Shown here piece after piece: positions 1 through 52,446 of a stretch of 52,446 nucleotides of DNA (the stretch's first letter is position 1; every line of letters begins with the position of its first letter). The notes beneath the pieces were generated by a model. It was not told the DNA's origin. It did no database searches and saw only the letters and a program-made list of their open reading frames with translations. The position numbers and the translations under genes are program-made. This DNA is from Acidobacteriaceae bacterium (lineage in GTDB: Bacteria > Acidobacteriota > Terriglobia > Terriglobales > Acidobacteriaceae), in assembly GCA_003134435.1 (NCBI GenBank), contig PLBE01000196.1, positions 57,698 through 110,143 of the forward strand, written 5' to 3'.

Positions 1-192
1 ACCAAAGAGAGTGGACACGGAGTCGGGCTGGGCCTGGCCATCAGCCGTGGCATTGTGGAGCGGCACAACGGGCGCATTGAAGTCCAGTCGGAAGTAGGCC
101 GCGGTACGACCTTCTCGATAACGCTGCCCATCGAAGATCACGCTGCGCTGGCGATTGTCGGCGACGGAAATACCGCAACGAAAACGAGGTGA
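1..192 (+). CDS. Sensor histidine kinase, C-terminal end (partial)
   Basis: Only the last 63 codons are inside the window; the gene begins upstream. The visible part is the end of a HATPase_c domain: a glycine-rich G2-type box ([20 protein letters not shown], about residues 6-25 of the fragment) followed by the terminal strand with [11 protein letters not shown]. This is the ATP-binding catalytic domain of a two-component histidine kinase, which autophosphorylates and passes phosphate to a response regulator. The stop codon overlaps the start of the next gene by four bases (GTGA), so the two are translationally coupled and almost certainly a cognate pair. Sensor and membrane regions cannot be seen. 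Confidence 0.93.
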
Positions 193-1562
193 GTGAAGTG
201 AGCACACAAGGAAAACTGCTGATCGTGGACGACGAATTGAGCGTGCGTGACTCGCTCGGCAAGTGGTTCCGCGAAGAGGGTTACGAAGTCACGATGCTGG
301 AAAGCGCCAACGAGGCGCTGACCCGCCTGGCCTCCGAACGCTGGGATGCCGCTCTGGTCGACATCAAGATGCACGGTACCGATGGCATCGAACTGCAGCG
401 CCGGATGCACGAGATCGATCCGGAGCTGATCGTGGTCATCATGACCGGCTACGCCTCGGTTGAAACCGCGGTCGCCGCGCTGAAGAATGGAGCCTATGAC
501 TACGTGACCAAACCGCTTGACCCGGACGAAATTGCGCATCTGGTGAAGAACGCGCTCGCTCACAAGCGCACAGCCCAGGAGAATGTACTTTTGCGTGAGA
601 CCGTCGCCGAAGTCGCGCGGCCCGAAGACATCGTCGGCCAGAGCGGTCCCATGCGCAAAATCTTCGATGCCATCGAAACGGTTGGTCCCACCGACGCCAC
701 CGTCCTGGTCACGGGCGAAAGCGGCACCGGGAAAGAACTGGTGGCGCGGGCTATCCATCAAGCCAGCCCGCGGAGATTTCATCCTCTGGTCATCATTCAC
801 TGCGGGGCCCTGACAGAAACGCTTCTGGAAAGCGAACTCTTCGGCCATGAAAAAGGCGCGTTCACGGGTGCGCAATACCGCAAGAAGGGTAAGTTTGAAA
901 TTGCCGAAGGGGGCACGGTTTTCCTCGACGAGATCGGCGACATCTCTCTGAAGACGCAGACCGACCTTTTGCGCGTGCTGCAGGAGCGCGAAATCACGCG
1001 CGTCGGTGGGAACCAGACCATCAAGGTTGACTTCCGCTGCATCGCCGCCACCAATAAGGACCTGGAAAAATTGATTGAGGAGGGTAAGTTTCGTCCCGAC
1101 CTTTTTTACCGGCTCAACGTGTTCCGCATCGAACTACCGCCGTTACGCGAACGGCGCGACGATATCCCGGTGCTGGTGGGCCATTTCGTGCAGAAGTTTT
1201 CGCTGGCGATGAACAAGCGTATTACCCGGGTCGCACCCGCCGCCATGAACCAGTTGCAGCAACAGCCCTGGGTAGGAAATGTTCGCGAACTGGAGAATGC
1301 GGTCGAGCGTGCCATGGTTGTCGGGCAGGAGCCGGAACTGAAAGAACAGGACTTCATTTTCAAGCCGCAAAACCTTGCCAATGGCGCCAGCGGGGCGGGC
1401 AAGAAACTGGAAGAGATGGAGCGCGCCCACATCCTGCGCATCGTCGAGGAATGCGGCGGAAATCAGAGCCACGCCGCTGAACTACTTGATATCGACCGGG
1501 TGACCCTTTACCACAAGCTGAAGAAATACGGCTGGACGCGCACTCCGGTGGAAGCGCGATAA
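189..1562 (+). CDS. NtrC-family sigma-54-dependent response regulator
   Basis: A 457-residue activator with three domains in the usual order. The receiver domain (about 8-122) has the acidic pair at D14/D15, the likely phosphoacceptor D58 and the conserved lysine K108. The AAA+ sigma-54 interaction domain (about 147-380) has Walker A GESGTGKE (176-183), the sigma-54 contact loop GAFTGA (223-228) and Walker [11 protein letters not shown] (241-250). A Fis-type helix-turn-helix closes the protein (about 408-450). When phosphorylated it should drive open-complex formation by RNA polymerase with sigma-54 at enhancer-dependent promoters. The GTG start overlaps the stop of the upstream kinase, which makes that kinase its likely partner. 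Target genes cannot be told from the window. The family is certain; the stimulus is unknown. Confidence 0.96.
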
Positions 1563-1588
1563 CGCTGGAAGCTGGCTTCGGACGTCGC

Positions 1589-1651
1589 TTCTCAGTTCCC
1601 GGTTCTCAGTACTGAATCGAAAGCTGAGAACTGAGAACCGGAAACTGAGAA
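1589..1651. repeat. 22-bp inverted repeat, intergenic hairpin
   Basis: The arms 1589-1610 and 1630-1651 are inverted copies with one mismatch in 22, separated by 19 bases. Each arm is built from the words TTCTCAGTT and GGTTCTCAGT. It lies between the response regulator stop and the next start, eight bases before the latter. It would form a very stable RNA hairpin, so it may terminate or insulate transcription, but no U-run follows. The same word GGTTCTCAGTTC occurs twice in tandem at 52356-52379, so it probably belongs to a dispersed repeat family. Confidence 0.8.
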
Positions 1652-1658
1652 CTGCCGC

Positions 1659-2213
1659 ATGAAATTGCTGCACTTGCTGCCGATCGGGAACGTGGAAGAT
1701 GGGCTCCTCAAAGACCTGCGCCCCGTCGTCGAAGATACGTTCCGTGTTCCCTGCAAGGTGCTTCCCGTCCGACTGGACCCTGAGTTCGCCTACCACGGCG
1801 AGCGGCAACAATATCACTCGTCGGAGATCCTTTATCGCATGCAGAACTTTGTTACGGCCGACTCATGGCGTGTGCTGGGGGTGGCGGCAGTCGATCTCTA
1901 TATTCCGATTCTTACTTTTGTTTTTGGCGAGGCGCAGATGGGCGGCCCCTGCGCCGTAGTCTCCGCTCACCGCTTGCGGCAGGAACTGTACGGCCTTCCT
2001 TCCGACCCCGATCTGTTTCGGCTCAGAGTGGCCAAAGAAGCCGTTCATGAACTGGGCCACACCGTGAACCTGACACACTGCGAAGACTACCGCTGCGCCA
2101 TGGCGCCTTCCCACGCAGTGGAGTGGATCGACCTCAAGGAAAGCACGCTATGCACTGCCTGTCGGGCCGTGGCTGCGCCCTCAACCCAGGTCTGGTCGGC
2201 GCGATCCTTCTGA
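1659..2213 (+). CDS. amzA: Archaemetzincin-type zinc metalloprotease (M54)
   Basis: A 184-residue protein with the archaemetzincin signature. The zinc site HELGH is at 130-134, with the third histidine at 140 directly followed by cysteine (HC, 140-141), then C146-A-M and a C-x2-C pair at 165/168. That is the HExxHxxGxx(H)C-x4-CxM plus later cysteines pattern of family M54, in which one zinc is catalytic and another is bound by the four cysteines; here position 137 is N rather than the metzincin glycine. There is no signal peptide, so it should act in the cytoplasm. Substrates in bacteria are not known. It follows the response regulator in the same direction but a stable hairpin lies between them, so co-transcription is doubtful. 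It converges with the glutathione peroxidase gene. Length fits the family. Confidence 0.93.
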   Translation: MKLLHLLPIGNVEDGLLKDLRPVVEDTFRVPCKVLPVRLDPEFAYHGERQQYHSSEILYRMQNFVTADSWRVLGVAAVDLYIPILTFVFGEAQMGGPCAVVSAHRLRQELYGLPSDPDLFRLRVAKEAVHELGHTVNLTHCEDYRCAMAPSHAVEWIDLKESTLCTACRAVAAPSTQVWSARSF

Positions 2214-2240
2214 ACCTGTCGAGGACCATGCTTCACGGAC

Positions 2241-2894
2241 TTACGGCTTCAGCTGTTTTTCGATGGCCGAAATCACTTCCTTCGAATCGGGCGTCACGGC
2301 CGGCTCAAAGCGCTGCACAACGTTGCCGTTGCGGTCCACCAGAAATTTGGTGAAGTTCCACTTGATATCGCCGCGAATGCCGGGTGCGGTGTCTTTGGTC
2401 AGGTAGCTATACAGCGGTGCCTGGTCCGGCCCTTTCACCGAAATCTTGGCATAGATCGGGAAAGTCACATTGTACTTCCGAGTGCAGAAAGTCTTAATCT
2501 CTTCGTTCGTTCCCGGTTCTTGCGCGCCAAAATTATTGGCCGGGAAGCCCAGGATCACGAAGCCCTGGTCTTTATATTTCTCAAAAATGGATTCCAGCGC
2601 GCTGTATTGCGGGGTGTAACCACACTGGCTGGCCACATTGACCACGAGAACGACCTTGCCCTTGTAGTCGGCCAAAGGAGCGGGTTTACCGTCGATGGAG
2701 TTGAGCGTGAACGTGTAGATATTCGCAAGCGCAAACAATGATCCCGCCATCATCAGCAAGGCTCCTGCGATTAAACACGCACGCTTCGATAAGCGCGCCT
2801 GCAAGGGCGACGCGCACCCGGCGGGCGCGACCATTCCCGGGAATTGGGACGGCGTTCCCGGCGTTCTCAAAATTGAGGACACGATTTCAGGCAT
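2241..2894 (-). CDS. Glutathione peroxidase-family thiol peroxidase, membrane-anchored or exported
   Basis: A 217-residue protein whose residues from about 58 onward are a GPx domain. The peroxidatic cysteine lies in NVASQCGYT (C91), with the helper motifs FPANNFGAQEPG (117-128) and WNFTKFLV (179-186). A second cysteine, C137 in TFCTRKYNVTFPIY, sits where thioredoxin-dependent GPx enzymes have their resolving cysteine, so I infer a two-cysteine, thioredoxin-linked mechanism rather than use of glutathione. Unlike cytosolic homologues it has about 55 extra N-terminal residues with a hydrophobic stretch (about 41-58) after basic residues, which reads as a signal anchor or signal peptide. Internal methionines at 48/49 are possible later starts that would remove most of it. 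The next minus-strand gene lies 77 bases upstream. Confidence 0.92.
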   Translation of the reverse strand: MPEIVSSILRTPGTPSQFPGMVAPAGCASPLQARLSKRACLIAGALLMMAGSLFALANIYTFTLNSIDGKPAPLADYKGKVVLVVNVASQCGYTPQYSALESIFEKYKDQGFVILGFPANNFGAQEPGTNEEIKTFCTRKYNVTFPIYAKISVKGPDQAPLYSYLTKDTAPGIRGDIKWNFTKFLVDRNGNVVQRFEPAVTPDSKEVISAIEKQLKP

Positions 2895-2971
2895 GATGCA
2901 GTTTACTCCAAGAGGATATCTTCGAGAAGTGTGGAGTGCGCTTGGTCTGACCCTGGTTCAGATGCGATCGG

Positions 2972-3586
2972 CTAAAAGTCGACGTCTTCGGGCGTGCAGG
3001 TGCAAACTCCCTGGCCGCCGCCGCCCAGCAGATTCACATACAAACACAGGGTCTCGAGCAACGTCTCCTGAGACGGCGAGAGGTTCGAGTCGCGCAAGCC
3101 GGTTTCGGTTTGGGAGAAGGGTCCGGCGCCGTAAGGAGACTTATTCTGCGGGCTCTGTACGTGGGTGGCCCACCCCCGCAGTCCGGCTGCAAGCGTGTTC
3201 GTAAAGTTCGGCCCACCGGCGGCAACCGAAGACCCAATGATCTTAATGACGCCGCGCGATACCGGCCTGCTCGTCAGAGTGTTGTTGGTCAGGTTGTGCT
3301 CCACCGACTCCGAGTTCAGCCCGTCTGGGGTCACTTCGCAACTGCAGCACTCCTGCATTTCCTGGCTATCGTCAAACACATAATAAGACGCCCACAGGTT
3401 TGCTCCGGTGTCGCCGTCGTTGATGATGCGCACCGTTTGATCCGGAACCCCAGCACCCTGCGGCGAATTGGAAAAATACGTGACAAAATAAGTGCTGTTG
3501 TCACCGCCCTTTTGCGCCAACGCAGTTCCCCCCAAGAGAATTGCAATTGTCAGTACTCGAAACAGGGACACTCCAGATCCTTGCAT
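2972..3586 (-). CDS. Cysteine-rich secreted protein of unknown function
   Basis: A 204-residue protein with a clear signal peptide (MQGSGVSLFRVLTIAILLGG, cleavage near ALA-Q at about residue 25). The mature part contains a tight cysteine cluster ECCSCEV near residue 80 and a C-terminal CTC pair after a glycine-rich run, with a single cysteine in between, so disulfides or metal binding are possible. I do not recognise a catalytic motif. The central part is low in charged residues and rich in Asn, Thr and Gly, as in exported surface or periplasmic proteins. It precedes the peroxidase gene on the same strand with a 77-base gap, and is divergent from the giant secreted protein. It is probably real because signal peptide, length and codon usage agree; function is open. 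Confidence 0.75.
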   Translation of the reverse strand: MQGSGVSLFRVLTIAILLGGTALAQKGGDNSTYFVTYFSNSPQGAGVPDQTVRIINDGDTGANLWASYYVFDDSQEMQECCSCEVTPDGLNSESVEHNLTNNTLTSRPVSRGVIKIIGSSVAAGGPNFTNTLAAGLRGWATHVQSPQNKSPYGAGPFSQTETGLRDSNLSPSQETLLETLCLYVNLLGGGGQGVCTCTPEDVDF

Positions 3587-3883
3587 GTTTGTGAATGCTC
3601 CTTATAGTACGACAGTGCGCCTGACACCTGGGGGAGGGTCAGTGGTGGGGCGTTGCATAAACACTCAACCTTTGGCGACCTTTTTGCAATTACCCAACTG
3701 GAGTAGTTCGGGGCCGGACCGCTCTTTTGGAAATGTCGGTCACGGCATGGACCCCAGTTCCTTGCCAGCAACTCAAGCTCTACCAAGGATGGGGAGACTT
3801 TCGAGGACGTGGAATTTTTCTTCCGATCGGCGACACTCTAGCTGCGCGCTGCGTTGCGCCGGCGCCGAATAGCGTTGCAATTT

Positions 3884-6800
3884 ATGTCGAGCCGCAAGTC
3901 GCGCCCTTGTTTTCTTGCTTTGATCGTTGTCTTCTCCGTCGTCTTGTTCGCAGCTTCCTTGCTTCTCGGTCTGGGCGCATTGTTGGGCAGCGCATTTGGT
4001 CAGGAACCTGACAGGAACGCAACCGACCGCTCCGCTCCAGAAAGGGTGCACGCACAGGGCGGGGATCGTCCGCATTGGAACTGGACCCAGCGAGGCCCTA
4101 ATGTACCGCCGGGCGCATCGGCAGCGGCCTTGCGCTTGCGGGCGTACCGACGGAAGCTCGCCATGCGGGCGTGGCGCGCGGCGGTGAATGCTCCCTCTCC
4201 AGCCCAGCGAGGCTCTGCTGAGGCACTCCATGGGCAACCGGCCTCGACAACGTGGGTTCCCTTGGGACCGGCTCCGCTGGCATCCGACGCCACCGGCGAT
4301 GGGGGGCAGAATTACAACTGGGTCTCCGGGCGGGCCACTTCCGTATTGATTGATCCGGCGGACCCCAGCGGGAACACGGTGCTGCTGGGCGGCGCGTATG
4401 GCGGACTATGGAAATCGGCGAACGCGGGCAGTCTGAGTCCAAGTCCTGCCTCGGTCACATGGAAAGCGCTGATTGACGACGAACCGACCCTGGCCGTGGG
4501 GGCGATTGCTTTGCAGCCGGGAAACAGCCGCGTCATTCTGGTTGGAACCGGGGAGACAAACAATACCGCCGATTCGTATTACGGGCTCGGGATTCTGGGT
4601 TCGGCCGATGGGGGCGCGACGTGGGCGCCGCCGATCCAGAGCGCGGGAACGGGCGAGTCTTTTCTGGGCGTCGGATTCAGCAAGATCGCGTTCAGCACCG
4701 CGAACCCCAGCATCGTGGTGGCGTCGACAGCCGGCGATAACGGTTTATACGTTGGCCTGGAGGAGGACGGGAATGCCACCGCTCGCGGTCTCTATTCCTC
4801 GCTGGACGGAGGCTTGACGTGGAATCGCGTCGTGCTTTCCGACGGCGCCATTCCCGCTTCGGCCACGGCTGTGATTTACAACCCGATGCAAGGTGCTTTC
4901 TACGCCTTTATCCGGCGTCACGGCTTGTATTCATCGATCGATGGGCAACATTTCACGCGCGTGCCTGCGCAACCGGGCGCGGGCCTGGCATCCCCAAACT
5001 GCCCGTCCAGTTCGAATTCAGCGACCTGCCAGATCTATCGCGGCGAGTTCACTATGGTGCCGGGGCGGAACGAAATGTACGTGTGGGTGGTTGACGTGCA
5101 AACCGATAGTAACGGAAATCCCACTGCCGTCGATGAAGGCATCTGGCAATCGCTGAACGGCGGAACGACTTGGACCGCGATTCCGGATAACGGGATCACG
5201 AACTGCGGTGACAACGCGTTTGGCCTGGAGAACAGCGGCTGCGGAGTCGAGCAAGGCTGGTACAACCTGGAGTTAGCCGCGATTCCCGACGGTGCGGCAA
5301 CCGATCTTTACGCAGGCGCGGTCAATCTCTACAAGTGCACGCTGGCCGGGGGCACAACCTGCACCCAGGGCGACTGGATCAACCTGACCCACGTCTACGG
5401 CTGCGACCCGTTGGCGGCACCGGCACACGTGCATCCCAACCAACATGGATTAGCATTTCTGGTGGCGGGGAGTGCGACACCAGGCTATTTCGCGCACGAT
5501 GGCGGAATCAGCCGCACGCTGGACGGTTATGCCGGACTGAACACTGGGAGTTGCACCGGAACGAATAAGTTTGACAGCCTGAGCCAGTCTCTCGGCTCGA
5601 TGACCGAGTTCGTTTCGTTCTCCGTCAATCCAACTGATGCTGACATTCTGCTGGGGGGAACGCAGGGAAACGGTTCCCCCAGAACCAACACGGCAACCAG
5701 CGGCAGCACCTGGCAAAATGCGCTGAGCGGCGATGGTGGATTTACGATCATCAATCCCGCGAATCCCAGCCAGTGGTTTGCCGAGAACCCCAACCTGACG
5801 ATCCTGAAGTGCGATTCGTCCACCGGAACCGGGTCGGACTGCAACGACAGCACATTTATCCAGGTGGTCGGGTCCAGCGATCTGGGCGGCGATCAGGGAG
5901 CTTACGAAACTCCGTACATTCTAGATCCACAGAATGCGGACACTATGCTGGTCGGCACCTGCCGGGTGTGGCTGATCGGCACGAACGGAACGGCGTCGTT
6001 GCCGCTCAGTAATGACTTCGACACCCTAGGCACCGGAGTATGCACTGGTAGCGAAATTAACCTGGTAACGGGGTTGGCGGCGGGGGGTCCGGCAAACGCC
6101 AGCGGGAATTCGGGAACGGTGTATGCGGTAACGAACGGATACGGCCCGCTGAGCGGAACACCCGGGGGCGAGGTATGGGTCACGGCCAACGCCGGCGTCA
6201 CCTTAATGACGAATGTCACACAGAACTCAACTCAGAATGTGAATCCGAATGGCTATGCGATCTCCTCGGTCGCGATGGATCGGTCCGATGCGACCGGCGA
6301 CACCGCGTATGTTGGGATCATGGGATTCAGTACGTTGAACTACCCAACATCCCATGTGTGGCAGACGACGAATGCAGGCGCGAGTTGGACGGACTGGAGC
6401 GGCGTGGGAGGTACAGAACTGCCGGACGCGCCAGTGAATGCGTTGCTGGTGGATCCGCAGGCGGGAGTGGTCTACGCGGGAACCGACGTGGGCGTTTTCG
6501 TCAGTTCAACGACGACGCCAAGTTGGACTGAAGTTGGCCCGGCGCCGGGGCCGAGCGCGGCCGGATTTCTGCCCAATGCCCCGGTAACGGCACTGCAGCT
6601 TTTTAATCCCGACGCAGGCACGAAAACGCTGCTGGCATCGACCTACGGACGCGGCATTTGGAACTATGCGCTGCTGACCGCGCCCGGCTTCACGAATGTT
6701 ATCTCGAATTCACCGCTGACGGTGTTTCTGAACCAGACGGCAGCCTTCAATGGGACACTCACGGCGCAGGCCGGATATGCGAGTCCGGTGAATTTGAGTT

Positions 6801-8518
6801 GCTCGGGAGCAGCCCCGGCGACCTGCACGCTAGCACCAGCACAGGTAACATTTTCCCCAAGTTCGACGGCTGCTTACACTCTGACTGCGGGCGGAAGTGT
6901 TGGCGATTACAACTTCAACGCGCATGCGATAGGGACGGACGCAAACGCCATTGCCCGCGACGCTCCAATCATGCTGAGTGTAGTGGACTTTAACCTGACT
7001 ACGCCCAGTCCGGCTTACATGAGCGTTGGCCAGGGTGGAACCTCAGGAACCAGCACCTTTCAGGTGACTGCGGCGGGCAGTTTCTCTGGGACGGTGACCC
7101 TCAGTTGCCCGGCAGGACTGCCTAGCGGAGCAACCTGCGTTTTTTCGCCATCAGGTTCGGTAAGTCCAAGCTCTTCGGCGCCAGTGACGGTCACGTTGAC
7201 CGTAACGGCCGGCGTATCCACTCCATTAGGCGGGCCGATCATTCTGACGGTCGCGGCGATGACGGCAGGAGCGCCAGCGGCAAAGACGCAGACTCTTGAG
7301 CTGACCGTGACCGCGGCGGGGGCCGACTTTTCGCTGGCGCTGACCGCAACTCCCAATACCACCGTGACCAACCAGAACGTCACTTGGAATGGGGCACTCA
7401 CCGCGATCGACGGATACGCAGGGAGCGTGGCGTTGATTTGTACGGCAGGAGCCCCGGGGATATGCACGATCGCTCCGACGGTGGCGCTGCCGACTACCGC
7501 GGGAGCCCCGTTTACGGTTACGCTCGGCAGCACTGCGGCCGGGACGTTCAATTTCACCATCCAGGGAACGGACGGAACGCTGACGCACGCCACGCCGACC
7601 GAGACGCTGACGGTGGGAACGAACACGGCTTTCACCTGGGCAGACACGGGAAACGCGGCCGTAACGGTGCTTGCGGGAGAGGGCGCAGCCTATACATTTT
7701 CGGCGACTCCGGGGGGTAATGGGACCTTCGGTGCCGCCGTTAGTTTTGGCTGCTCAAACCTGCCGGCGCTCACGACTTGCCAGTTTATTCCGACGTCGAT
7801 TGCGGCGGGGGCGGCGACCACGCCAGTTACGTTGACCATCGTAACGACGGGGCCGAACCTAGGAACAGGAGATCTCCGGCGCAGAGTCGAACTTCATCCG
7901 CTGCGCTCGAAACTGGGGCATAAACCCTGTGCTCCCGACGCGCAGCGCCCCTCCACGTTGCCTCGCTTCACGCTGGCGTGGATTCTACTGCTAGGGATTG
8001 TCGGGATCAGACGGAAGCAACTCAGCCCGGCACGATTCTCACTCCACTTCTGCGCGGCAGTCGTTGGAATTTGCCTGGCTCTGGGACTGTTGGCGGAGAT
8101 TTCCTGCGGCGGTCTGGCGGGCGGCAGCGGTACTCCGCCGCCAGTAACGATCACGGTTAACCCGGGATTGGCTACCCTGTTTGCCGCTGAAGCCGGCAAC
8201 GCCTGGCCGGCGGCTGCGACCCAGCAGTCATTCACGGCGACAGTGAATGGCGGAAGCAGCCAAACTGTGACCTGGGCTGTCACCGGCGGGAGCGCAAATG
8301 GCACAATCGACGCCACCGGGCTCTACACCGCTCCGGCCATGGTGCCGAACCCGCAGACGGCAACAGTGACCGCCACTTCGACGGAGGCAACGACCGGGGG
8401 TTCGGCGTTTGTGACGCTGGCCGTGCCCACGGCCTTGGGGACAACGCAAATCGCGGTGACCGCTACCGCCGCGGGCGGAACCGCGCAGGCCAACGTAGTA
8501 ACGCTGATCGTACAGTGA
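3884..8518 (+). CDS. Giant secreted BNR-like propeller protein with Ig-like repeats
   Basis: A 1544-residue exported protein. The ATG at 3884 places a basic n-region directly before a long hydrophobic core ending in GSAFGQ; a TTG ten codons upstream is the alternative start. Residues about 110-920 carry repeated sialidase/VPS10-like blade motifs of the type S.DGG.TW and end in STYGRGIWNYAL, typical of BNR-repeat propellers. About 930-1340 holds at least four Ig-like repeats with SLSC, GATCVFSP and TCTLAP-type cores. Then come two hydrophobic segments (about 1361-1378 and 1388-1406) separated by a basic stretch, a CysGlyGly at residue 1408, and a last Ig-like domain with GTIDATGLYTAP. No catalytic residues are evident. 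The likely location is the cell surface or outside. The domain calls are by eye from repeat patterns. Confidence 0.9.
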   Translation: MSSRKSRPCFLALIVVFSVVLFAASLLLGLGALLGSAFGQEPDRNATDRSAPERVHAQGGDRPHWNWTQRGPNVPPGASAAALRLRAYRRKLAMRAWRAAVNAPSPAQRGSAEALHGQPASTTWVPLGPAPLASDATGDGGQNYNWVSGRATSVLIDPADPSGNTVLLGGAYGGLWKSANAGSLSPSPASVTWKALIDDEPTLAVGAIALQPGNSRVILVGTGETNNTADSYYGLGILGSADGGATWAPPIQSAGTGESFLGVGFSKIAFSTANPSIVVASTAGDNGLYVGLEEDGNATARGLYSSLDGGLTWNRVVLSDGAIPASATAVIYNPMQGAFYAFIRRHGLYSSIDGQHFTRVPAQPGAGLASPNCPSSSNSATCQIYRGEFTMVPGRNEMYVWVVDVQTDSNGNPTAVDEGIWQSLNGGTTWTAIPDNGITNCGDNAFGLENSGCGVEQGWYNLELAAIPDGAATDLYAGAVNLYKCTLAGGTTCTQGDWINLTHVYGCDPLAAPAHVHPNQHGLAFLVAGSATPGYFAHDGGISRTLDGYAGLNTGSCTGTNKFDSLSQSLGSMTEFVSFSVNPTDADILLGGTQGNGSPRTNTATSGSTWQNALSGDGGFTIINPANPSQWFAENPNLTILKCDSSTGTGSDCNDSTFIQVVGSSDLGGDQGAYETPYILDPQNADTMLVGTCRVWLIGTNGTASLPLSNDFDTLGTGVCTGSEINLVTGLAAGGPANASGNSGTVYAVTNGYGPLSGTPGGEVWVTANAGVTLMTNVTQNSTQNVNPNGYAISSVAMDRSDATGDTAYVGIMGFSTLNYPTSHVWQTTNAGASWTDWSGVGGTELPDAPVNALLVDPQAGVVYAGTDVGVFVSSTTTPSWTEVGPAPGPSAAGFLPNAPVTALQLFNPDAGTKTLLASTYGRGIWNYALLTAPGFTNVISNSPLTVFLNQTAAFNGTLTAQAGYASPVNLSCSGAAPATCTLAPAQVTFSPSSTAAYTLTAGGSVGDYNFNAHAIGTDANAIARDAPIMLSVVDFNLTTPSPAYMSVGQGGTSGTSTFQVTAAGSFSGTVTLSCPAGLPSGATCVFSPSGSVSPSSSAPVTVTLTVTAGVSTPLGGPIILTVAAMTAGAPAAKTQTLELTVTAAGADFSLALTATPNTTVTNQNVTWNGALTAIDGYAGSVALICTAGAPGICTIAPTVALPTTAGAPFTVTLGSTAAGTFNFTIQGTDGTLTHATPTETLTVGTNTAFTWADTGNAAVTVLAGEGAAYTFSATPGGNGTFGAAVSFGCSNLPALTTCQFIPTSIAAGAATTPVTLTIVTTGPNLGTGDLRRRVELHPLRSKLGHKPCAPDAQRPSTLPRFTLAWILLLGIVGIRRKQLSPARFSLHFCAAVVGICLALGLLAEISCGGLAGGSGTPPPVTITVNPGLATLFAAEAGNAWPAAATQQSFTATVNGGSSQTVTWAVTGGSANGTIDATGLYTAPAMVPNPQTATVTATSTEATTGGSAFVTLAVPTALGTTQIAVTATAAGGTAQANVVTLIVQ

Positions 8519-8586
8519 ATCGAGGACTCTCGAATCTTCCACTGAAACGCGGCGATTGACGCGCAATCCATTCCTTGGACAACGAG

Positions 8587-8608
8587 GCGCGGACAATCTT
8601 GTCCGCGC
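8587..8608. terminator. Perfect 9-bp-stem hairpin after the giant secreted gene
   Basis: GCGCGGACA and its exact complement TGTCCGCGC flank a four-base loop. It lies 69 bases past the stop codon and is followed by a short pyrimidine run (TCCCTTTCTCT). This is consistent with an intrinsic terminator, though the U-tract is weak. Confidence 0.5.
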
Positions 8609-8751
8609 GTCCCTTTCTCTGCATGTTCCAACATCACACGTCGTTGTTCCTACGTCACGGCAATGGAACCTCGATTGGGATAGGATCTTCTCGATAGCAG
8701 CCGTGTTGAGTCCGGCTGGACAGCTTGTAACGGCTGTCGCAACCTGAGCTT

Positions 8752-9966
8752 ATGACGTATGACATTGCCGTGATTGGCGGAGGCATCGTCGGACTTTCCT
8801 TCGCCATGCAGGCAACGGCGAGATTCCCCGGGCTGCGATTGGTGGTGCTCGAGAAAGAGAGTGGAGTCGCTCGCCACCAGACGGGGCACAACAGTGGGGT
8901 AATCCACAGCGGCGTCTACTACAAACCAGGCTCGATGAAGGCGCGGTTTTGTGCGCCCGGCGCGCGGGAGATGGTGGAGTTCTGCGCCCACAATGGCATT
9001 CCGCATGAAGTGTGCGGGAAGTTGATTGTTGCCGTGAACCCGGAGGAAGCCTCGCGATTGGACGAGTTACTGGCGCGCGGAGTGGCCAATGGTTTGGAAT
9101 GTTTGCGCTTGCTCGAGCGCGAAGCGATGCGCGAAATCGAGCCGCACGTGGGCGGAGTCCGAGCGCTGCAGGTTCCCTCGACGGGCATCACGGACTACGC
9201 AGCCGTGGCGGCGAAGTATGCTGAAATCGCAGTGCAACGCGGGGCCGAGGTTAGGACCGGTGCGGCCGTTGTGGGATTCGAACAGAGCAGGGAGGAAAGC
9301 GGAAACGTCGTCGTGGTCCGGACCCGAGCCGGGGATTTTTCGGCACGTTATGTCGTCAATTGCGCGGGGCTCTACAGCGACCGGGTGGCGCGTCTGGCAG
9401 GCGACGATCCGGAGATCATCGTCATTCCGTTTCGCGGAGAGTATTACGATCTGGCGCCCACACGCCAGTCCTGGGTGCGGGCGCTGATTTATCCGGTACC
9501 TGATCCCCGGTATCCATTCCTGGGCGTGCACTTCACCCGGCGGATTCAAGGCAATGTCGATGCGGGGCCGAACGCGGTCCTGGCCTTCCGGCGCGAGGGA
9601 TACCGATTCACCGACTTCGATTTGAACGAAACCATGGAAGTCCTCATGGACCACGGATTTCGAGCCATGTCGCGCCGCCACTGGAAAAATGGCCTGGTGG
9701 AATTTCGCCGGTCGCTAAGCAAGCGCGAGTTTGTGCGTTCCTGCCGGCGTTTGCTTCCAGACCTGACCATGGAAGACATGACGCCGGGCACGTCGGGAGT
9801 CCGCGCCCAAGCCGTGGGAGCGGACGGCGCGCTGGTGGATGATTTCCGGTTCGTGGCGCGGCAACGCTTCCTGCATGTGCTGAACGTTCCGTCACCAGCG
9901 GCCACTGCGTCCTTGCCCATCGGACGCGAAATTCTGAAGATGGTACCGTCGGAGATCACGGGATAG
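8752..9966 (+). CDS. lhgO: L-2-hydroxyglutarate dehydrogenase/oxidase
   Basis: A 404-residue FAD-dependent oxidoreductase of the DAO family. The N-terminal dinucleotide-binding motif IAVIGGGIVGLSFA (about 5-18) is followed by LEKE (about 34-37) at the end of the second strand. The subgroup stretch RHQTGHNSGVIHSGVYYKPG (about 41-60) is characteristic of the LhgO/YgaF group, and a second glycine-rich segment VVNCAGLYSDRVARLAGDD lies near 200. It oxidises L-2-hydroxyglutarate to 2-oxoglutarate and passes electrons to the quinone pool or oxygen. Length and motifs match the family throughout. It stands alone with hairpins on both sides, so it is probably its own transcription unit. In this window it may be functionally related to the menaquinone genes only in a general sense. 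Confidence 0.93.
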   Translation: MTYDIAVIGGGIVGLSFAMQATARFPGLRLVVLEKESGVARHQTGHNSGVIHSGVYYKPGSMKARFCAPGAREMVEFCAHNGIPHEVCGKLIVAVNPEEASRLDELLARGVANGLECLRLLEREAMREIEPHVGGVRALQVPSTGITDYAAVAAKYAEIAVQRGAEVRTGAAVVGFEQSREESGNVVVVRTRAGDFSARYVVNCAGLYSDRVARLAGDDPEIIVIPFRGEYYDLAPTRQSWVRALIYPVPDPRYPFLGVHFTRRIQGNVDAGPNAVLAFRREGYRFTDFDLNETMEVLMDHGFRAMSRRHWKNGLVEFRRSLSKREFVRSCRRLLPDLTMEDMTPGTSGVRAQAVGADGALVDDFRFVARQRFLHVLNVPSPAATASLPIGREILKMVPSEITG

Positions 9967-9985
9967 CTGAACCAACCCAGGCTTT

Positions 9986-10005
9986 ACTACACTGGCTGGT
10001 GTAGT
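9986..10005. terminator. Hairpin downstream of lhgO
   Basis: ACTACAC and GTGTAGT form a perfect 7-bp stem with a six-base loop, 20 bases after the lhgO stop codon, followed by CTTTC. It is a plausible but weak terminator. Confidence 0.45.
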
Positions 10006-10014
10006 CTTTCCGGA

Positions 10015-10036
10015 GAGACGCGGCGGCCAGCGTCTC
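10015..10036. other. Hairpin in the proC leader
   Basis: GAGACGC and GCGTCTC form a perfect 7-bp GC-rich stem around an eight-base loop, ending 32 bases before the proC start. It sits only nine bases after the preceding hairpin. It could be part of a terminator array or a structured 5' leader of proC; the sequence alone does not decide. Confidence 0.4.
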
Positions 10037-10068
10037 CACGCAAATGTCTTAGTTTGGGGAGAGTTCTT

Positions 10069-10896
10069 ATGGCGCAGAGCGCAGGTTCGAAGAAGAAAAT
10101 TGCGGTTTTGGGTGCGGGAAAAATGGGGTCGATTCTGCTGCAGTCTTTCTTGCGCGATGGATTGCTTTCGCCGGGCCAAACCTGGGCAACGGTGGCGCAT
10201 CCGGAGCGGGCGCGCATGCTGAAGGACAAGCTGAAAGTGCATGCCGGCACCGACAATTCCGAGGCCGTGAAGGACGCGGACATTATTTTTCTCTGCGTGA
10301 AACCACAAGTGGTCGCGGACGTGGCCAGGGAGATTCGCGCGCACGTCCACGGCCGGCAGTTGGTCATTTCCGTGGCTGCCTCGGTCCCCACCGAAATGAT
10401 CGAACGCGCGCTGGAGAAAGATGTTCCGGTAGTGCGCGCGATGCCGAACACTCCGTGCGTTCTGGGTGCGGGCATGACGGCGTTGTGCAAAGGAAAATTC
10501 GCCGCCAGACAGCATCTGGAAACGGCAACGAAATTCTTCGATGCCGTAGGACGCACCGTGGTGGTGGACGAAAAACACATGGACGCAGTGACGGGATTGT
10601 CCGCCAGCGGACCGGCCTATATCTACATAATTTTGGAATCGCTGGCCGAAGCGGGCGTGAAGGTGGGCCTACCCCGCGATATCGCGACCTTGCTGGCCGC
10701 TCAAACCACTATGGGAGCGGCACGCGTGGTACTGGAGACGGGTGATCATCCGGCGTTGCTGAAGGATGCGGTCACAACGCCCGCCGGGTGCACGATTGAT
10801 GGCATCATGGAACTCGAAGAAGGCAAGCTGCGCGTAACTCTGATCAAGGCGGTAGTAAAGGCGGTGCAGCGCGCTAAGGAGTTGGCGTTTTCGTAA
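10069..10896 (+). CDS. proC: Pyrroline-5-carboxylate reductase
   Basis: A 275-residue enzyme that catalyses the last step of proline synthesis, reduction of pyrroline-5-carboxylate with NAD(P)H. The Rossmann motif AVLGAGKMGSILLQ is at about 12-25, and VRAMPNTPC near residue 125 and the C-terminal signature region TGLSASGPAYIYIILESLAE are those of ProC. The ATG at 10069 is chosen because GGGGAGA lies at a good distance upstream; an in-frame TTG 15 bases earlier is unlikely. It converges with mutL, with only 19 bases between stop codons. The gene is not next to proA or proB here. Confidence 0.96.
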   Translation: MAQSAGSKKKIAVLGAGKMGSILLQSFLRDGLLSPGQTWATVAHPERARMLKDKLKVHAGTDNSEAVKDADIIFLCVKPQVVADVAREIRAHVHGRQLVISVAASVPTEMIERALEKDVPVVRAMPNTPCVLGAGMTALCKGKFAARQHLETATKFFDAVGRTVVVDEKHMDAVTGLSASGPAYIYIILESLAEAGVKVGLPRDIATLLAAQTTMGAARVVLETGDHPALLKDAVTTPAGCTIDGIMELEEGKLRVTLIKAVVKAVQRAKELAFS

Positions 10897-10915
10897 ATCG
10901 CGTCAGGACGCCGCG

Positions 10916-12988
10916 CTAAATGCGCTTGAACGCCTTCTGAATATCCTGCATGGAGTAACGCAACACCACTGGCCTGCCGTGGGGACAGGTCATGGGGTGC
11001 TCGGTTTTTGCCAACTCCACCAGCAGCCATTCCATCTTGTTCTGTTCCAGTGGCATGTTGACTTTGATGGCGGCGTGACATGCGATCGATGCCGCAATGC
11101 GAGTCCGCACCGCTTCCAGATTGATCGCCTGATCTTCGCGCGTGAGCTGTTCCAGGATTTCATTCAGCATGGGCTCAATCTGGGCCGCGTCCACGCCCGC
11201 TGGCGCGACCTTTACCGCGACGCTGCGCGCGCCGAAAGGCTCCGCCTCAAAACCGTTGCGCGCCAGTTCGTCGGCGATGTCGCTGAAGAGCGCTTGCTGT
11301 GCCGGAGTCAACTCGATCATCAGCGGCATGAGCAGCCGCTGGCTTTCCACCCGCTGCGCCGACCGCTGCCGCAGAACCTGCTCAAACAACACGCGCTCGT
11401 GCGCAACATGCTGATCGATGATCCAGAGCCCGTCTTGGTTGACGGCGAGGATGAACGAATTTCGAATCTGGCCGAGCGGCCGCAGGGTTCGCAGCGACTC
11501 TAGAGTGGGAGCGGCGTCGGGTTCCTGCGGAATCGGCGGAGCGCAGCCGCGATCGGGAATCGCCGGATCCACCATCACCTGCCGACCAGAGTCTGACTCG
11601 GGCGGGCGCGCCAAGGATAGCGCCGCGTTGGCCTCGACCGCAATTCCGCCTTCGAATTCGAACCGCGCCGTCGTCGCTGGAATCGCCGGGGCCTGCAGCG
11701 CGAAACCGCTCGCCGCCGCCGGTTCGTACAAATCGCGCCACGGCGCACGCTGCCCACCCTCGCTGGCGGGCGCTCCATCCGCGAACCGTCGATTCCCGAG
11801 GCCGGGGCTGGTCAGGCCGGCGCTCGCCGACGGCTGGGCGCCGATCTCGGTTAAGAACTGGGGCACCGGTCTGGCCTTCATCAGCGCCGCGCGCACCGAC
11901 TCGCGCACGAAATCGTGAATCACAGTCTGCTGCCGGAAGCGCACCTCCGTTTTTGACGGATGTACATTCACATCCACCTCGGCAGTCGGCATCTCGATAA
12001 AGAGAAGAACGACCGGAAACACTGTGGGCGGTAAAATATTTCGATACGCCTCGGTGATTCCGTGTTGAATGAGACGGTCGCGAATGAGCCGCCCATTTAC
12101 GAAGATATAAATCGAATTCCGATTCAACTTTTGGATTTCCGGTTTGGAGACAAAGCCATGCAGGCGCACTTCGCCGAAATCCTGCGGCACGGACGCTCCC
12201 GCCCGCGAAGAATCGTCTTCGTCGCCAGCCGTCGAATTCAGGCTGGCGCTCGCTGCGCTGCGGCGCCACGGCGGAGGTTGCGGCAGTCCGATGCGCTCCA
12301 GGGGTTGCACCGCTGCCAGCGGAATCAACTGGTCCAGTGTCTCCCGGCCAAACACCTGGTACACTCGCTCGCGATGTCCCGCCACTGGCGGTGCCACCAG
12401 CAGGGCATTGGTCGCCGAGTGCAGTTCGAAATGCTTCTCCGGGTGGGCCAGCGCATAGTGAGTCACGAGCGATGCGATGTGGGAAAGTTCAGTCGACTCC
12501 GACCTGAGAAATTTCTTGCGGGCCGGCGTGTTAAAGAAGAGATCGCGAATCGTGATTGACGTACCCAGCGGCAGCCCCGCCTCTTCCACCCGGATGATCT
12601 TGCCGCCATTAATCTCGATGACCGTCCCGGCCGCATCCTCTTCGGCGCGGGTCTCCAGATGCAACCGGGCAACCGACGCAATGGAGGGCAGCGCCTCACC
12701 GCGAAATCCCAGAGTCGCTATGGTCAGCAGATCGTCCGCGTCTTTGATTTTGGAAGTGGCGTGGCGCTCGAAAGCGAGCATGGCATCGTCGCGACCCATT
12801 CCGCAGCCATTGTCGGTGATCTGGATCAGCTTCTTGCCGCCCGCCTCTACCTGAATACGGATACGCGTGGAACCTGCGTCCAGCGCGTTCTCCAGTAGCT
12901 CTTTCACCACCGACGCGGGACGCTCGACGACTTCGCCGGCGGCGATCTGGTTGGCAACTCGGTCAGGAAGGACGTGGATTTTTCCCAT
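10916..12988 (-). CDS. mutL: DNA mismatch repair protein MutL, endonuclease type
   Basis: A 690-residue MutL. The GHKL ATPase domain is intact: NQIAAGEVVERPASVVKE (13-30), DNGCGM (59-64), ERHATSK (about 74-80) and GFRGEAL (94-100). A Pro/Ala/Ser-rich linker of roughly 150 residues follows. The C-terminal dimerisation domain carries DQHVAHERVLFE (about 524-535), which fits the DQHA(x)2E(x)4E endonuclease motif, and near the end ACHAAIK and CPHGRPV. So this MutL should nick DNA itself, as in bacteria lacking MutH. The start at 12988 is chosen because the protein family begins MGKIHVLPD; reading further upstream adds 32 residues unlike MutL. No mutS lies nearby. It is divergent from the panE-like gene. 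Confidence 0.97.
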   Translation of the reverse strand: MGKIHVLPDRVANQIAAGEVVERPASVVKELLENALDAGSTRIRIQVEAGGKKLIQITDNGCGMGRDDAMLAFERHATSKIKDADDLLTIATLGFRGEALPSIASVARLHLETRAEEDAAGTVIEINGGKIIRVEEAGLPLGTSITIRDLFFNTPARKKFLRSESTELSHIASLVTHYALAHPEKHFELHSATNALLVAPPVAGHRERVYQVFGRETLDQLIPLAAVQPLERIGLPQPPPWRRSAASASLNSTAGDEDDSSRAGASVPQDFGEVRLHGFVSKPEIQKLNRNSIYIFVNGRLIRDRLIQHGITEAYRNILPPTVFPVVLLFIEMPTAEVDVNVHPSKTEVRFRQQTVIHDFVRESVRAALMKARPVPQFLTEIGAQPSASAGLTSPGLGNRRFADGAPASEGGQRAPWRDLYEPAAASGFALQAPAIPATTARFEFEGGIAVEANAALSLARPPESDSGRQVMVDPAIPDRGCAPPIPQEPDAAPTLESLRTLRPLGQIRNSFILAVNQDGLWIIDQHVAHERVLFEQVLRQRSAQRVESQRLLMPLMIELTPAQQALFSDIADELARNGFEAEPFGARSVAVKVAPAGVDAAQIEPMLNEILEQLTREDQAINLEAVRTRIAASIACHAAIKVNMPLEQNKMEWLLVELAKTEHPMTCPHGRPVVLRYSMQDIQKAFKRI

Positions 12989-13125
12989 ACAATCAGCGGT
13001 CGGCAAATAGAGGCTAGTGGTCAGTGTGACAGATTCGCCGGGGGAGCGTAAAGGCGAGTCCGAGTATGCCCGCGGCGGTCGCATTCAAGACTGAGATAGC
13101 ATATATTTTTCGCGGGAGTTCCAAC

Positions 13126-14019
13126 ATGAAGCACGCGATCCTGGGAGCAGGAGCAATCGGAGGTTTAGTCGGAACGGCCTTGGCATCGCTGGGCGAGGAT
13201 GTCACGATGCTGGTTCGAGCGGCAAGTCTGGCGAGCTATCCCGCGCACTTGACGTTGGAACGACCGTCGGGCCGGCTCACCGTGCCTGCGAAGGCGAGCG
13301 CCGTGCTAACGGAGTCGGTTGACGTGCTCTGGATCGCGACCAAGACCTACCAATTGCAAACTGCGCTGGAGGCGGTGCACAGGTCGCCGGGCAGCGTGGT
13401 GCCTTTGCTGAACGGAGTGGATCATATCGCCGTGCTCCGGCAGCGATTCGGGCGGGACTGCGTGGTCCCGGCAACGATTGCGGTGGAAGCGGAGAAGCTC
13501 GCGCCCGGACGATTTATTCAGCGATCCCCGTTCGTTCTACTCAACCTCGCCGCTAGCGGGGAACCTCTTCTGGGAACAATTATCAAAGCCCTGGGCAATC
13601 TCGGGTTCAACTGTCAGTTTATTCCGAACGAGCAGGCCCTGCTCTGGTGGAAGCTTTGCTTTCTAGCTCCCTTTGCGCTCACCACGTCGGCGTCCGGAAT
13701 GAATATTGGCGAGATTTTGGGGAACGCCGGGTGGAAAGAGACTTTGAGTTCTGCGATCGTAGAAACATGCGCCGTGGGCAACGCGGAGGGCGCGCAACTG
13801 GACGCAGCCCGTATTCGGGCTAGCTTTGACAGCGCGCCTCCGGGCATGCGCAGCTCCATGCAGAAAGACCTGGCGGCCGGGAGACAACTTGAAACAGATG
13901 CCATTGGCGGCCCGATTTTGCGAGGCGGGGAGCGCCACGCCATCGACGTTCACACCACGGCAGAACTGATGGCTGATATTCAAGCGCGGGCTCCGAGGGG
14001 AGTGCATGTGCCAAGTTAA
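13126..14019 (+). CDS. panE: 2-dehydropantoate 2-reductase family protein
   Basis: A 297-residue ketopantoate reductase (ApbA/PanE fold), which reduces 2-dehydropantoate to pantoate with NADPH in coenzyme A synthesis. The N-terminal GAGAIGG (7-13) is the nucleotide-binding loop; ATKTYQL and the conserved LLNGVDH follow. In the C-terminal helical domain, WWKLCFLAPFALTTSASG supplies the conserved lysine (about 180), and LETDAIGGPILRGGERH (about 253-269) corresponds to the conserved Glu-containing signature, here with D-A-I-G-G. The ATG at 13126 is preferred because GGGAG stands nine bases upstream and it starts directly at the Rossmann strand. Paralogues with other 2-keto acid substrates exist, so the exact substrate is not certain. 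Confidence 0.87.
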   Translation: MKHAILGAGAIGGLVGTALASLGEDVTMLVRAASLASYPAHLTLERPSGRLTVPAKASAVLTESVDVLWIATKTYQLQTALEAVHRSPGSVVPLLNGVDHIAVLRQRFGRDCVVPATIAVEAEKLAPGRFIQRSPFVLLNLAASGEPLLGTIIKALGNLGFNCQFIPNEQALLWWKLCFLAPFALTTSASGMNIGEILGNAGWKETLSSAIVETCAVGNAEGAQLDAARIRASFDSAPPGMRSSMQKDLAAGRQLETDAIGGPILRGGERHAIDVHTTAELMADIQARAPRGVHVPS

Positions 14020-14046
14020 CAGGTCGCCTGCTACACTCTTTCACCA

Positions 14047-15135
14047 ATGAAAACTCCTCCAATGAAACCTCCACGACTGCTCTTGAACCTGTTATTGCTG
14101 GCGGGACAGATGGCCCTGCAGATGGCCTGGGCACAGGCGGCGCCGCCAACGGCGTCATCGTCACTCGCTACTCCCGAAGAAAAGCACTTGCGGAATGTGC
14201 GGCAGCTGACCTTTGGCGGCTCCAATGCCGAAGCCTATTTTTCGGCGGACGGCAAGCGCCTGATTTTTCAATCGACGCGTGGCGACTTGCAGTGCGACCA
14301 GATCTTCACCATGAACATAGACGGGACCGACCAGAAGATGGTCTCGACGGGCAAGGGCCGCACCACTTGCAGCTATATCTTTCCGCACAACGAGAAGATT
14401 CTGTATTCTTCAACCCACTTGGCGGATGCCGCTTGCCCGCCTCGTCCGGACTATTCGAAAGGCTATGTTTGGGCGGTGTATCCGGGGTTCGACATTTTCA
14501 CGGCGAATCTCGATGGATCGGACCTCAAACAGCTTACGACGACGCCGGGGTACGATGCGGAGGCCACGATTTCGGAAGACGGCAAGAAGATTGTTTTCAC
14601 TTCACTGCGCAACGGCGACCTCGATATCTATTCCATGGACACTGATGGCAAGCACGTAAAGCAGCTGACCCATGAATTGGGATATGACGGCGGTCCATTT
14701 TTTTCCAAAGACCGTAAGTGGATTGTTTATCGGGCCTACCATCCCAAGACGGACCAGGAGATCGCGGAGTACAAGGAACTGCTGAAACAAAATCTGATTC
14801 GTCCAACCACGCTTGAGATTTGGATTATGAAAGCGAATGGCGGTGGTAAACGGCAGCTTACGAATCTGAACGCGGCCAGTTTCGCGCCGTCATTTTTCCC
14901 TGACGGCAAGCGAGTGATTTTTGCGACGAATTTGGGATCCACCGGTGGCATGGGAAATTTTGAACTGTACACCATCAACGTGGACGGAACCGGGCTGGAG
15001 CGGATCACTTTCAGTGACGGCTTTGACGGCTTCCCGATGTTCAGCCCGGATGGCAGGCAGTTGGTTTGGATTTCGCATCGCAACGGCAAGGCGCAGCGCG
15101 AAACAAATGTCTTTATCGCGGATTGGGTGCCGTGA
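14047..15135 (+). CDS. Exported TolB-like WD40/PD40 propeller protein
   Basis: A 362-residue protein with a signal peptide (hydrophobic core LLLNLLLLAGQMALQMAW, cleavage near AQA at about 30). The mature part is a TolB-type six-bladed propeller: repeats of the form N.DG(T/S)D.K.LT followed by (F/I)S.DGK.I.F.S are seen at about 68-78, 150-180, 195-205, 275-290 and 320-335. Such proteins bind partner proteins in the periplasm rather than catalyse. It lacks the separate N-terminal domain of true TolB and no pal, tolQ or tolR is near, so I do not name it tolB. It starts 27 bases after the panE-like gene in the same direction. Confidence 0.85.
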   Translation: MKTPPMKPPRLLLNLLLLAGQMALQMAWAQAAPPTASSSLATPEEKHLRNVRQLTFGGSNAEAYFSADGKRLIFQSTRGDLQCDQIFTMNIDGTDQKMVSTGKGRTTCSYIFPHNEKILYSSTHLADAACPPRPDYSKGYVWAVYPGFDIFTANLDGSDLKQLTTTPGYDAEATISEDGKKIVFTSLRNGDLDIYSMDTDGKHVKQLTHELGYDGGPFFSKDRKWIVYRAYHPKTDQEIAEYKELLKQNLIRPTTLEIWIMKANGGGKRQLTNLNAASFAPSFFPDGKRVIFATNLGSTGGMGNFELYTINVDGTGLERITFSDGFDGFPMFSPDGRQLVWISHRNGKAQRETNVFIADWVP

Positions 15136-15159
15136 AGCTAGACGTGGCGTAACGCTTTC

Positions 15160-15177
15160 GTAGAGGGTCTCCTCTAC
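15160..15177. terminator. Bidirectional terminator-like hairpin
   Basis: GTAGAGG and CCTCTAC form a perfect 7-bp stem with a four-base loop between two convergent genes. It overlaps the stop codon of the minus-strand gene (15174-15176). Position favours a shared terminator; there is no strong U-run on either side. Confidence 0.5.
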
Positions 15178-16004
15178 ACAACCGTATTCTTACTCTCACG
15201 CAGCAGTGAGTCTTTGATTTTGCCTGGAAGGCGCGAACTGCCGAGAAGCTCTTGCAGTTGCGGCGAGGGGACTTCCCGGCTGAATTCGAGCGCACGGCCG
15301 AGCGGGAGATGCTCCGTTCGCAGCAGGGCGACGCGAACCTCCCGACGACACGACCACTTTGCATGTCGCGCCACCGCATGCACCAAGGCTGCACTTGCTT
15401 GGGAATGGAGCACGGAGTTGATCACCAGGGCTTCGGTAAGCCGCGGATTTCCCAGCGCCACCTGAAACACACGACTCTGGCGTGCGAGGGATTTGGCGCT
15501 CTTAATTTCGGCATCGGTGACTTGTCCGTCCGCGGTTTCTGCTCCGACAGTTACTCCACCTCGGTTTTCCAAATCCAGCAAAAGCGCGGCCGCCACTCGA
15601 CCCGACGCGCGCCGGGCAAGGGTCAGCCGCTCGCCGATGGTAATGGTTTTCAGCCTCGAGATCAGAACCTCGTCGACGGCAACTTTCACGTCGGCCGGTA
15701 CGCCGGGTGCAAGCGCGACCTTCATCAGATCGAAAGTGTACAACTGGCGAGCCATCGGCACAGACACATGGCGCGGCGTATGAGGATGAGCGACCAGCGC
15801 GAGCTTCACCTTCCGACTCGTGAGGACCGCAGCGTGCTTGCTTAGTTGCTCGATGACGTCAGGGCTCAAGTCGACGCGCTTGAGCAGGGCCAGCGCCGTG
15901 TCCTCCGTCAGGTGGGGATCGCCAGCCGAGCTATGCAGATCGGAGGGCGCGAGGGTGGTTGGCGTGTCCGAATTCGGCGATAGCGGCGCGCTCTCCTCAA
16001 TCAT
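15174..16004 (-). CDS. Helical-repeat protein of unknown function
   Basis: A 276-residue soluble protein without signal peptide or membrane segment. From about residue 33 to the end it is a chain of short amphipathic helices with loosely repeated units such as LVAHPHTPRHVSVPMARQL, ALGNPRLTEALVINSVLHS and VARHAKWSCRREVRVALLRT, which resembles HEAT/ARM-type or leucine-rich variant helical repeats. No catalytic motif is visible. It begins two bases after the preceding gene's stop codon on the same strand, so it is very probably co-transcribed with the BadF-type sugar kinase and may serve as a scaffold or regulator for it. The function is not known; the reading frame is convincing through length and operon position. 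Confidence 0.82.
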   Translation of the reverse strand: MIEESAPLSPNSDTPTTLAPSDLHSSAGDPHLTEDTALALLKRVDLSPDVIEQLSKHAAVLTSRKVKLALVAHPHTPRHVSVPMARQLYTFDLMKVALAPGVPADVKVAVDEVLISRLKTITIGERLTLARRASGRVAAALLLDLENRGGVTVGAETADGQVTDAEIKSAKSLARQSRVFQVALGNPRLTEALVINSVLHSQASAALVHAVARHAKWSCRREVRVALLRTEHLPLGRALEFSREVPSPQLQELLGSSRLPGKIKDSLLRESKNTVV

Positions 16005-16005
16005 T

Positions 16006-16989
16006 TTATTTTCCTATTACTCTCGATTGTCCGCCCGTGATTGCGCTAACCCTGCGCGCTCTGGCCAGCGCGCCTTCCACCGGATCAACTAACTCCTGGC
16101 GCACCTCGATCCCAGGGAAACTGTCCTGTAAAGCACTGGAAAAAAGCTGGCGCACATATGGCGATTGACGAAAGACACTACCCGTCATCGCCACGGGAGG
16201 AACGGCGGCGCAGAGCGCGTCCGCCGTCGCTTGGCCGGCGAGCCGGCGGATCACGGTGGCGGCGAGCGCAGCCAACCGGGACGCAGCGTCAGCGAGCAGG
16301 TCACGGGCGATGGTGTCGGATTTGTCAGCGGCGCGCAAGACAACAGGAAACAGGCGGGGAAAATTCGGTGGCGGCGTGGAGTTGGCTTGCCGCACCAGTT
16401 CGTCGATCGTGCCGAGTTTCCAGGCTTCGAGAACCAGCGCGCCGAGCGCCGGCTCGCGGCCTTGATCGCGAGCACTCATGATCGCGGAAATTGCCTGCCG
16501 TCCGATCCAGTGGCCAGAACCCTCATCGGAGATGGCAAAGCCCCACCCTCCCGCGCGCGCGGTGTGGCCGGCGGCATCGCGGCCGTAAACGATCGAACCG
16601 GTACCGGCGATCGCAATCACGCCGGGCCCCTCGCCGAACGCAGCTTCCAGAGCGACGACCGTATCGCCAACGATCTCGATCCTGGTGAGAATGTTCTCGC
16701 GACTCGTCTCCGAAAATAATTCCTCCACGACGCCGCGAATTTTGGCTGCGATTTCCGGCCGCGCCGCGCCAGCGGCGCCAATACAGATGGCTTGAATCCG
16801 ATCTGGAGAAATCCGGGCCGTGGCGCAGACCTGGCGGACGGTGGCGTGCACCGCTTCCCGGGCTTGTGTTTCTCCCAGGCGAACGATGTTGCTGCCGCCG
16901 GACATGGCCGTCGCCAGCACCGTCGTTTCGTCGCCGAGGAGGCACCGCGTTTTGGTGCCGCCGCCGTCGATCCCGAGATAATAGGCCAT
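16006..16989 (-). CDS. N-acetylglucosamine kinase-like protein (BadF/BadG/BcrA/BcrD ATPase family)
   Basis: A 327-residue ASKHA-fold kinase. It begins with the phosphate-1 motif YLGIDGGGTKTRCLL (about 4-18), has the strand plus phosphate-2 region AIAGTGSIVYGRD (about 122-134) and then AGGWGFAISDEGSGHWIG, the diagnostic segment of N-acetylglucosamine kinases such as human NAGK, and a C-terminal adenosine region AMTGSVFRQSPYV. It should phosphorylate N-acetylglucosamine or a related amino sugar, for instance from cell-wall turnover or chitin. The start at 16989 is chosen because the fold begins immediately after. It is followed after one base by the helical-repeat gene and is divergent from a sodium/solute symporter, suggesting an uptake-plus-phosphorylation module. 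Substrate specificity is inferred. Confidence 0.9.
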   Translation of the reverse strand: MAYYLGIDGGGTKTRCLLGDETTVLATAMSGGSNIVRLGETQAREAVHATVRQVCATARISPDRIQAICIGAAGAARPEIAAKIRGVVEELFSETSRENILTRIEIVGDTVVALEAAFGEGPGVIAIAGTGSIVYGRDAAGHTARAGGWGFAISDEGSGHWIGRQAISAIMSARDQGREPALGALVLEAWKLGTIDELVRQANSTPPPNFPRLFPVVLRAADKSDTIARDLLADAASRLAALAATVIRRLAGQATADALCAAVPPVAMTGSVFRQSPYVRQLFSSALQDSFPGIEVRQELVDPVEGALARARRVSAITGGQSRVIGK

Positions 16990-17132
16990 CGCGCTAGTTC
17001 TAACACAGGTTCGCGGCTGCGTTCGCGGCCGGATTGAGCGCGGAACATGCTTGTACAATGCTGCGAACTGATTGCCCGGGCCCGAGGAACGTTCGAGTTG
17101 CGTCGCAACGCCCGCAATCGGAAGGAAATCGC

Positions 17133-18602
17133 TTGGGATTGAATCGGATCGACCTGTCGATTATCGCGCTGTACCTGGCGGGTATTACGCTTTTCGGGCT
17201 GCGTTTTCGCAAGCGCCAGCGCACTATGCGCGACTATTTTCTCGCCGATCGAGACATTCCATGGTGGGCAATTGCCCTGTCGATTGTGGCCGCCGAGACC
17301 AGCACGCTGACTATCATCAGCATTCCCGGCCTCGCCTACGATTCGAATCTCACGTTTCTGCAACTGGTGATGGGTTACGTCGCCGGGCGCATCATGATTA
17401 CTTTTGTCCTGCTGCCGCAGTATTTTCGCGGTGAACTTTACACCGCGTATCAACTGATCGAACGGCGCTTTGGTCCCGAATTGCGCACGGTAACGGCTGG
17501 ACTTTTCTTGCTGACCCGGGCGGCCGCAGAGGGCGTCCGCGTTTATGCCGTGTCGATTGTGGTGTCGATTGCGCTCGGCACGGGCCAGGTCACGTCGATT
17601 GCCATCATCACGCTGCTGACCTTGATTTACACCTTCGAAGGAGGTCTGGCGGCGGTGATCTGGACCGATGTCGTTCAGACCTTTATTTATGTAGGAGGAA
17701 CCCTGGTAGGAATGTTTACGATTCTCCATCTCGTGCCGGGAGGATGGGGGGCAGTCGCGGCGATTGCCGGCGCGTTTCACAAGTTCCAGGTGTTTGACGC
17801 TTCCCTTCTGCAGCACTGGCCGTATATTAATTTCGCCAAACCCTACACGCTGTGGGCGGGAATCATCGGGGGTACATTCCTGACTACGGCCAGCCATGGC
17901 ACCGACCAGCTCATCGTACAAAGACTGCTGGCGGCGCGAAATCAGAGACAATCCGCGCTCGCGTTGCTGTCCAGCGGAGTCGCGGTCTTTTTTCAATTTG
18001 GACTGTTTCTTTTTGTCGGTGTGATGCTGTTTGCTTACTACCGGATGCCGTCCTCAACATTTGGACGGGCCGACAGGATCTACCCGACGTTCATCGTCAC
18101 CCGGATGCCGCATGGGATTGCCGGACTCTTAATCGCAGCTATTCTGGCAGCTGCGATGTCGAACTTGAGCGCGGCGCTGAACTCCCTGGCTTCCAGTTCA
18201 ATGATGGATTTCTATCTCCGTTTTCGCCCGGCATCCCGAGACGAAGTCAGACCAGAGGCGCGCCTGCGACTGGCTCGAATGGCCACGGTCGGCTGGGCAC
18301 TGGCTCTGTTCGCATTGGCCGTGCTGGCGCTCCATCGCGTCGGACGCGTGGTTGAAGTCGGATTGCAAATCGCCTCGATTGCCTATGGCGCTTTGCTCGG
18401 AGTTTTCTTGCTGGGAGCGCTCACCAAACGCGTACAGCAGCGCGACGCCGTTACGGGCATGATTTGCGGGCTGGCGATCGAACTGTATCTGTGGGGATGG
18501 TCGCAGATCGCCTTCACCTGGTGGGTGACGATCGGAACCAGCCTCACATTTGCAGTAGGATACACAGCGAGCCGCTTGCGGCCCGCCGGACCCAAGAATT
18601 GA
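17133..18602 (+). CDS. Sodium/solute symporter (SSS family), probably sugar
   Basis: A 489-residue inner-membrane protein with about 13 hydrophobic segments, as expected for the SSS/SGLT family. Family motifs include the N-terminal LADRDIPWWAIALSIVAAET, the G-Y-x-A-G-R segment, LLTRAAAEGVRVYA, and HGTDQLIVQRLLAARNQ, which corresponds to the GTDQ..VQR stretch of sugar symporters. The TTG at 17133 is proposed as start because GGAAGGA lies upstream at good distance and it leads directly into the first membrane helix; an ATG at 17058 would add a polar 25-residue tail. The divergent amino-sugar kinase suggests an amino sugar or related substrate, but this is inference. The gene ends near a 28-base palindrome. 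Confidence 0.9.
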   Translation: MGLNRIDLSIIALYLAGITLFGLRFRKRQRTMRDYFLADRDIPWWAIALSIVAAETSTLTIISIPGLAYDSNLTFLQLVMGYVAGRIMITFVLLPQYFRGELYTAYQLIERRFGPELRTVTAGLFLLTRAAAEGVRVYAVSIVVSIALGTGQVTSIAIITLLTLIYTFEGGLAAVIWTDVVQTFIYVGGTLVGMFTILHLVPGGWGAVAAIAGAFHKFQVFDASLLQHWPYINFAKPYTLWAGIIGGTFLTTASHGTDQLIVQRLLAARNQRQSALALLSSGVAVFFQFGLFLFVGVMLFAYYRMPSSTFGRADRIYPTFIVTRMPHGIAGLLIAAILAAAMSNLSAALNSLASSSMMDFYLRFRPASRDEVRPEARLRLARMATVGWALALFALAVLALHRVGRVVEVGLQIASIAYGALLGVFLLGALTKRVQQRDAVTGMICGLAIELYLWGWSQIAFTWWVTIGTSLTFAVGYTASRLRPAGPKN

Positions 18603-18669
18603 ACCGCCGCCAAGCGGCCGGCGCAGTGAGACTCATCTACCTTGCTTCGAACCCGGGGCGAATGCGCCC

Positions 18670-18697
18670 TCAACGATCGTTGATCAACGATCGTTGA
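18670..18697. promoter_or_regulatory. Tandem duplicated 14-bp perfect palindrome, probable operator
   Basis: The 14-mer TCAACGATCGTTGA, itself a perfect palindrome, is present twice back to back with no spacer, so all 28 bases are also one perfect palindrome. The centre-to-centre distance is 14 bp. It ends 43 bases before the amino-acid permease start and begins 67 bases after the symporter stop. Position and symmetry suit a double operator for a dimeric regulator of the permease; it could also fold as an RNA hairpin at the symporter 3' end. Confidence 0.6.
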
Positions 18698-18740
18698 TCT
18701 CTGAGGTTAGAATCTCTTTTTCAGGCCGCCAGCGAAAATT

Positions 18741-20126
18741 ATGGGAGCGCAATCCACAACCAGTCACGCCCGCCCTGAACTCGCCCGCGATCTCGGCCTG
18801 TCCCACGCTGGCGCTGTGGTAGTGGGAACCATCATCGGAAGCGGAATTTTCCTGGTTCCCTCCGAGATGATGCAGGCGGTGGGGTCGGCACGTATGGTCT
18901 ATCTGGCATGGATGGCCGGCGGCCTGCTTTCTTTTTTCGGCGCACTCACCTATGCCGAGCTCGGTGCCATGAAGCCGCAGGCCGGCGGCGAGTATGTCTA
19001 CGTTCGCGATGCCTACGGTCCGCTCGCCGGATTTCTGTATTCCTGGACCTGGTTTCTGATCGCCAAACCCGCCTCGATTGCCACTATCACGACCGGCTTG
19101 GTTCGGATTCTGGAAACCTTTGCCGTCTTCTCTTTTTTCTCGCGGACCTGCCTTTCGCACCCCTTCGCCGTAACTTACGGCCAACTGGTGGCGATCGCAG
19201 CCACACTCGTGATCTCGGGGCTGAACTACATCGGGGTGCGAAGAGCGGGAGAATTTCAATTTCTGTTCACCCTGCTGAAGGTTGCAATCATTCTCGGAAT
19301 CGTCGCGGTGGGCTTCTCCTACAGCGGAGGCACCTGGGCAAATTTCGCGACGGAGTTCACTGGTGCGAGAGGCGGATTAGCGGGATTCTTCGCGGCTCTG
19401 GTAGCTGCGCTTTGGGCGTACGACGGTTGGAACGATCTGAACATGGTGGCGGGCGAGATACGAAATCCGCAGCGGAATATTCCCCTGGCGCTGATCTGGG
19501 GAGTGGCAACCGTCGGCGCGCTCTATATTCTGGTAAACGCCGCGGTGCAGTATGTGTTACCGGCGGCGGCGATTGCGTCTTCTGAACGTCCCGCGTCGGA
19601 CGCCGTGGCGCTGGTGCTAGGGCATTCCGGCGCTCGCCTGGTTTCGGTGGGCATCGCGATTTCGATGCTTGTCACTTTGAATGGCACCATCATGAGCGGG
19701 GCGCGCGTGCCCTTTGCGACCGCCCGCGACGGCTATTTTTTCTCGGCGCTGGCGGAGGTTCATCCTCGCTTTCGTACCCCGTCGGTGGCGATTGTCGTGC
19801 AGTGCGCGCTGGCCATTGTTCTGCTGCTACTGGGAGGCAGTTTCCGGCAGTTTTTTTCCCTGGCCATTTTCGCAGAGTGGATGTTCTACATGATCGCAGG
19901 CAGCACCGTATTTATTTTTCGCCAGCGGGAACCGGACCTCGACCGGCCTTATCGCGTGTTGGGATATCCCATGGTTCCGGCGCTTTTTGTGCTTGCTTCC
20001 GCGGCTCTCCTCTACTACACGTTCACCGACAACCTCAGAAGTTCGGCTGGCGGTTGTGTGGCAATTTTGGCGGGCGTTCCAGTTTTCTACTATTTTGCCC
20101 GTCGCCGGACGGGGACCCCAAAGTAA
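18741..20126 (+). CDS. APC-family amino acid permease
   Basis: A 461-residue inner-membrane transporter of the amino acid-polyamine-organocation superfamily. Eleven to twelve hydrophobic segments can be counted. The first has the substrate-binding GTIIGSGIFLVP (about 29-40), a hallmark of LAT-type permeases, followed by the GGLLSFFGALTYAELGAM segment (about 60-77). WAYDGWNDLNMVAGEIRNPQ (about 221-240) matches the conserved loop at helix 6 in the same group, and RVPFATARDGYFF the helix 8 region. The group exchanges or takes up neutral or cationic amino acids; which one cannot be told. The doubled palindrome just upstream is its probable regulatory site. It stands alone in its transcription unit. 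Confidence 0.92.
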   Translation: MGAQSTTSHARPELARDLGLSHAGAVVVGTIIGSGIFLVPSEMMQAVGSARMVYLAWMAGGLLSFFGALTYAELGAMKPQAGGEYVYVRDAYGPLAGFLYSWTWFLIAKPASIATITTGLVRILETFAVFSFFSRTCLSHPFAVTYGQLVAIAATLVISGLNYIGVRRAGEFQFLFTLLKVAIILGIVAVGFSYSGGTWANFATEFTGARGGLAGFFAALVAALWAYDGWNDLNMVAGEIRNPQRNIPLALIWGVATVGALYILVNAAVQYVLPAAAIASSERPASDAVALVLGHSGARLVSVGIAISMLVTLNGTIMSGARVPFATARDGYFFSALAEVHPRFRTPSVAIVVQCALAIVLLLLGGSFRQFFSLAIFAEWMFYMIAGSTVFIFRQREPDLDRPYRVLGYPMVPALFVLASAALLYYTFTDNLRSSAGGCVAILAGVPVFYYFARRRTGTPK

Positions 20127-20270
20127 TCGACCATCAGGCCGAAGGGGTTACGGCTGGTTACTAAAGGACACGCGCAAGCGGCACGTTTACCACCTGCCCA
20201 ATCTCCAATAATGTGAAGACTCCAACCCTGAGCGCTCTCCCCAGCTTCGGGCCCCCATTTTGGAGTCGAG

Positions 20271-21326
20271 ATGCCCACGGACGATTACGATTTTCAACTC
20301 GGCCTGCTACCTGAAAAGAAGTGGAATTGGCGTACCTTCGTAGCAAGCTACGGGATCGTCACATGCTTCGTTCTCTTTCTGCTCTTATTCGGGATCATCA
20401 TGCCCGACACGCTCCTCATCACAGCCAATTATCACGTTACGGAATTAGTGCCGCGGCCATCGTTGCGGCCGGAGCCCCCGCCTCCGCCAAAACCGCTTCC
20501 GGTGCATGCCAAGTTGCTGCCGCCAGCGCCCGTGTTCGAAACACCGAAGTTAGTCGTGCCCCACGAAGTCCGCGCTCCCAAGCTCCAACCGCAGGAAATC
20601 GAGCCCCCGAAAGTGGCGATCAATGTTGCTGCGCCGGCGGTCTTGAAGCCGACCAGCGGAGCACGGCCGGTCCTGATTCATACCGGGGAATTCCAGGGAA
20701 GTTCCGTGGCTCCAACCGTGAATGCTCCAATTTCGAAGGTCCAGACCGGCGGCTTCGGGGATCCGAATGGGCTGAAGCCGAGCGAGAACAGCAAGCCTAA
20801 CGGCAAGTTGATCGCTTCCGCTGCCGGTTCGTTTGATATGCCGGTGGGGCCGGGACAGGGCAACGGGTCGGGCGGAGCCAAAGGAATCAAGGGAACCGTC
20901 GCCAGTGCCGATTTTGGCAGTGGGGTGGCAACTGGCGGGCAGGGCGACGGTCGGCGCAGCGGACGCGGCAGCCCGGGAGTGCAGAGTTCCGGGTTTGGCG
21001 CGCAGGAGATCGCGCAGAACACGGCCCACCTGCAGCGCGTGGACAGCGGTCCTCCGACGACCCAGGTGGAGATCACCTACAAGCCGAATCCGGCGTATAC
21101 GGACGAGGCCAGGAATCTAAAACTGGAAGGCGAAGTGCTGCTGGAAGTGGAGTTCGCGGCGAACGGGCAACTGCACGTGAATCGCGTAGTCCGGGGTCTG
21201 GGCCATGGACTCGATGAGACTGCTGTGGCGGCCGCAAACAAGATGCGGTTTAAACCCGCTCTTCGAAACGGCCAGGCAATCGATTCGACAGCAATTGTGC
21301 ACGTGGTATTTCAACTGGCGTATTGA
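20271..21326 (+). CDS. TonB-family energy transducer
   Basis: A 351-residue protein with TonB layout. A cytoplasmic N-terminus of about 27 residues is followed by one membrane helix (about 28-50), then a proline-rich stretch (PRPSLRPEPPPPPKPLP at about 61-77), a long Gly/Ser/Asn-rich spacer, and a TonB C-terminal domain (about 265-351) with YTDEARNLKLEGEVLLEVEF and the closing FKPALRNGQAIDSTAIVHVV. TonB passes energy from the inner-membrane ExbB/ExbD motor to outer-membrane receptors; no exbBD or receptor is in this window. The next gene, a secreted M48 peptidase, begins 19 bases downstream, so the two are probably one operon. The family is clear; the partner receptor is unknown. Confidence 0.92.
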   Translation: MPTDDYDFQLGLLPEKKWNWRTFVASYGIVTCFVLFLLLFGIIMPDTLLITANYHVTELVPRPSLRPEPPPPPKPLPVHAKLLPPAPVFETPKLVVPHEVRAPKLQPQEIEPPKVAINVAAPAVLKPTSGARPVLIHTGEFQGSSVAPTVNAPISKVQTGGFGDPNGLKPSENSKPNGKLIASAAGSFDMPVGPGQGNGSGGAKGIKGTVASADFGSGVATGGQGDGRRSGRGSPGVQSSGFGAQEIAQNTAHLQRVDSGPPTTQVEITYKPNPAYTDEARNLKLEGEVLLEVEFAANGQLHVNRVVRGLGHGLDETAVAAANKMRFKPALRNGQAIDSTAIVHVVFQLAY

Positions 21327-21345
21327 AACTTTGGAGATAAGTGTT

Positions 21346-23109
21346 ATGCGGATGGTTACAGGCAGCATGAAGGGTATGATTTTGGCTCTGCTGGCGGTAT
21401 CAGCGACAGCAATAGCTCAGCAGTCCGCGGCCACGCCGCAGAACCCACAGCCGGTCGCGGCAGCGCAGTCGAATCTGGCTCCGCCCGCCACCATGGATCA
21501 GGTGGTGGACCGCGTGATCTTGCGCGAGAAAGACATGGTTAAGTTCCTGTCGCCGCGCACCCCGATTGTGGAGACGTATCTGCAGGACCTGACGCAGGAT
21601 CCGCAACTGGGACCGATTCCGCAGGACGATCATTATTTTCTGGGACGCATGGATTTCAGCGATTCCATCGACCGGACCGAATACCTGCAGGGCAAAGACA
21701 AAGGCTCAGACAAAGACGAGAGCATGGAGAAACGTCTGCTGGGCGGATTCGCGAAAAAATTCAAGTTCCAGTACCAACCGCTGGGTTTTTCCTGGATGAT
21801 CTTCGCCGACCGCAGCGATTTTGACCGCCAGCACTACGATTTCCGCTATGCGCGACGCGAGTTCCTGGGCGACGTCCGCTGCCTCGTGTTTGACGTGACG
21901 CCCAAGAAAAACGCCGGTCGCGGCCGCTTTCTCGGACGCATCTGGGTTGAAGATCAGGACTTCAGCATTGTTCGTCTGAACGGGACCTATTCGCATCCTT
22001 CGCGGAATACCTACTATTTCCACATGGACAGCTGGCGGCTGAATCTGGTTCCGGGTTACTGGGTGCCGTCGTATATCTACAGCGAAGAGGGCGACTTCTC
22101 GGCGGGAGCCAAGAACAAAATCGCATTCAAAGCGCAGACTCGCATGTGGGGTTACAACCTGAAAATGGGAACCGCGAGCGACGAGCTCACGAACATCCGC
22201 GTCGACAGCGTCAAAGATGACACGCCGACCGCCCAGGATGCTACTCCGCTGGCCGCCGAGCGCGAATGGCAACAGCAGGCGGAAGACAATGTGGTTGATC
22301 GTCTGGAGCGCGCGGGCCTGCTTGCCCCCGCTGGCGACGTGGACAAGATCCTGCAAACCGTGGTGGATAACCTATTGATCACCAATAACATCGAACTGCC
22401 ACGGCCGGTCCGGACGCGGGTTCTGACCACTTCCCCGCTGGAGACTTTCAGCGTTGGGAACACCATCGTGGTGAGCCGCGGACTGATCGACGTGCTTCCC
22501 GATGAGGGTAGCCTGGCCATGGTGCTTTCGCACGAACTGGCGCACATCGTGCTGGGACACAATCTTGGAGGCGAATACGCCTTTAATGACCGCATGCTGT
22601 TTTCCGACGAAGGAACCTATCAGAACCTCGGCTTCAAACATATTCCCGAAGAGGAAGCGGCCGCCGACAAGAAAGCAATCGAGATGTTGAAGGCTTCACC
22701 CTACGCGCAGAAGCTGGATTCAGCCGGACTCTTTATCAAAGCGCTACAGATACGCGCTCCACAATTGAGCGCTCTGCTGCAAGCGCATCTCGGGAACAAC
22801 ATCTCGGAAAACGGCGTCGTGCGCATGGCGCAACTCGCCACATCGGCTCCAGCCCTCGATTGGAACAAGCTCGACCAGATTGCCGCCTTGCCTCTCGGTG
22901 GACGAGTCAAACTGAATCCTTGGGACGACAAAGTAGAGATCGTAAAAGCGCAGCCAGTCGCGATCACTTCGGCGCGTGACAAGATGCCCTTCGAAGTGAC
23001 GCCGTTCTTCCCCCGGCTCTCGCGCTACAACTCCGCGCCTGCGCCGGTAAATGCGCCTGCGCCCACCACGGCGGCCACCGCCACCAACAACCCTACGCCG
23101 AGCAACTGA
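21346..23109 (+). CDS. Secreted M48-type metalloprotease with unusual N-terminal domain
   Basis: A 587-residue protein. The start at 21346 has GGAG nine bases upstream and gives a signal peptide (hydrophobic core LALLAVSATAIA, cleavage near AQQ at about 24). Residues about 60-290 form an N-terminal beta-rich domain with FLGDVRCLVFDV and GRIWVEDQDFSIVRLNGTY, which looks like a lipoprotein-sorting/LolA-like half barrel; this is my reading from pattern only. The peptidase domain (about 330-520) has HELAH (396-400) in LSHELAHIVLGH and a downstream EEAAADKKA at about 436-444, which supplies the third zinc ligand as in M48. A Pro/Ala/Thr-rich tail ends the protein. It should act in the periplasm or at the outer membrane. 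It follows a TonB gene by 19 bases. Confidence 0.9.
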   Translation: MRMVTGSMKGMILALLAVSATAIAQQSAATPQNPQPVAAAQSNLAPPATMDQVVDRVILREKDMVKFLSPRTPIVETYLQDLTQDPQLGPIPQDDHYFLGRMDFSDSIDRTEYLQGKDKGSDKDESMEKRLLGGFAKKFKFQYQPLGFSWMIFADRSDFDRQHYDFRYARREFLGDVRCLVFDVTPKKNAGRGRFLGRIWVEDQDFSIVRLNGTYSHPSRNTYYFHMDSWRLNLVPGYWVPSYIYSEEGDFSAGAKNKIAFKAQTRMWGYNLKMGTASDELTNIRVDSVKDDTPTAQDATPLAAEREWQQQAEDNVVDRLERAGLLAPAGDVDKILQTVVDNLLITNNIELPRPVRTRVLTTSPLETFSVGNTIVVSRGLIDVLPDEGSLAMVLSHELAHIVLGHNLGGEYAFNDRMLFSDEGTYQNLGFKHIPEEEAAADKKAIEMLKASPYAQKLDSAGLFIKALQIRAPQLSALLQAHLGNNISENGVVRMAQLATSAPALDWNKLDQIAALPLGGRVKLNPWDDKVEIVKAQPVAITSARDKMPFEVTPFFPRLSRYNSAPAPVNAPAPTTAATATNNPTPSN

Positions 23110-23136
23110 GCCACTTCTCAAGTTGATAGAAGCGCG

Positions 23137-23170
23137 GGCCGGGACCGGAAGCAATTCCGGCTTCCCGGCC
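23137..23170. terminator. Strong GC-rich hairpin after the M48 peptidase
   Basis: GGCCGGGA-CCGGAA pairs with TTCCGG-C-TTCCCGGCC across a four-base loop, leaving a two-base bulge. It starts 27 bases after the M48 stop codon. The U-rich stretch is delayed, beginning about 25 bases later, so Rho-independent function is likely but not certain. Confidence 0.6.
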
Positions 23171-23280
23171 TGTGTCTATTTGCGTGTCCAATTTTCCTAT
23201 CTCATACCCTTCCCTTTTTGTTAGTATCAAGAGCCGCGTTTTTGCTCCTCCCCGCCTGACGCGTCATAAGTGATCCGTGG

Positions 23281-23297
23281 TTCCCGCAGTGCGGGAA
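23281..23297. promoter_or_regulatory. 17-bp palindrome upstream of the kelch-like gene
   Basis: TTCCCGCA and TGCGGGAA are exact complements around a single central G. The site lies 60 bases before the proposed start of the next gene and is followed by an 8-bp direct repeat CTGGCAGT spaced 11 bases apart (about 23323-23341). It could be an operator; a repressor is not known. Confidence 0.4.
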
Positions 23298-23357
23298 AGT
23301 TCTGCTCTGGCTGCCGCTGGCAGTCCTCTGGCAGTTCTAAAAGAAAGGTTGGATATC

Positions 23358-24791
23358 TTGTCGAAAAAACTAGTTCGCATCGCATTGATAGTGGGGCTCG
23401 CTCTATCGGGCGCCCAGGCACAGACCCTGAAAACCTTGGTAAACCAACCTCCCGACGGAATTCAGATCACTTTCCAGTTGACCGACGGTACCATCCTCGC
23501 GCAAGGAAACGGTGCTTCGGACTGGTGGAGGCTTACACCGGACAATACCGGGAGCTACGTGAACGGAACCTGGACGCAGGTTGCCAGCCTTCCCCAAGGA
23601 TATGTGCCCGACGATTTTGCTTCCGCCGTATTGGCCGATGGGCGCGTAGTGATAACCGGCGGAGAATACAACAACGGAAACTTCGCCCTGACTAACCAGG
23701 GCGCGATCTACGATCCTAAGGCCAATACCTGGACGCCTCTCGCGCCGCCCAAAGGATGGAACTACATTGGAGACTCCCCGTCGGTCGTATTGCCGAATGG
23801 CAAGTTCGTAGTTGGAAACAAGCTCACGAAACAAATGCGTGAACTTGACCCGCAAACTCTGACCTGGACATCGCTGAGTTCGAAGGGTAAAAGCGATTTT
23901 AATGCGGAGGAGGGCTGGACCCTGTTGCCGAACGGTTCGATTCTGACCGCCGACGTCAAAGACGCTCCCAATTCCGAAATCTATGCGCCTCCGGCCAAGG
24001 AATGGGTGAGCGCTGGAAGTACGATCGTCGATTTACATTCCCCATCGCCTTTCGGCTGCATTCACTACGGTCCCGTCGGCAAACTTTGCTACTATCCGCC
24101 CGGGGAAATTGGTCCGCAGATCCTGCGCCCCGACGGCACGGTATTTGTGACCGGTTCTTACACCTCAAACAATGGCCCCGGGAATACGGCGATTTACGAC
24201 AGCCTCACAGGAAAATGGGCCGTCGGTCCAGTGTTTCCGAATGGGGATAACGCCGGCGACTCCTTCGCCGTCCTGCTCACCAACGGCAACGTACTAGTGG
24301 AAGGCGACTCGGGAACTTCTTACGAGTTCGACGGCACACATCTTACTCCTGGACCGAAGACGTACGGAAGTCTGATGTTACTCCCGACTGGAGAGGTGCT
24401 CGTCGGCGGCGGTACGACGTCAACTTATACGTCTTCAGGAACCTACCAGACCTCTTGGGCGCCGGCGGTAACTACTTGTCCGCCTACGATAACTCGAGGA
24501 TCAACTTATGCTATCTCCGGAACGCAATTTAACGGCTTGTCTCAAGCGGCGGCTTTTGGAGACGAGTTGCAGACGGCGACAAATTATCCTCTGGTTCGGA
24601 TCACAAACAAAGCCACGAATCACGTGTTTTACGCCCGCACCCACGATCACAGCACGATGGGCGTGGCGACTGGGACAGAGAGCGTTTCGACGAACTTCGA
24701 CGTGCCCCCGACAATGGAAACGGGCGCGAGTGCGTTGGTGGTCGTAGCCAACGGCATTCCTTCCGCCGTCGTCAATGTTACGGTCCAGTAG
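23358..24791 (+). CDS. Secreted kelch-like protein with galactose-oxidase-type C-terminal domain
   Basis: A 477-residue exported protein. The TTG at 23358 is chosen because AAGAAAGG stands upstream and it leads into a signal peptide (KKLVRIALIVGLALSGAQAQ). Residues about 40-370 are a beta-propeller with kelch-type blades: repeated L.DGRVVITGG, LPNGKFVVG, LPNGSILTAD, TNGNVLVEGD and LPTGEVLVGGG followed by a Y.P.TNTW-like strand. The last 100 residues, with FGDELQTATNYPLVRI and VFYARTHDHSTMG, resemble the E-set domain that ends galactose-oxidase-like proteins (DUF1929). No adjacent Tyr-His copper pair is visible in the propeller, so oxidase activity is doubtful and a binding role is as likely. 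Palindromes upstream suggest its own promoter. Converges with the HAD gene. Confidence 0.85.
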   Translation: MSKKLVRIALIVGLALSGAQAQTLKTLVNQPPDGIQITFQLTDGTILAQGNGASDWWRLTPDNTGSYVNGTWTQVASLPQGYVPDDFASAVLADGRVVITGGEYNNGNFALTNQGAIYDPKANTWTPLAPPKGWNYIGDSPSVVLPNGKFVVGNKLTKQMRELDPQTLTWTSLSSKGKSDFNAEEGWTLLPNGSILTADVKDAPNSEIYAPPAKEWVSAGSTIVDLHSPSPFGCIHYGPVGKLCYYPPGEIGPQILRPDGTVFVTGSYTSNNGPGNTAIYDSLTGKWAVGPVFPNGDNAGDSFAVLLTNGNVLVEGDSGTSYEFDGTHLTPGPKTYGSLMLLPTGEVLVGGGTTSTYTSSGTYQTSWAPAVTTCPPTITRGSTYAISGTQFNGLSQAAAFGDELQTATNYPLVRITNKATNHVFYARTHDHSTMGVATGTESVSTNFDVPPTMETGASALVVVANGIPSAVVNVTVQ

Positions 24792-24886
24792 TTACTCTGG
24801 CGAGGCTGCCATTGTGTCCTTCTCAGTCAGCAGGTAGATACGGGACAGTTACTTGCTTGTATTGTACTGACTCAGGCCAACTACGG

Positions 24887-25588
24887 TTAAAAGTGTTTTC
24901 TGAGGTCGGTGAAACGATCCACCACCAGCAACCGCTGGTTGGGCGGTGCGGCGGCGACTTCCTCGTGCTCGAGAATCCAGGTGTTTCCGTGCGGAATGAA
25001 AACGGCATGGAGCCCGGCGGCGAGCGCGGGGTTGACGTCGGACTTGGGGCTGTTGCCGACCATCCATGTCGTGTCTGGCGCGAGAGCATACTTGGCGATG
25101 ACGGAGCGGTAAGTGGATTCATCCTTCTCGGCCACGATCTCGATGGCGGAAAAGTATTCTTTTAATCCCGAACGTTCAACTTTCCCCGATTGCTCCGCCG
25201 GGTTTCCCTTGGTCATCATGATGACGTGGTGGCGCTCGCCGAGATATTGCAGAGTTTCCGGCACGCCTGGAAGAATCTCAATGGGATGATCGGCAATCTG
25301 GTGAGCAAAGCTTCGAATGCGTTCGTGCAATTCGGGCGTAACGGGATCGACGGACAGTTTCTCGAAAGTCTCGACCAGCGAATGCGCGAAGCTGTGCAGG
25401 CCATACCCGTGTTTCACGATGGATTCCCGCTCCACATCATTCAACACCAGTCGCACGGCCTCGGGCGAGTGCTCGCGATGGTCTAGGAAGGTAATGAATT
25501 TCGCGATCGCTCGTTCAAAGTAGATGTTATTTTCCCAGAGGGTGTCATCGGCATCGATGAGCAAAGTCTGGGCGTTTTCCCCACGCAT
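24887..25588 (-). CDS. HAD-superfamily hydrolase
   Basis: A 233-residue cytoplasmic phosphatase-type enzyme. Motif I is LLIDADDTLWENN (about 8-20) with D11 and D13 as nucleophile and acid/base; motif II is MMTKGNP (about 121-127), a lysine follows in the cap-proximal region, and motif IV is VGNSPKSDVNPALAAG (about 176-191). The helical cap between motifs I and II places it in HAD subfamily I, near the YjjG/nucleotidase-like and phosphoglycolate phosphatase-like groups. The substrate is not clear. The ATG at 25588 gives a compact HAD protein; the upstream reading adds 18 residues without support. It follows mqnD on the same strand with a 90-base gap and may be read with it. Confidence 0.9.
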   Translation of the reverse strand: MRGENAQTLLIDADDTLWENNIYFERAIAKFITFLDHREHSPEAVRLVLNDVERESIVKHGYGLHSFAHSLVETFEKLSVDPVTPELHERIRSFAHQIADHPIEILPGVPETLQYLGERHHVIMMTKGNPAEQSGKVERSGLKEYFSAIEIVAEKDESTYRSVIAKYALAPDTTWMVGNSPKSDVNPALAAGLHAVFIPHGNTWILEHEEVAAAPPNQRLLVVDRFTDLRKHF

Positions 25589-25678
25589 AGAATTATGATA
25601 ACGGCGGTTGTAGCCGGGAGGCGGACGTAGCGGGCCGGCCACCGGTTTCGCACGCAGCCAACGGCTGTCAGATTTTCC

Positions 25679-26527
25679 CTAGACCCAGTCTACCCGTGGC
25701 GTCTGCGTGATAATCCCGGCATTATGCCCCATCTCAAGCAGGCGTTTGACGGCTTCCCTGCCGTCGTCGCCGTAATCAAGGGTCCGCTCATTGACGTACA
25801 TACCAACAAATTTATCGGCGAGCTGGGTATCGAGGTCGCGGGCAAACTGCATGGCATAGGCCAACGCCTCTTCGCGATGATCGATCGCGTACTGGATGCT
25901 CTCGCGCAGCGCCTGCGTGACGCTGGTCATGGTTTCCGGTCCGAGCGAGCGGCGGATCGCGTTGCCGCCAAGCGGCAGTGGCAACCCGGTAACTTTCTGC
26001 CACCACTTGCCGAGATCGACCACGCGGTGCAATCCCGACTTGTCATAGGTCAACTGGCCTTCGTGAATGATGAGACCGGCCTCATGCTTTCCTTCGAGAA
26101 TCTGTGGAATGATTTCATCGAAAGGAACCACTTCAACCTCAACGCCCGGCGCGAACAGTTCGAGCGCCAGATAGGCCGTGGTGAGTTTGCCCGGTATCGC
26201 GATCTTCCTATGCTTAATCTCCTCCTGTGTGAAGGGGCGGGTGGAAACCAGCATGGGGCCGTAGCCGTCGCCCACGCTGCCGCCGCAGGACATGAGCGCG
26301 TATTTTTCCTGAATGTAAGGATAGGCGTGGAACGAAATCGCAGTCACGTCGTAGACGCCTTCCTGCGCCTGGCGATTTAACTTTTCGATATCACAGAGAG
26401 TGTGGTTGAATTTCAACCCGGGCACCCGAACCTTGTTGGTGGCCAAACCGTAAAACATAAAGGCATCGTCGGAGTCCGGACTGTGGGCCACCGAGATTTC
26501 GCGAACTGGAGAAGATACCGTACTCAT
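25679..26527 (-). CDS. mqnD: 1,4-dihydroxy-6-naphthoate synthase (futalosine pathway)
   Basis: A 282-residue enzyme that converts cyclic de-hypoxanthine futalosine to 1,4-dihydroxy-6-naphthoate in menaquinone synthesis. It has the periplasmic-binding-protein-like fold used by MqnA and MqnD. The N-terminal AHSPDSDDAFMFYGL (14-28) and the central IHEGQLTY (154-161) are MqnD signatures; H155 corresponds to the histidine regarded as catalytic. YGPMLVSTRPF and GGNAIRRSLG also fit. Two other genes of the pathway, mqnA and mqnC, lie 5-11 kb away on the opposite strand. It is 179 bases downstream of bioY on the same strand. Neither mqnB nor mqnE is in the window. Confidence 0.95.
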   Translation of the reverse strand: MSTVSSPVREISVAHSPDSDDAFMFYGLATNKVRVPGLKFNHTLCDIEKLNRQAQEGVYDVTAISFHAYPYIQEKYALMSCGGSVGDGYGPMLVSTRPFTQEEIKHRKIAIPGKLTTAYLALELFAPGVEVEVVPFDEIIPQILEGKHEAGLIIHEGQLTYDKSGLHRVVDLGKWWQKVTGLPLPLGGNAIRRSLGPETMTSVTQALRESIQYAIDHREEALAYAMQFARDLDTQLADKFVGMYVNERTLDYGDDGREAVKRLLEMGHNAGIITQTPRVDWV

Positions 26528-26706
26528 AAGATGGCGTGATCCTGTTCTATAAGTTGTTGACGCTAGGAGATATTGGACTTCGAGAGCGCAGGCCCTAAAG
26601 GAAGGATTGTTCTCGCAGTAGATTCGGCGTCGCTAAGCCGGTATAAATCCCTGATGATCAATCTTCGTTAGGAATCGCCATTTTGCGAATCTCCATGCCT
26701 TTTAAC

Positions 26707-27279
26707 TCACGCTTGCGACCCGGACTGCCGGTGCCATCGCGCGGCGACGGCGGCGGCCATCAGCACCTTGATGACTTCTGCAAACACAAACCAGTAGAGG
26801 CCGAAGCGGATCGCCAGAGAAATCGAATGGGTCAGCACGGCGAGCCAGCTTAGTCCGCTGGCGAAGAGTACGACTTCCGCCGCCACGGCCGACAACGCGG
26901 CCCAGCCGAAGCGACGAGAGCTGTGCTCATAGATATAGCCGGCGATGAAGGCGACCAGGGGATAAGCGAGGAGGAAGCCGCCAGTCGGACCGAGCAGGTA
27001 GGCAATTCCGGCGCCCATGCTGAATACCGGCATGCCGCACGCGCCTTCGATGAGGTAGAGCGCGAGCGCGGCGAAACCGCGGCGCGAACCAAGCGCCAAC
27101 CCTACCGCCAGAACTCCGAAGTTTTGCAAGGTAAGTGGCACGGGCGTGAAGGGCAACGGCACAGAGACCCGTGCGCACAAGGCAACGAACAGGCTGGCCG
27201 TAATCACAATGGCGGCCTGCTTGGCAATCTCCAGCGACCGGCTCTGCTGACCGAGCACTTGAGTAGCTACTCTAGACAT
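26707..27279 (-). CDS. bioY: Biotin transporter substrate-binding subunit BioY
   Basis: A 190-residue inner-membrane protein with six hydrophobic segments, the S-component of an ECF-type biotin transporter. The diagnostic stretch VPLPFTPVPLTLQNFGVLAV (about 40-59) is followed by LGSRRGFAALALYLIEGACG and the GPTGGFLLAYP loop (about 97-107), which together are typical of BioY and form the biotin site. BioY can work alone or with a shared EcfA/EcfT energising module; neither is nearby, so it probably uses a shared module or works solo. A 50-residue membrane ORF lies 41 bases upstream in the same direction. I see no BirA-type operator or riboswitch upstream. Confidence 0.95.
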   Translation of the reverse strand: MSRVATQVLGQQSRSLEIAKQAAIVITASLFVALCARVSVPLPFTPVPLTLQNFGVLAVGLALGSRRGFAALALYLIEGACGMPVFSMGAGIAYLLGPTGGFLLAYPLVAFIAGYIYEHSSRRFGWAALSAVAAEVVLFASGLSWLAVLTHSISLAIRFGLYWFVFAEVIKVLMAAAVAARWHRQSGSQA

Positions 27280-27320
27280 GGCGTTCCTTTCTTAACCACT
27301 TCGCGGATCGAACCGGCGGA

Positions 27321-27473
27321 TCAGGCCTCAGGCGGCGTATGGTCGAGGCCGTTGAGTTCCGCTCGGGGCGCGGCCGAGCGCTTCATTTGCCGCCGGACCC
27401 GCATGTAGAGCGTGAGCGCAACCGACACCACCACCAGGGTACTGACTCCCAGTATGAGAAACCACCAGAGCAT
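27321..27473 (-). CDS. Small single-helix membrane protein upstream of bioY
   Basis: A 50-residue open frame from ATG at 27473 to TGA at 27321. It starts MLWWFLILGVSTLVVVSVAL, a single membrane helix of about 22 residues, followed by a strongly basic RVRRQMKR segment and a polar tail ending in HTPPEA. This is the layout of a type I/III small inner-membrane protein with its C-terminus in the cytoplasm. It ends 41 bases before bioY on the same strand, so it is probably co-transcribed. The ribosome-binding site is weak (GTGCGG). It could be an accessory subunit of the transporter or unrelated; no family is recognised. The balanced codon use and the TM-then-basic order favour a real gene. Confidence 0.5.
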   Translation of the reverse strand: MLWWFLILGVSTLVVVSVALTLYMRVRRQMKRSAAPRAELNGLDHTPPEA

Positions 27474-27561
27474 CCGCACAGCTTAACTAGGATAGCAGAT
27501 GGCCGACGACTGGAATGTGCCCTGAATCACAGAATGAATGAAAGACGCGACCCGGCTGCGG

Positions 27562-28026
27562 TCAGCCTTTCTTCGCCGGCTTGGCCATTGTCTTGAGGCG
27601 ATTCTCAACGTTCTTCGAGAAACGTTCGAGACGCTTGCGCGCGGTTTTCGATCCGGTAGCCACCTTCTCAATATTTGCAAAGATCTCGGGATTGTTCATT
27701 TTCTCCCGGATTTCTTTGAGGAAGGGGTGAATTTTGGCGAAGATCAAGAACATCTCGCCGCAAATGCCGGGCTGCAGGAAGAGCTCTTCGTTGAGGGCTC
27801 CCTGCAAGACCAGAGCAGCCGCCATGTCCCAATAGCCGCCGACCTGGCGCATCCAGGCATTTTCCTGGCTGGGGAATGCGTTGGCAACCTTCAGCACATC
27901 GTCCGCGCTCTGCGGCCAGAACTCCGCGGTATACCAGTTTCTTGCCTTGCGCATCTCCGCTTCCCGGCGCAGGTCATAGAGTTTTAGAACGACCTGGGCA
28001 TCGTGCGCTGTCGCTTTATTTGCCAT
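27562..28026 (-). CDS. Conserved-looking hypothetical protein
   Basis: A 154-residue soluble, mostly helical protein without signal peptide, cysteine cluster or known motif. It begins with a charged helix (AQVVLKLYDLRREAEMRKAR) followed by NWYTAEFWPQSADDVLKVAN, then a hydrophobic middle segment that might pack as a helical bundle, and ends in a basic tail rich in Lys (ENRLKTMAKPAKKG). GAGG lies ten bases before the ATG, supporting the start. It sits between topA and the small membrane ORF on the same strand and is probably part of the same transcription unit (79 bases after topA). Function unknown. The basic tail could bind nucleic acid, but that is only a guess. Confidence 0.8.
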   Translation of the reverse strand: MANKATAHDAQVVLKLYDLRREAEMRKARNWYTAEFWPQSADDVLKVANAFPSQENAWMRQVGGYWDMAAALVLQGALNEELFLQPGICGEMFLIFAKIHPFLKEIREKMNNPEIFANIEKVATGSKTARKRLERFSKNVENRLKTMAKPAKKG

Positions 28027-28104
28027 ATTGTTCGCCTCACTTTCTGCTTGATTTCTTCCCGTTGCCTGGAACTTTCACACTTTCTTCTAAGCGCCCGCGG
28101 CTGG

Positions 28105-30609
28105 TCAGGCCTTTGATACTTCTGCAGTCGCGCCTTCGGCCTCGCGCTCGTACTCGCATTCTTTGTTGGGGCACGCGATCACCGTTCCATCTTTGCGGAT
28201 TCTTTCCACCAGGTATTCATGACCGCAATCGGGACACTTTTCGGCGATCGGCTTAGCGGCGGACGTGAACTTACATTTCGGATAATTTCCGCAGCCGTAA
28301 AAAGTGTTGCCCTTGCGCGCTCGTTTTTCGACCAGTTCGCCTTCTTTGCACTCGGGACACTTCACGCCAATGAAATTCTGCTTCACATACTTGCATTCCG
28401 GATACCCGCTGCACGATGTGAACTCGCCAAAGCGGCCATGCCGAAGGATCAAGTTGCGCTTACATAGCGGACAAGTTTCATCCAGTGGAATGTCAGGCAC
28501 CTTCTTGCCCTGATCGAGCCGCCGAGTCGTCTTGCAGTCCGGATACCCGGTGCAGGCCATGAACTGCCCGAAGCGTCCGCGTTTCAGCACCATCACGCGG
28601 CCGCAATTTTCGCAGTATTCCTCTTGCGCCGTCTCCTGCACATCGGCCGAGTCGAGATCGGGTAAATTGATCGGGTTCTCTTTGGTGAACTTGCAGGTGT
28701 CGGGATTTTCCTTGTCGTAAGTGCTGCAGGCGTAGAAGGAGCCGTGCTTGCCCCACTTGATGACCAGCGGCGCCCCGCAGAGTTCGCATTTTTCGTCGGT
28801 CGGCTTCTCCATACGCTTGATGTTTTCCATGTGCTTCTCGGCGTAGCGGAGGTCCTTCGAAAACTTCTGGTAAAACTCGGTGAGGGCGCCGTTCCCCGTC
28901 TGCTTGCCCTCTTCAATCTCGTCGAGTTCTTCTTCCAGGCGCGCGGTGTATTGAAAGTCAAAAATATCTTTGAAGTTCTCGACCAGCAGATCGGTCACCA
29001 CCAATCCGATTTCGGTGGGCACAAACTTGCCCCCGACTTTCTGCGCGTACATGCGCTCCTGAATCGTGCTGAGAATGGTGGCGTAGGTCGACGGACGGCC
29101 AATGCCGCGCTCTTCCAATTCCTTCACCAGCGAAGCTTCGTTGAAGCGCGGGGGCGGTTCGGTGAAATGCTGCTCCGGCGACAGCGACTTCAAAGTCAGC
29201 CTCTGCCCCGCTTCGAGCGGCGGCAGTTTGTGCTTCAACTCCTCGTCTTCCTCATCTTTATTATCTTTCGATTCCTCATAAACCTTTAGGAATCCGTCGA
29301 ACTTCGGCACCGATCCGGTGACGCGGAACTGGAACACATCGGTTCCAGACGTGGCGTCAATGTCGACCGTGGTCTGGTCAAATACGGCGGGATTCATCTG
29401 CGACGCGACAAAGCGCTGCCAGATCAGTTTGTAAACCTTGAATTCGTCTTCCTGCAGATACTGTTTGACCTGGTCGGGATGACGCACCGCCGAAGTCGGG
29501 CGAATGGCCTCGTGCGCCGCCTGCGCTTCCTTCTTCTCCTTATATGTATTGGGAGAAGCGGGCAGATACTGCGCTCCATACTCGCTCGTGATGTAGTCGC
29601 GGACCTCGGTGATCGCCTCGGCGGAAACGCGAGTCGAATCGGTTCGCATATAGGTGATCAGGCCGACCAGTCCTTCGGCGCCCAGTTCGACACCTTCATA
29701 CAAGCGTTGTGCGATCATCATGGTGCGTTTCACGCTGAAGCGCAGCTTGCGGGAGGAATCCTGTTGCAGTTTGCTGGTGGTGAATGGCGGAGTGGCATTG
29801 CGACGCCGCTCTTTCTTCTCCGCCGAACGGACCACCCAGTCGGCTTTTTCGAGCGCCAGGCGAATCTGTTCCGCTTGCTCGCCATTGACAACTTCAACCT
29901 TCTCGTCGCCCTTCCCCAGAAAGCGCGCGTCAAATGCCGGAGGCTTGGCGGCGGCAAGATTCGCGTCGATCGTCCAGTATTCTTTTTTCTCGAAGGCTTT
30001 GATTTCGCGTTCGCGATCGACGATTAAGCGCAGCGCCACCGTCTGCACCCGTCCCGCCGAAAGACCGCGACGGACTTTGTCCCACAAAAGAGGCGAAACC
30101 TGGTAGCCCACCAGGCGATCCAGTACGCGGCGAGTCTGCTGCGCGTCGACCAGATTGCGATCGATATCGCGGGGATGCTCGAAGGCGGCCTTTACGGCGC
30201 GCTGCGTGATCTCGTTAAACGTCACCCGGCGGATGCGCGCATCGTCGCCGATATCGTCCGTCTTCTTTTTGGTGGTCTTTTTTCCCTTCTTGGTCTTCTT
30301 GCTCGAATCCTCACCCAGTTCGTCGGCCAGATGCGCGGCGATGGCCTCGCCTTCGCGATCCGGATCGGGCGCCAGATAAATGTGGTCAGCGCCGAGAGCC
30401 AGCTTCTTCAGCTTGGCCAGCACTTTTTCTTTTCCTGGGATGACGACGTATTCCGTATCGAAATTGTTTTCGACGTCGACCCCCAGGCTGCTTTTAGGCA
30501 GGTCTTTCACATGGCCGAAAGAAGCATCGACCGTGAATCCCTTGCCCAGATATTTCTGGATTGTTTTCGCCTTAGCCGGCGATTCGACAATGACTAGACC
30601 TTTGGACAA
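28105..30609 (-). CDS. topA: DNA topoisomerase I (type IA)
   Basis: An 834-residue type IA topoisomerase that relaxes negative supercoils. The Toprim domain has VES at 8-10 and the acidic DPDREGEA (82-89). The active-site tyrosine is Y320 in LITYMRTDSTR. A lysine-rich insertion (SSKKTKKGKKTTKKKTDD, 102-119) sits within the Toprim region. The C-terminus, from about 605 to 825, has five cysteine-pair zinc-ribbon modules, starting CELCG, CENCG, CPLCK, CPECK and CPDCG, each closed by a second cysteine pair such as ACTGYPDCK or GCGNYPKCK. E. coli TopA has three such four-cysteine modules, so this one is extended. It is directly downstream of dprA on the same strand, a gene order seen in many bacteria. 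Confidence 0.97.
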   Translation of the reverse strand: MSKGLVIVESPAKAKTIQKYLGKGFTVDASFGHVKDLPKSSLGVDVENNFDTEYVVIPGKEKVLAKLKKLALGADHIYLAPDPDREGEAIAAHLADELGEDSSKKTKKGKKTTKKKTDDIGDDARIRRVTFNEITQRAVKAAFEHPRDIDRNLVDAQQTRRVLDRLVGYQVSPLLWDKVRRGLSAGRVQTVALRLIVDREREIKAFEKKEYWTIDANLAAAKPPAFDARFLGKGDEKVEVVNGEQAEQIRLALEKADWVVRSAEKKERRRNATPPFTTSKLQQDSSRKLRFSVKRTMMIAQRLYEGVELGAEGLVGLITYMRTDSTRVSAEAITEVRDYITSEYGAQYLPASPNTYKEKKEAQAAHEAIRPTSAVRHPDQVKQYLQEDEFKVYKLIWQRFVASQMNPAVFDQTTVDIDATSGTDVFQFRVTGSVPKFDGFLKVYEESKDNKDEEDEELKHKLPPLEAGQRLTLKSLSPEQHFTEPPPRFNEASLVKELEERGIGRPSTYATILSTIQERMYAQKVGGKFVPTEIGLVVTDLLVENFKDIFDFQYTARLEEELDEIEEGKQTGNGALTEFYQKFSKDLRYAEKHMENIKRMEKPTDEKCELCGAPLVIKWGKHGSFYACSTYDKENPDTCKFTKENPINLPDLDSADVQETAQEEYCENCGRVMVLKRGRFGQFMACTGYPDCKTTRRLDQGKKVPDIPLDETCPLCKRNLILRHGRFGEFTSCSGYPECKYVKQNFIGVKCPECKEGELVEKRARKGNTFYGCGNYPKCKFTSAAKPIAEKCPDCGHEYLVERIRKDGTVIACPNKECEYEREAEGATAEVSKA

Positions 30610-30812
30610 TGTTTCCTCAATTTAGTGACAATGGAATTGAAACTAGCACGAATTGGCGGATTGCAACAACTGTGTGAAGTGCCGGCTACTCGCTCTTCGC
30701 TTCTGGCTGCCGGCAATCTTGCGACCTTCTCGTCATGCTCAGCCTTGGGCCAGCGCCCGTGCCGCTGACGCTGCGAACCGGCGCAGTTGCTATTTTCTCC
30801 ACTGTCAAGCAG

Positions 30813-31985
30813 CTAAAAGCTCTTCACAAAATTCTTCCCCGGCAACTGCCGCACTTTCCCATTCAGCTCCAGTTCAAAAAGCGCCGCAAAAATCTCGGAG
30901 GATGACATTTCGTTTTCCAGCAACTCCACCAGTTCATCGATGTGCGTGGATTCGTCGGCCTTGAGCAGCCTGAGAATATTTCTTTCGTGGGGCGAGGTCG
31001 CTTCGTCCGGGAATAGAGATGCAGTCTCTGCTTCGGAGGATTCATTTCGCTGGGAGCCGAGCGCATCCTGCACCTCTGCCGGAAGCTCTTCCCAAACGTC
31101 TTCCCAAGTGGCAACCAGCTTCGCTCCCTGCTTGATCAAAGTATTCGGACCCCATGAATTCTTGTTCGTTACATTGCCCGGAACGGCGTAGACATCGCGG
31201 TTTTGTTCGAGTGCGAGGCGCGAGGTAATGCGGGTGCCGCTATATTCGGCCGCTTCGATCACGAGCACGCCGGCCGACATGCCGCTGATGATCCGGTTGC
31301 GAATCGGAAAGTTTTGTGGCGCCGGCGAGGTCCCGACCGGAAACTCCGTGATCAATGCGCCCCCCAGCGCGACGATCTGTTCGGTGAGCCGCGTATTTTC
31401 CTTGGGATACATCACATCAATTCCCGTCCCCAGCACAGCGACGGTTTTCCCTTTGGCGGCGATCGCGCCCCGATGCGACGAGGTATCGATGCCACGGGCT
31501 AGTCCGCTGATAATCACCAGTCCGCGCGCTGCCAGATCAGTCGACAGGCGTTCAGCCATACCGCTGCCGTAGGGCGTGGGATGACGCGTCCCCACCATGG
31601 CAATGCCTGGCCGGTCCAGTACCTCGACACTTCCTTTCACGAACAGGATTACCGGCGGATCGTAAATTTCCTTCAGCCGCGATGGGTATTCGGGATCGCT
31701 CAGCGAAATAATCCTGGCGCCGGCTTCTGCTGCTTTCGCGCATTCCTGCTGTGCCAACTCCATTGACTTTCCCGTAGCAATCGATTGCGCCGAAACCGCC
31801 CGCATTCCAGCAGCTTCGAGTTCGGTAAGACTCGCCTGAAAAACACGCTCGGCGCTGCCATAGCGCTCGATCAATTTCTTGATTCCCGATGGACCCAGTC
31901 CCTGGGTCAAGGCGAGCCCGAGCCAGTAGACGCCGTGGCAGGAGGCTGGACTGGATGGGGCACCGGCTACGTTGGAAATGGACAT
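30813..31985 (-). CDS. dprA: DNA processing protein DprA (Smf)
   Basis: A 390-residue DprA, which binds incoming single-stranded DNA during transformation and loads RecA. An N-terminal helix-hairpin-helix/SAM-like region (LTQGLGPSGIKKLIERYGSA, about 28-47) precedes the Rossmann-like core: AMVGTRHPTPYG, ISGLARGIDTSSH, AVLGTGIDVMYPKEN, FPIRNRIISGMS and SGTRITSRLALEQNRDVYAVPG. A C-terminal winged-helix domain (about 320-390) follows. All core motifs are present, so the protein is likely functional. The start at 31985 is chosen because upstream codons give no family match; a longer version would overlap the divergent promoter region. topA lies downstream on the same strand. No other competence gene is in the window. 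Confidence 0.95.
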   Translation of the reverse strand: MSISNVAGAPSSPASCHGVYWLGLALTQGLGPSGIKKLIERYGSAERVFQASLTELEAAGMRAVSAQSIATGKSMELAQQECAKAAEAGARIISLSDPEYPSRLKEIYDPPVILFVKGSVEVLDRPGIAMVGTRHPTPYGSGMAERLSTDLAARGLVIISGLARGIDTSSHRGAIAAKGKTVAVLGTGIDVMYPKENTRLTEQIVALGGALITEFPVGTSPAPQNFPIRNRIISGMSAGVLVIEAAEYSGTRITSRLALEQNRDVYAVPGNVTNKNSWGPNTLIKQGAKLVATWEDVWEELPAEVQDALGSQRNESSEAETASLFPDEATSPHERNILRLLKADESTHIDELVELLENEMSSSEIFAALFELELNGKVRQLPGKNFVKSF

Positions 31986-32047
31986 ATTGCGTGACCCTAG
32001 TCTGCGCCGGAAAACGCTGTCAAGGATGGCGCGCACATCACTTTCGG

Positions 32048-32053
32048 TATAAT
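32048..32053 (+). promoter_or_regulatory. Consensus -10 box just before mqnA
   Basis: A perfect TATAAT ends 10 bases before the mqnA ATG. A start site about seven bases further would put the transcript 5' end at roughly 32060-32061, so mqnA would be leaderless or nearly so. A good -35 hexamer at normal spacing is not evident. Confidence 0.55.
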
Positions 32054-32063
32054 CCGCAAAGTG

Positions 32064-32897
32064 ATGTGCCGGTTAAAGATCTCGGCTATTTCTTATCTGA
32101 ACACGGCACCGCTTCTGTGGGACTTTGAGCATCCGGAAGCAGGCGCGAGCAAGAGCCAGGAGTTTTCCATCTCCTACACCATCCCCTCGGCCTGCGCCGA
32201 GGATTTGCGTACGGGAACGGCGGATATCGGCATCATTCCGGCCGCCGCCTACACCACTGTTCCCGATCTCATTATCATTCCTGAAGTCGCGATTGCGGCA
32301 CGGCGCGCCGTGCGCTCGATCCTGCTGGTAAGCAGAGAGCCTGTCGATTCCATGTGGACGCAAGCCCGCAGCGTGGCCCTCGATACTTCTTCGATGACGT
32401 CGATTGCTCTGGCCAAGATTCTGTTTGCGAAGTGGATGGGCGGTGCGCGCGATTACAAGGCCATGGCCCCCGATCTCGAAGCCATGCTTGCCGCCTGCGA
32501 TGCCGCCTTGCTCATTGGAGACCCGGCATTGCAGGTCGATCGCGCACGCTACTTCACGCTCGACCTGGCAGAGGAGTGGGTGGCGCGCACCGGAAAGTCA
32601 TTCGTCTTCGCCTTCTGGGCGATCCGCAGGCAGGCCCTTGCCGGACGCGATGGGCGGGCTATTGCCCAGGCCTTCAAAGAGTCGCGCGATCACGGGGTCT
32701 CCCCCAAAAGACTGGAAACGATCGCTCAGCAGTGGGCGCCTCGCCTCCGCCTCGGCGTCGAGGTCCTGCGCGTCTACCTGTCACGCAACATCCATTATTA
32801 TCTTGACCCCCCATGCCTAGAAGGGCTGGCCCTTTACTACCGCCTGGCGGCGGAAATCGGAGCCCTGCCACCGGCCCCCGAACTTCAGTTTGTTTGA
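32064..32897 (+). CDS. mqnA: Chorismate dehydratase (futalosine pathway)
   Basis: A 277-residue MqnA, which dehydrates chorismate to 3-[(1-carboxyvinyl)oxy]benzoate, the first committed step of the futalosine route to menaquinone. The N-terminal LKISAISYLNTAPLLW (about 4-19) is the family hallmark, followed by IPSACAEDLRTGTADIGIIPAAAY (about 46-69, here cited in its key residues: the DIGIIP segment) and later ALLIGDPAL (about 151-159) and LDLAEEWVARTGKSFVFAFW. An in-frame GTG directly before the ATG at 32064 is an alternative. It is divergent from dprA across 78 bases and is preceded by a consensus -10 box that would leave almost no leader. mqnC follows 3 kb later on the same strand. Confidence 0.95.
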   Translation: MCRLKISAISYLNTAPLLWDFEHPEAGASKSQEFSISYTIPSACAEDLRTGTADIGIIPAAAYTTVPDLIIIPEVAIAARRAVRSILLVSREPVDSMWTQARSVALDTSSMTSIALAKILFAKWMGGARDYKAMAPDLEAMLAACDAALLIGDPALQVDRARYFTLDLAEEWVARTGKSFVFAFWAIRRQALAGRDGRAIAQAFKESRDHGVSPKRLETIAQQWAPRLRLGVEVLRVYLSRNIHYYLDPPCLEGLALYYRLAAEIGALPPAPELQFV

Positions 32898-33044
32898 GAG
32901 CGCTCTGTAGTGACTGCAAATTGATTTGTCCTCCAACACCTTTTCCGGCGTTGGTAGCCAGCGCCAAGCAAGACCTCTGGTATCGTAAAACTGCGAGATT
33001 GGGCTGGCGTCCCAGAGCACTGACTTAGAACCAGAAGAAGCGCA

Positions 33045-34805
33045 ATGCGTATCGATGTCGTATCCCTTCTGTTGCTGTCCGCTGGTTGGGCAACGGCGCA
33101 CGCCGTGTCCCAGAATATTCCCGCCACAGCCCCGCGCCCTTCGCATCCGGCAATTACATCCATAACCGTCGCTGAACTGGACGACGGCGTAGCTGTTGAA
33201 GTCGCATTCACCGCACGGGTGCAAGCCGAGGTGACCGCGATCGAGCATCCCGACCGGCTCGTATTCGATTTTCCAGGATGTGAACTGACTCATCCCAGTC
33301 AGCGCCTCGCGGTCAATCGGGGCGCTGTCATTGCCGTGAGGGCTGCCATATTCAGCGCTGCCCCGCCCGTCGCCAGAATCGTCATCGATCTCAAGTCGGC
33401 GCTGGATCACGAGGAAACCTACACAGGGAACAATCTCGTCATCAAGATCAAGCTCAAGTCCAGTAGTTTCAAGTCAACCGAAGATCACCCGACTCCAGCA
33501 GCCGACATCCACGCAGCCAACACCCCGCCCGTTGCCCCCAGCAAAGGTCAAGGTCAAAGAGCGGATCAAATGCCGCCCAAACCGGGTGCATCCCACTCCT
33601 TGGGAGGTTCGAGTGCGGCAACCGCCCGTCCCACCGCTTATACCCTGCTCGCCAAAGCCCGCGCTTTGACCCTCTCCGATCTGGAGTCGCTCGAAGCCCA
33701 GGCGGAAACCGGCGACCCCGAGTCACAGACCACCATGGCCCTGGCGTACCATGCCGGCACGTTGCTGAAGCTCGACGATGCAAAGGCGCTCCGGTTGCTG
33801 CAGCACGCCGCCAATCGTGGCTTTCTCGCGGCGGAAGAAGCGATGGGAATTTTCTATCAGTCGGGCTTCGGAATGCCGCCTGACAAAGCACAGGCGATTT
33901 CCTGGTACACCAAGGCGGCGCAGCATGGATCGCGGGACGCTGCGACCAACCTCGCGCTGATGTACTCCACCGGCGATGGAATCGCAAAAGATTCGACCAG
34001 GGCGGCGACTTGGTTCCTGCACTCCGCCGAGGCTGGCGACGCCACTGCCCAGTTGAATCTCGCCGCCTTGTACCACCGTGGCGAAGGCGTGCCGCAGGAT
34101 GATGCCCAAGCCGCCATCTGGCTCACCCGAGCCGCTGAGCAAGGCTTTGTTCCAGCAATGCTTGAACTCGGAACCTGGAACCTGCGGCCGGAACATGGCA
34201 GCAAGGTTGATGCTGCCATCAGCTGGTTCAAGAAAGCTGCCGACCTTGGGGATGCCTCGGCACAATCCACTCTGGGCGATATCTATGTCGATCAAGAACT
34301 CGGACGAGTGGATTTTTCTCAGGCCGTGGACTGGTACAGGAAAGCGGCCGACCAGGGGCACAGCGGCGGTGAATTTGGTTTGGGAACGCGATACTTGATG
34401 GGCGAAGGCGTACCTCAGGATCTGACGGAAGCCCGCCGCTGGCTGACTCCGGCAGCCAACCAGGGTCACCCGTACGCGCAGATCCTGCTGGCCAAGATGT
34501 TCCAGGCAGGAGAAGGCGGTTCCGTCGATACCACCGCTGCGGAGAAATATTACGAACTCGCGGCGGTTCGTGGCTTCGCCCCGGCGCAATACCAACTCGG
34601 ACTTCTTCTCTCCGCCGACCGTGGCAATGGTGCGGGCCTGGTATCTGCCTACAAGTGGCTAGTTTTGGCGCAGGATTCGGTGAAGGAGAGCGCGGCGGCG
34701 GCGCAGGAACTGCGAAAATCGCTCGCCCCCGAGCAAATTACCCAAGCCGAACACGAGATTGACGAATGGCGCGCGGCGCACCCTCGGCGCGATTCGACTC
34801 ACTAG
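33045..34805 (+). CDS. Exported AMIN-domain protein with Sel1-like repeats
   Basis: A 586-residue protein with a signal peptide (VVSLLLLSAGWATAHA, cleavage at about 20). Residues about 36-137 form an AMIN-like domain: ITSITVAELDDGVAVEVAF, then RLVFDFPGCEL and ARIVIDLKSAL, the strand pattern seen in periplasmic amidases and secretins where it targets proteins to the envelope. A low-complexity linker follows, then from about 215 to 570 at least nine Sel1/TPR-type repeats with cores such as AISWYTKAAQHGSRDAATNL, G.G..KD and A..W..KAADQGH. Sel1 repeats mediate protein-protein contacts. No enzymatic motif is present. I infer an envelope scaffold. It lies between mqnA and a DedA-like gene but is unlikely to be a menaquinone gene. 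Confidence 0.9.
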   Translation: MRIDVVSLLLLSAGWATAHAVSQNIPATAPRPSHPAITSITVAELDDGVAVEVAFTARVQAEVTAIEHPDRLVFDFPGCELTHPSQRLAVNRGAVIAVRAAIFSAAPPVARIVIDLKSALDHEETYTGNNLVIKIKLKSSSFKSTEDHPTPAADIHAANTPPVAPSKGQGQRADQMPPKPGASHSLGGSSAATARPTAYTLLAKARALTLSDLESLEAQAETGDPESQTTMALAYHAGTLLKLDDAKALRLLQHAANRGFLAAEEAMGIFYQSGFGMPPDKAQAISWYTKAAQHGSRDAATNLALMYSTGDGIAKDSTRAATWFLHSAEAGDATAQLNLAALYHRGEGVPQDDAQAAIWLTRAAEQGFVPAMLELGTWNLRPEHGSKVDAAISWFKKAADLGDASAQSTLGDIYVDQELGRVDFSQAVDWYRKAADQGHSGGEFGLGTRYLMGEGVPQDLTEARRWLTPAANQGHPYAQILLAKMFQAGEGGSVDTTAAEKYYELAAVRGFAPAQYQLGLLLSADRGNGAGLVSAYKWLVLAQDSVKESAAAAQELRKSLAPEQITQAEHEIDEWRAAHPRRDSTH

Positions 34806-34883
34806 CCTGCCCGACGGCAGCGCCTCCAAACCGAACTTTGCAACTTGTGCGGCGTAACTCTGCTCTAATTGGGGACGATGCAC

Positions 34884-35540
34884 ATGCTTGCGATTTTCCT
34901 GCTCGCATCGAAAAAGAGCGCCCTGCGGTGGCTCGTCCATCTCGGCGGCCCCAGCCTGATTCTCCTGGGACTGGTCGACAACTCGATCATTCCTCTGCCC
35001 GGGAGTACCGACATCGTTACCATCCTTCTCGCTGCGCACCGCCGCGAGCCCTGGATCTACTATGCCGTCATGGCAACGGCCGGGGCTCTCATCGGAGGCT
35101 TCCTGACTTACCGTATGGCCAGCAAGGGTGGCAAGGCAACTCTGGAGAAGCGGTTTTCCAAAAGAAAAGTCAACCAGGTCTACGCGATTTTTGAACGCTG
35201 GGGATTCGCCGCGGTCGCGATCCCCGCGCTACTTCCGCCGCCGTTTCCCATCGTGCCCATGCTCCTCGCGGCGGGCGCGCTGCAATACCCAACCAGGAAA
35301 TTCCTGACTGCTCTAGCAGTCGGGCGCGGCCTTCGTTTCATCATCCTGGCTTATCTCGGCTACCGCTACGGGCGGCACATTGTGAAATTCTTCGACCGCT
35401 ACTACTGGCCTGTGCTGATCGTTCTGATCGCAATTTCACTGCTGGGTGCGGGGCTGGGATTTTACGAGTTCAGGCGCAGGCGAAAGGTTGACCAAGCCAC
35501 TTCTCCGCCAACCCCTCAAGTTCAGGGTCGGACCGCGTAG
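34884..35540 (+). CDS. DedA/VTT-domain membrane protein
   Basis: A 218-residue inner-membrane protein with the SNARE-associated/VTT (DedA) pattern. DNSIIPLPGSTDIVTILLAA (about 33-52) holds the proline-rich re-entrant motif of the family, followed by GALIGGFLTYRMASKGGK and, after a basic loop, ERWGFAAVAIPALLPPPFPIVPM with the second proline-rich re-entrant segment. Two more helices end the protein before a basic tail. DedA-type proteins act in lipid-carrier or phospholipid handling across the membrane. The ATG at 34884 is preferred because GGGGA lies eight bases upstream; an ATG two codons earlier is too close to it. It stands alone, 78 bases after the Sel1 gene. Confidence 0.88.
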   Translation: MLAIFLLASKKSALRWLVHLGGPSLILLGLVDNSIIPLPGSTDIVTILLAAHRREPWIYYAVMATAGALIGGFLTYRMASKGGKATLEKRFSKRKVNQVYAIFERWGFAAVAIPALLPPPFPIVPMLLAAGALQYPTRKFLTALAVGRGLRFIILAYLGYRYGRHIVKFFDRYYWPVLIVLIAISLLGAGLGFYEFRRRRKVDQATSPPTPQVQGRTA

Positions 35541-35606
35541 GCGCCCGAGACTTGGAGAATCGCGCGCAACCCGGACTCCCGCAATGGGCGTGTCTGGGAG
35601 ACGAAT

Positions 35607-35852
35607 CTAAAGGCTCTTTCGGAGATGCTCGAACACGAAGTACCCAACCGACGCAGAAATAATTGCAATCACAAAATTCGTCCCTGTGAAGATGTTTCGC
35701 AAGGCGAAGGTGAGACTCTTTCCTTTCCCATTGCTGGACGTAAATTCTCCCATCAAGAGATTCGAATAGAACAGAAAGACGATCGAGGTCGTCTCGATCA
35801 CCGCCCTCCACAGCGGTGTCGGTCCGCGACGAGGTTTTGGGCTCTGGATCAT
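35607..35852 (-). CDS. Small two-helix membrane protein
   Basis: An 81-residue protein on the strand opposite to its neighbours. A short basic head (KPRRGPTPLWR) is followed by a hydrophobic segment AVIETTSIVFLFYSNLLMGEF (key residues at about 18-38), a polar loop with SNGKGKSL, and a second hydrophobic segment NFVIAIISASVGYFVFEHL (about 59-77). It resembles small predicted membrane proteins from acidobacterial genomes, from memory only. It lies between the DedA-like gene and mqnC, and converges with the former. No function is known. It is too short for a confident family call but has clear TM order and positive-inside ends. Confidence 0.7.
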   Translation of the reverse strand: MIQSPKPRRGPTPLWRAVIETTSIVFLFYSNLLMGEFTSSNGKGKSLTFALRNIFTGTNFVIAIISASVGYFVFEHLRKSL

Positions 35853-35975
35853 CGCCCCATCGTATCAAACGGGGTGGTAAAGGCTTTCGCGAAGCGAGCC
35901 ACCACTAAAAACCCGGAAAACTCGCCTCCACTGCCCCGCACCAGCTAAAATGCTAATTACTGTGGGGTGATTAGG

Positions 35976-37028
35976 ATGTCCCTGACCAAGCAGCAGGCTC
36001 TGGAGATGTTTCGCTCTGACGATCTGATTGGGATTGGCATGGAGGCGGACGCGGTCCGCCGCAGAATGCATCCCGAAGGCGTCGTGACGTACATCATCGA
36101 CCGCAACATCAATTACACCAACTTCTGCACCGAATATTGCACCTTTTGCGCCTTCTATCGTCCCCTGAAAGGTCCAGCGGCCAGGGTCAACGAGGGCTAC
36201 ATCCTCGACCTCGACACCATCTACGAAAAAATCCGTGAGACGGTTGAACTCGGCGGCACGGGTGTGCTGATGCAGGGGGGACTGCATCCCGATCTCAAGA
36301 TTGACTGGCACGAACGCATGTTGACCGGAATCAAACAGCGGTTCCCGAAAATTCACCTGCATTGCTACTCGGCTTCGGAAATTCTCGCCATTGCGGAATA
36401 CAGCCAACTCACCCTGCGCGATACCATTGCGCGCCTGCGCGATGCCGGACTCGATTCCATCCCCGGCGGCGGTGCGGAAATTCTGGATGACGAAGTCCGC
36501 TACAAAATCGCGCGCCTGAAATGCCTGACCGCCGATTGGCTGGAAGTCCATCGCACCGCCCATCAACTCGGCATGAGAACCACCGCCACCATGATGTTTG
36601 GCGTCGGCGAGTCCATCGAACACCGCATCAACCATCTCCAGGTCCTCTACGATTTGCAGCAGGAGACGGCCGGATTCACGGCATTCATCCCGTGGAGTTT
36701 CCAGCCCGCCAACACCGCGCTCGGCGGACGCCACTGGGATGAAGCGACCGCCGTCGAGTACCTGAAAGTGCTGGCGATCTCGCGACTCTATCTCTCGAAT
36801 TTTCTGAATGTTCAATCCAGTTGGGTGACCCAAGGGTTGAAAGTCTGCCAGATGGGTTTGCGCTTTGGCGGCAACGACGTGGGGTCGGTGATGCTGGAAG
36901 AGAATGTAGTCCGCGCGGCTGGCGTAACCAACTGCACAACCGAGGAAGAACTGCGGCGCATCATACGCGATGCCGGTTTCCGTCCGGCACAGCGCGACAC
37001 CTTGTACCGGCAATATTTTCTCAACTGA
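35976..37028 (+). CDS. mqnC: Cyclic dehypoxanthine futalosine synthase (radical SAM)
   Basis: A 350-residue radical SAM enzyme that cyclises dehypoxanthine futalosine in the menaquinone pathway. The cluster-binding cysteines are C51, C55 and C58 in NFCTEYCTFCAFYR (CxxxCxxC). GTGVLMQGGLHPDL (about 92-105), HCYSASEI, DSIPGGGAEILDDEVR (about 160-175) and TTATMMFGVGE are typical of the MqnC/MqnE/CofH group; the N-terminal ALEMFRSDDLIGIGMEADAV and the FIPWSFQPANT segment point to MqnC rather than MqnE. The ATG at 35976 is used with GGGGTGA upstream; an in-frame GTG at 35967 is an alternative. It is 17 bases upstream of a secreted protein gene and 3 kb downstream of mqnA. Confidence 0.94.
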   Translation: MSLTKQQALEMFRSDDLIGIGMEADAVRRRMHPEGVVTYIIDRNINYTNFCTEYCTFCAFYRPLKGPAARVNEGYILDLDTIYEKIRETVELGGTGVLMQGGLHPDLKIDWHERMLTGIKQRFPKIHLHCYSASEILAIAEYSQLTLRDTIARLRDAGLDSIPGGGAEILDDEVRYKIARLKCLTADWLEVHRTAHQLGMRTTATMMFGVGESIEHRINHLQVLYDLQQETAGFTAFIPWSFQPANTALGGRHWDEATAVEYLKVLAISRLYLSNFLNVQSSWVTQGLKVCQMGLRFGGNDVGSVMLEENVVRAAGVTNCTTEEELRRIIRDAGFRPAQRDTLYRQYFLN

Positions 37029-37045
37029 GTTCCACGCGGGACAAT

Positions 37046-38788
37046 GTGAATCTTTACTCCAAGCGGATTCCTCACTTGTGGGTCGCGATCACTCGAACGA
37101 CGCGCTCACTATCGGCAGCGGGCGTGCTGCTAAGCGTCGCGCTACTGGCAAGGGCTCAAGTTTCCACTTCTAAACCGGCCTCCATCGCTGGCACGGTAGT
37201 AAAGGAACCCGGCAGCCAGCCGCTCAAGAAAGTGCTGCTGCAGATCGTCCCGGAAGGCCAGAAGCAGGGCGGAAACTATACTGCCTCCACCGACGCCGAC
37301 GGCCATTTCCACTTGGAGAACGTCACGCCGGGGCGCTATTCGATTTTCCTGGAAAGAACCGGGTTTGTCGGAGTCAACAGGCGCGGGCTCAAGTCTGACG
37401 TGAACGTGGTCACGGTCCAAGCGGGGCAGTCGATGGAAGATCTGCTGTTTCGAATGTTGCCCACCGCCGTCATCAGGGGCCGCATCAGCGACGAAGATGG
37501 CGACCCAATGTCCGATGTCCGAGTGTTCGCGCTCGCAAGGGTGCCTGGGAAGAAGCTGCGTGAAGGAGCCGCAAGCGTTGCTACAAACGATCTTGGCGAG
37601 TATCGTCTCGCCGGTTTGTTTCCGGGTCAGTATTGGATCGCGGCCGCGCCGCCGCCCGACATCCGCGATTACGACCAGCGCGAAAAAGAAAAAACAGGGG
37701 ACGCCGGCAATACCGCTGATCACCCCGGCGACCGCCCGCCCGATACTCGCTATGTCACGACCTACTATCCGGGCGCCTACGACGCCGGCCAGGCGTCAAC
37801 CGTGATGGTAAGAGCCGGCGACGACGTGCCGATCAACATCATGCTCGTACCTACGAGAACATATCGCGTCCGGGGAATCGTTCCCGGCCTCAAGGCCGGC
37901 GAGAAGGCCGTGGTAGATTTAGTTTCCCAAACGGGCGACTCGATCCGGTCAAACGAAGTGGGGTCGGACGGCCAGTTTGAGGTCCGGGGAGTCGCTCCGG
38001 GGACCTATACGGCCACGGGATCGTCGCTCGGCGCCGACTCGCAGGTGCTCACGGCGCGCCAGGAAATCAGCGTCGTTGCCGGCGACATCGAAGGGGTAAA
38101 GCTGCTCCTCCAGTCCTCTTTTACACTCGCCGGTCATCTTCGCTTCGATGGGTCCGCGGCGCAGGACCTCACTCACTACACCGTAAACCTGCGTCAGTCG
38201 GGGTTGGCGCCAGATCCCGGCTTCTTCATATCCCAGGACTCCTTCGGAACTAATGCCCAAGTCGATCGACTCGGCCGTTTTGAGTGGAAGAGTGTGAACC
38301 CCGGCGCCTACATCATCCAGGTGTATGGCGGCAACGAACAGCAGAACTTCTTCCTGAAATCGGCAAAACTCGATGGACGCGATGTCGATTCCGGATTCAC
38401 CGCCAGTGGACCCTCTTCACTCGATCTGCTGCTGAGTTCCAAGGGCGGAACGGTCGAGGGCATCGTCGTCGAAAGAGAAAAAGATGTCGATCACGATCAT
38501 CCAGTGCCCGAGGCTGCAGTGGTAGCGGTCCCCGAGGAAAAATATCGCAGGATCCCAAATCGCCTCGGCATTGGATCGACCGACCAGAATGGACGCTTTG
38601 TGATTCGTGGATTGCCGCCCGGCAACTACTCGCTCTATGCCTGGCAGGACGTTGGAGAGGACGTCTACCGCGACCCCGACTTTCTAGAGTCCCAAGAAGC
38701 CAATGGCCAAGCCTTGAAGGTGGAGGAAGGCTCGCGTCAGCAACTCGAACTGAGACTGAGTAATGTGGCCGAGGAATGGAGCCCTTAA
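37046..38788 (+). CDS. Secreted protein with carboxypeptidase-regulatory-like domains
   Basis: A 580-residue exported protein. The proposed GTG start at 37046 lies 17 bases after mqnC and gives a signal peptide (RSLSAAGVLLSVALLARAQ, cleavage at about 38). At least four CarboxypepD_reg-type units follow, each with the pattern I.G.V...G.P...V....... DG.F....V.PG.Y.....: examples are about 46-115 (ending HLENVTPGRYSIFLE), 140-205 (RISDEDGDPMSDVRVFAL ... LAGLFPGQYWIAA), 280-330 (FEVRGVAPGTYTATG) and 500-555 (RFVIRGLPPGNYSLYAW). Such beta-sandwich repeats are common in acidobacterial surface and TonB-dependent proteins. No enzyme domain is present. The start is uncertain because the ribosome site is weak. 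Confidence 0.83.
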   Translation: MNLYSKRIPHLWVAITRTTRSLSAAGVLLSVALLARAQVSTSKPASIAGTVVKEPGSQPLKKVLLQIVPEGQKQGGNYTASTDADGHFHLENVTPGRYSIFLERTGFVGVNRRGLKSDVNVVTVQAGQSMEDLLFRMLPTAVIRGRISDEDGDPMSDVRVFALARVPGKKLREGAASVATNDLGEYRLAGLFPGQYWIAAAPPPDIRDYDQREKEKTGDAGNTADHPGDRPPDTRYVTTYYPGAYDAGQASTVMVRAGDDVPINIMLVPTRTYRVRGIVPGLKAGEKAVVDLVSQTGDSIRSNEVGSDGQFEVRGVAPGTYTATGSSLGADSQVLTARQEISVVAGDIEGVKLLLQSSFTLAGHLRFDGSAAQDLTHYTVNLRQSGLAPDPGFFISQDSFGTNAQVDRLGRFEWKSVNPGAYIIQVYGGNEQQNFFLKSAKLDGRDVDSGFTASGPSSLDLLLSSKGGTVEGIVVEREKDVDHDHPVPEAAVVAVPEEKYRRIPNRLGIGSTDQNGRFVIRGLPPGNYSLYAWQDVGEDVYRDPDFLESQEANGQALKVEEGSRQQLELRLSNVAEEWSP

Positions 38789-38881
38789 GGTGACGCCTCA
38801 ATGGGCTGGGCCAGATCAGTTACAATACCCTTGTATACGCAGCCGCTGTCAGGCGTTTCGCTTGCTGGCCCTGTTGATTTC

Positions 38882-40522
38882 ATGGATGTGACGCTTACTT
38901 CTTCCCCGATGTCCTCGCTGGCGCTGTTCGCAAGTCTTGCTCCCAAGGGCTTTGGAGCCTATCTCCGCCACCATTTTCTGGACAAGACTTTCGTGGGCCT
39001 CTACCAGGTCAACGCCTTTGACTTGGCGTTGCTGATTCCTTATTTCATCGTCTTGATCATCCTCGCTGCCTATGGCGCCCACCGCTACTGGCTCGTCTAT
39101 CTTTATTACAAGCACAAAGAGAAGAAGACCTCCGAACCCGCCGCTCATTTCGACGAACTGCCGCGGGTCACGGTGCAATTGCCCATCTATAACGAGCAAT
39201 ACGTTGTGGACCGTCTGCTCGACGCGGTGTGCCGCCTGGAGTATCCCAAAGACAAACTCGACATTCAACTGCTCGACGACTCCACCGACGAAACCGTCGA
39301 GGTCGCACGCCTTCTGGTCGAACGCTATGCCGCGCTGGGCAATCCCGTCGTCTACCTCCACCGCCTCAATCGTGAAGGCTTCAAAGCAGGCGCTTTGGAA
39401 GCCGGATTAAAAACCGCGAAGGGCGAATTCGTCGCTATCTTCGACGCCGATTTCGTGCCGCCGTCTGACTTTCTGTTGAAGTGCATCCATCACTTCACCG
39501 ATCCCCGGGTCGGCATGGTGCAAACGCGCTGGACCCACATCAATCGCAACTATTCTCTCCTGACCCAGGTTGAAGCCATTCTGCTCGACGGCCATTTCGT
39601 GCTCGAACACTCGGGACGGGCGCGCAGCGGCGTCTTTTTTAATTTCAACGGCACCGCCGGAATGTGGCGACGCCGCGCCATCGACGAAGCCGGCGGCTGG
39701 GAGCACGACACGCTCACCGAAGACACCGATCTCTCCTATCGCGCACAACTCAAGGGCTGGAAGTTCCTTTATCTGCAGGACGTCGAATGTCCAGCCGAGT
39801 TGCCGGTGGAAATGACGGCCTTCAAGACGCAGCAGGCGCGCTGGGCCAAGGGATTGATCCAGGTCTCGAAGAAAATCCTACCCAGGGTCTTTGCCAGCGA
39901 CGCCTCGCGGCACCAGAAGATCGAAGCCGTCTACCACCTCACCGCGAACCTCAGCTATCCGTTGATGATCGTGCTTTCCGTTTTGCTGATGCCGGCGATG
40001 ATTATTCGCTTTTATCAGGGATGGTTTCAGATGCTTTATATCGACCTGCCCCTGTTCATGGCGTCAACGTTCTCCATTTCCAGCTTCTATCTGGTTTCGC
40101 AGAAGGAACTATTCCCGAAGCGCTGGTTCCGAGCGTTGCTCTACCTGCCACTGTTGATGTCTTTGGGAATTGGTCTGACGATCACCAATACCATCGCCGT
40201 GCTCGAGGCGTTGGTAGGCAAACAGACAGCCTTCGCCCGCACTCCCAAGTACCGCGTTGAATCGAAGAAAGACCGCGTCGGGGCCAACAAGTACCGCAAG
40301 CGCCTGGGCTGGGTTCCGTGGATTGAGCTTCTGATTGGAACGTATTTCGCGCTGGCCGTCTTTTACGCGATCGACAATGAAAATTACTTTACCGTTCCGT
40401 TTCTGCTGTTGTTCGTCGTCGGCTACTGGGTCACGGGCCTGATGTCGCTGCTCCAGGGCCGCTTCACCGGACTGTCGGTAGGTTCGGAAGCCCACACCAA
40501 GCCTTTCCCGGTAGGCGTTTAG
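38882..40522 (+). CDS. Membrane glycosyltransferase family 2, cellulose-synthase-like
   Basis: A processive-type beta-glycosyltransferase of about 546 residues. After an N-terminal membrane helix (LALLIPYFIVLIILAAYG) comes the GT-A catalytic core with VTVQLPIYNEQYVVDRLLD, the D-D pair in LLDDSTDET, DADFVPP (metal-binding DxD-type), EDTDLSYRAQLKGW with the base ED, and QQARWAKG, which is the Q-x-x-R-W motif of processive synthases. At least four C-terminal membrane helices follow. It should transfer sugars from a nucleotide donor to a growing polysaccharide across the inner membrane, in the manner of cellulose or glucomannan synthases; the product is unknown. The ATG at 38882 is a guess; an ATG at 38801 would add a 27-residue tail. 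It converges with the GAF-TonB gene. Confidence 0.9.
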   Translation: MDVTLTSSPMSSLALFASLAPKGFGAYLRHHFLDKTFVGLYQVNAFDLALLIPYFIVLIILAAYGAHRYWLVYLYYKHKEKKTSEPAAHFDELPRVTVQLPIYNEQYVVDRLLDAVCRLEYPKDKLDIQLLDDSTDETVEVARLLVERYAALGNPVVYLHRLNREGFKAGALEAGLKTAKGEFVAIFDADFVPPSDFLLKCIHHFTDPRVGMVQTRWTHINRNYSLLTQVEAILLDGHFVLEHSGRARSGVFFNFNGTAGMWRRRAIDEAGGWEHDTLTEDTDLSYRAQLKGWKFLYLQDVECPAELPVEMTAFKTQQARWAKGLIQVSKKILPRVFASDASRHQKIEAVYHLTANLSYPLMIVLSVLLMPAMIIRFYQGWFQMLYIDLPLFMASTFSISSFYLVSQKELFPKRWFRALLYLPLLMSLGIGLTITNTIAVLEALVGKQTAFARTPKYRVESKKDRVGANKYRKRLGWVPWIELLIGTYFALAVFYAIDNENYFTVPFLLLFVVGYWVTGLMSLLQGRFTGLSVGSEAHTKPFPVGV

Positions 40523-40548
40523 ACTTTCATTCTGAACCATTCAATGTC

Positions 40549-42147
40549 TCATCGGCCCGGCAGCTTGAATTCGACCACAATTCTGGTCTCGTTCTTTACT
40601 GGTTTGCCATCCAGTTCGAAAGGCTTGTAGCGCCAGTTCTGTACGGCGCTGACGGCGGCTTCGGCAAGAATGGGCGGACCCTTGACGATCTTGACATTCC
40701 GCACCGTGCCATCCTCCATGATGGTTGCAGCCAGGACCACGGAGCCCTCCAGTCGTCGCTCGCGGGCTTGGGCAGGATAGACGGGCTCCACGCGCCGCGC
40801 CAGTTGGCCGCCCGAAACTCCCTGTGACCGCGGCGCGGAAAGTCCGGGCATTGAGGCTTTTGCAGAGAGAACTCCGCTCAGCGCGGACTGATTCATGGAA
40901 CCGGCGGGAATTGGCGGCGGCTGGGCCGCAGTTTCATCGGAACGCGAATCTGTGGAGCGCGCTTCAGTCTGTGCGGAGGCAGCCTCCCGGGGCAGGGCAA
41001 TATTCGCAGCGACGTCCGCCAGCAAGCTTCCTCGATCTCTTTCCGGTCGATCATTCTGACCTCGAGCTGCCGCCGCGTTTTTACCTGCGATCACATCCAC
41101 CTTGGCGGCGAACTTCAGTGGATTTCCCGCCGCAATCTGCTCCCGGGATGGACTCAGCGATTCGCCTGCTGAGTTCGACTTCCAAACCGGGTCATGGCCA
41201 GGCGGGCGCGAGAGTTCGTCATTGCGGCTGGCGGCATTCAAGGACGATGGTCTCGCGTCGACGGCTTTGCGGCCGGCAGCATCCTGTCCCCGCCACCCGA
41301 GCCAAATCACCAGTGCCAGCAGCGCGATCGCCAGGCAGCCAATCGCTCCCAAAACGAGCGGACGCCTCCGTCGATCGACGAACGCCAGAGCGACGTCCCC
41401 AACGGGATCGGATGCCGGCAAGAGGCCGCGCTGCCGCCTCTGCAGTTCGCCCGCCGGTCTAGGCGCGGCCGTCGACGCGCCGTGCGGTTGCGATGCGCGT
41501 GCCCGTTCCGCGAGTGACGCCAGTTGCTGAAGCTGAACAATATGTTGTTCGGTGAAGGCTGCCGGTCGGGTTGAAAAAACCTCAAGAATTCCGTTGATCC
41601 CGCGCCAACCCTGGATCGGCAAGACCGCAATGGAACGCAAACCCAGGCTGCGGCAGACCTCAACATCGACCAGCGGATCATTCTCCGTATCCAGGCAATG
41701 CTGTAGCTTTCCGGTACGCAGACATTCCCCCGAGATTCCAGTCTCCGCACTCAATCGCGCGCCGAGAGCGGGAGCCGTCTCACCACTGCGCGCGCGGCAC
41801 ACCATCGCACCGTCCTTCCACATGGCCAGCGCGGCTCCGGAGGCGCCCGTCAATTGCCGGGCGGCGTCAGTGATGGTCCCGAGGATCGTGTCCAGGCGGT
41901 GGTCGCCGGTGGCGATAAGGTTCCTCAAGGACGACAGGGCTGTGCCCTCATCCAGTTTTCCAGAGCGGACGCCCGGCGGACTGGAGTGGGTTTGCGGCGC
42001 AGCATCACGATCAAAAGCAGGGGATATCTTCCCGGGGCCTAACGGCTTGGACTGAGGCACAACCACACGCTCTCTCGAATGGCAAGTGGCCGAATAAAAT
42101 CCGGCAAAACGCAAGCTGTGCTGGCAATTTGCCCGAGTATGAGGCAT
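40549..42147 (-). CDS. GAF-domain/TonB fusion protein
   Basis: About 532 residues with an unusual order. A GAF domain occupies about 80-215 (DAARQLTGASGAALAMWKD, ETGISGECLRTGK, LPIQGWRGINGILEVF), followed by a linker, one membrane helix (about 262-284, LVLGAIGCLAIALLALVIWL), a long Pro/Ala/Ser-rich spacer and a TonB C-terminal domain (about 440-532) with AQARERRLEGSVVLAATIMEDG and NWRYKPFELDGKPVKNETRI. With the GAF domain cytoplasmic and TonB_C periplasmic, the protein could let a cytoplasmic ligand or redox signal adjust energy transfer to an outer-membrane receptor. Start choice is uncertain; a GTG about 27 codons later is possible. It converges with the glycosyltransferase and is divergent from a GAF-HD-GYP gene. 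No exbBD is near. Confidence 0.88.
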   Translation of the reverse strand: MPHTRANCQHSLRFAGFYSATCHSRERVVVPQSKPLGPGKISPAFDRDAAPQTHSSPPGVRSGKLDEGTALSSLRNLIATGDHRLDTILGTITDAARQLTGASGAALAMWKDGAMVCRARSGETAPALGARLSAETGISGECLRTGKLQHCLDTENDPLVDVEVCRSLGLRSIAVLPIQGWRGINGILEVFSTRPAAFTEQHIVQLQQLASLAERARASQPHGASTAAPRPAGELQRRQRGLLPASDPVGDVALAFVDRRRRPLVLGAIGCLAIALLALVIWLGWRGQDAAGRKAVDARPSSLNAASRNDELSRPPGHDPVWKSNSAGESLSPSREQIAAGNPLKFAAKVDVIAGKNAAAARGQNDRPERDRGSLLADVAANIALPREAASAQTEARSTDSRSDETAAQPPPIPAGSMNQSALSGVLSAKASMPGLSAPRSQGVSGGQLARRVEPVYPAQARERRLEGSVVLAATIMEDGTVRNVKIVKGPPILAEAAVSAVQNWRYKPFELDGKPVKNETRIVVEFKLPGR

Positions 42148-42334
42148 CGAAACCGCGCTGTCAATAATAGATCGGGCGCTCTGGGCTCGCCCTTCGAATG
42201 ATCGGAAGGGCGTGCGTTGCGAATCCCACAATCCGCAGATTTTCCTCGCACCAAACTAACCAACAAACGACGCGCCGACAGAATGCTAACCTGAATGTGC
42301 TCTGGGTTTCTGGCAAGCACCTCCGCAACAGGCA

Positions 42335-43579
42335 TTGCAGGGAACCAACCTCAAAAAGCTCTTACGAACCGTCGAAGCGCTGGCGGAGCTGGGTCCCGAA
42401 CTTACGGCGGACCGCGACTTCCACCAAACCGCTCGCGCCATGCTGAACGCGGTCATGGAAGCAGCCGGTGCCCGCGAAGCGGCTCTATTCTCATTCGGCG
42501 AACGGCCGTCAGTGCTTACTTCGGTCGATGCCGAGGGATTCGCGCTCCTCCCGGATCCGTCGATCATCCCCCTGCTTCCCCGTCACGTGCATGCTCTGAC
42601 TGCAGCCACGGGCCCAGTGCTGCTCAACACTTCCACCTACGATATTTTCCTCAGTTCAAACGGCAATGTCGCGCCCGAACTATTCAAGTGTGTTTGCCCC
42701 CTGAAAGTACGCGGAAAGCTCGCCGGAGTGATTGCCCTGGGACGCCGGCTCGGCGATGCCCGCTACGAAGAAGACGCTCTCGATGCGTTTGAAATGTTGA
42801 GCCACTACGTGGCGCTGGCCATTCAAAATCACACGCTCGGCCAGACCCTGGCACAGCGCGTTTCGGAAAACCTGCGGCTCCTGGCTTCGCTGCACGGGTT
42901 CTACGACAATGCGCTGGAGGCCTTCGCGACCGCCATCGACGTCAAACACGTCAACATTCATGGCCACTCGCTGCGCGTCGGACGCTACGCCCAAGCCATC
43001 GGCGAAGCCATGGGGATGGATCCGACTGCGGTCGCATCGTTGCGCTCGGCGGGCTACCTGCACGACATTGGGAAGGTTGCCGTCGATAAACGGCTGTTCG
43101 AAAAACCCTCGCAACTCGATGCAGAAGAATCCCGGGCCATGCGCGACCACACCGTGGTTGGACACCAGATCGTCAGCCAGGTGCAGTTCCCCTGGCCGCA
43201 GATTCCGGAAATCGTGCGCTGGCATCATGAGCGGGGAGATGGTTCCGGCTACCCGGACGGCTTGCATGGCGACGAAATGCCGCAAGCCGTGCGCATTATT
43301 GCTCTGGCTGATAGCTTCGATGCCATGACCAGCGAGCGTCCCTACCGCGAACGCCTCTCCGTCGGCACCGCGCTTCAGGAGTTGATCCGCATGTCTCCCC
43401 AAAAATATGATCCCCATGCCCTGCAGGCTTTGCTCATCCAGGTGCGGAGGGACGCCATTGGAACCAACCGCATCCCGATTTTTGAACCTGGCGGGATGAA
43501 CCTTTCCGCCGGCGATGTGGATCAACTGGCCTCGACTCTGCAACACCGCCTCACCCAGGACAAGGTCTTTGTCACCTGA
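42335..43579 (+). CDS. GAF-HD-GYP protein, probable c-di-GMP phosphodiesterase
   Basis: A 414-residue soluble protein. The N-terminal part (about 10-170) is GAF-like (REAALFSFGERPSVLTSVDA, CPLKVRGKLAGVIALGR). The C-terminal part is an HD-GYP domain with GYLHDIGKVAVDKRLF (HD at 243-244), DHTVVGHQIV (271-280), and RWHHERGDGSGYPDGL, in which HHERGDGSGYPDG (297-309) contains the GYP triad, then ALADSFDAMTSERPYR. All metal-binding positions appear intact, so c-di-GMP hydrolysis is likely. The TTG start at 42335 is tentative. It is divergent from the GAF-TonB gene across about 190 bases, so the two may share a regulatory region. What the GAF domain binds is unknown. Confidence 0.9.
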   Translation: MQGTNLKKLLRTVEALAELGPELTADRDFHQTARAMLNAVMEAAGAREAALFSFGERPSVLTSVDAEGFALLPDPSIIPLLPRHVHALTAATGPVLLNTSTYDIFLSSNGNVAPELFKCVCPLKVRGKLAGVIALGRRLGDARYEEDALDAFEMLSHYVALAIQNHTLGQTLAQRVSENLRLLASLHGFYDNALEAFATAIDVKHVNIHGHSLRVGRYAQAIGEAMGMDPTAVASLRSAGYLHDIGKVAVDKRLFEKPSQLDAEESRAMRDHTVVGHQIVSQVQFPWPQIPEIVRWHHERGDGSGYPDGLHGDEMPQAVRIIALADSFDAMTSERPYRERLSVGTALQELIRMSPQKYDPHALQALLIQVRRDAIGTNRIPIFEPGGMNLSAGDVDQLASTLQHRLTQDKVFVT

Positions 43580-43699
43580 AACTCGTCCCCATGGGGAACC
43601 GGGGGTCGTGCTCGTCCCGCCGAGCGCTGCAACTGCGGCCAAATCAAACACTCCCCGGCCAAGTTCGTCTCGGTGTAAAATCACAGCCTAGTCTTCCGG

Positions 43700-43719
43700 G
43701 GTTTGGTTTGGTTTGGTTT
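43700..43719. repeat. Tandem (GGTTT)4 microsatellite in the tkt leader
   Basis: Four perfect copies of GGTTT stand 120 bases before the transketolase start. A short hairpin (CCAAATG/CATTTGG, 43752-43769) follows. Slipped-strand changes here would alter promoter spacing, but a promoter is not clearly visible. Confidence 0.7.
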
Positions 43720-43838
43720 CTCGATCACAGGTGTAAACTTGGGCGGTCGGCCCAAATGTATCCATTTGGCGTTGGCTTCATCTCATCCAGAAGTAGGGTA
43801 AGGCAAGCGAATTTGCCAGGAGAGACAGGAGAGAATTG

Positions 43839-45917
43839 ATGGCCGTCAGTGACCAGTCTGTCGCCACTGGTACGCAACTGGATCAGTTGTGTATCAACAC
43901 CATCCGCACGCTTTCGATGGACGCGGTGCAGAAGGCCAACTCCGGCCATCCCGGCACGCCCATGGCTCTGGCTCCCGTCGCCTACTGCCTGTGGCAACAG
44001 TTCCTCGGTTACGATCCGGAAAATCCGCTCTGGCCGAATCGCGATCGCTTCGTCCTCTCCAACGGCCACGCCTCCATGTTGCTGTACTCGCTCATTCACC
44101 TGGCCGGCGTGCGCGACGTGGCTCCCGGCGGAAAGGTTCTTTCCAGCCCTTCCCTGTCGCTCGATGAGATTAAGAATTTCCGGCAACTGGGCAGCAAGAC
44201 GCCTGGCCATCCTGAATACGGCTTGACCTCGGGAGTCGAAACCACCACAGGCCCGCTCGGTCAGGGCGTCGCTAACAGCGTCGGCATGGCCATCGCCGAA
44301 CGCTGGCTGGCCGAGTATTTCAATCGTCCAGGCTTCGAACTGTTCAACTACAACATCTGGGTCATCTGCGGCGACGGCGACATGATGGAGGGAATTTCTT
44401 CCGAAGCCGCTTCCGTCGCCGGCCATCTCAAGCTCTCGAATCTTTGCTGGATTTACGACAACAACCACATCACCATCGAAGGCAACACCGATCTCGCCTA
44501 CGACGAAAATGTGCCGGCCCGTTTTGCCGCGTATGGCTGGGATGTGCAGCACGTCCACGATGCCAACGACCTGGTCGCGCTGGCCAACGCCTACACCCAT
44601 GCCCTGGGCGTGAAAGACCGCCCCAAACTCATCGTGGTCGACAGCCATATCGGCTTCGGCTCGCCCCACCGGCAAGACACCAAAGAAGCGCATGGCGAAC
44701 CGCTGGGCGAAGAAGAAGTGAAGCTCACCAAGCGCGCGTATGGCTGGCCGGAAGACGCGAAATTCCTGGTCCCCGATGGCGTCCAAGAGAACTTCCGCGA
44801 AGTTATGGGCAAGCGTGGACGGCAATTGACCAGCCAGTGGAACACGCTTCTCTCCAAGTACAGCGCGCAGTATCCCGATCTGGCGACTCAATTCGAACGC
44901 CTGCAACACCGCCAATCGGCCGCGGGATGGGACAAGGAATTGCCGACCTTCGCGCCCGACGCCAAGGGACTCGCCACCCGCGATTCGTCCTCCAAAGTGC
45001 TGAATGCCATCGCCAAGAACGATCCCTGGCTCATGGGCGGCTCGGCCGATTTATATCCCTCCACGAAAACGCGGCTCACCTTCGACGGCGCCGGTGATTT
45101 CGAGGCCAATCATTACAACGCCCGGAATTTCCATTTCGGCATTCGCGAGCACGCCATGGGCGCGATTGTAAACGGCATGAGTCTGGCGAATCTTCGCGCC
45201 TACGGGTCGACCTTCCTCATTTTCAGCGACTACATGAAAATGCCGATCCGCCTTTCGGCCGTCATGGAAGTTCCGTCGATCTGGATTTTTACTCACGATT
45301 CCATCGGCGTCGGCGAAGATGGACCGACCCACCAGCCCATCGAACAGTTAATAACGCTGCGCGCCATACCTGGCCTCATTACGTTGCGTCCTGCCGATGC
45401 CAACGAAGTTGTCGAGGCTTGGAAGGTGATCATGAATTTGAAGAAGGAACCGGTCGCGCTCATTCTGACCCGGCAAGCGCTTCCAACCTTCGATCGGACC
45501 AAGTACTCATCGCCAGCCGGAGTGGCTCGAGGCGCCTACATTCTGGCCGATGCGGAAGGCGGTAAGCCCCAGGTCATTCTGATGGCCACGGGCAGCGAAG
45601 TCTATCTCTGCATCGAAGCTTACGAAAAATTAAAGGCGGAGGGCATTCGGGCTCGCGTCGTCAGTATGCCTTCCTGGGACCTATTCGAACACCAGGACCA
45701 GGGTTACCGCGATCAGGTGCTTCCACCCGACGTCACCGCGCGAGTCGCAGTCGAGATGGCCTCGACCTTCGGCTGGGCGCAGTACGCCGGACCGAAGGGC
45801 CACATCATCGGCATGACCACCTTTGGAGCGTCCGCGCCACTCAAGGATTTACAAAAGAAGTTCGGCTTCACCACCGACGCCATATTGCAGGCAGCTCGCG
45901 CACTGGTCGGCCAGTGA
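43839..45917 (+). CDS. tkt: Transketolase
   Basis: A 692-residue thiamine-diphosphate enzyme that moves two-carbon units between ketose and aldose phosphates in the pentose phosphate pathway. The N-terminal NSGHPGTPMALAPVAYCLW (about 27-45), GPLGQGVANSVGMAIAERW, the ThDP-binding GDGDMMEGISSEAASVAGHL ending with N and the IYDNNHITIEG loop, and the middle-domain FGIREHAMGAIVNGMSL are all present. The ATG at 43839 has AGGAGAG upstream. It is the first gene of an operon with the tal-pgi fusion (53-base gap), gnd, zwf and pgl. Length matches bacterial transketolases. Confidence 0.97.
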   Translation: MAVSDQSVATGTQLDQLCINTIRTLSMDAVQKANSGHPGTPMALAPVAYCLWQQFLGYDPENPLWPNRDRFVLSNGHASMLLYSLIHLAGVRDVAPGGKVLSSPSLSLDEIKNFRQLGSKTPGHPEYGLTSGVETTTGPLGQGVANSVGMAIAERWLAEYFNRPGFELFNYNIWVICGDGDMMEGISSEAASVAGHLKLSNLCWIYDNNHITIEGNTDLAYDENVPARFAAYGWDVQHVHDANDLVALANAYTHALGVKDRPKLIVVDSHIGFGSPHRQDTKEAHGEPLGEEEVKLTKRAYGWPEDAKFLVPDGVQENFREVMGKRGRQLTSQWNTLLSKYSAQYPDLATQFERLQHRQSAAGWDKELPTFAPDAKGLATRDSSSKVLNAIAKNDPWLMGGSADLYPSTKTRLTFDGAGDFEANHYNARNFHFGIREHAMGAIVNGMSLANLRAYGSTFLIFSDYMKMPIRLSAVMEVPSIWIFTHDSIGVGEDGPTHQPIEQLITLRAIPGLITLRPADANEVVEAWKVIMNLKKEPVALILTRQALPTFDRTKYSSPAGVARGAYILADAEGGKPQVILMATGSEVYLCIEAYEKLKAEGIRARVVSMPSWDLFEHQDQGYRDQVLPPDVTARVAVEMASTFGWAQYAGPKGHIIGMTTFGASAPLKDLQKKFGFTTDAILQAARALVGQ

Positions 45918-45970
45918 AGCATTCCGGTGTTGATGGAATAACTCAACGCCTCAAGTTTTAGGAGACGAAT

Positions 45971-48859
45971 ATGAATCCAGTGGGCACGCTCGAAACCGCA
46001 AAAGCCGCGAACCCTCTCACCCAGCTGCAGACGTTCGGCCAATCCATCTGGCTGGACTACATTCGCCGCGACCTGCTGAAGGGTGGCGAACTGCAGCGCC
46101 TGATCAGTCAGGATGGTTTGCGCGGGATGACGTCCAACCCCGCGATTTTCGAGAAGGCCATTGCCGGTTCGACGCAGTACCAGGATTTCCTGGACTCTCT
46201 CGCCGGGCGCGCCGACCTCGACGCCAAGGGCCGCTACGAATTGCTCGCCATCCGCGACATTCAGGACGCAGCCGACCTGCTAGCGCCCGTCTACAAGAGC
46301 ACGAAGAAGCGCGACGGTTATGTCAGCCTCGAAGTCTCCCCTTACCTCGCCCACGACACGAATGGCACTCTGGAAGAGGCGCGGCGGCTGTGGAAGGCCG
46401 TAGCGCGTGAGAACTTGATGATCAAAGTGCCGGGCACTCCCGAGGGTATTCCGGCATTTCGCCAACTCATCAGCGAAGGTATCAACGTCAACGTGACTCT
46501 CCTGTTTGCACAGGGAGTTTATGAAGAAGTTGCCGCGGCATACATCGATGGCGTAGAAAAGTTCGCCGCCGGAGGCGGAGACGTGAACAAGATTGCCAGC
46601 GTTGCGAGTTTCTTCATCAGCCGCATCGATTCACTGGTTGACTCCATGGCAGGCGACCAACTCAAGAAGGAAACGGATGCGGCGCGCAAGGCCAAACTGC
46701 AAGGCATCCTCGGCAAAGTCGCCATCGCCAATGGCAAATTGACTTACGAAGCCTACCAGCGCATCTTCGCGTCGCCGCGCTGGCAGGCGCTGTCCGCCAA
46801 GGGCGCGCAAACTCAGCGCGTGCTGTGGGCGAGCACGGGCACCAAGAACCCGAATTACAGCGACGTCCTCTATATCGAGGAATTGATCGGACCGGACACC
46901 GTCAACACCGTTCCTCCGGCCACCCTTGACGCCTTCCGCGATCACGGCAAGCCCCGCCAAAGCCTGACCGAGGGCTTGGATGGCGCACGAAAAACCATGG
47001 CCGATCTGGCCGGGGTTGGCATCGTCATGAAAGATGTGACTGACAAGCTGACCGCCGACGGTGTAAAGCTGTTTGCCGACGCCTTCGATACTTTGCTGGC
47101 CGCAGTCGAGAAGAACACCAAGCGGCTGAACACGCCTCCGGTGAACTCGCAGGGCGCCTCCCTTCCCGCCGATCTTGACACTGCGGTAAAAAAAAACCTT
47201 AACGACTGGCGAGCTTCCGGAAAAGTAAGACGCCTCTGGCATAACGACGCTTCGTTGTGGACCAACGATGACGAAGCCAAGTGGCTGGGATGGCTCGGCA
47301 TCACCGACGAGCAGCTCGCCAACGCGGACAAACTCAAGACGCTGGCCGCCGAGGTCAAGAGCGGCGGATTCTCCGACATTCTGCTGCTCGGCATGGGCGG
47401 ATCCAGTCTTTGCCCCGAAGTACTCGCGCTCACTTATCCACAAGCGCCCGGCTTCCCCCGGCTGCACATTCTCGACTCCACCGACCCGGCGCAAATTCTT
47501 ACCGTCGAAAAGAAAGTCGACCTCGCGAAAACCCTCTTCATTGTTTCCAGCAAGTCCGGCAGCACCCTCGAACCCAATATTTACAAACAGTATTTCTTCG
47601 AGCGCGTGCGGCAGACCATCGGCGGCGACAAGGCGGGCAGCCGCTTTATTGCCATCACCGACCCCGGCTCCAAGATGCAGCAAGTGGCCGAACGCGACAA
47701 GTTCCGTCACATTTTTTACGGACTGCCATCGATCGGCGGCCGTTACTCCGCCCTCTCCAACTTCGGCATGATTCCCGCGGCTGCCATGGGTCTTGATACC
47801 GGCAAATTTCTCCAGCGCACAAAAGACATGGTCGATTCCTGCAAGGCGTCAGTTCCCGTAGAGCAGAATCCGGGAGTGATGCTCGGCTTGGTCATCGGAA
47901 CAGCCGCCAAGCTTGGCCGCGACAAGATCACACTCGTCACCTCGCCCGGCATTGCCGACCTCGGCGCGTGGCTCGAGCAGTTGATTGCGGAATCTACCGG
48001 CAAGCTCGGCAAGGGCATTATCCCGGTCGATCGCGAAGCCCTCGGTGCGCCGGAAGTGTATGGCAACGATCGCATCTTTGCCTGCATCCGGCTGGAAGGC
48101 GAACCTGACGCCGCGCAGAATGCTCAGATCTCCGCGCTCGAAAAGGCCGGCCATCCCGTCGTGCGGATCGCCGTCGCCGACGTCTACAACCTGGGACAGG
48201 AATTCTTCCGCTGGGAAATTGCCACCGCCGTCGCGGGCTCGATTCTCGGCATCAACGCCTTTAATCAGCCCGATGTCGAAGCCAGCAAAATTGTGACCAA
48301 GCAGCTTACCTCGGCCTACGAAAGCAGCGGCGCGCTTCCGCCCGAAAAACCCATCGCCGAAGAAGCGGGCTTCAAACTTTTCACCGACAACGCCAACGCC
48401 GCCGCTCTCGCCAAGGCGGCCGGTTCCGATCATTCCGTAAAAGGCTATCTGCGCGCCCATCTGGCGCGTTTAGGCGCGGGCGATTATTTTGCCCTGCTCG
48501 GATATGTCGAGATGAATGCCGAGCACGAAGCGCTGCTCCAAACCCTGCGCATGAATGTCCGCGATCGCAAGCATGTAGCCACGGTCCTCGGCTTCGGACC
48601 ACGCTTCCTGCACTCCACTGGACAAGCCTACAAAGGAGGCCCCAACAGCGGCGTATTCCTCCAGATCACCTGTGATGACGGGAAGGATTTGCAGGTTCCC
48701 GATCAGAAATACACTTTCGGAATTGTGAAAGCAGCGCAAGCCCGCGGCGATTTCCAGGTTTTAGCCGACCGCAAGCGCCGCGCCCTGCGGGTTCACCTCG
48801 GCAGCGACGTGAAGGCAGGACTCACCAAACTGGCCGAGTTAGTCAAACAGATTTTGTAA
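45971..48859 (+). CDS. Bifunctional transaldolase / glucose-6-phosphate isomerase
   Basis: A 962-residue fusion. The N-terminal half (about 1-385) is transaldolase of the TalA/B-like class: GMTSNPAIFE (52-61), SLEVSPYLAHDTNGTLEEA (119-137) and the Schiff-base lysine K152 in NLMIKVPGTPEGIPA. The C-terminal half (about 400-962) is glucose-6-phosphate isomerase: LLGMGGSSLCPEVLAL (about 471-486), SKSGSTLEPN (about 526-535), GRYSALSNFGMIPAAAMG (about 589-606) and the later glutamate and lysine segments. Both activities seem intact. The fusion couples sedoheptulose-7-phosphate chemistry to fructose-6-phosphate/glucose-6-phosphate interconversion in one polypeptide. GGAG is seven bases before the ATG. 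It is the second gene of the operon and precedes gnd by 63 bases. The type is known in several bacterial groups. Confidence 0.96.
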   Translation: MNPVGTLETAKAANPLTQLQTFGQSIWLDYIRRDLLKGGELQRLISQDGLRGMTSNPAIFEKAIAGSTQYQDFLDSLAGRADLDAKGRYELLAIRDIQDAADLLAPVYKSTKKRDGYVSLEVSPYLAHDTNGTLEEARRLWKAVARENLMIKVPGTPEGIPAFRQLISEGINVNVTLLFAQGVYEEVAAAYIDGVEKFAAGGGDVNKIASVASFFISRIDSLVDSMAGDQLKKETDAARKAKLQGILGKVAIANGKLTYEAYQRIFASPRWQALSAKGAQTQRVLWASTGTKNPNYSDVLYIEELIGPDTVNTVPPATLDAFRDHGKPRQSLTEGLDGARKTMADLAGVGIVMKDVTDKLTADGVKLFADAFDTLLAAVEKNTKRLNTPPVNSQGASLPADLDTAVKKNLNDWRASGKVRRLWHNDASLWTNDDEAKWLGWLGITDEQLANADKLKTLAAEVKSGGFSDILLLGMGGSSLCPEVLALTYPQAPGFPRLHILDSTDPAQILTVEKKVDLAKTLFIVSSKSGSTLEPNIYKQYFFERVRQTIGGDKAGSRFIAITDPGSKMQQVAERDKFRHIFYGLPSIGGRYSALSNFGMIPAAAMGLDTGKFLQRTKDMVDSCKASVPVEQNPGVMLGLVIGTAAKLGRDKITLVTSPGIADLGAWLEQLIAESTGKLGKGIIPVDREALGAPEVYGNDRIFACIRLEGEPDAAQNAQISALEKAGHPVVRIAVADVYNLGQEFFRWEIATAVAGSILGINAFNQPDVEASKIVTKQLTSAYESSGALPPEKPIAEEAGFKLFTDNANAAALAKAAGSDHSVKGYLRAHLARLGAGDYFALLGYVEMNAEHEALLQTLRMNVRDRKHVATVLGFGPRFLHSTGQAYKGGPNSGVFLQITCDDGKDLQVPDQKYTFGIVKAAQARGDFQVLADRKRRALRVHLGSDVKAGLTKLAELVKQIL

Positions 48860-48922
48860 TCGAGGCTCGTGCGGTGACGGACCCTATGGCCCGTCCCAGC
48901 CGCCACAATCTAAGGAGCAGGA

Positions 48923-49924
48923 ATGCAACTGGGAATGGTAGGTTTGGGCAAGATGGGCGCCAACATGACGCGGCGTCTGATGCGCGGTGGTCACACCATG
49001 GTCGTTTCCGATCTGAGTGCCGATGCCGTCAAAGGTCTCGCCAGCGAAGGCGCGGTGGGCTCCTCTTCCCTGGACGATCTGGTGGGCAAGCTAAGCGCTC
49101 CCCGCGCCGCGTGGATTATGGTCCCCTCCGGAGATCCCACGGAAAAAACCGCGCAAGCTTTGCTGGCAAAGATGCAGCCCGGCGACACGATCATCGACGG
49201 CGGCAACTCTTATTTCAAAGATGACGTCCGGCGCTCCAAGATTTGCGCTGCCAAAGGCGTCCATTACGTCGACGTCGGCACCAGCGGCGGCGTCTGGGGA
49301 ATCGATCGCGGCTATTGCATGATGATCGGAGGCCCGAAAGAGGCTGTCCAGCGCCTTGATCCGATTTTCAAAACGCTCGCCCCCGGACGCGGCGACATCC
49401 CTCGCACTCCGGGACGCGAAAAAATGACCGGCGCTTCCGCCGGCACCGCCGAAGACGGCTACATCCATTGCGGGCCGTCCGGCGCCGGACATTTTGTGAA
49501 AATGGTCCACAACGGCATCGAATACGGAATGATGCAGGCTTATGCGGAAGGCTTCGACATTTTCAAGAACGCCACCAGCAAAGAGCTGCCCGAGGATATC
49601 CGGTACGACCTCAACCTGCCCGACATTGCCGAGGTGTGGCGGCGCGGCAGCGTGGTCAGTTCATGGCTGCTTGATCTCACCGCGATGGCGCTGGTCGAAA
49701 ATCCGACGCTCTCGGAATACAGCGGGTTCGTGCAGGATTCCGGCGAGGGCCGTTGGACCATCCAGGCGGCGCTCGAAGAGGCGGTTCCGGCCGAGGTCCT
49801 GACTGCGGCTCTCTACACCCGCTTCCGCTCGCGCCAGGATCACACCTTCGCGGAGAAAATGCTCTCCGCCATGCGACAGAAGTTCGGCGGCCACATCGAA
49901 CTCAAACCGCCAGCGAAGACGTAG
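48923..49924 (+). CDS. gnd: 6-phosphogluconate dehydrogenase, short type
   Basis: A 333-residue decarboxylating 6-phosphogluconate dehydrogenase, giving ribulose-5-phosphate. The Rossmann motif is [19 protein letters not shown] (about 2-20), the substrate-binding [20 protein letters not shown] is at about 116-135 and the catalytic lysine is in [20 protein letters not shown] (about 190-209). At the end of the second strand, [10 protein letters not shown] carries Asp instead of the NRT of NADP-type enzymes, so NAD preference is inferred. The length of about 330 rather than 470 residues places it in the short bacterial class with one helical bundle. AAGGAGCAGG lies upstream. It is part of the pentose phosphate operon, followed by zwf after 97 bases. 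Confidence 0.95.
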
Positions 49925-50021
49925 GCTCATGCTTGCGAGCCCGCAGGTTCGATCGGCGATGAAGGCCAATCGGATTTGCCCAGCCGCAGTTGGCAGGGCG
50001 TAACTCACTCACGAGGAACCC

Positions 50022-51563
50022 ATGGCTCAAACCGAAGTTTTGCCCGCAACCCCCAAACCGCGAGTCGGGCGCACCGCGGACCCGTGCGTTATGGTCATTT
50101 TCGGCTACTCCGGCGACCTGACGCGGCGCAAGCTCATTCCCGCTCTCTATAACCTCGCCAGCCAGCAGCTTCTGTCGCGCGAATTCGCCGTCATCGGCGT
50201 CGGCCGCAGCCCCATGAACGAGGACGACGCCAGAAAAAAACTCACTGAAGATTTCAAACAGTTCGCCACCGGCCCGGTCGATCACGATCTGTGGGAGTGG
50301 TTCGTCCGCCGCATTACTTACGTCAGTGGAGATTTCGACGATCCCGCCACCTATGACAACCTGAAACAAACCCTCGCCAAAGTCGACCAGGAACACGATT
50401 CTCACGGCAACTACTTCTTTTATCTCGCCACCGCGCCCAACTATTTCGGCGACATCGTCGAACGCCTGGCCAAAGTCGACCTGATGAAAGAAGAAAACGG
50501 GCATTGGCGTCGAGTCATTATCGAGAAGCCTTTTGGCCACGATCTCGATTCCGCCAAGGCGCTGAACCAGCAGCTTCTGAAAGTCGCTTCGGAATGCCAG
50601 ATTTACCGCATCGATCACTACCTTGGAAAGGAAACCGTACAGAACATTCTGGCGCTCCGTTTCGCCAACGGAATTTTCGAGCCCATCTGGAATCGCCGCT
50701 ACATCGACCACGTCCAGATCTCCGTGGCAGAAACCGTGGGCGTCGAAAAACGCGGAGGCTATTACGATGGAGCCGGAGCCCTGCGCGACATGGTGCCCAA
50801 CCACATCATGCAACTCATCACGCTGACCGCCATGGAGCCGCCGATTTCATTCGAGGCCAATGCCGTCCGCGACGAACAGGCCAAGATTCTCCACGCCATT
50901 CAGCCCTTCAGCAACGAAGACGTACTCAGCAAGACGATTCGCGGCCAATACGGCGATGGCACCATGGACGGCGAACGCGTCCCCGCGTACCGCTCCGAAG
51001 AAGGCGTGCCTCCCGACTCGCGCACCGAAACGTTCGTGGCCATGCGCCTCCTCATCGACAACTGGCGCTGGGCGGGAGTTCCCTTCTATCTCCGTACCGG
51101 CAAGCGCCTGCCTGGCCGCAACACGCACGTTGTGATTCAGTTCCGCCGCGCGCCCTTCATGCTCTTCCGCGAGACTCAGGTCGAAAACATGATGCCCAAC
51201 CAACTCGTGCTCCACATTCAACCGGAGGAAGGCATCTCGCTGCGCTTCGCCGCCAAAACTCCCGGACCCGCGATGCAACTCGGCGAGGTGAACATGGACT
51301 TCGAGTACTCCGATTATTTCGGGGTCAGTTCTTCCACGGGCTACGAACGTCTTCTCCACGACTGCATGATCGGTGATGCGACGCTGTTCCAACGCGCCGA
51401 CATGGTCGAAGCCGGGTGGAGCATCGTCAATCCCGTGCTCGACGTGTGGAAGGCGCTGCCGCCGCGCAATTTCCCCAACTATCCTTCTGGAACCTGGGGC
51501 CCGAAAGAATCCGATGAAATGATGGAACGCGATGGCAGGCGCTGGCGAAATTTCGAAAAATAA
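50022..51563 (+). CDS. zwf: Glucose-6-phosphate dehydrogenase
   Basis: A 513-residue enzyme of the Zwf family, oxidising glucose-6-phosphate to 6-phosphogluconolactone. The coenzyme motif is [19 protein letters not shown] (about 27-45; GYSGDL where many enzymes have GASGDL). EKPFGHD and the active-site [11 protein letters not shown] (about 193-203) are complete, with the lysine and histidine of substrate binding and catalysis, and [20 protein letters not shown] follows. Length fits. AGGA(A)CCC precedes the ATG. It lies between gnd and pgl and is probably in the same transcript; pgl starts 26 bases after the stop codon. Coenzyme preference cannot be set from the sequence by eye. Confidence 0.97.
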
Positions 51564-51589
51564 TAAATGAAGTACGCAGCAAATTTTCC

Positions 51590-52330
51590 ATGCCCGCGAC
51601 GAGAACCATCGAAGTAGTCCCCACCGCCGCCGATCTGTTTCACGCCGCCGCCGAGGAATTCATCGGCGCGGCCCGCGCCGCCATCGGCGCACAGGGACGC
51701 TTCACCGTAGCGCTCTCCGGAGGCTCAACTCCCAGGGCTCTCTACGCGCTGCTCGCCGCGAACTACGCCGACTTCGCGTGGAATCGCGTCTTTTTATTTT
51801 TTGGCGACGAACGCCACGTTTCCCCGACCGACGCTGACAGCAATTACCGGATGGTCAAGGAATCGCTGCTGACCAAAATTACGATCCCGCCGGAGAATGT
51901 CTTTCGCGTGCAAGCGGAAAATCCGGATGCCGCTGCCGCTGCCTCGGACTATGACGCACAACTCCACCGCTTCTTCCAACTCAAGCCCGCGGATTTTCCG
52001 CGCTTCGACCTGATTCTGTTGGGCATGGGCCCGGACGGCCACACCGCATCGCTGTTTCCCGATTCCGAGGCGCTCAACGAACAGTCACGCCTGGTCGTCG
52101 CCAACTGGGTCGCGAAGTTCAACACCCACCGCATCACCTTCACCTTCCCCGTCCTAAACCGAGCCGCCGAGGTTATGTTTATGGCCAGTGGGCCTGACAA
52201 GGCCGACATGCTGCATCAGGTGCTTGAAGAAAAGAAGACTCCGCCGCTGCCCGCGCAAAGAGTGCAACCGACCGACGGAAAATTGTTGTGGCTGCTCGAC
52301 GAAGCAGCGGCCGCGAAACTGAGCCGGTGA
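51590..52330 (+). CDS. pgl: 6-phosphogluconolactonase (DevB type)
   Basis: A 246-residue enzyme of the DevB/SOL family that hydrolyses 6-phosphogluconolactone. Family motifs are ALSGGSTPRALYALLA (about 42-57), FLFFGDERHVSPTDADSNYRM (key residues GDER, about 72-75, and the SNYRM end) and LGMGPDGHTASLFP (about 145-158), where the GHTASLFP loop carries the active-site histidine. It is the last complete gene of the pentose phosphate operon, 26 bases after zwf. Together with zwf and gnd it completes the oxidative branch. Length and motifs agree with the family. Confidence 0.96.
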   Translation: MPATRTIEVVPTAADLFHAAAEEFIGAARAAIGAQGRFTVALSGGSTPRALYALLAANYADFAWNRVFLFFGDERHVSPTDADSNYRMVKESLLTKITIPPENVFRVQAENPDAAAAASDYDAQLHRFFQLKPADFPRFDLILLGMGPDGHTASLFPDSEALNEQSRLVVANWVAKFNTHRITFTFPVLNRAAEVMFMASGPDKADMLHQVLEEKKTPPLPAQRVQPTDGKLLWLLDEAAAAKLSR

Positions 52331-52355
52331 AGTTCGTCATCGTTTTCGGTTATTT

Positions 52356-52379
52356 GGTTCTCAGTTCGGTTCTCAGTTC
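52356..52379. repeat. Tandem 12-bp repeat after pgl
   Basis: The 12-mer GGTTCTCAGTTC is present twice without spacer, followed by TCGG. The core GGTTCTCAGT is also found in the inverted-repeat arms near 1601-1610 and, on the other strand, 1630-1639, suggesting a dispersed intergenic repeat family. Confidence 0.75.
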
Positions 52380-52431
52380 TCGGTAAGATTTCTTCCTATA
52401 AACCGCTGTCAGGAATTTACGGGAGTTGAGA

Positions 52432-52446
52432 TTGCTAGAGTTCGGG
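52432..52446 (+). CDS. Possible start of the next gene (partial)
   Basis: A TTG at 52432 opens a frame to the window edge (five codons, reading MLEFG if initiated) and stands six bases after GGGAG, with TATAAA about 30 bases upstream. It may be the first codons of a gene that continues the operon, often glucokinase in such clusters, but five codons cannot show this. Confidence 0.25.

Follow-up and report, generated by a model that had tools for sequence, protein, structure and literature searches.

Can a cytoplasmic signal reach the outer membrane through the TonB fold itself? TonB-dependent transport is usually viewed as being controlled by gene expression and the proton gradient. In the window, a 52,446-nucleotide stretch from an Acidobacteriaceae bacterium, a gene that joins a GAF domain to a TonB C-terminal (TonB_C) domain faces a divergent GAF-HD-GYP gene, and a sequence-only reading of this locus proposed that cyclic-di-GMP turnover and TonB-dependent uptake answer one common cytoplasmic signal.

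The fusion itself, a protein of soil and peat Acidobacteriota, is as that reading described it. The minus-strand ORF, listed with a TTG start at 42,231 and 560 residues, matches GAF_2 (residues 111–244, E = 9.3e-16) and TonB_C (PF03544; residues 482–557, E = 1.3e-20, 74 bits against a cut-off of 24.6) in Pfam, with one helix between them at about residues 293–311. The Pfam matches, the helix and the blocks of the AlphaFold2 model agree in placing a cytoplasmic GAF domain, one membrane helix and a periplasmic TonB_C domain in a single protein. The listed ORF is likely too long, the likely start being a GTG at 42,066 that is found in nine of the ten relatives matched by the start motif; in the tenth (L048), a TTG stands two codons ahead of that position. 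Counted from this GTG, the gene (40,549–42,066, minus strand) encodes 505 residues, comprising the GAF domain (41,500–41,901), the membrane helix preceded by an Arg-rich stretch (41,269–41,364; residues 235–266 in the model), a periplasmic linker of about 160 residues that is predicted to be disordered (40,789–41,268) and the TonB_C domain, which retains the P-x-Y-P-x2-A motif (40,561–40,788). The pLDDT values reach 91–98 in the GAF blocks and 93–98 in the TonB_C blocks, and are mostly low in the remainder outside the helix. The juxtamembrane segment GLLPASDRVGDVALAF is well conserved across close orthologs.

The GAF domain contains four cysteines (C145, C170, C179 and C193 in ORF numbering; C90, C115, C124 and C138 from the GTG) with a spacing of C-x24-C-x8-C-x13-C. 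These positions are occupied by Cys in 34, 33, 33 and 29 of 36 GAF domains collected by BLAST. Within the GAF_2 set of the source genome, three of 30 domains have all four and two have three (32 places, two of them without a locus, with the window's own GAF represented by the query). Because the second GAF-TonB protein of this genome (L192) has only one of the four, the layout does not require the cysteines. We set aside the invariance of C115 in an alignment of 29 of 32 loci (L147 and L164, with a broken frame, and the fragment L168 were left out), since GISGECLRT had been the search pattern by which those loci were collected.

The GAF model superimposes on 3mmh_A with a Z of 19.0 and an rmsd of 3.0 over 157 aligned residues, and other GAF domains reach the same Z. 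Among the 50 PDB matches listed, GAF domains, free methionine-R-sulfoxide reductases (fRMsr), phytochromes and 4mcw all lie within Z 17.2–19.2, and no ligand class is favored because they share this narrow range. The overall GAF fold of fRMsr is present in the fusion, and the sequence match to 1vhm_A, taken for the fRMsr comparison, reaches only E = 0.55. Foldseek matches the fusion model best to the GAF part of PmGH (4mcw), a Persephonella protein that combines GAF and HD-GYP in one chain, as does the neighboring gene, and has no TonB_C. In AirS of Staphylococcus aureus, the N-terminal sensor region is likewise a GAF domain. A Cys cluster in this region is reported to hold a [2Fe-2S] center, which offers a parallel to the fusion, but AirS is a histidine kinase and its cysteines are spaced C-x7-C-x-C-x17-C (PMC4601167).

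We then considered the contact with the Ton motor, for which the test was built on knowledge of E. coli. Ser16 and His20 of TonB are described as touching ExbB, the His as indispensable to Ton and Tol activity (PMC12215075), and a D-box strand directly after the TonB helix as binding ExbD (PMC10907165). A strict S-x3-H pattern was rejected as too narrow, since the TonB of the clade's own Ton operon has Gln in place of the E. coli His and the motif thus tolerates change; we repeated the search with S-x3-[HQ]. This motif is found in all six TonBs linked to ExbB-ExbD-ExbD in relatives and in seven of the nine TonB_C proteins of the source genome with an N-terminal helix; one of the two that lack it lies in the window, at 20,271–21,326. 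It is found in none of the eight source-genome TonB_C proteins with a cytoplasmic region ahead of the helix, a group that includes the fusion as well as L073, which bears no Pfam label in its N-terminal region. These counts derive from 26 TonB_C proteins behind 27 places; nine of these proteins were excluded by eye (L059, with its N terminus cut by a contig end, and L061, L062, L078 and L200–L204, with a secreted-like, short or TonB_C-first layout). Across 30 GAF-TonB rows, the window's included, the single match (L165) falls in the cytoplasmic flank.

The ExbD and ExbB places of the genome are on contigs other than that of the fusion, and the Ton operon on contig C166 has a TonB of its own; not all bacteria require a TonB to be linked to exbB and exbD. 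Matches to the plug domain of TonB-dependent transporters (E ≤ 0.001) number none on the contig of the fusion and 31 elsewhere in the genome. Since the TonBs linked to ExbB and ExbD keep the S-x3-H/Q motif and the fusion does not have it, the fusion is unlikely to be a normal TonB performing signal-gated uptake, and the proposed coupling to TonB-dependent uptake found no support.

With a confidence just short of even, we favor the view that the fusion is a non-energized inside-out envelope protein or tether. Its cysteine-rich GAF domain would read a redox, metal or small-molecule state in the cytoplasm, the change of state would pass into the single membrane helix, and the flexible periplasmic arm would bring TonB_C to a partner in the outer membrane or the periplasm. 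Such a protein would act as do the TonB_C proteins with a cytoplasmic domain in the gliding machine of Myxococcus, exemplified by GltG, and unlike TonB. We consider it GltG-like rather than TonB-like because its helix lacks the ExbB-contact motif, an absence read from sequence whose functional consequence we infer.

GltG (PglI) of Myxococcus xanthus resembles the fusion in having a cytoplasmic signaling domain (FHA), a membrane helix and a C-terminal periplasmic TonB_C; it is placed in a motor complex, with two-hybrid binding to the ExbB-like protein AglR (PMC3169522). A TonB_C protein with a cytoplasmic domain can thus be linked to a motor, which counts against the non-energized reading. GltG differs in that its FHA domain occupies the place of the GAF, no FHA domain being found by Pfam in the fusion, and in that it belongs to a gliding machine that includes AglRQS. 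A second Myxococcus xanthus protein, GltJ (AgmX), differs from the fusion by its cytoplasmic zinc-ribbon and GYF domains and, to our knowledge, has no GAF domain. Like the fusion, GltJ is a membrane protein with a TonB-like C terminus (PMC8262864), and the cytoplasmic GTPase MglA is described as using it as an effector (PMC12288465). TonB and TolA have in common with the fusion a single helix, a long periplasmic linker and, for TonB, the TonB_C fold, but their helix is N-terminal and carries the S-x3-H that touches ExbB or TolQ (PMC12215075), and they have no cytoplasmic sensor.

The signal could also run in the opposite direction, with TonB_C feeling an outer-membrane receptor or the state of the cell wall and relaying it to the GAF domain, which would contact a cytoplasmic effector. 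GAF domains frequently act as regulatory modules in dimeric form, and the conservation of the juxtamembrane segment would agree with such a relay. We nevertheless regard this outside-in route as unlikely, with no enzymatic output domain found by Pfam in the fusion and no partner gene common to both syntenic groups that were read. More doubtful is a purely structural role, in which TonB_C would attach to peptidoglycan or to a protein of the envelope, with the GAF domain serving as a ligand-free dimerization module. The disordered linker would suit this role, but the conserved cysteine set exceeds the needs of dimerization. SjdR of Anabaena, once annotated as TonB, has a structural envelope role and is a weak precedent because, according to the published report, it is without a TonB-like periplasmic domain (PMC8262864).

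The plus-strand neighbor (42,335–43,579; 414 residues from a TTG start retained in 12 of 12 orthologs) is predicted to belong to the HD-GYP c-di-GMP phosphodiesterases, with the HD residues present and, as the sequence-only reading had stated, the HHERGDGSGYPDG motif intact. Its HD_5 match (42,926–43,417; residues 198–361, E = 1e-36) is strong, and H243, D244, H297, H298 and all positions of 297–309 except G301 are invariant in 13 sequences. The GAF_2 match is borderline (residues 27–164, 28.7 bits against a cut-off of 28.6; PF01590, 25.4 against 22.4), the structural model is poor (pLDDT 43.7) and no viral relatives were confirmed. The GAF domains of the two proteins give no BLASTP alignment (E = 3.3) and an hhalign probability of 0.1 with a shallow HD-GYP profile, and the cysteine tetrad of the fusion is absent from the GAF of the HD-GYP protein; with neither similarity nor tetrad in common, a single signal for both genes is unsupported.

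Between the two start codons lie 268 bp (42,067–42,334), which contain a conserved element, GCACCAAACTAACC, at 42,248–42,261 on the plus strand, 87 nt ahead of the start codon of HD-GYP. Because the element is retained in genomes without the fusion, it goes with the HD-GYP gene, and we rejected a shared divergent promoter as a sign of the pair. A conserved family 2 glycosyltransferase gene that converges on the fusion (38,801–40,522, plus strand) marks the slot in synteny. Among 21 same-genus genomes in which the slot is visible, 14 have the fusion gene beside HD-GYP (in one copy, G022, TonB_C is lost altogether), and the pairing is thus no chance event of one genome; with a GAF domain in the fusion and the pairing kept in most of the genus, the sequence-only reading survives the refutation that it had set for itself. 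The pairing is not obligate either: the other seven slots keep HD-GYP, the flanking genes and the upstream element without the fusion, and HD-GYP also occurs in eight of 13 genomes that represent further genera of the family. No close relative of HD-GYP turned up next to the distant GAF-TonB genes that were read from other genera. The HD-GYP gene is a separate unit with its own upstream element and looks like an optional genomic companion, not a fixed partner, and the two genes together make up an arrangement inherited within the genus and not a proven pathway, although its presence in two-thirds of the slots could reflect function.

A true regulatory pair, in which the HD-GYP protein would turn over c-di-GMP locally in connection with the fusion, seems improbable to us. 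It would be in keeping with the 14 divergent pairs and with a genome of another genus (L206) that shows, in order, a PilZ-GAF-TM-TonB fusion, one gene and a receiver-HD-GYP gene, but Pfam finds no PilZ or other c-di-GMP-binding domain in the fusion, and both the HD-GYP gene and its upstream element persist where the fusion is missing. The original proposal, a GAF-gated TonB energy transducer and an HD-GYP protein that shares its signal, is very unlikely: the intact, confidently modeled TonB_C, the genome's plug matches and ExbB/ExbD genes and the 14 pairs fit it, but the missing motor motif, the Ton operon's own TonB, the unrelated GAF sequences and the retention of HD-GYP without the fusion argue against it.

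Other proteins of the genome also join TonB_C to a cytoplasmic region: there is another GAF-TonB, along with several further fusions. Kinase, PilZ and the second GAF layouts score above the Pfam cut-off, and two receiver-like ones are suggested by matches below it. It is conceivable, if rather speculative, that Terriglobales have a lineage-specific class of non-energized sensor-TM-TonB_C proteins (GAF, PilZ, receiver-like, kinase and PilZ-GAF) that would connect the redox and c-di-GMP states of the cytoplasm to transporters of the outer membrane or to partners in the envelope, giving the cell inside-out control of its outer membrane through TonB_C without a Ton motor. If this motor-less set is real, the usual control of TonB-dependent transport would be joined by whole-envelope signaling through the TonB fold alone. 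For annotators it would be a warning that an acidobacterial protein labeled ‘TonB family protein’ may fail to energize transport. The PilZ version, which carries a c-di-GMP-type motif, is a better candidate for a c-di-GMP link than the GAF fusion; 23 of 24 same-genus genomes contain a match to it, and in 21 the match spans TonB_C.

Within the minus-strand ORF at 40549–42231, a Pfam profile search placed a GAF_2 domain at ORF residues 111–244 (E = 9.3e-16), bearing out the GAF domain that the sequence-only reading had assigned to this TonB protein, and a TonB_C domain at residues 482–557 (E = 1.3e-20), with one hydrophobic helix (residues 293–311) between them. The listed TTG is probably not the true start; the GTG at 42066, which opens a conserved N terminus (V-x-x-P-Q-S-K), would instead give a protein of 505 amino acids. 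Among the 10 relatives that match this start motif (six other rows have no match), nine begin with GTG and one, L048, with a TTG two codons upstream. An AlphaFold2 model of the fusion (30 sequences) has a mean pLDDT of 70.1, with the GAF and TonB_C blocks at 91–98, a helix at residues 235–266, and a low-confidence N terminus and linker. All 32 loci from named genomes gathered with the fusion alignment lie in MAGs titled Acidobacteria or groups thereof (Terriglobia, Terriglobales, Acidobacteriaceae, Acidobacteriales and Candidatus Sulfotelmatobacter). A scan of 297 genomes from the phylum, scoring five candidates in each, gave matches covering both domains at E ≤ 1e-40 in at least four, all in one family. 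We regard the fusion as a real, conserved and lineage-restricted protein with a plausible cytoplasmic sensor.

The fusion lies divergent beside the HD-GYP gene (42335–43579, plus strand), with the same family 2 glycosyltransferase (38801–40522, plus strand, in the window) on its other side, in 14 same-genus genomes, the window's own included; among these, the G005 fusion is divided over two contigs and the G007 frame holds ambiguous bases. The copy in G022 (L051:6260–7582) retains the GAF domain and the helix without a TonB_C match, and its ORF ends ~30 bp from the glycosyltransferase match. Start-to-start gaps between fusion and HD-GYP, measured in eight relatives, are 277–413 bp in most, with 1,323 bp in G001 and 2,400 bp in G006. 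Seven same-genus genomes have the slot between glycosyltransferase and HD-GYP without the fusion: in G004, G010, G014 and G017 the two flanking genes directly adjoin, with gaps of 117–223 bp by match ends, and in G013, G015 and G019 other ORFs occupy it. The slot in G016 runs off its contig, and G009 and G023 have no HD-GYP match at E ≤ 1e-90, the threshold at which the gene is found in 22 of 24 same-genus genomes (the window's counted) and in 8 of 13 genomes from other genera of the family. In G004 a close fusion does occur away from this slot: it sits on a different contig, of 4 kb, adjoining a transposase-like ORF (IS30-type by eye). On the HD-GYP tree, presence of the fusion takes 2 changes (2–3 in bootstraps) versus 6.0 in shuffles, and so follows descent. 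Because presence follows descent while seven slots lack the fusion, the pair is not due to chance, yet it is optional; the pairing first read from the window thus recurs across the 14 genomes but is not fixed.

The association was not seen beyond the genus. Near 17 GAF-TonB loci (L150–L161 and L163–L167), several of which end at contig ends, there was no HD-GYP match at E ≤ 1e-5, and among three further genomes of other genera the only match, in L206, is a receiver-HD-GYP gene with 35% identity over the HD region. At L206:3373–8406, a PilZ-GAF-TM-TonB_C gene, an S9 peptidase gene and this receiver-HD-GYP gene follow one another on one strand. GAF-TonB genes have a second syntenic setting in seven loci, flanked, as judged from ORF starts, by both a GHMP-kinase gene and nuoB (L150, L151 and L163, the last with nuoB two genes further), by the kinase gene alone (L153, L165) or by nuoB alone (L155, L158); flank families were checked in L151, and in L158 for nuoB, and assigned by eye in the remaining loci.

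The neighbour is a GAF-HD-GYP protein, as first read: Pfam gives HD_5 at E = 1e-36 and GAF_2 barely over its cut-off (28.7 versus 28.6 bits). Its TTG start is kept in 12 of 12 orthologs, and H243-D244 and H297-H298 are invariant across 13 sequences. The 14-base element GCACCAAACTAAC (42248–42261) lies 87 nt upstream of this start and occurs once in the window's genome. With the first base not required, the core GCACCAAACTAACC stands 77–92 nt upstream of HD-GYP in 13 of the 14 regions examined, the exact form being absent from G002. The element is kept in all seven regions without an adjacent fusion, and in three from other genera. It belongs to HD-GYP and gives no evidence for a switch shared with the fusion. 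The proposed c-di-GMP link through the two genes is not supported.

Nor does a single cytoplasmic signal common to both GAF domains, as earlier proposed, find support. The two domains give no BLASTP alignment (E = 3.3), and a profile comparison, with a shallow HD-GYP profile, returned a probability of 0.1. Cysteines at ORF positions 145, 170, 179 and 193 of the fusion GAF recur in 34, 33, 33 and 29 of 36 related GAFs, a BLAST-gathered set with many near orthologs. Among the 30 GAF_2 domains of the window's genome (5.75 Mb, 261 contigs), three have all four cysteines and two have three; the other 25, to which both the GAF of the HD-GYP protein and that of the second GAF-TonB belong, have at most one, the alignment being uncertain in divergent rows. 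The four-cysteine domains form a GAF subfamily that may hold a redox or metal site. An excerpt of PMC4601167 describes a [2Fe-2S] held by a cysteine cluster in AirS and a GAF domain with non-haem iron in NorR. A PilZ-GAF-TM-Sel1 protein of the same genome (L075:1870–3840, contig C240) also carries the four-cysteine GAF.

In E. coli TonB, helix residues Ser16 and His20 contact ExbB, according to a passage of PMC12215075, and the title of a paper cited in PMC10907165 calls them essential. The corresponding motif, S-x3-[HQ], is present in 6/6 TonBs adjoining ExbB-ExbD-ExbD in relatives (L208–L213), each with S-x3-Q instead of S-x3-H. Within the window's genome, where scoring left out nine further TonB_C proteins, it is present in 7 of 9 with an N-terminal helix and in none of the eight with a cytoplasmic region ahead of the helix, the fusion among them. 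The one letter match among 30 GAF-TonB rows, in L165, is sited in the cytoplasmic flank. The genome encodes a separate Ton operon, in which the contig end truncates TonB, and has 31 matches to the plug domain of TonB-dependent transporters, 0 of them on the window's contig. Because the fusion lacks the motif, a Ton operon exists elsewhere and all plug matches lie off this contig, we disfavour a TonB-like working of the fusion; the proposed motor link to energised uptake is unsupported, the motif being absent here but present in all six ExbBD-linked TonBs of relatives. The window also encodes a TonB_C protein (20271–21326) whose N-terminal helix has SYGIV and no S-x3-H/Q, followed by an ORF (21205–23109) with a metalloprotease-like HELAH motif.

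A more direct candidate for a link between c-di-GMP and TonB_C than the fusion/HD-GYP pair is a PilZ-TM-TonB_C protein of the same genome (L067:3180–4082, contig C82). It carries R-x3-R and D-x-S-x2-G, which we take to be the c-di-GMP motif of PilZ; 4/4 copies read have both. At E ≤ 1e-40 the protein is matched in 23 of 24 same-genus genomes; the match extends into TonB_C in 21 and ends ahead of it in G009 and G014. The genome further encodes a second GAF-TM-TonB_C protein (L066), a protein-kinase-like domain-TM-TonB_C protein (L071:4271–5698, contig C4), two proteins with a receiver-like N terminus, one TM and TonB_C (L065:2201–3868 and L065:4043–5716; Response_reg at E about 0.004, below the Pfam cut-off), another noted as receiver-like with one TM and TonB_C (L070:3105–4469), whose only N-terminal match is a sub-cut-off PDE8A_N, and a TonB_C protein whose N terminus has no Pfam label (L073). 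L071 adjoins ORFs resembling, by eye, formate dehydrogenase subunits. The nearest published layout known to us is Myxococcus GltG, which, in a passage of PMC3169522, joins FHA, a transmembrane helix and TonB_C, with FHA where the fusion has GAF. Among the papers listed in searches of the open-licence PMC literature, whose hits included work on an ECF sigma factor and on YfiBNR, none describes such sensor-TonB_C fusions in its title or abstract start. This sensor-TM-TonB_C set is the part of the finding that deserves a bench test. Elsewhere in the window, a 962-aa ORF (45971–48859) resembles, by eye, a transaldolase/glucose-6-phosphate isomerase fusion.
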